A DNA stretch of 24,222 bases from a virus. Below the pieces are notes generated by a model. It did not search any database. It had not been told where the DNA came from and saw nothing but the letters and a program-made list of their open reading frames with translations. The translations under genes and the position numbers were made by a program. The stretch spans positions 1-24,222 of IMG/VR virus record IMGVR_UViG_3300025132_000291; one strand, given 5' to 3'. Of the stretch, positions 1 through 24,222 are shown in pieces. Position 1 is the first letter of the stretch. Each line of letters begins with the position of its first letter.

Positions 1-2093
1 TCAATCCCTGCTGTGAAATCATGGTTTCCTGTTGATGTGATAACTCCACCACTACTTACTGCAACTGATCCACCACCATTCTCAATGGTTGTACTATCAA
101 CTGCTGTAGTTGAAGTATTTGTTATCAGACCTTTGTCATTGACGGTTATTATTGGAATTGCAGTTGATGAACCAACTGTACCTGCTGATACACCAGAGGT
201 TGCTAAGTTACTACTTGCAAGTGCAGTATTCAAAGTAACGGTTCCATCAACTGTCAATGATGATGCCATATCAACAGCACCGTCAATGTCAACAGCATCT
301 AAGTTTGTAGTACCATCTACATCTAGGTCTCCGTTGAAGTCAGCGTTACCTCCCAATGTCAAGGTGGTCGCCATATCAACAGCACCATCTATGTCAACGA
401 CATCTAAGTTTGTAGTGCCATCTACATCTAGGTCTCCATTAGCATCAATGTTACCTGCTATGACTAAATTAGATGCCATGTCAACAGCACCATCAATGTC
501 AACGACATCTAGGTTTGTTGTACCATCAACGTCTAAATCTCCGTTGAAGTCAACGTTACTACTTGCTGAGATTGTTGATCCAACAACAGCACCAACGAAC
601 TGAGTAGCAGTTGCAACACCAGTAGCATTGATCGTGGTAGCAGTAATACCATTGGTTCCAATGGATATTGATCCACCAGTTACACTTAGGTCACCTGTAA
701 TTGCAAGACTATCGTTGACAGTTACGTTACCACTTCCTCTACCAGATAGGTTTAGGTTAGTGTTATTACTTTGAGTAGTAATCTGATCTACTCTTAGGTT
801 ATTACCTAAAGTAATATCATTACCTGCACTATTTGTTATACTCTTTCCATCTTCTAACTGTAATGTACCCTTGACCTGAATAACACCAGTACCAGTTGGG
901 TCAAGTTCTAAGTCACCTGAACCATGTGTTTGAAGAACAACGTTCTGGTTAGCATCAGCACTAACAACAATGTTAGATGATGACTCCTCAATAACTTTCT
1001 GACCGTTGACGTAAAGGGATCCTGGTCCAATCCAGACATCTCTCCACATCTTATCACTAGAACCTAGGTCATAGGTATCATCTGTGTCTGGTATAATACT
1101 TGAACCAGCAGATACAAAACCATTGCCATGAGCATTTAATTGGTTTATTTGTGCTGTATCAAGATAAGCAGTACCATCTATGTAAATATCTTTCCACTCT
1201 AATCCAGATCCACCTAAGTCATAAGTGTTATCTGCTGAAGGATCCAGATCACTATCAAATCTACCTACAAGAGTAACAGTATCACTTGTTGCATTACCTA
1301 AATTGATGTCACCGTTCCAATCTACTTGTCCACTGACTGCTAATGCACCAGTAACAGTAAGAGTTGAACCATCAAAGGTTAGGTTACCACTGTCTTCTAA
1401 TTCTCCAGATGTACCTGCAAGAACAACTCTTCCATCTGTTAAGTCTGAAACAGCAGCAGTAGCAAGTGTCGCACTATCAGCAGATAATGCGTCAATGTTA
1501 GCAGTACCATCAAGATATAAGTCTTTCCACTCTAATCCAGACGCACCTAAGTCTCTTGCATTGTCCGTACTAGGAACTAAGTCACTATCGAACCTAGCAG
1601 TTGCGGTAATTGTATCCGAAGTTGCGTTACCTAGATCAACGTTACCACTAAATGTTGCATTAGTAGTCGCAAGTGTTGTACCATCGAATGTGAGGGAAGC
1701 ACTGTCCTCTAATTCTCCAGATGTACCTGCAATAACTACTCTATTGTCTGTCAGATCTCCTACAGACATTGTTCCAACAACACCTGTGTCTATATTAGCA
1801 GTTCCATCTATATAAAGATTTCTCCACTCTTGTGTTGATGAACCTAAATCGTAGGTATCATCTGTATTTGGTATGATATGTGAATTTACGTCTGCACCAA
1901 AGACAACGTTATCTGAAGCGTTATCTCCTAATGTTAATGTTCCACCGTTAAATGCTGTTGTACCAGTAACCTCCAAGTTACTGTACATAAAGACATTATC
2001 TGCGAATGTTGATACTCCAACGTGTGATGAAAGCCCTGCAATAATTTGCTGATTCTTTCCACCAACCTTGGCCAGTTCTCTAGCTCTTGACAT
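1..2093 (-). CDS. Tail fibre-like virion protein, 3' end outside window
   Basis: The frame opens at ATG 2093-2091 (MSRARELAKVGG) and stays open through about 697 codons to the left edge, so the C-terminus is missing. The protein is low-complexity, rich in Gly, Asp, Thr and Ser, and built of repeats. One motif, roughly D-x-TYDLGSS-x3-W(R/K)DLYIDGTA, occurs near residues 70-100, 170-200, 280-310 and 332-358. A second, VGDLTDxRVVxAGTSGELED, occurs near 111-130 and 215-234. Three perfect-length 35-residue repeats (NGDLDVDGTTNLD...) follow near residues 505-610. Such repeats are typical of trimeric fibre and baseplate proteins in marine T4-like phages, so a role in adsorption at the virion surface is inferred. 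A weak AGGA at 2104-2107 lies 10 nt from the start. The gene has its own leader of about 115 nt behind a late-promoter-like octamer. The receptor-binding tip and any chaperone domain would lie outside the window. Confidence 0.8.
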   Translation of the reverse strand, partial: MSRARELAKVGGKNQQIIAGLSSHVGVSTFADNVFMYSNLEVTGTTAFNGGTLTLGDNASDNVVFGADVNSHIIPNTDDTYDLGSSTQEWRNLYIDGTANIDTGVVGTMSVGDLTDNRVVIAGTSGELEDSASLTFDGTTLATTNATFSGNVDLGNATSDTITATARFDSDLVPSTDNARDLGASGLEWKDLYLDGTANIDALSADSATLATAAVSDLTDGRVVLAGTSGELEDSGNLTFDGSTLTVTGALAVSGQVDWNGDINLGNATSDTVTLVGRFDSDLDPSADNTYDLGGSGLEWKDIYIDGTAYLDTAQINQLNAHGNGFVSAGSSIIPDTDDTYDLGSSDKMWRDVWIGPGSLYVNGQKVIEESSSNIVVSADANQNVVLQTHGSGDLELDPTGTGVIQVKGTLQLEDGKSITNSAGNDITLGNNLRVDQITTQSNNTNLNLSGRGSGNVTVNDSLAITGDLSVTGGSISIGTNGITATTINATGVATATQFVGAVVGSTISASSNVDFNGDLDVDGTTNLDVVDIDGAVDMASNLVIAGNIDANGDLDVDGTTNLDVVDIDGAVDMATTLTLGGNADFNGDLDVDGTTNLDAVDIDGAVDMASSLTVDGTVTLNTALASSNLATSGVSAGTVGSSTAIPIITVNDKGLITNTSTTAVDSTTIENGGGSVAVSSGGVITSTGNHDFTAGI
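266..580 (-). repeat. Three in-frame 105-bp tandem repeats in the fibre gene
   Basis: Copies begin at plus-strand positions 266, 371 and 476, exactly 105 bases apart, each starting with ccat(a/g)tcaacagcacc. Each encodes 35 residues of the pattern NGDLDVDGTTNLD(V/A)VDIDGAVDMA followed by a variable linker. Copies differ mostly at synonymous or conservative positions. Length is conserved exactly, as expected for stacked repeats in a fibrous beta structure. Recombination could add or remove copies in frame. Confidence 0.85.
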
Positions 2094-2139
2094 GGATGAA
2101 TATTCCTATGGGTTGTAAAGAATCAGACCTTTGCAGCAT
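2080..2139 (-). CDS. Possible 19-residue leader ORF overlapping the fibre gene start
   Basis: ATG 2139-2137 is preceded by GAGG (2145-2148) at 5-nt spacing, a better ribosome site than that of the downstream fibre gene. It would encode MLQRSDSLQPIGIFIHVKS and stop at TAG 2082-2080, only 9 nt past the fibre start at 2093, in another frame. This layout suits translational coupling or a regulatory upstream ORF, but the peptide is too short to judge and may not be made. Confidence 0.22.
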   Translation of the reverse strand: MLQRSDSLQPIGIFIHVKS

Positions 2140-2186
2140 GGATACCTCAGTGCAGGTTCCTTTCGCTCACATGGTTTAATAAAATT

Positions 2187-2207
2187 GATATTATTTTAGA
2201 TAATATC
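2187..2207 (-). other. AT-only stem-loop near the predicted 5' end of the fibre transcript
   Basis: A perfect 8-bp inverted repeat (GATATTAT / ATAATATC) encloses a 5-nt loop. On the minus strand it lies about 11 nt downstream of the late-promoter-like octamer, so it would sit almost at the 5' end of the fibre mRNA and could protect it. It could instead act as a weak end signal for the oxygenase transcript, but no U-tract follows and the stem has only two G-C pairs. Confidence 0.4.
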
Positions 2208-2217
2208 ATGCTAAACT

Positions 2218-2225
2218 TATTTATT
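2218..2225 (-). promoter_or_regulatory. T4-type late promoter candidate ahead of the fibre gene
   Basis: The minus strand reads AATAAATA, 7 of 8 matches to the T4 late consensus TATAAATA, in the only sizeable intergenic gap (2094-2229) of the window. T4-like late promoters need no -35 box. The fibre start is about 125 nt downstream. Confidence 0.55.
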
Positions 2226-2229
2226 ATAG

Positions 2230-3081
2230 TTAGATTTTTACCCTAAATGCTACCCTCTGACTCATTTCTGGTGCATCAGCTCTTGGATTCAATGACATAT
2301 GAGTTTCATCATGTGAATACTTAACTATTCTATTTGGTCTATTGCCAATCATGTGCTTTGGCCAACCAACATTATACCCATCCTTCCAATGCTTCTCAGT
2401 AGTATCTTCTTCACCATAATATACAAGTTCACCACCCCAAGTTGGTAACCATGTTAGATTTGCAACATATAATACAGTATAATATTCATGATCAGAATCA
2501 TGTGGACCAGTGTCCTTGTGTATCTGTCCTGTCCTACCCTTCAATTTATCTCCAGAAAAAGGATTATAACACCTACCGTTCAAATAACATGTAAACCCTT
2601 GAGTATTCAATGGTAGAGTATACTTACGATAGAAGTCTAGATTATCTTTAAATACAAACTTCCTCTGAAATAAAAGTCCACCAATCCTTTCACCTATACC
2701 ATCAAGAGTTGCCTTACTATCAAACAATTTACTATTGATATCAGTCCATAACTTATAGATCAATGGACTTCTACCCCTAATTTGCTCATCACTTATACCA
2801 AATGGATGACGGTACATACTGAATCTATCTTTACTATCAGTAAATCCAGATGTAGAAACTATACTATGTCTATGACCAAACTTACCATCCCTAGAAGGTA
2901 TATACTCATTAATCCCTTTTATATTATATTTGATATGATATTCTTTATCCATATAATCATCATTCAACAATTGATCAGTAGCACCTATCCAACGAGAATA
3001 CCATGATCGTGTCTGAATATAATCATACACCTCTTGCTGAAGATCAGATTCAATTAGATCATCATATATTTCAACTGTCAA
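2230..3081 (-). CDS. 2-oxoglutarate/Fe(II)-dependent oxygenase (hydroxylase-like)
   Basis: This 283-residue protein fits the prolyl-4-hydroxylase-like 2OG-Fe(II) oxygenase superfamily. The visible motif is IHKDTG with H188 and D190 as two iron ligands, then WGGEL (215-219). Next comes PNRIVKYSHDETH, in which H261, ten residues after R251, is the likely third ligand. R276 is a likely 2-oxoglutarate-binding arginine. Such enzymes hydroxylate protein, nucleic-acid or small-molecule substrates using O2 and 2OG; the substrate here is unknown. The start is TTG at 3081-3079: an in-frame TGA lies a few codons upstream, no in-frame ATG occurs before Met44, and GAGG over the end of the preceding gene is about 10 nt away. 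The gene lies 5 nt after a fibre gene and before another, so a fibre or virion protein is a possible substrate (inference). Confidence 0.85.
   Translation of the reverse strand: MTVEIYDDLIESDLQQEVYDYIQTRSWYSRWIGATDQLLNDDYMDKEYHIKYNIKGINEYIPSRDGKFGHRHSIVSTSGFTDSKDRFSMYRHPFGISDEQIRGRSPLIYKLWTDINSKLFDSKATLDGIGERIGGLLFQRKFVFKDNLDFYRKYTLPLNTQGFTCYLNGRCYNPFSGDKLKGRTGQIHKDTGPHDSDHEYYTVLYVANLTWLPTWGGELVYYGEEDTTEKHWKDGYNVGWPKHMIGNRPNRIVKYSHDETHMSLNPRADAPEMSQRVAFRVKI
3053..3081 (-). promoter_or_regulatory. Possible sigma70-type promoter overlapping the oxygenase start
   Basis: The minus strand reads TTGACA (3081-3076), 17 nt, then TCTAAT (3058-3053). That is 11 of 12 matches to the bacterial vegetative consensus at ideal spacing. 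It lies inside the first 10 codons of the oxygenase gene, so a transcript from it would lack the TTG start and could only use an internal start such as Met44. It may be a chance match in coding sequence. Confidence 0.28.
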
Positions 3082-3086
3082 AGAAT

Positions 3087-4988
3087 TTAGACCTCAGTCA
3101 ATGCTATCTTATATTTCTTACCTGTTTTCTTGTTTATCATGTATATGTTATCAAGACCCTCTTGTAGTATCCAGTGTCCTTCAGTTCCATCTATATCATT
3201 ACCACCTGTACCAGTATTATTGAAATGCATGTCAGCAGTATGAACATTTGCCCACCTCTTTGATGCACTACCTAGATTTCTAGTTGCATCAGCATCAGGC
3301 TCCATGTTGCCATTGAGTGTGATGTCAGTTACACTAATAGATGGAGTTCCAGTTAATCCTGTAGAAAGACCATCAAATGTTCCAGCAGTTAGAACATTTG
3401 TTCCTGGATTATATCTGAAATCGGCATCCGTTCTTACATTCTCTGTACCATTTACAGTATCTACAAATGTAGGATAATGTGTAGCATTAGTATTACTTGA
3501 AACTATCAATTCAACCCTTGCAGCATCAACATCAGTTAATGCAGAACCATCAAGAGTAGGTAAAGCACCTGTAAGATTTCCAGATGGAAGGTTAGTTAGA
3601 CTTGCTCCACTACCACTGAATGTAGTTGCAGATAATGTACCATTAGAAGAATTGAATACTAGATTAGTATTAGTTACAGGTGCTTTATTACCTGTAGGTG
3701 CTTTACCCATAACTGGGTAGCAGGTTGTATCAGTTCCTTCATTTGATAATGTTATTTGAGAAGCAGCACCAGTCACGTCACCAGTTATATCACCAGTGAA
3801 ACTACCAACAAAACTTGATGCAGTCACTACACCAGTAAAGTTACCAGTAGTACCAAGCAACTGTGGTATAGTAGAAATACCTGCAGCGTTTACATTACCA
3901 GTTACATCACCCGTTAGTCGTCCTGTGAATCCTGATCCTCCGACACCACCAACACCTGCCACAAAACCGCCAGCAGCAGTGGCAATACCAGATACGTTAA
4001 TATTGGTTCCATTGAAAAAGGCAACTGTAGATATCCCTGTAGAGTTTAATGATCCTAAGAATCCAAAACTACCAACTGGAGCAATAAATCCAGCAGCAGT
4101 AGTTACAATTCCTGTTGCTTGTATTGTATCAAGATAAACCTGCTTTAGGGTAGATACACCAACAGAATTAATATCACCTGTAACATGTCCTATGTTACGT
4201 CCAGTGTGAGTACCTGCTGAATCTCCTGTAAGATCACCAGTCACATTACCTGTGAGATTTCCAGTGATTCCAGAAGTAGCAGTAACACCTGCACCAACTA
4301 AGTCACCCTTGAATCCTAGACCTGAAGTTACAATACCTGTAGCAGACCAATTCTCAACGTGACCAGTGAGTCCTAAGGATGCAATACCAATACTAACTTG
4401 AGATACAGTCATACCATAACCGATTCTCATGGTACTAACATTAGTAAATGCATCAGTACCATCTTCATTCTGCATCTTGGTTTGAGCACCACCAGCAGAG
4501 AATATACTTACAATACCTGGTTTACCTGGTTCTTCAATATAAGATAAACCATATCCAACCTTGAATGTTGTTATACCAGTTGCTCTAACAAAATCATTAG
4601 CATCTGATACCTCATTTACCGACTTATTAATTTCTACCGTAGATACACCAATAGTCGCACCAGACTGCATGAACTTGGCTTCTGTTACATCAACTCCATT
4701 TCCAATAAAGTTTAATATAGTAACAGATCCACCATAACCAACTGGTGTTATACCATCTTCTTGTACTGTTATACCATCAACTGAACCTGACGGAGCACCA
4801 CCAGCAGCTCCCCAATACCTAGAACCATCTATACCACCATACAAAACCTGGTCATTATTATCAGGTAAACCTAAATTAGGTTCTGCCTCAGATAATGACA
4901 AAAATCCAGGAAGATCTGGAGTCTGTTTTCTATAGGTTGATAGCCCTGCGTAAGAGGTAACTCCTACTCTGCCAGATAATAATCTCAT
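3087..4988 (-). CDS. Tail fibre-like virion structural protein (633 aa)
   Basis: The N-terminal segment (about 1-210) is a virion-attachment-like region without a recognised name. The middle consists of short Gly/Thr repeats (LTGNVTGDLTGD near 244-256, LTGDVTGNV near 358-366, FTGDITGDVTG near 397-407) separated by GI(S/V)T segments, a composition typical of fibrous phage stems. Two related modules follow (about 411-468 and 494-550), each with a YP pair, a Gly/Asn turn and a TLxAxTFxG end. The C-terminus has the NLGSASKRWANVHTADMHF motif (571-589) and a small knob ending KTGKKYKIALTEV, an ending I associate with T4-like marine phage fibres. ATG 4988 follows directly on the TAA of the upstream 112-residue gene. 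A structural fibre or baseplate-appendage role is inferred; the receptor is unknown. Confidence 0.8.
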   Translation of the reverse strand: MRLLSGRVGVTSYAGLSTYRKQTPDLPGFLSLSEAEPNLGLPDNNDQVLYGGIDGSRYWGAAGGAPSGSVDGITVQEDGITPVGYGGSVTILNFIGNGVDVTEAKFMQSGATIGVSTVEINKSVNEVSDANDFVRATGITTFKVGYGLSYIEEPGKPGIVSIFSAGGAQTKMQNEDGTDAFTNVSTMRIGYGMTVSQVSIGIASLGLTGHVENWSATGIVTSGLGFKGDLVGAGVTATSGITGNLTGNVTGDLTGDSAGTHTGRNIGHVTGDINSVGVSTLKQVYLDTIQATGIVTTAAGFIAPVGSFGFLGSLNSTGISTVAFFNGTNINVSGIATAAGGFVAGVGGVGGSGFTGRLTGDVTGNVNAAGISTIPQLLGTTGNFTGVVTASSFVGSFTGDITGDVTGAASQITLSNEGTDTTCYPVMGKAPTGNKAPVTNTNLVFNSSNGTLSATTFSGSGASLTNLPSGNLTGALPTLDGSALTDVDAARVELIVSSNTNATHYPTFVDTVNGTENVRTDADFRYNPGTNVLTAGTFDGLSTGLTGTPSISVTDITLNGNMEPDADATRNLGSASKRWANVHTADMHFNNTGTGGNDIDGTEGHWILQEGLDNIYMINKKTGKKYKIALTEV

Positions 4989-5327
4989 TTACTTAGCGTT
5001 CTCTAGTATACTGATAATACACTTCATATCATTATTTTGAGATCCCTCAATTTTCAGAATATCACCTGTTTCAAGAACAAGTCTTCCGTCAATGAAGTTC
5101 ATAGCATCTTGATGTGGGATTCTAGCATCCCTTACGATCTCAGTGTCAACTGCATCTCTAGTATGTTTTACTGTAAAAGAAGTTATTGAACTTCCCTGAC
5201 CGACATTAGAAACATTACCATATATGATAAGCGATGCAACTCCTGGAGGACATGTGTATATGCCAACAGCAGATTGAGTTACCGTATGGGTAATGGTTCT
5301 AAATCTATTTAATGGAATTGCAGCCAT
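4989..5327 (-). CDS. Small virion structural protein (112 aa), unrecognised family
   Basis: This is a short, mostly beta-predicted protein (MAAIPLNRFRTITHTVTQSA...) with segments such as GVASLIIYGNVSNVG and LVLETGDILKIEGS that resemble a compact jelly-roll-like accessory domain; that fold is a guess. It lies between two appendage proteins, with GGAGGA (5335-5340) ending 7 nt before its ATG, and its TAA abuts the ATG of the 633-residue fibre gene. It is probably made in amounts matched to the fibre and may be an adaptor or decoration protein. No enzymatic motif is visible. Confidence 0.65.
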   Translation of the reverse strand: MAAIPLNRFRTITHTVTQSAVGIYTCPPGVASLIIYGNVSNVGQGSSITSFTVKHTRDAVDTEIVRDARIPHQDAMNFIDGRLVLETGDILKIEGSQNNDMKCIISILENAK

Positions 5328-5328
5328 T

Positions 5329-8300
5329 TTATATTCCTCCTCCTAAGGCGATAATGAGTGGTGTGAGTGTGGCTTGAATAGACTTATTGAAAGCGTCACC
5401 TGTAACGGTTCCAGTTTGTTGGTTGATTGTAAATCCATCACCGACTTTCAGGTTACCCCTTTCATCAGTAGATGTATAAACAACTCTACCCCCTTTCTCC
5501 GATACAGTTTCATTTGCAGGTATGGTAACACCACCATCTTTAGGTAATGCCTGACCAATAGTTAGACCAGCACCAATATATTCAAAAGTATATGATGAAG
5601 CAAGGATCAGAGATTGTCGGGCAAATGGTACCGTAGAACCAATACCGACATTGGCTGGTATAGTCTGATCAACAGTTATTGTAGAAACTCCAGCTGTAAC
5701 TGGTGTCGCACTATTTATAGTATAATACTTAGGTGCTACTTTGGCAGTACCAGTTGCAGTTATACCAGATCCAGGTGCCTCAAAGGTTACTGTTGGTGTT
5801 CCTCTGTACTGAGAACCTGTAGCAAACAAGTCAACAGCAGTACAAGATCCGAACCCACTTATAACAGCAACACCCTCAGCAGTAATACCACCTGGTCCGT
5901 TCGGAGCAGCTAATGTTACTTTAGGCGGGTTAGCAGATGTATATCCACTACCAGGATTTGTTATCTCAACTTCAACTATCTCATTGAATAGTTCACCAAT
6001 ATAAAATACTTGACCTGTGTATGGTCTCTGTGATATACCAGAAACAACTACCTGATTATCTTCAGCTATTGCTTCTACTGCTAGTGAACCTGATTGATGA
6101 ACAGTACCAACACCAGATGCTATAAGACCATAAGTACCGAATGATGCGTTAGAGTTGTTGACATCACACTGTCCACCAGATACACAAGTAATAGCTGCCT
6201 CATCACAAACTGTGAATATAGAAACTAACTGAGCATATCCATCATTAGATATGGTAACACCGATACCACCTTGATTGTATTGAGTATAAGAATCAACCAC
6301 CATGGACTTGATGCCCTCTTGATGATTACCATCTATTCTCATTCCAACTGAATCTGGAACAAAGTTTGTACAGTTCCTTACATAAGGTGACTGTGTACAT
6401 AAACCAACATATCTTGCTCCAGAACCTGCATCTCCAATGTTGACAGTAAATGTATTAGCATCAGCTACAGCAGTAACAGCAGTCATAATACCTGCTACAT
6501 GATCTGTTGGTCTAGGATATGTGTGATTAGAACCATGATTATCTTGCTCACATGTAAAGGTAAGAGCATTTGTGGTAATACCTACCACATCATTAGATTT
6601 CCTTAGAGATCCAGTAGACTTGATGAATGAATGTTCATACTCACCTTGAGCAATAACTCCATTACCTGTTGCACTTACAAATGTATGAGCATTAGTAATG
6701 GTTGATATACCAACATTGATAAAGATTGAATCATCAGTAGCATTGGTTATCTCAATCGGTTGATCGTATGCCCTATCTCTTTTGAACTTGACAGCAGAAG
6801 CAACACCACTTACAAATGTATGGTCTGTCTGATTAGTTGATGGAATACCCTCACTATCAAGTATAACTGCTTCAAATGTATCAGCAGTTACGTTACTAAC
6901 TGGAATATACTTACCACTTGCAAAGTCAGTTGATCTTGGATAGTTATGATTACCACCACCCTCTAGACAAGTGAATGTTACAGCACCATCCTCGAACTTA
7001 ACAAAATCACCATCCTTCTTACCATGTTCTATATTTGTCTTGACTTTTATAACACCTGTTACTGGATCATACGTTGTTCCTACTATTGCCTGGAAGGAAT
7101 CTATAGTAGTTCTTGGATATGCCTTACTACCACCTGCTCCGAAGTTACAGTTCAAGGTTATAGATGAATCAGCAAGTTTGATACTCTCACCAGCAGTTAA
7201 TGAATGAGATCCAATGGTAAGTTCCATCTCACCAGTTGTAGGCTCATATGTTGCATTAGTTACAGTATGAGTTGTTTGCTCTGACTTACCAACAAATAAT
7301 TCTAAAGTTGTTGTACTAGGTGTACCAGTTACAGTTGCATACTTACCACCAAAAGGATCAGTACCTCTAGGATAAGTATGGTTACTAACATATCCGTCCA
7401 TTGCACAACGGAATGTTAATGCATTATTATCAACGGCAACATACTCACCGACTGAAATACCATGATTACCTGGAGTTGTGAGTGTTAAGATACCTACCTT
7501 TGAATTATAAGCAGCAGTAGATATAGAGAACACTGAAGGAGCCGATAATCCATGAGGATTCTCTGTAGTACATGTTAAGATACCACTTGTAGGATCATAA
7601 TCAGCAGTGATTGGAGCAGTAGATACACCAGAGTTCCATGAAGTCTTTACAATAGGATTACCAGTGGCACTTACAAACCTATGATTGTTTACAATACCCT
7701 GTGGTGGGAAAGATATTATGGCACCTGTATTAGCAGCACCAACAAATGACATGTTCTGTATTAGAACACCGTTATTGACATGGAATAAATCTTTCCTCTT
7801 ATTCTTTGGAATTACCTGTGTATTTCTTAGATCATCACCATCTATAGTTACATTACGAGGAACAAATACTGGGTTATCTTCGTAGTATATACCACCAGAA
7901 ACTCTTATAACATCACCTGCTTGAGCAACTCCAATAGCACCTTCTATAGTTCTCTTAGAAGTAGAGTTAGTTCTACCATCCTTATCATCATCACCATCTT
8001 CAGTAACGTATATTATGTTAAGTGTAGATGCACCTGCACCTACCCATGCTAATTCTCCATTAACATTAGAGGAAAGAATAGATCCAGCAGCACCAACTGC
8101 ATTGTCTGCATCTCTTAGAACACCATCAATTCTAGTCTCACCTTTTACATCTAAGAGGTACTCTGGTAGTGTGCTACCAATACCGACACGAGAATTAGAG
8201 GAGTCAAATACAAAATTATCCGCACCACCAAACTTTGGACCTGCATTGTACTGTATCTGAGTTGGTTGACCTGCTGCATCTGTATCGATATCAGCACCAT

Positions 8301-8616
8301 CACTCCATGATATACCAGTACCGACTGATATTAAAACTTGTCTGTTAGAACCTGCACTATCTTGAACATCATATATTTTCTTTCTAACAATTATATCTTT
8401 ACCAAAATCAATATCTCTGGCTGGTTGTGTACTACCTATACCAACTTGATTGGCAGATATAACTCCATCAAAATTGGCAGCAGAGGCAACATCCAGTCCA
8501 TATTTCGGATCTGTTTTACCAATACCAGTACGTTTACCGTCAGCATCAACTACCAGAGCGTCATCACCGACTTCCAGCCCCTTTTCAACTGCAAATTTCT
8601 TATTGACAGATGCCAT
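5329..8616 (-). CDS. Large baseplate/fibre structural protein, beta-helix and repeat modules (1095 aa)
   Basis: N-terminal fibre repeats of the type VGIGST-x-P-x4-LDVxG occur near residues 29-45, 58-75 and 143-160. A right-handed beta-helix (pectin-lyase-like) segment follows near 200-310, including IEGAIGVAQAGDVIRVSGG. Next come four modules with a TFxC...H(T/N)YPR signature (about 367-735), then a second beta-helix-like part (about 755-840; NNSNASFGTYG). Two GSGY-type modules (about 886-960) and a C-terminal module (GGRVVYTSTDERG near 1042-1054) are shared with the upstream 1827-residue protein, so the two are mosaic paralogues. AAGGAG (8628-8633) lies 11 nt upstream of ATG 8616, and an in-frame TAG immediately precedes the start, fixing it. 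No catalytic residues were identified. A peripheral baseplate or side-appendage role is inferred. Confidence 0.78.
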   Translation of the reverse strand: MASVNKKFAVEKGLEVGDDALVVDADGKRTGIGKTDPKYGLDVASAANFDGVISANQVGIGSTQPARDIDFGKDIIVRKKIYDVQDSAGSNRQVLISVGTGISWSDGADIDTDAAGQPTQIQYNAGPKFGGADNFVFDSSNSRVGIGSTLPEYLLDVKGETRIDGVLRDADNAVGAAGSILSSNVNGELAWVGAGASTLNIIYVTEDGDDDKDGRTNSTSKRTIEGAIGVAQAGDVIRVSGGIYYEDNPVFVPRNVTIDGDDLRNTQVIPKNKRKDLFHVNNGVLIQNMSFVGAANTGAIISFPPQGIVNNHRFVSATGNPIVKTSWNSGVSTAPITADYDPTSGILTCTTENPHGLSAPSVFSISTAAYNSKVGILTLTTPGNHGISVGEYVAVDNNALTFRCAMDGYVSNHTYPRGTDPFGGKYATVTGTPSTTTLELFVGKSEQTTHTVTNATYEPTTGEMELTIGSHSLTAGESIKLADSSITLNCNFGAGGSKAYPRTTIDSFQAIVGTTYDPVTGVIKVKTNIEHGKKDGDFVKFEDGAVTFTCLEGGGNHNYPRSTDFASGKYIPVSNVTADTFEAVILDSEGIPSTNQTDHTFVSGVASAVKFKRDRAYDQPIEITNATDDSIFINVGISTITNAHTFVSATGNGVIAQGEYEHSFIKSTGSLRKSNDVVGITTNALTFTCEQDNHGSNHTYPRPTDHVAGIMTAVTAVADANTFTVNIGDAGSGARYVGLCTQSPYVRNCTNFVPDSVGMRIDGNHQEGIKSMVVDSYTQYNQGGIGVTISNDGYAQLVSIFTVCDEAAITCVSGGQCDVNNSNASFGTYGLIASGVGTVHQSGSLAVEAIAEDNQVVVSGISQRPYTGQVFYIGELFNEIVEVEITNPGSGYTSANPPKVTLAAPNGPGGITAEGVAVISGFGSCTAVDLFATGSQYRGTPTVTFEAPGSGITATGTAKVAPKYYTINSATPVTAGVSTITVDQTIPANVGIGSTVPFARQSLILASSYTFEYIGAGLTIGQALPKDGGVTIPANETVSEKGGRVVYTSTDERGNLKVGDGFTINQQTGTVTGDAFNKSIQATLTPLIIALGGGI
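5712..5719 (-). promoter_or_regulatory. Exact TATAAATA octamer inside the 1095-residue gene
   Basis: The minus strand reads TATAAATA within codons 966-968 of the host gene, an exact T4 late consensus. It could give an internal late start about 390 nt ahead of the 112-residue gene. In AT-rich coding DNA a chance match is quite possible. Confidence 0.28.
6412..7518 (-). repeat. Four diverged Cys/His/YPR protein modules
   Basis: These bases encode residues 367-735 of the 1095-residue protein. Signature copies are TFRC (401-404) with HTYPR (413-417), TLNC (487-490) with KAYPR (498-502), TFTC (547-550) with HNYPR (557-561), and TFTC (686-689) with HTYPR (698-702). Each signature is followed by a short G-rich turn and a (T/S)xxTFxxxxG strand. 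The first three follow one another at about 60-85 residues; the last is set apart by an insert containing HTFVSATGN-type elements. The copies are diverged, so this is protein-level rather than recent DNA repetition. Confidence 0.8.
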
Positions 8617-8641
8617 CTACGAAATTACTCCTTAGTATGTG

Positions 8642-8649
8642 TATTTATC
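8642..8649 (-). promoter_or_regulatory. T4-type late promoter candidate ahead of the 1095-residue gene
   Basis: The minus strand reads GATAAATA, 7 of 8 to TATAAATA, overlapping the TGA stop of the 1827-residue gene. A start site about 6 nt downstream would give a leader near 20 nt that carries the AAGGAG ribosome site. Confidence 0.6.
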
Positions 8650-11600
8650 AACTCACTCGCATGATGTATGCGATAGCGTAGTATGGTGGTAAGTTCTTAC
8701 CAGCTCCAGAAACACCTTCTTGGTCAACACTGGTAGAAACGCTAATACCAGTACTATTACTACTAGATGTCATCGTCCTTGTATTAGATAGATTAGATCT
8801 ATCATTTAATGTATTACCATCTCCAGTATCATCATTGTGAGAACTGAATGTGTGAGCGTGACCAGGGTCAGTAACACTTGATGTTGCTGTGTGATCGTGT
8901 TGAACAACTACAGAGTCAGTAAAACCACCTGTTGCTCCAGCAGCATAAGCACTACCTCTACCAACAATAAACTTATCAATTAAGTTTGGTGTACCGTTTG
9001 ATCCATTACATAACGCCCAGTTACTTGGTACGTTAGAATCTGTACCAGACCACATGATGATACCACCGATAGGTATAACACCATTACCAATGAAGTTAGC
9101 AGCAGTAACAGTACCAGCAGCAGTCATATCGTCTGTTGACGTTACTTGCTCTGCAGTCAATGTTTGTGTTACAGTTGCACCAGTTGTTACTACCAAAGTA
9201 TTGGCAGTAAGTGTTGCACCTGAGAATGTGAGTGAAGAACTATCCTGTAATTCCCCACCAGTACCTGCTGTTACAACTCTTCCAGTAGTTAAATCTCCAA
9301 CTTTAGCTGTTGAAGCAACTACACCTTGACCAAATGTACCGATACCAGTAACATGAGAGCTACCAACTATCTTAGCGTCTCCATTTGTTTCTAAAACCCA
9401 ATGATGATCTACCTTATTTTTATTGAGTGCTAACTTATCAATAGCATAATGTTCTGTATGATCAACAGAAATTGGTCCCCACTTCTTCCATGGTTGTGAT
9501 GAATCAGAAGTTCTAATCCATCCAATAAATCCAGCAGCATCAAATGTCTGATTGAATATAATATTATCAATCGTACTTACAGGTGCTGCTTGTGCAGAAC
9601 CATTGATACCAACATAAACACTAGCCCCTACATCACCAGATCTATTACCCCTCAACCTTAGATCAATAATCTCAGTATTACCATTACTATAAAGGTTATC
9701 ATTTACTGTTAGATCATCAAAATCAATCGTTGATGGAATGTTTAGAATAGGTGTGGAATCAAAGTTTTGAATAGTTGATATCTCTTCACCAGTAAGAGCA
9801 TCAATTTTCTTTCTACCAATAAAGAACTCACCCCTATCATTCATACCAGAGTAAACAACACTACCACCTCTAGTAGCAGTTGACTGTGCTAACAACTGTT
9901 GTTTATCATTCAAGACTCTATCCTGAGTCTGTGGCATTGCAGTTGAATAGTTACCTGGTCCGAATCCAACGTATTCAAACGTATGCCCTGAAGCACGTAT
10001 CGTACTATGTCTTCTAGATTCTATAGGTAATACCTTTATCTTCTGAACACATGTGTTCTGAACATGGTTAGTAGCATTTGATCCAAGAGCACCCCTAGAA
10101 ACTTCATTACATGCTTGGTTAGTAATACGACAAATCTCATCCTCAATCTGAATATAATCTCCTCTACGGAACTTATTCTTCTTGGTTAATGAAATTGATG
10201 TAGAAGTAGTACTAATACCAGATGTTATAGTAGTAGTTTGACCACCGTATATTGGTACAGTTTTACCAAAAGCTCTGTAGTTAATACCAGTACCATGAGC
10301 ATATGCAGCTCCACCAACCTCTTGGAATGTTGGTGATGATCCAGCATTTATCAGAACTGATAATGATGCACCATAACCTACCCTTTCCTGAACTGGGTGT
10401 TGTCCATTATAAACTGTGTTAGAATTATTAATCTGGATTATATCTCCCCGCCTTAGTCCCAGGTCCCCATCAAGATAAACTGTTGCTATACCACTTATGG
10501 TATCATGAAGGATATTTGTTATACCAGTACTAACACCAACGTGATAGAAGTATCCACCCGTTGAAGCAGCACCGACATCACCTTCATACATGATCTTCTT
10601 AGGATCAGTAATATTGGTTATCTTACGTAGACCATTATATCCTGTACTTCCAATTCCAACTACCTGAACAATATCACCAAGGTTATTATCAATCTCAGAA
10701 ACTGTTACTTGACAATCAGCACCTGGAGTATGGAATGGAACTCCCCTTACAGTAAGAACATCTCCTATAGAATATCCTGAACCGAAGTCCACCATATCCA
10801 TAGCAGTAATAGTTGATGAAGCAGCAACAGTAACATCAGCAGTTGCACCTTTACCAGTACCACCTACAAGATCAACACTGAAATAAAATTCAGCAGATCC
10901 AGAGTTCCTACCATACTGTGAACCACCTGTTATACCACTAAGTTCTATGATACTATTGAATCCATGATCACTTTCTGTGAATAGAGTAACATCAGATCCA
11001 CTGAAATTAGATTCAGTCAATGCAATACCAACACCAATATCCTGTATGAACTCAAGAGTAGCTTCTTTAGAAATACTACGAGCTGGATCATTAGTTTCAA
11101 CCTGACCAATATCATCCCTAACAGCATATGATACAGCTGGTAATGGATCATCTTCTGGGTTATCAGGACTTACATTTGGTTTTAGGTTGTTAATATTCTG
11201 AGCAAATCTATTTGATCCTATATCAAATGGTGCAATCTCAGGTATGTTAGTATAACCAACAAGTGTTAAATCATAAACACCATCCTGTCTTCCTTCTTGA
11301 TGCTCCTGAACTTGTTCTTGGTTGAAGATCTGGTATGAGTTACCATAATCCTTCCTAACAAAGTATGGAGAGAATGTTCTACCAGAACCAACAATGTTTA
11401 GGTTATGGAAAGTATAGGGGACAGATGGAGTTATAGTTGAAATACCACCTGGGTTAGTGTTTATACCAATTCTAAACGTCTTCTTATCATCAATAGATAA
11501 GATTTCATGCATTCCATTATAACCAAGGTTAGAAACACCATTAGCATTATTCTCAGATCTCAATCTATTGATCTGTATAACCTGTCCACGCCTCAATCTG

Positions 11601-14131
11601 TGTGGGAACTTAGTTGTAATAATACCAACATTAGATGCCCATGAAGCATGTATAATATTAGTATCAGATCTTAGATCTAAGTCACCAGTAAGAGGTGTAT
11701 TATCATTCTGGAACTTATCATCATCAATTACAGTACCACTATCTGCAATGGAATATCCGTTCTGTGGTTGAGAAGCGTTAGTTGCACCATCAGGTAAAAC
11801 ATATCTTAGTCTGTATATCTTCTGTAAATCTTTTCTATTATCTGGTTTTCTCTTAATAAAGGTGTTAGATGTCTCTGGTGTAATGGTTGACTGATTCTGT
11901 GTTATCAGTGTATGAAGTAAATTACCACTATCTACATTAACATACCAACCTGTACCATCAAACTGTACTGGATGACCTGGATCTCCTGGTTGCTTCATAG
12001 CAACGTCAGAAACTATTCTTAGTCCACCACCAAGATTATTAATACCAGTTATAGCATTATTTGCTAAGGCATTAGATATTGATGTAGCAATCTTTATCTG
12101 GTCACTTGCTAGTGGTGACTGTGTTATAGCATAATAAGTCTTACCATAATCAAGACCATCAGGTAAGGATCCTGTATCAGAGAAGAACTGGATTGACTCC
12201 CCTTGGAATAAGTTATGACTACCTTGTAATGTTATAGTATTAGTAGTAATACTATTAATACCTGCAGCACGTCCTACATGATGTTCCTTCTTACCAGAAA
12301 CTCCCGAACCACTTGGAACTGTCATCAAGACATTAGCAGTAGAAGTAATACCTGCTACAGTTAGACCTAAGTCTTCTCCTACTTTGTTACCAACAGTATA
12401 GATTGAACTTTGAGCTGGCGGGATTGTGTCCTTGTTATTGTATCCTCTCAAGTACAGTTTAGTACTAGGAGCAGCAATAGTAAGTTCTACGTCAAGTTTC
12501 AACCAGTTATAGTTGATAATTTTAGCGTAATTTTTCTGTGCTGGTACAATACCTGAAATAAATCCTTTATCATCTTTTGAGAAAGCATCAGATTTAGATC
12601 CATCTGCACCAAAACCAACTGAACCGAAGTTAGAGTTAGAGTTGGTAATAGAAGCATCAGCACCAGACTCACAAATAAACTGTTTACCACAACCTACAGC
12701 AAATGTAGAAACTAACTGAAGAGCAGCATCATTAGATGCTTTTATGTGGAAACTTTCATATGTTGGCTTATGTCTTGCTCTTGAATCAGTATGTAATACA
12801 GCAGAAGTACCAAGTGATGCCTGGTCTTGGTAAGTTCCACTTGTATTATTATACTTTACGAATGCAGTATCATCCTTGTTCAAGGATATGCCAGTAAACT
12901 GGGCAGCAACCATGGACTTGAATCCAGTTGCTTTACTACCATCAGCATATAAACCATTCATTCCGAATACAGATCGGAGTGAACAGTTGAAGATATAAGG
13001 TGATGATGATGTTACAGTATCACTTTCTACTGTAACTATTGGAGAAAGACCTGCTAAGTTTGGTGTAGCTGTTGCAGCTGGTGCTGTGTTTACAGAATAA
13101 GTGAATAAAGTATCACTTAGAACCTGTGAAACAACATGAACACCATCATACTCAGTACCATTTACATTACTATTACCTGCTACACCCTTAACATTGATAG
13201 GAGTTTCTACGTTGAAACCATGTGGTTCTGACGTAACAACAGAAACAATTGTTGTTGCAGTAGGATCTGAAGGATTGATACCAGAATAAATGTCCTCAAT
13301 CTCAAGAGAACCTAGTTGAGAAATCTCTCCAACAATTCTAGCTTCATCAACTACAGGTTCAAAATCATCATTAGTTGGGTATGTTGGTAAAGCACGACCA
13401 GAACTATTACCATATGCTAAGGTCAACTTAGCATAATACATATCAAGATCTGTTATACCTTGACCAGTAACTGTATTGACACCATCAGCAAACTCAAAGC
13501 AAGTTAGTTTATGGTGTGAAAAATTGGGTTGATAAACATTATTTGTGTAATCTTTGTAAACTCTATCTGCTGGATCTCCGTCAAATATACTAACTTCTCT
13601 AACATAAGTACCACCTGTTACTCTGAATATTGCACTAGAAGCAACAGTAGTATCATTTGGATCAGGAACAAACTTTGGTCTTACCTTAGTTTTTCTAAGA
13701 TCCTGACCTACTATAGATGTACCACGAGGTAGAATAACACCACCATGAATACTATTAAATTGATATAATACGTTCCCTGCATTCTGTAGATCAAACTCTG
13801 TACCTACAGATAATTGATTTATTGTTTGTGAAGATCCATTTATATCATTTACAGTTCCAGCAGTGTCAATCTTATAACCTGGACGGTTATCAACGTAGTG
13901 TACACCTGGACTTAATATAATAGTAGTCTTATCAAACTTATCGTTATCTTTACCTAATTGATATGAAAATCTTGCTGATTCTATCAGTGCTCTTTGTATC
14001 GTCTTGAACGGACGAGTTCTGGAATTACCTGTGTTGCTGACATCATCAGTCGCATCAAGTTCTTCTGGGTTTACGTATATTACGTTACCCTGAATATTCT
14101 TTAGAAAATTTTCAAGTCTACTTAACGGCAT
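8648..14131 (-). CDS. Giant mosaic baseplate/short-fibre protein with collar domain tip (1827 aa)
   Basis: The N-terminus (about 15-250) has a pectin-lyase-like beta-helix signature, including RPFKTIQRALIESARFSY and ILSPGVHYVDNRPGY. The long middle is made of repeated beta modules of the kind RRGD(I/Y)IQI... with following strands. A GSGY module lies near residue 1115 and a GGSVVYSGMNDRGEFFIG module near 1421-1438. A GDLTTGRVVTAGTGGELQDS module near 1612-1631 is shared with the fibre gene at the left edge. The C-terminal 143 residues (from 1685, VIPIGGIIMWSG) match the phage tail collar/T4 gp12 tip family. They contain CNGSNGTPNLIDKFIVGRG, HDH (1745-1747), HAH (1758-1760) and the ending KNLPPYYAIAYIMRVS. 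In T4 gp12 such histidines hold a metal in a trimeric receptor-binding head. A trimeric appendage contacting the host surface is inferred. The start lies 32 nt after a small ORF, with AGGT close to ATG. Confidence 0.85.
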   Translation of the reverse strand: MPLSRLENFLKNIQGNVIYVNPEELDATDDVSNTGNSRTRPFKTIQRALIESARFSYQLGKDNDKFDKTTIILSPGVHYVDNRPGYKIDTAGTVNDINGSSQTINQLSVGTEFDLQNAGNVLYQFNSIHGGVILPRGTSIVGQDLRKTKVRPKFVPDPNDTTVASSAIFRVTGGTYVREVSIFDGDPADRVYKDYTNNVYQPNFSHHKLTCFEFADGVNTVTGQGITDLDMYYAKLTLAYGNSSGRALPTYPTNDDFEPVVDEARIVGEISQLGSLEIEDIYSGINPSDPTATTIVSVVTSEPHGFNVETPINVKGVAGNSNVNGTEYDGVHVVSQVLSDTLFTYSVNTAPAATATPNLAGLSPIVTVESDTVTSSSPYIFNCSLRSVFGMNGLYADGSKATGFKSMVAAQFTGISLNKDDTAFVKYNNTSGTYQDQASLGTSAVLHTDSRARHKPTYESFHIKASNDAALQLVSTFAVGCGKQFICESGADASITNSNSNFGSVGFGADGSKSDAFSKDDKGFISGIVPAQKNYAKIINYNWLKLDVELTIAAPSTKLYLRGYNNKDTIPPAQSSIYTVGNKVGEDLGLTVAGITSTANVLMTVPSGSGVSGKKEHHVGRAAGINSITTNTITLQGSHNLFQGESIQFFSDTGSLPDGLDYGKTYYAITQSPLASDQIKIATSISNALANNAITGINNLGGGLRIVSDVAMKQPGDPGHPVQFDGTGWYVNVDSGNLLHTLITQNQSTITPETSNTFIKRKPDNRKDLQKIYRLRYVLPDGATNASQPQNGYSIADSGTVIDDDKFQNDNTPLTGDLDLRSDTNIIHASWASNVGIITTKFPHRLRRGQVIQINRLRSENNANGVSNLGYNGMHEILSIDDKKTFRIGINTNPGGISTITPSVPYTFHNLNIVGSGRTFSPYFVRKDYGNSYQIFNQEQVQEHQEGRQDGVYDLTLVGYTNIPEIAPFDIGSNRFAQNINNLKPNVSPDNPEDDPLPAVSYAVRDDIGQVETNDPARSISKEATLEFIQDIGVGIALTESNFSGSDVTLFTESDHGFNSIIELSGITGGSQYGRNSGSAEFYFSVDLVGGTGKGATADVTVAASSTITAMDMVDFGSGYSIGDVLTVRGVPFHTPGADCQVTVSEIDNNLGDIVQVVGIGSTGYNGLRKITNITDPKKIMYEGDVGAASTGGYFYHVGVSTGITNILHDTISGIATVYLDGDLGLRRGDIIQINNSNTVYNGQHPVQERVGYGASLSVLINAGSSPTFQEVGGAAYAHGTGINYRAFGKTVPIYGGQTTTITSGISTTSTSISLTKKNKFRRGDYIQIEDEICRITNQACNEVSRGALGSNATNHVQNTCVQKIKVLPIESRRHSTIRASGHTFEYVGFGPGNYSTAMPQTQDRVLNDKQQLLAQSTATRGGSVVYSGMNDRGEFFIGRKKIDALTGEEISTIQNFDSTPILNIPSTIDFDDLTVNDNLYSNGNTEIIDLRLRGNRSGDVGASVYVGINGSAQAAPVSTIDNIIFNQTFDAAGFIGWIRTSDSSQPWKKWGPISVDHTEHYAIDKLALNKNKVDHHWVLETNGDAKIVGSSHVTGIGTFGQGVVASTAKVGDLTTGRVVTAGTGGELQDSSSLTFSGATLTANTLVVTTGATVTQTLTAEQVTSTDDMTAAGTVTAANFIGNGVIPIGGIIMWSGTDSNVPSNWALCNGSNGTPNLIDKFIVGRGSAYAAGATGGFTDSVVVQHDHTATSSVTDPGHAHTFSSHNDDTGDGNTLNDRSNLSNTRTMTSSSNSTGISVSTSVDQEGVSGAGKNLPPYYAIAYIMRVS

Positions 14132-14163
14132 TACCTATAAATCCTGACACCATTCCTTCAACC

Positions 14164-14171
14164 TATTTAGC
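14164..14171 (-). promoter_or_regulatory. Late-promoter-like octamer ahead of the 1827-residue gene
   Basis: The minus strand reads GCTAAATA, with the TAAATA core and 6 of 8 matches to the T4 late consensus. It overlaps the TAA stop of the 35-residue ORF. The large structural gene starts about 32 nt downstream. Placement over the preceding stop codon is the same as at 8642-8649. Confidence 0.45.
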
Positions 14172-14274
14172 AACCGTCGTCGTTGAATTCCTTATGCAGC
14201 TTGAGAAAATACTCTTCCTCTTCAGATAAGGGCTCTTCTGAGGATTCTTTTTCTTTAGTTTCCGTCTTTTCCAT
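14167..14274 (-). CDS. Small acidic protein (35 aa), unknown
   Basis: ATG 14274-14272 overlaps the TGA of the preceding membrane-protein gene by one base (TGATG). AGGA lies about 4 nt upstream. The product (MEKTETKEKESSEEPLSEEE...) is highly charged, with 14 Glu/Asp and 6 Lys, and ends NDDGC. It has no recognisable domain and is probably disordered or a short helix. Coupling to the upstream gene suggests a functional link with the membrane protein, for example as a cytoplasmic partner; that is inference. Its short length leaves real doubt. Confidence 0.5.
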   Translation of the reverse strand: MEKTETKEKESSEEPLSEEEEYFLKLHKEFNDDGC

Positions 14275-14600
14275 CAGATCCTAGGGATGTATCCCTTTGC
14301 TTGTTGAACTAATGGCAAAACCTCATTTTCTACTTTATCGGCAATCTTATCTACGATACTTATATCAATATCTAAGAATGGTGGTATAATTCCGAGTAAT
14401 CGTAAAGTTCCATCAAGAAATAAAGCAAGACATGTAAATCCAAGGATCATACTAATAATAGTAGCATTTCGATTGTGCAGACGCATTGATTCTTCATCAA
14501 TTGCTCTTGCTTCTGCAAGAGCATCTGCCACCATCTTATCCACTTCATCTTTAGTATAGAAGTCTCCTATAAGCGGTATGTCATGCCGATTTGGTGTCAT
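14274..14600 (-). CDS. Small single-pass membrane protein (108 aa), unknown
   Basis: An N-terminal charged helix (TKDEVDKMVADALAEARAID, about 16-35) is followed by one clear hydrophobic segment (about 47-72, IISMILGFTCLALFLDGTLR) and a C-terminal amphipathic helix (DKIADKVENEVLPLVQQAKG). The hydrophobic stretch is long enough to span a membrane once. The pattern could fit a holin-like, spanin-like or host-membrane modulator, but no family was recognised and there is no lipobox. The gene lies 11 nt after the 62-residue gene with no evident Shine-Dalgarno, and overlaps the 35-residue ORF by one base. It lies downstream of a sigma70-like promoter rather than a clear late one. Confidence 0.65.
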   Translation of the reverse strand: MTPNRHDIPLIGDFYTKDEVDKMVADALAEARAIDEESMRLHNRNATIISMILGFTCLALFLDGTLRLLGIIPPFLDIDISIVDKIADKVENEVLPLVQQAKGYIPRI

Positions 14601-14611
14601 AGATTTTGCTA

Positions 14612-14800
14612 CTAACTTATGTATACTAACTCTATTTCTTCATCAACCTCCGTAGCTGTTCGTGTTACGTTTAGAACATTTGTAAATTGATCAGCATCAT
14701 CGCATGTAAGTTCTTGTTTGGTTCCATCACAACCAAAAATTGTAAACGTCCTTCTAAGGATGTTTACTTCAACTCTACTAACATACTCGTTGACAAACAT
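14612..14800 (-). CDS. Small protein (62 aa), unknown
   Basis: A compact alpha/beta-looking product with residues such as EVNILRRTFTIFGCDGTKQE and two Cys (24, 33). It has no signal peptide or membrane segment and no recognised family. ATG 14800 follows the sigma70-like promoter at 14826-14854 with a predicted leader of about 19 nt; no strong ribosome site is visible. The genes downstream are small and unlike virion proteins in composition, so this may be a host-interaction gene rather than a structural one (inference). Confidence 0.6.
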   Translation of the reverse strand: MFVNEYVSRVEVNILRRTFTIFGCDGTKQELTCDDADQFTNVLNVTRTATEVDEEIELVYIS

Positions 14801-14825
14801 GTTGAGGATTTCGTATATAATTCCT

Positions 14826-14854
14826 ATTATAGCGTACTATGCTTCATCTGTCAG
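14826..14854 (-). promoter_or_regulatory. Sigma70-type promoter ahead of the small-gene cluster
   Basis: The minus strand reads CTGACA (14854-14849), exactly 17 nt, then TATAAT (14831-14826). That is 11 of 12 consensus bases with optimal spacing. The -10 box lies in the gap between the 80- and 62-residue genes and the -35 box in the last codons of the 80-residue gene. Cyanophage early genes are known to use host-like promoters; this one sits inside a late structural block. Confidence 0.5.
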
Positions 14855-15079
14855 GTCAGCTGTGACACTATAAAAAGCGTCTATAGCTCCACCACTAGCA
14901 TTTCGTACAATTACTTTCCTACCATAAGGAATGCTTTCAACAAAAAGTTCTTGATGAACAGCATTGGATGTCAGTTGAACATTGATCGATTCTGTATTGA
15001 TTCTATTGAACCAATCTTCAGGAAATTCAATAATCCCATCGAGTCTGACTCTTCCACGTAAATGGGTATGCTTTGCCAT
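14837..15079 (-). CDS. Stand-alone knob-domain paralogue (80 aa), virion-associated
   Basis: Residues 7-75 align along their length with residues 154-224 of the preceding 273-residue protein. RGRVRLDGIIEFPEDW matches RGRTRTNEITLPDYW, SINVQLTSNAVHQELFV matches SISVQLQPIGSHQNIIV, and IDAFYSV matches IDCFYHV. It lacks the upstream HPTKGEGHRLRHVSLEGPE linker, so it is the isolated beta-sandwich-like end domain. It probably arose by tandem duplication and truncation and may cap or decorate the same structure. A TATAAT at 15098-15103 has only a poor -35 (TGGGCA) 17 nt away, and no clear ribosome site precedes ATG 15079. Confidence 0.65.
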   Translation of the reverse strand: MAKHTHLRGRVRLDGIIEFPEDWFNRINTESINVQLTSNAVHQELFVESIPYGRKVIVRNASGGAIDAFYSVTADLTDEA

Positions 15080-15098
15080 GATAAACTATTTTTCTATA

Positions 15099-15920
15099 TT
15101 ATAACACAGTCTTGGTGTTTTGCCCATAATTATATTGAGGATCATTATAATTTCTTTCCTCAAGTGGAACATTAGAGTTCTCATTAAAGTTTGGATCTGG
15201 ATAATCATATCTACCATTACCCTCATACTCAACAAGTAATGAATTCACATCTTTTCTTTCACCATATACATGGTAGAAACAATCTATTTTTTCAAGATAG
15301 TTATCAGACTCTATAATTATCTTCTCATTATCAAATTCTTTAACAATAATATTTTGATGAGAACCAATCGGTTGTAACTGAACAGAAATACTGTCAACAT
15401 GAACTAATTCTTTCCAATAATCTGGTAAAGTTATTTCATTTGTCCTAGTTCTGCCACGATAATAAACTCCAGATTCTGGTCCTTCTAGTGAAACATGGCG
15501 AAGTCTATGTCCCTCTCCTTTAGTTGGGTGTTGTATATCAAAAGGTTTCGCAGGTAATCCATCAGCAACTTTGTGTCTTGCTTCTAATCTACCTGTAGAA
15601 AGACAATCTACAGTACCAGTAACAAATACATTACCTACAATATTAACATGATTCGGTCCTTTCTTACCTAAAATATTGACATCACCCTCCACATCTACTG
15701 CACGTTCTTCTATCTTTGGTTTCCATACATCTATAGCAGTTCCAACATTCAGAGTTCCATTACCACTACCACTGTGACCACCTAGGTAACTTGGTCCAGC
15801 AACTGCTAATGTACCTTCAAATGGTTTATCACCATCCAAATATTTTATAGATCTATCATCCTTTGGCTCTTCATTGCCAATATAGACCTTATGTACATCA
15901 ACGTCTGGAATACCTGCCAT
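15099..15920 (-). CDS. Virion structural protein with SLEGPE/RGR C-terminal domain (273 aa)
   Basis: The N-terminal half (about 30-105) has short beta repeats (GTLAVAGPSYLGG, DVNILGKKGPNHVNIVGNVFVTGTV) like those of fibre stems. Residues 126-224 carry HPTKGEGHRLRHVSLEGPE, then YYRGRTR, LPDYW, SISVQLQPIG and IDCFYHVYGERKD. I know this arrangement from the ends of many phage fibre and baseplate proteins. The C-terminal 45 residues are Asn/Tyr/Pro-rich and probably disordered. The gene overlaps the needle gene by one base (TAATG) with AAGGA just upstream, tying it to the hub cassette. A structural role at the distal baseplate is inferred. It has a stand-alone paralogue directly downstream. Confidence 0.78.
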   Translation of the reverse strand: MAGIPDVDVHKVYIGNEEPKDDRSIKYLDGDKPFEGTLAVAGPSYLGGHSGSGNGTLNVGTAIDVWKPKIEERAVDVEGDVNILGKKGPNHVNIVGNVFVTGTVDCLSTGRLEARHKVADGLPAKPFDIQHPTKGEGHRLRHVSLEGPESGVYYRGRTRTNEITLPDYWKELVHVDSISVQLQPIGSHQNIIVKEFDNEKIIIESDNYLEKIDCFYHVYGERKDVNSLLVEYEGNGRYDYPDPNFNENSNVPLEERNYNDPQYNYGQNTKTVL

Positions 15921-16480
15921 TATCCTTCTCCTAATTGCAATGTATCTATGTAACTCTTGAGTGAACCTGGAATTAATTTAGATTTAGGTTCGTGTATTCT
16001 AACTACTTGACCAATAAGAATACTCCATCCAAATGAGTGTAATACTAATTTATCACTCGCTTGAACTGTTACATTTCCTTTACCTATAATGTTAACATTA
16101 TTCTTTGCTTCTACTTTAAAGTTATGCATTGCTGTAAGAGCAATATCTCCTCCTGGTTTTTTTGGATCCTCTCCACCCAAAGCATCCATGTAAATATTTT
16201 TTGCTTTGACTGAAAATGTTCCATCAACATCAATATTGAGATCACCCTCAGATTTTATATTAATTGGACCTGCACCCCTTTGTATTAGATTAGAACCCTT
16301 CTTATTATCAGTTGCTTGGATTTCCCATCCACCATCTTTGAATAACCTAAGAGAAGCAGCAGATCCTGAATTAACAGCAATCTCTGCAATTCTCACAGTT
16401 GCAGGGTCATCTTCCTCACCTATCCTGAGGCTACCATTCTCAGGATGATTAATTATAAATGGTGGAAATTTAGTACCCAT
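15920..16480 (-). CDS. Beta-helical spike/needle protein, gp5 C-domain-like (186 aa)
   Basis: From about residue 72 to 160 the sequence alternates hydrophobic and polar residues in short periodic strands (INIKSEGDLNIDVDGTFSVK, DIALTAMHNFKVEAKNNVNI, GNVTVQASDKLVLHS). This is the pattern of the intertwined triple beta-helix of T4 gp5 C-domain and VgrG needles. The N-terminal region (KFPPFIINHPENGSLRIGEE) may dock to the OB-fold hub protein encoded just upstream. In T4 this needle is part of gp5 and is released by proteolytic maturation; here it is a separate gene overlapping the hub gene by one base. It is predicted to form the trimeric membrane-piercing spike. No metal-binding HxH tip motif is seen at its C-terminus. 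Confidence 0.72.
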   Translation of the reverse strand: MGTKFPPFIINHPENGSLRIGEEDDPATVRIAEIAVNSGSAASLRLFKDGGWEIQATDNKKGSNLIQRGAGPINIKSEGDLNIDVDGTFSVKAKNIYMDALGGEDPKKPGGDIALTAMHNFKVEAKNNVNIIGKGNVTVQASDKLVLHSFGWSILIGQVVRIHEPKSKLIPGSLKSYIDTLQLGEG

Positions 16481-18561
16481 TAGTACCCCTTAGGACAATC
16501 AACAACTGTTAGAATCTGTGCATTGGCAACAACAGGATCAGAGTATTCTTCAACAGGTTTGAATATTGTTATTGGTTTAATAAATGCACCAAAACCTGTC
16601 TTAGTAATAACTGTAAGTTCAGGTATATCACCTAAACCAATGTCAACAATACCAGATACACCAGTTATTCTACCATCTTCTATCTCTGGTTCTAACCTAC
16701 CGCCATTAGAAGTCTCAATATAATCTCCTTTAACATATCCAGAACCAGTATTTACTACGTCTGCACCATCAACAGCACCAATTACTGCATCACCTTCTTC
16801 ACTACCTCCACCAAGATAACCACCTCCACCTTCATCCATAACAATCTTAATTACTTTACCATCTTTAAGTATTGCTCTACCAGTTGCACCTTTACCATTA
16901 TCACAATCATCTATGATTGTTACATATGGTTCTTCATCATATCCAAGTCCAAGATCTTCCATATTAGCACCAACAACCTTACCAGTTTCACTAACTACTG
17001 CTTTAGCAATAGCACCAATACCTCCACCTCCAAAGATCTCAATCCTTGGTGGTCCGCATTCTTTAGAACTGGTATTACATCCACCTAATTCTGAAGATCC
17101 CAAATCAGATAATGAATTTCCCATTCTAGTAACAGTTCCAGCAAGTCCTTTTACAGTAGCAACAGTCTCACCAATTTTACCTAATTGTGGTAATGCAGCA
17201 CCAAGAACACCACTAACACTCAAATCCATCTTACCTAATGATGCTGTTATACCGATCATTCTCTTGATATTCAATCCTTTCTTAAGAGAAGGACCAGAGT
17301 TAGTAGTCCAATCAGCTGGGTTAGGATCACAAGCAGATGGTTCACAACTTATAAGTTTCAATAATGATTGTGCAGCACCAAATGCCTTACCCAACATAGA
17401 TGAAAAATTAGGCATCTGAATACCACCCAACATACTCAAAGCAGCCATTGGACCTCCAATAAGCTTTTGAATTGTATTTGTTATCTTACTAAAGAGACCT
17501 CCAAGGAATTGTTCAGCAGCACATAAAGGGAAGCTAATAATTTTACCTATCAACCCTTTCAAAAACCCCTTTATAACATTCATCAATCCACTAAGCATAT
17601 TTTCCATCAAACAGTAAAGACCTTCTTTCTGCTTCAAAGCTTCAATTTTCTTAGTAAGATAGTCTGGTTTAAGCATATCAATAGCATCACCCAACTTCTC
17701 ATCAATCTTAGCGAATAACTGGGATCTTGTTGTTCTTATAACACCAGTCAGACCACCTGTTATCTTCTCAGAAACCTTTTCAATAATATTATTCATATCG
17801 ACTATTCTATTCAAAACTGGATCAAGAAATCCACCTTTTATCTGTTTCAATCCTTGGATTTTACTTATAAAACCTTGCATTTCCTTGGTTACATCTCCCA
17901 TAGCAATAGCAGGTGTATTACATAAAGTTGCCTTACGAACTTCAACTGGTAAATTATGGAAATGTTTAGTTACAGTTTTAACTAATGCACCTGATGATGA
18001 TATTACCTCTTGGTTCTGATTACTAAGTCCACCGCCCTTGAAAGGTTGCCCTTCATTAGTTGGTCTTACATTAGCACCTAATTGAGTTGTTGAACTACCA
18101 GTAGTAAGTTTTGGATCAACAGATATGGGCGAGAATCCAGAAGTACCTTTACTTATTACAGAATTCCAATCCTTTATACCAGTAATATTCTCATGTTGGT
18201 ATAATCCACCAAATATTACAGGTTGCTGTCCATCAAGTCCATCAAGGAAGAACCCAAAAACAGTCTCACCACCTTGTATTTGACTACTGACACCATGGTA
18301 ATTGACACCAGTACCCATTGTAGGAGGTACTAAGAAATGAGCCCAAGGTAATTCTTCATCTTTTACTATATCAAGATGTGGGTGTTTACCTAGTATTCTT
18401 ACCTTGGCTCTATAACCAAACTTCCTAGATTGTTTATCTGCATCTTTCTCTTTACCTGATTTATCGTCACGCCAAGCTTTATCAAGGACTACCTGGCCAA
18501 TAAACCAGTAAAATCCGTCTTCACCAACGTGCTTCTTATCAATAGATACAGATTCTAACAT
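16480..18561 (-). CDS. 5: Baseplate hub protein, gp5-like OB-fold with long helical and GSGY extensions (693 aa)
   Basis: Residues 15-125 fit the T4 gp5 N-terminal OB-fold: an FIGQVV strand, KVRILGKHPHLD (53-64), ELPWAHFLVPPTMGTGVN (70-87), and GGETVFGFFLDGLDGQQPVIFGGLY (97-121). T4 gp5 continues into a lysozyme domain, but no such catalytic motif is visible here. Instead, about 200-480 is a long helical, partly amphipathic region (for example LMNVIKGFLKGLIGKIISF, 326-344), and about 505-655 holds repeated Gly-rich beta modules (LGLGYDEEPYVTI, NTGSGYVKGDYIE). The protein should sit under the gp27-like ring and carry the needle encoded immediately downstream. Gene order gp27, small ORF, gp5 and 1-nt overlaps on both sides support the call. 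Eight Cys residues occur from 320 onward. Confidence 0.82.
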   Translation of the reverse strand: MLESVSIDKKHVGEDGFYWFIGQVVLDKAWRDDKSGKEKDADKQSRKFGYRAKVRILGKHPHLDIVKDEELPWAHFLVPPTMGTGVNYHGVSSQIQGGETVFGFFLDGLDGQQPVIFGGLYQHENITGIKDWNSVISKGTSGFSPISVDPKLTTGSSTTQLGANVRPTNEGQPFKGGGLSNQNQEVISSSGALVKTVTKHFHNLPVEVRKATLCNTPAIAMGDVTKEMQGFISKIQGLKQIKGGFLDPVLNRIVDMNNIIEKVSEKITGGLTGVIRTTRSQLFAKIDEKLGDAIDMLKPDYLTKKIEALKQKEGLYCLMENMLSGLMNVIKGFLKGLIGKIISFPLCAAEQFLGGLFSKITNTIQKLIGGPMAALSMLGGIQMPNFSSMLGKAFGAAQSLLKLISCEPSACDPNPADWTTNSGPSLKKGLNIKRMIGITASLGKMDLSVSGVLGAALPQLGKIGETVATVKGLAGTVTRMGNSLSDLGSSELGGCNTSSKECGPPRIEIFGGGGIGAIAKAVVSETGKVVGANMEDLGLGYDEEPYVTIIDDCDNGKGATGRAILKDGKVIKIVMDEGGGGYLGGGSEEGDAVIGAVDGADVVNTGSGYVKGDYIETSNGGRLEPEIEDGRITGVSGIVDIGLGDIPELTVITKTGFGAFIKPITIFKPVEEYSDPVVANAQILTVVDCPKGY

Positions 18562-18830
18562 TAATCGTCGTAAACTCTACATTCTAATGAATCAGGATGG
18601 TTGTCACAATAGACTTCAAGATGCTTATCTTCATGTCTTGTGTGCCAATCATTGATCTTTGCACCACCAGGATTCTCTTCATTCTCTTCATGAGCATGAA
18701 AAGCATCATTGTGCATCTCTAAATCTGCTTCACTATATTCAATCATGCCATGGTTGACATGTTCCTTATGATCCTTTGGATCTATATAGACCTCATGGTT
18801 TAGATCGTGTTGTGGAACTTTAGTAGTCAT
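18561..18830 (-). CDS. His-rich acidic small protein in the hub operon (89 aa)
   Basis: Twelve of 89 residues are His (8, 12, 21, 24, 27, 40, 45, 47, 63, 66, 70, 78), with about 24 Asp/Glu and two Cys (75, 84). The C-terminal part HTRHEDKHLEVYC...HP...EC places H63, H66, H70, C75, H78 and C84 as a plausible metal-binding cluster. No Gly-rich PAAR repeat is present, so it is not an obvious homologue of the T4 gp5.4 tip protein, though its size is similar. It lies 2 nt after the gp27-like gene and overlaps the gp5-like gene by one base, so it is probably a hub component or assembly factor. The family is not identified. Confidence 0.7.
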   Translation of the reverse strand: MTTKVPQHDLNHEVYIDPKDHKEHVNHGMIEYSEADLEMHNDAFHAHEENEENPGGAKINDWHTRHEDKHLEVYCDNHPDSLECRVYDD

Positions 18831-18832
18831 GT

Positions 18833-20113
18833 TTATGCATTTGCAGAAAATGAATCTCTTATGAGAGATAAACCAGTAAAATCACCAGTAGGGTGACCAA
18901 ACTCATGTGATAGTTTAGCTATCATCCATTTACCTGAATAAGGACTGTTACCTGGTTTAGTGTCCTCAGTATTTAGTTTAGGTACTGTGATCTCTATCAT
19001 AGTACCAACTTTGAGGTTGAAATTCATCGGGACAGTTATATCTAGTACAGATGAAAATAAAGATTGGTATCTTGCAGCCGAATGTGCTTGTCTCCAAGCA
19101 ATTGTTTCGGAATCAGGTACAGGAGTATCTTTCTTTGAGATTGCACCTAAGTCTAACACATTTAATAAAATACGAGAATATTTTTCGGAAATATCATGAG
19201 GAACTGACTTATCTCCCTCAGCAGTATCCTTTATACTACTATAGTCATACTCAATAAAATGAGGAGTACGCTTCATAATATCAAAGTACCAGTTTGCAGA
19301 CTTATATTGACCTATCCTAAGTTTCTTTATAATATCATGACTACTTGAAAATGATGGTATAGATTTAATAGTATAATTATCTGGTTTTAGTGGATTATTG
19401 AATGATTGTAACTGATATTCAACATATTTTGGTTTTGAACCCATCACCTCATCTATTGATATAAAATTATAACCATCAGTTTCATTTTCAAAAAATACAA
19501 ATCCCATACTACCCCCTGAAGCACTACTCTTTGAGGTTTGCTTACTAACAGATTTTGCTGCTAACCTATTACACAATTCAATAGGTCTAATAAAGTTACC
19601 CATAAAATCATACTTATTTGATGAGTCATGCCAAGTTCCCATCCTCTTCTTATCAACTTTAAGCACTTTCTTCAATATTGATTTAGCACTATCACTAGGT
19701 TTTCCTTTATATTTCTCAGGACATCTTGTAGTATGATTACTCAAAGTAGACTCAGTAACACACTGAAGTGTATACATTTCTCTCTTAGCTTCTCTAGTAG
19801 CACCAACAATTTCAGATATTATCAATCTATTCTTTTTCTTAGCAACAAATTCAAATGGTTCTTTTCTACTAGGATGGGTGATTACTAATTCAATAGCATC
19901 TCCACTCCTAATAGGTAAAGAATCAAGAAATCCATATGTATCACTACAGATTATATCAACTCTGACAGTATTTCCAACAGATTCCCAATACTTTATAAAC
20001 AAAAACTGACCATGAAAAGCATTACCACCATTTCCACTATTTTTGGTAAAAAGGGTAAAAGTCTCTAACTTATAACCAGATAACCAATTTTTCTTATCGT
20101 TACCTACAGTCAT
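18833..20113 (-). CDS. 27: Baseplate hub protein, gp27-like (426 aa)
   Basis: The length is close to T4 gp27 (about 390 aa). The N-terminal beta-barrel part (about 35-125) contains VRVDIICSDTYGFLDSLPIRSGDAIELVI and EMYTLQCVTESTLSNH. Next comes the hub-family element FIRPIELCNRLAAKSVSK (174-191) and a MGFVFFENETDGYNFISIDEVMG strand pair (203-225), typical of gp27/gpD-type hub rings, where an extended-fold domain reads 'P-x-E-x2-xxLa...F-F-E-x-x-x-G-Y-x-F'. The C-terminal third (VPMNFNLKVGTMIEITVP, KWMIAKLSHEF) fits a second barrel. It should form the trimer that joins the tail tube to the gp5-like spike. It overlaps the upstream gene by one base. Confidence 0.82.
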   Translation of the reverse strand: MTVGNDKKNWLSGYKLETFTLFTKNSGNGGNAFHGQFLFIKYWESVGNTVRVDIICSDTYGFLDSLPIRSGDAIELVITHPSRKEPFEFVAKKKNRLIISEIVGATREAKREMYTLQCVTESTLSNHTTRCPEKYKGKPSDSAKSILKKVLKVDKKRMGTWHDSSNKYDFMGNFIRPIELCNRLAAKSVSKQTSKSSASGGSMGFVFFENETDGYNFISIDEVMGSKPKYVEYQLQSFNNPLKPDNYTIKSIPSFSSSHDIIKKLRIGQYKSANWYFDIMKRTPHFIEYDYSSIKDTAEGDKSVPHDISEKYSRILLNVLDLGAISKKDTPVPDSETIAWRQAHSAARYQSLFSSVLDITVPMNFNLKVGTMIEITVPKLNTEDTKPGNSPYSGKWMIAKLSHEFGHPTGDFTGLSLIRDSFSANA

Positions 20114-21744
20114 TAGTTTGTAAGGTATCCTCCCATTTCAACATATTTAGAGGCAGAATCAGGGGATGATATATTAAAAGATTCAATATCACCTGATGTT
20201 ACTGGAATAATTTGAAAATTATTATCACCCTTTTGTACAGTTACTATATTATTATCACTCCCCTTAGGTAAAAATGGGTTTTGATCTGTAAAAAGGTTGT
20301 CTAGGTTCATCAGATTGGTATTACTATAGAAAGCACTCATCGTACCCATTCCAACAGTGTCCGAGAAGTTATAATCGAATCCAATTATAGAAGAAGAAAT
20401 ACCAGTAAAACTAGGGTCAAACCCTAAACTTTCAGTTGACAAGGGTAGATACTTCAATTTATCCTCTGGTGAGAGTTGATCCTTATGTACCCATCCTTTA
20501 TCATCTGTCTTAACGTATCCCATGTTTCTCATCACCTCTGGATGACCATCCATAGTTCCATCACCGAATGCCTGTGGATTGACCAACTCATTTACTAATA
20601 AAGAACCACCAAGAGCCCAAGGATTACTTAGTGCCATTCTTGCTTGACCAAGAAATCTTATAGTATCTTTTACTGTTTTTACGCTCTGCCTATCATTAAA
20701 TTCTGAAATAAAATTCTTTATCCTTTGTATATTAGGAGTAACATTTGTAATTTTCCTTGAATTCAATAACCTTGTCTGTTGTGGTGGTTTTAAGAATCTC
20801 TTAAAAGGATTTGGAAATCTGAATTGTCTAAAATTCTTATATCTAATCTGAGGAGGTAAGTTCACCCTTTTCCATGTTCTTGATGGTAATGGAGGAACTG
20901 TGGTGGATATATTCTTTTCTAATGTATAACCATAATAATCTTTACCCTCAACAACTGGAGGACCACCAACATACCTATCAAATTTACCAAGAACAATAGC
21001 AAATTTATCAATTGACTTACTAAAAGGTGTTTTAATCTTTGATGAATCAATCTCAGCAATATCTTCTTTACGTTTTTTATCTGCACCAGTAAACCAATCA
21101 GATATCCTAGAAGCACCAGATGCCCCTATCCAACCACCAATAAAAGAACCTATAGTACCACCAATAGCAGCACCAGGAATAGCACCTGCCCCAAAAAAGA
21201 AAGTACCAAGTGCACCACCAATAAACATTCCAACTTTCATACCTATTGCAGCACCACCAATACCACCAGCAACTCCACTAACTGATCCACTAATTGCTTG
21301 TGTTTGTGTTTGTCCTTCTTGTATTCTTGCAGTATAATCTAATCCACCTGCTAAGGTATTAAGAATAACATTACCCTTAGTGAACTTAAGACCCCTACTA
21401 GCATTAGTTAGATTTCGAGTATTTCTACTTGCATTACTAGCATTTCTAGTAAAATTAACAATATTATTAGCACCCCTTACATTACTAGGTTTAACTCCTC
21501 TTATAGATCTGAGTATACTGGGTGCAAAAGGCAATCCAACAAACAAACCAGTGTTTATGATACCATTGATAATGGTATTACCAGGAGACTTACTACCACT
21601 GGAAGCAAGTGTTTTATTTAATTTTCTATATGTTTCCTCCTTTTTCTTGAGAAGTTTTCTCTTGAGCCTTAGAGATTTATTCTCAAGTCTTGTTACTAAA
21701 GAATTCCTGTTTGATATTATTTTTGATAGTTTTAGTACTCTCAT
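20113..21744 (-). CDS. Glycine-zipper tail protein, tape-measure-like candidate (543 aa)
   Basis: The N-terminus is a strongly basic helix (about 5-45, RLENKSLRLKRKLLKKKEE) suited to coiled coil. A hydrophobic segment lies at 57-80. An Asn/Arg/Ser-rich repeat (NFTRNASNASRNTRNLTNAS) covers 97-116. A 60-residue glycine zipper (151-211) follows, with GMKVGMFIGGALGTFFFGAG and IGGTIGSFIGGWIGAS. Pro/Arg-rich linkers and a C-terminal beta-looking part end at MGGYLTN. Glycine zippers of this kind occur in membrane-active or tape-measure proteins. No gp29 sequence match is visible, but this gene or its upstream neighbour occupies the position next to gp27 where T4 keeps its tape-measure gene region. 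It overlaps the upstream gene by four bases (ATGA). Confidence 0.65.
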   Translation of the reverse strand: MRVLKLSKIISNRNSLVTRLENKSLRLKRKLLKKKEETYRKLNKTLASSGSKSPGNTIINGIINTGLFVGLPFAPSILRSIRGVKPSNVRGANNIVNFTRNASNASRNTRNLTNASRGLKFTKGNVILNTLAGGLDYTARIQEGQTQTQAISGSVSGVAGGIGGAAIGMKVGMFIGGALGTFFFGAGAIPGAAIGGTIGSFIGGWIGASGASRISDWFTGADKKRKEDIAEIDSSKIKTPFSKSIDKFAIVLGKFDRYVGGPPVVEGKDYYGYTLEKNISTTVPPLPSRTWKRVNLPPQIRYKNFRQFRFPNPFKRFLKPPQQTRLLNSRKITNVTPNIQRIKNFISEFNDRQSVKTVKDTIRFLGQARMALSNPWALGGSLLVNELVNPQAFGDGTMDGHPEVMRNMGYVKTDDKGWVHKDQLSPEDKLKYLPLSTESLGFDPSFTGISSSIIGFDYNFSDTVGMGTMSAFYSNTNLMNLDNLFTDQNPFLPKGSDNNIVTVQKGDNNFQIIPVTSGDIESFNISSPDSASKYVEMGGYLTN

Positions 21745-23243
21745 TGTGTAAACATTGCTGGAGTATTATAAGCTAATAAATTAGCAAGTCTATCAATAGA
21801 AATTCCATCAGTACCACCAAACGTAGTGGAAACAGTATGATCCACAGTTGCTGATCCAGATTCACTACCTTGAACAACTTGTCTAGTATTATTACCTGGA
21901 ACAGTCAGATCCACATTATTGACCTTGATCTGACCAGACTTATCAGCATTAAAACTCTTTACTAACTCCAAATATCTTTTATAACTATCATCGCCCTGTA
22001 TACCATGCCATTCTTTACCTAACTTATCAAAATCCCTTCTACTAAGGATATCCATAGGATTTACACCACGTTTTTTATGTATTAACCAAATTGCTAATTC
22101 ATTCTGTAATTTTTCATCAAAAACAATTTTACTAGGATCAAATTCTCTATTTTGAGCCTTATACATCTTCGCTACATCATGTAACGGATTCATGAATTGA
22201 TAAGCACCAACAGCAGTAGAAGTAATCTGTTTCCCATCTACCTCGAAAGTTGCTTCTCCTGACTTTATCCTTCTAGTTTGTTCATCATATATCTCCTTTA
22301 ATGTAGATCCAGTTATATTAAATGAATCATCACCACCAAAGAATGTATCATAGTTACCATTACTCTCTTTCTCTAAGATAAGTGATAATAAAGCCTGTGC
22401 TTCTGGATCATTTTCAAAGTCATCTGTAACCTGCTTCTTCACTTCAATTTTATCATCATCATCTTGCCATGGCCAAGTGAACATTGGTTTTTTAGGTTTT
22501 GCATAACCTGATGATGCCTCTTGTCTACCCTTCAAACCTTTATCAAGAATACGAGAAAATTTATCTACCTGAACATCAAACTGCTCAACGTCACCCTTAT
22601 TCATAACTATATTCTCATTAGGTGATGCATTTGCTGGATCACCACCAATCATACTCATGATAGTTGGTATAGCAAGTATAGCGGCTGCTGTAGCAATTAG
22701 TTTTGGATTTCTTAACCATTTCAAATTCTTTGCATTACCTGCCACATTTCCTGTTGGTACTCCTCTTTGTGGAATCAGCTTTCTTGCCATCATCCAATTT
22801 ACAACACCAGTTGTCACAAGTGGAAGCAACGTATCTGCGTTATTGACTAATCCTATACCTGCTCCTACACCAATATCAGATAATCCACCTGATATATCCC
22901 CTTCACCCAGTAATCTAATTCCATTAGCAACTGCAAGACCTGCAACAATATTACCAAGATTTACTAATCTATCTGCTAATATTCCAGTATTCTTTGAATC
23001 TTTCTTTATTAATTTCTCTTCTTCTCTAAAATATTTCTCTCTTGCTCTAATATCTCTTCTAACTTCGGTTCTCAAACCCTTCATCTCATTATTCATCCTC
23101 TCCATGTCAAGCATTATCTCGCCTAACTTTCTAGTCAACTTACCCCTACCTTCCTCGTCTGGTTGCAACTTAGCAGCAGCATTCCTCATCCTCTCCTCAA
23201 GAGGAGTCAATAATGGAGTTTTTGCTGTTACATTAGTAGCCAT
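21741..23243 (-). CDS. Tail-associated lysozyme/transglycosylase-like protein with coiled coil (500 aa)
   Basis: Residues 14-82 are highly charged and predicted coiled coil. Residues 88-155 and 180-201 (LIATAAAILAIPTIMSMIGG) are hydrophobic. A lysozyme-like domain covers about 278-428. It contains ILEKESNGNYDTFFGG, with E293 (or E291) as candidate catalytic Glu. It also has STAVGAYQFMNPLHDVAKMY (342-361) and DEKLQNELAIWLI (376-388). This order resembles the phage lambda R transglycosylase (SEGTDNG, YDVIVGG, GAGRYQLL). The C-terminal 70 residues are Thr/Ser/Gly-rich. It is predicted to cut peptidoglycan during DNA entry, supplying the activity that T4 keeps within gp5. Coiled coil plus membrane segments plus a lytic domain is also a common tape-measure architecture. 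It overlaps the 61-residue gene by 11 nt. Confidence 0.75.
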   Translation of the reverse strand: MATNVTAKTPLLTPLEERMRNAAAKLQPDEEGRGKLTRKLGEIMLDMERMNNEMKGLRTEVRRDIRAREKYFREEEKLIKKDSKNTGILADRLVNLGNIVAGLAVANGIRLLGEGDISGGLSDIGVGAGIGLVNNADTLLPLVTTGVVNWMMARKLIPQRGVPTGNVAGNAKNLKWLRNPKLIATAAAILAIPTIMSMIGGDPANASPNENIVMNKGDVEQFDVQVDKFSRILDKGLKGRQEASSGYAKPKKPMFTWPWQDDDDKIEVKKQVTDDFENDPEAQALLSLILEKESNGNYDTFFGGDDSFNITGSTLKEIYDEQTRRIKSGEATFEVDGKQITSTAVGAYQFMNPLHDVAKMYKAQNREFDPSKIVFDEKLQNELAIWLIHKKRGVNPMDILSRRDFDKLGKEWHGIQGDDSYKRYLELVKSFNADKSGQIKVNNVDLTVPGNNTRQVVQGSESGSATVDHTVSTTFGGTDGISIDRLANLLAYNTPAMFTQ

Positions 23244-23418
23244 GTTGGGCTTGTTGTGCTTCTAACTTTTGCTTTTCTAAAACACTGGTAAGGTACTTTA
23301 TATAAACTTCACGTTCCCAAGGAATCAGAGATTCTATATCAGTCAATGACCATTGATGATGATGCATGAGTGCAAAATTAACCTCAAGATACGTATCAAT
23401 AGACGTATGATATAGCAT
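23233..23418 (-). CDS. Small baseplate/tail assembly protein in the gp51 position (61 aa)
   Basis: The product contains MHHHQWSLTDIESLIPWERE followed by a Leu/Lys/Glu/Gln-rich helix. The W-x-L-x-DI-x-x-LIPWEREVY core recalls short tail-assembly or chaperone-type proteins of myoviruses. In T4, gene 51 (hub assembly catalyst) follows gene 26, so position suggests a gp51-type helper, but sequence alone does not prove it. ATG overlaps the gp26-like stop by one base, and its TAA lies 11 nt inside the next gene. It is more likely an assembly factor than a structural part. Confidence 0.6.
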   Translation of the reverse strand: MLYHTSIDTYLEVNFALMHHHQWSLTDIESLIPWEREVYIKYLTSVLEKQKLEAQQAQHGY

Positions 23419-24143
23419 TATCCGAAAAAATTGGATAGTCCCTCAATTACAACATCTGTTTCAACACCTGTATTAGGATTTTTCACTTTTGATTCATACT
23501 TCAATCTAGGCATGGTAGAGAAGAATGTTTCAATTTTCTGAAACTGAGCACTACTAAGATTTTCAATAAATTTGATCAACTCAGATGTAGTACAATCAGA
23601 TGCTGTCCATGCTTCCTCATCTGTGTAAATGGTATCAATGCAATTTGCTACTGCTTTGAATGCTTCATCCACTTTCTTAGTATCCTTCTCTTTTGCAACT
23701 GCAAAATTTTGTTCTAAGAACTCATTCATAGAAGGATATCTCATTTTGATTTTGATGTTACCACCAAGATCTATAGTATCATTATGATCTTCAGAACTAT
23801 CTAATCCAATATCAGATAAAGATATTGTTAGTGGAACTTGAGTTTCTCCATCATCTGTACAGGTTACCTGTAAATCTACTGTCTCTCCTACAGATTTTCC
23901 TCTAATATTCAAAAACAAATACTCAAGATCAAATGTAGGTAGATTATCCAATTTTATTCTTGTTATAAGGCAAGACTTCATAACTTCCTTGACAGTAGCC
24001 ATGATATCTTTAGTATTACCACTTTCAAGTGCTATTAAAAGTGCTTTCTCTTCCTTAACGAGAAATGGACGGTATTTTACTGGTTTACCTGTTGATAGTA
24101 AATTCAGTTCAAATGTCGGTGCAACGACCTTTGGTAAAGGCAT
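23418..24143 (-). CDS. 26: Baseplate hub protein, gp26-like (241 aa)
   Basis: The N-terminus MPLPKVVAPTFELNLLSTGK, the KYRPFLVKEEKALLIALESG stretch (19-38) and FDLEYLFLNIRGKSVGE (76-92) fit the T4 base plate protein family that contains gp26 (T4 gp26 is 208 aa). In T4, gp26 is needed to build the central hub. The protein has no signal peptide or membrane segment. A C-terminal helix-rich half (FIENLSSAQFQKIETFFSTM) ends at SNFFG. It is the first complete gene of a chain of overlapping hub genes and has a TAAATA-type late octamer about 21 nt upstream. No strong Shine-Dalgarno is seen before ATG 24143. Confidence 0.82.
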   Translation of the reverse strand: MPLPKVVAPTFELNLLSTGKPVKYRPFLVKEEKALLIALESGNTKDIMATVKEVMKSCLITRIKLDNLPTFDLEYLFLNIRGKSVGETVDLQVTCTDDGETQVPLTISLSDIGLDSSEDHNDTIDLGGNIKIKMRYPSMNEFLEQNFAVAKEKDTKKVDEAFKAVANCIDTIYTDEEAWTASDCTTSELIKFIENLSSAQFQKIETFFSTMPRLKYESKVKNPNTGVETDVVIEGLSNFFG

Positions 24144-24164
24144 AGTAAAGGGTTTCAGTAGCTT

Positions 24165-24172
24165 TATTTAGT
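24165..24172 (-). promoter_or_regulatory. Late-promoter-like octamer ahead of the hub operon
   Basis: The minus strand reads ACTAAATA, with the TAAATA core and 6 of 8 matches to TATAAATA, in the 40-nt gap before the gp26-like gene. The predicted leader is only about 15 nt. This is the only promoter candidate seen for the overlapping hub genes. Confidence 0.42.
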
Positions 24173-24183
24173 AGGCTTTTAAA

Positions 24184-24222
24184 TCATTTTTTCTTATAGT
24201 TTGGATCATTATCTAAATTAGT
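24184..24222 (-). CDS. 3' end of an upstream gene, unidentified
   Basis: From the right edge a frame reads TNLDNDPNYKKK and then TGA at 24186-24184, twelve codons in all. The lysine-rich ending followed by a 40-nt gap with a late-promoter-like octamer looks like a true gene end on the same strand. Too little is visible to name it. Confidence 0.4.
   Translation of the reverse strand, partial: TNLDNDPNYKKK

Follow-up and report, generated by a model that had tools for sequence, protein, structure and literature searches.

A tail-tip cassette of T4-like cyanophages with separate genes for the hub, the needle and a putative murein hydrolase

In phage T4, one protein, gp5, combines an OB-fold domain, a lysozyme and a beta-helix needle at the tip of the tail. 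Are these three functions also held on one chain in T4-like phages that infect marine picocyanobacteria and, if not, which protein might cut the host cell wall at entry? These questions are raised by a stretch of viral DNA of 24,222 nt (positions 1 to 24,222 of IMG/VR record IMGVR_UViG_3300025132_000291), hereafter called the window. The original prediction for this DNA had distributed an OB-fold hub, a needle and a lysozyme-like domain over three genes, and the window indeed contains three open reading frames (ORFs) at the expected places with the corresponding domain matches.

The window is a fragment of a T4-like cyanophage that carries the central tail-tip cassette on the minus strand, where all cassette features described below are located. 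The cassette order is gp26, gp51, protein A (500 aa), protein B (543 aa), gp27, CP12, hub and needle, followed by a 273-aa protein of unknown function. The gp26-like baseplate hub protein (241 aa; 23418..24143) matches the Pfam family T4_baseplate (2.9e-69) and PHROG 150 (baseplate hub), and the gp51-like hub assembly catalyst (61 aa; 23233..23418) matches PHROG 634 (baseplate hub assembly catalyst; 7.5e-22). The gp27-like hub protein (426 aa; 18833..20113) is denoted by its match to PHROG 350 (tail protein; 4.2e-73) and by its conserved position in the cassette. The 273-aa protein (15099..15920), which is encoded directly 3′ of the needle and is conserved, matches PHROG 17490 (1.8e-51), likewise a family of unknown function. 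Adjoining it, an 80-aa ORF at 14837-15079 is a partial duplicate, with a match to PHROG 17490 that covers the C-terminal half of the family.

An identical order is annotated in Kyanoviridae isolates that include S-CAM9, S-SSM7, S-8S53 and P-TIM68 (in P-TIM68 without CP12). It was also read from an environmental comparison set of 80 loci retrieved by a hub profile, and the cassette is widespread among the Kyanoviridae sampled. The gene split is a rule for this phage group and no peculiarity of the window phage.

Several departures from the common layout were also observed. In some cassettes (L054:4962-6992, L066:2186-4189 and L070:1952-4126), gp51, A and B are replaced by one ORF of 660-725 aa that lies between gp26 and gp27, and S-CRM01 has kept gp51 but has one 864-aa ORF in the A/B position. 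In AG-345-D19 and a relative (L003:5423-7491 and L031:6402-8491), B is apparently divided between two ORFs of about 420 and 275 aa. Melnitz, in which the cassette is rearranged, and ORM_20, in which the hub is short (303 aa), were both compared for the origin of the split, and no evolutionary order emerged. A further observation concerns CP12, a Calvin-cycle regulator (89 aa; 18561..18830; Pfam CP12 1.7e-7, above the cut-off), whose gene is part of the hub operon, with gp27 on one side and the hub on the other. This family is matched by 64 ORFs of the retrieved loci, mostly located between the same two genes, and cp12 has been found near gp5 in some cyanophages (PMC3037559). A carbon-metabolism regulator is here a fixed member of an operon of late structural genes.

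The gp5-like hub and its separate needle

The hub (693 aa; 16480..18561) matches PHROG 1922 (6.4e-86), and the N-terminal OB part leads in its matches to PHROG families of the gp5 type. The OB-fold domain comprises residues 1-120 (18202..18561). When a hub profile was compared with known structures, it matched T4 gp5 (1k28/1pdl) at residues 25-88 (3e-6), a match that is confined to the OB domain, and the central spike 9f4a (1e-8). Pfam Gp5_OB is present in 46 of 64 hub relatives, and the same domain scan found neither a lysozyme family nor the Gp5_C repeat family in any of the 64. For the window hub itself, searches of Pfam and of NCBIfam, in which there was no useful model, gave no match to a lysozyme domain. 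When T4 gp5 was searched against the same library as a positive control, Gp5_OB, Phage_lysozyme (1.3e-12), the Gp5_C repeats and the trimerisation domain were all recovered. The hub keeps only the OB domain of T4 gp5: it is a gp5 homologue by this domain and fails two defining features of a tail lysozyme.

The position that is occupied by the lysozyme in T4 gp5 corresponds to a helical region in the hub (residues 213-442; 17236..17925). An AlphaFold model based on an alignment of 64 sequences has long helices at residues 217-236, 256-293, 301-337, 348-379 and 386-404, and 10-residue blocks across residues ~217-404 mostly have pLDDT values of 60-89. Foldseek comparison of the hub model with the PDB gave no lysozyme among the top 50 matches listed, and no match of any kind was significant; low-confidence parts dominate such full-model searches, both here and for protein A. 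The original prediction that the hub contains no lysozyme is borne out by the 64 relatives, the T4 control and the model, which shows no lysozyme fold within residues 200-480 and mostly long helices at residues ~215-440. Further downstream, the GxGY beta-repeat region (residues 500-690; 16492..17064) is modelled as strands, with pLDDT about 80-92 over most of its length, and matches the structural-protein families PHROG 701 and 708. These repeats are common to other phage structural and baseplate wedge proteins, and PHROG 701 also matches a 1095-aa fibre protein of the window.

Perhaps the hub itself cuts murein by means of a novel fold in its helical region, with the enzymes of A and B serving as accessories. 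Three cysteines in this region (C317, C347 and C406) are invariant or nearly so, and the structure search with the hub was too uninformative to speak against a new fold. However, the region is modelled as a few long helices, no hydrolase family is matched in the 64 hub relatives, and apart from the cysteines and a few glycines the sequence is poorly conserved. We regard a murein-cutting hub as very improbable.

As the original prediction held, the needle (186 aa; 15920..16480) is the product of its own gene downstream of the hub. An ORF that is separate from the hub and directly follows it is present in 68 of 68 loci, and in 65 of these it encodes 175-243 aa. The match to DUF2345 is weak (0.017), and the needle profile A9 matches the beta-helix stretch of the type VI secretion system (T6SS) protein VgrG (9e-8), with weaker matches to the other contractile-injection spikes Pvc8 and All3320. 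Because the needle is encoded separately, maturation cleavage would not be required to free it.

In the remaining three loci (L017:12182-14461, L020:12125-13348 and L022:12085-13302), the needle is the C-terminal end of a longer ORF (405-759 versus about 186 aa). The N-terminal extensions of these ORFs are charged or proline/glutamate-rich, and that of L017 contains an internal repeat. We considered whether a lytic domain is hidden in the enlarged ORFs and rejected this possibility, as the extensions are charged, proline/glutamate-rich or unmatched. The sole family match in the L017 ORF is in the needle part and is weak.

Protein A and the exchange of murein hydrolases

Protein A (500 aa; 21741..23243) has a helical hydrophobic N-terminal part, a GH104-like domain and a short C-terminal tail. 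It was in this protein that the lysozyme-like domain of the hub cassette had been anticipated, and matches to the expected kind of family were found. Residues 275-437 match PHROG 90, which is labelled 'endolysin' (2.7e-11). Profile A6, derived from 19 homologues, matches lambda endolysin (3d3d/1am7; 2e-9) over profile positions 9-157 of 160, and it also matches the lysozyme domain in the hub of phage A-1(L) (8kea; 2.5e-4). The domain, which resembles the GH104 lytic transglycosylase lambda R, spans residues 272-434 (21942..22430) and has homologues in 27 loci. Within it, Glu293 (codon 22365..22367) is invariant in 19 of 19 homologues and aligns with residue 19 of 1am7/3d3d. This residue is the catalytic E19 of lambda endolysin, and Glu293 is predicted to have the same role in A.

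In the model of A, the blocks over residues 281-430 have pLDDT values of 81-91, and the remainder is helical and of low confidence. Hydrophobicity peaks at residue 182, and the C-terminus is conserved among relatives. A Foldseek search with the full-chain model returned nothing significant, with the lytic transglycosylase Cj0843 ranked first (E 0.44), and the GH104 assignment accordingly rests on sequence profiles. By these profiles, the domain qualifies as GH104 and A as a putative lytic transglycosylase.

Among 4152 ORFs from 89 sources, 27 of 27 GH104 matches and 19 of 19 M23 matches are in the A/B slot (with the gene truncated at the edge of the locus in L015 and L033). Other families in the slot are Hydrolase_2 (L031, L038, L048, L057 and L074), SLT (L045), Phage_lysozyme2 together with VanY (L035), SLT_3 together with VanY (L036) and Amidase_2 (L080). 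At least 42 of 68 cassettes (33 + 9; near-identical pairs counted separately) have a recognised hydrolase in the slot, and eight families are represented. Mapping on the hub tree requires 15 or more changes for the GH104 state and 24 or more for the overall hydrolase state, counts that would be inflated by missed detections. Different enzymes are carried even by pairs that are close on this tree (L041/L074 and L035/L036). The names given by annotators of isolates are similarly diverse: chitinase and endolysin in S-H34 and S-N03, M15 peptidase and NlpC/P60 in S-CREM1, and lysozyme and carboxypeptidase in S-SCSM1. The A/B pair forms a slot for variable murein hydrolases, with enzyme types swapped repeatedly between phages, and it offers a defined place of exchange for putative entry enzymes.

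Family and profile scans recognised no hydrolase in A or B in up to 26 of the 68 cassettes. Among the close relatives of the window phage, A and B have no recognised enzyme in L014, L017, L018, L020, L022 and L028. The same result was obtained for L012, a close relative outside the 68, with the GH104 and M23 profiles, the sole profiles applied there. In the enzyme-less close relatives, the rest of A still aligns. Either the enzyme is too diverged or has an undetectable replacement, or the module was lost or is dispensable, or the enzyme is encoded elsewhere in the genome.

These findings have a bearing on how gp5 is described in this group of phages. In many records of T4-like marine phages, gp5 is entered as 'baseplate hub subunit and tail lysozyme', a label that looks wrong for the cyanophage-type hubs examined. 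Furthermore, a comparison of pelagi- and cyanomyophages has ascribed gp5 divergence to adaptation to the host cell wall (PMC7029224). In phages with these cyanophage-type hubs, the A/B slot is the better place to look for such adaptation. In the open-licence papers that were searched, we found no statement that gp5 of marine T4-like cyanophages is without lysozyme or that the A/B slot is exchanged, and we make no claim of priority.

Presence in virions and a possible role inside the tail

Evidence that A and B are present in virions comes from S-CREM2 and S-SCSM1, which are relatives of the window phage. Published mass spectrometry detected ORF208 and ORF209 in S-CREM2 virions with 73 and 71 unique peptides (PMC10665884) and marked A and B of S-SCSM1 (gp158/gp159) as virion proteins (PMC9602691). 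The S-CREM2 authors proposed that ORF208 and ORF209 may be encapsulated in the capsid (PMC10665884), and the S-SCSM1 authors judged the A/B counterparts unlikely to be structural and possibly carried over (PMC9602691).

It might be argued that A is a late lysis endolysin that is merely encoded in the hub operon and has no part in entry. Consistent with this, PHROG 90 carries the label endolysin and annotators name the A/B counterparts endolysins. However, these counterparts are in virions, with many peptides in S-CREM2 and as virion proteins in S-SCSM1, and their place between gp51 and gp27 never varies. In addition, the enzyme domain forms part of a long protein, helical and hydrophobic, whose C-terminus is conserved, and S-CREM1 has a separate gene annotated as lysozyme elsewhere. 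A function confined to late lysis seems improbable to us, if somewhat less so than a murein-cutting hub.

The best explanation overall, and one we consider probable, is that the hub and the needle do the puncturing and A and B supply the wall-cutting at entry, an activity that is predicted. The OB domain of the hub would sit on the gp27 trimer and, with the separate trimeric beta-helix needle, would form an enzyme-free puncturing tip, and the hub presumably needs no maturation cleavage. The wall would be cut by the GH104 domain inserted in A, which together with B makes up a pair of long helical proteins whose genes lie between those for gp51 and gp27. It is reasonable to speculate that A and B reside in the tail tube or the hub and are delivered at contraction, such that murein is cut at entry. 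The domain assignments, the split of the genes, the conservation of the cassette and the repeated exchange of enzymes are results of the computation. This explanation offers a candidate role for two large virion proteins that proteomes have listed as non-structural passengers.

Protein B (543 aa; 20113..21744) is glycine-rich, hydrophobic and tape-measure-like, with matches to tape-measure and tail-lysin PHROG families over residues 83-313. No enzyme domain was found in B of the window. Its match to PHROG 167 (tape measure; 1.8e-6) extends over the glycine-rich hydrophobic stretch, and 18 of 59 B proteins match this family. No tape-measure family is matched by A of the window, and single A relatives match PHROG 9570 and 19487. 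By sequence, the tape-measure-like label is better supported for B than for A. Two parts of the original prediction need to be amended in this light. The 500-residue gene does precede gp27 in the cassette, but the gene for B (20113-21744) intervenes. Likewise, it was suggested that the enzyme may travel with a tape-measure-like protein. A does have the length, the helical character and the hydrophobicity for this, and two isolates carry its syntenic counterparts in their virions, but in the window it is B that the tape-measure families match.

A stronger claim, compatible with entry enzymes supplied by A and B, is that the two proteins together are the tape measure, such that tail length and the wall-cutting enzyme are set by one pair of chains. 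The T4 tape measure gp29 is encoded in the operon of gp51 and gp27, B proteins match tape-measure PHROGs as noted above, and B of S-SCSM1 is denoted as the tape measure in RefSeq. Moreover, by rank correlation over few, related points, the combined size of A and B rises with published tail length: 1655 aa and 138 nm in S-N03, 1671 aa and 129 nm in S-H34, 2007 aa and 165 nm in S-CREM1, 2081 aa and 173 nm in S-SCSM1, and 3021 aa and 418 nm in S-CREM2. P-SSM2 was also included in the correlation. However, tail length per A+B residue is not constant (0.077-0.138 nm), and enzyme domains add to the length of A and B. The single 864-aa ORF in the slot of S-CRM01 is found with a tail of 140-170 nm, and the virion proteins of S-CREM2 include another large one, ORF124 (about 2668 aa). 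With very few and related data points and a ratio that is not constant, we rejected tail-length scaling as proof of tape-measure identity and regard it as only suggestive.

The position near the site of T4 gp29, the PHROG matches of B and the growth of A+B with tail length suggest a role in the tail interior. We hold the identity of A and B as the tape measure to be possible, with the balance of our judgment slightly against it, and A and B are tape-measure candidates for T4-like cyanophages. The same tentative standing applies to the full proposal, in which T4-like marine picocyanobacterial phages would have an enzyme-free spike and would carry the entry enzyme on a two-chain tape measure (A and B) whose modules are exchanged between phages. 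If this is true, the same two proteins set the length of the tail and decide which wall chemistry is cut.

Comparison with known systems

The T4 tail-associated lysozyme gp5 (PDB 1k28) has a homologous N-terminal OB domain, its partner gp27 is nearby and a beta-helix needle exists in both systems. In T4, however, the OB domain, lysozyme and needle are on one chain that is cleaved, whereas the window hub is without lysozyme and the needle has its own gene. Lambda endolysin R (1am7/3d3d) shares a profile match over the whole domain with A, including E293 on E19, but it is a free 158-aa lysis enzyme, whereas the window domain is within a 500-aa protein of the hub operon.

Among cyanophages, the Anabaena phage A-1(L) is also contractile and has a central spike without an enzyme. 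Its hub ring protein gp15 (8kea; PMC10966104) itself carries lysozyme, endoglucanase and peptidase domains, whereas the window has the separate proteins A and B. The closest counterparts are gp158/gp159 of S-SCSM1 and gp208/gp209 of S-CREM2, which are syntenic with A and B, are annotated as murein hydrolases and are found in virions (PMC9602691, PMC10665884). These proteins were published as endolysins or as non-structural virion passengers, and we found no link there to a lysozyme-free gp5 or to a slot in which enzymes are swapped.

A precedent for a cell-wall enzyme on a tail-interior protein is provided by tape-measure proteins with murein hydrolase motifs, such as that of mycobacteriophage TM4 (PMC1796659). 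TM4 is a siphovirus with a single tape measure, whereas in the phages considered here two chains are involved, the tail is contractile and T4-like, and the enzyme families are numerous and interchangeable. By analogy with these systems, the cassette might work like the T4 cell-puncturing device combined with a murein hydrolase that is carried in the tail.
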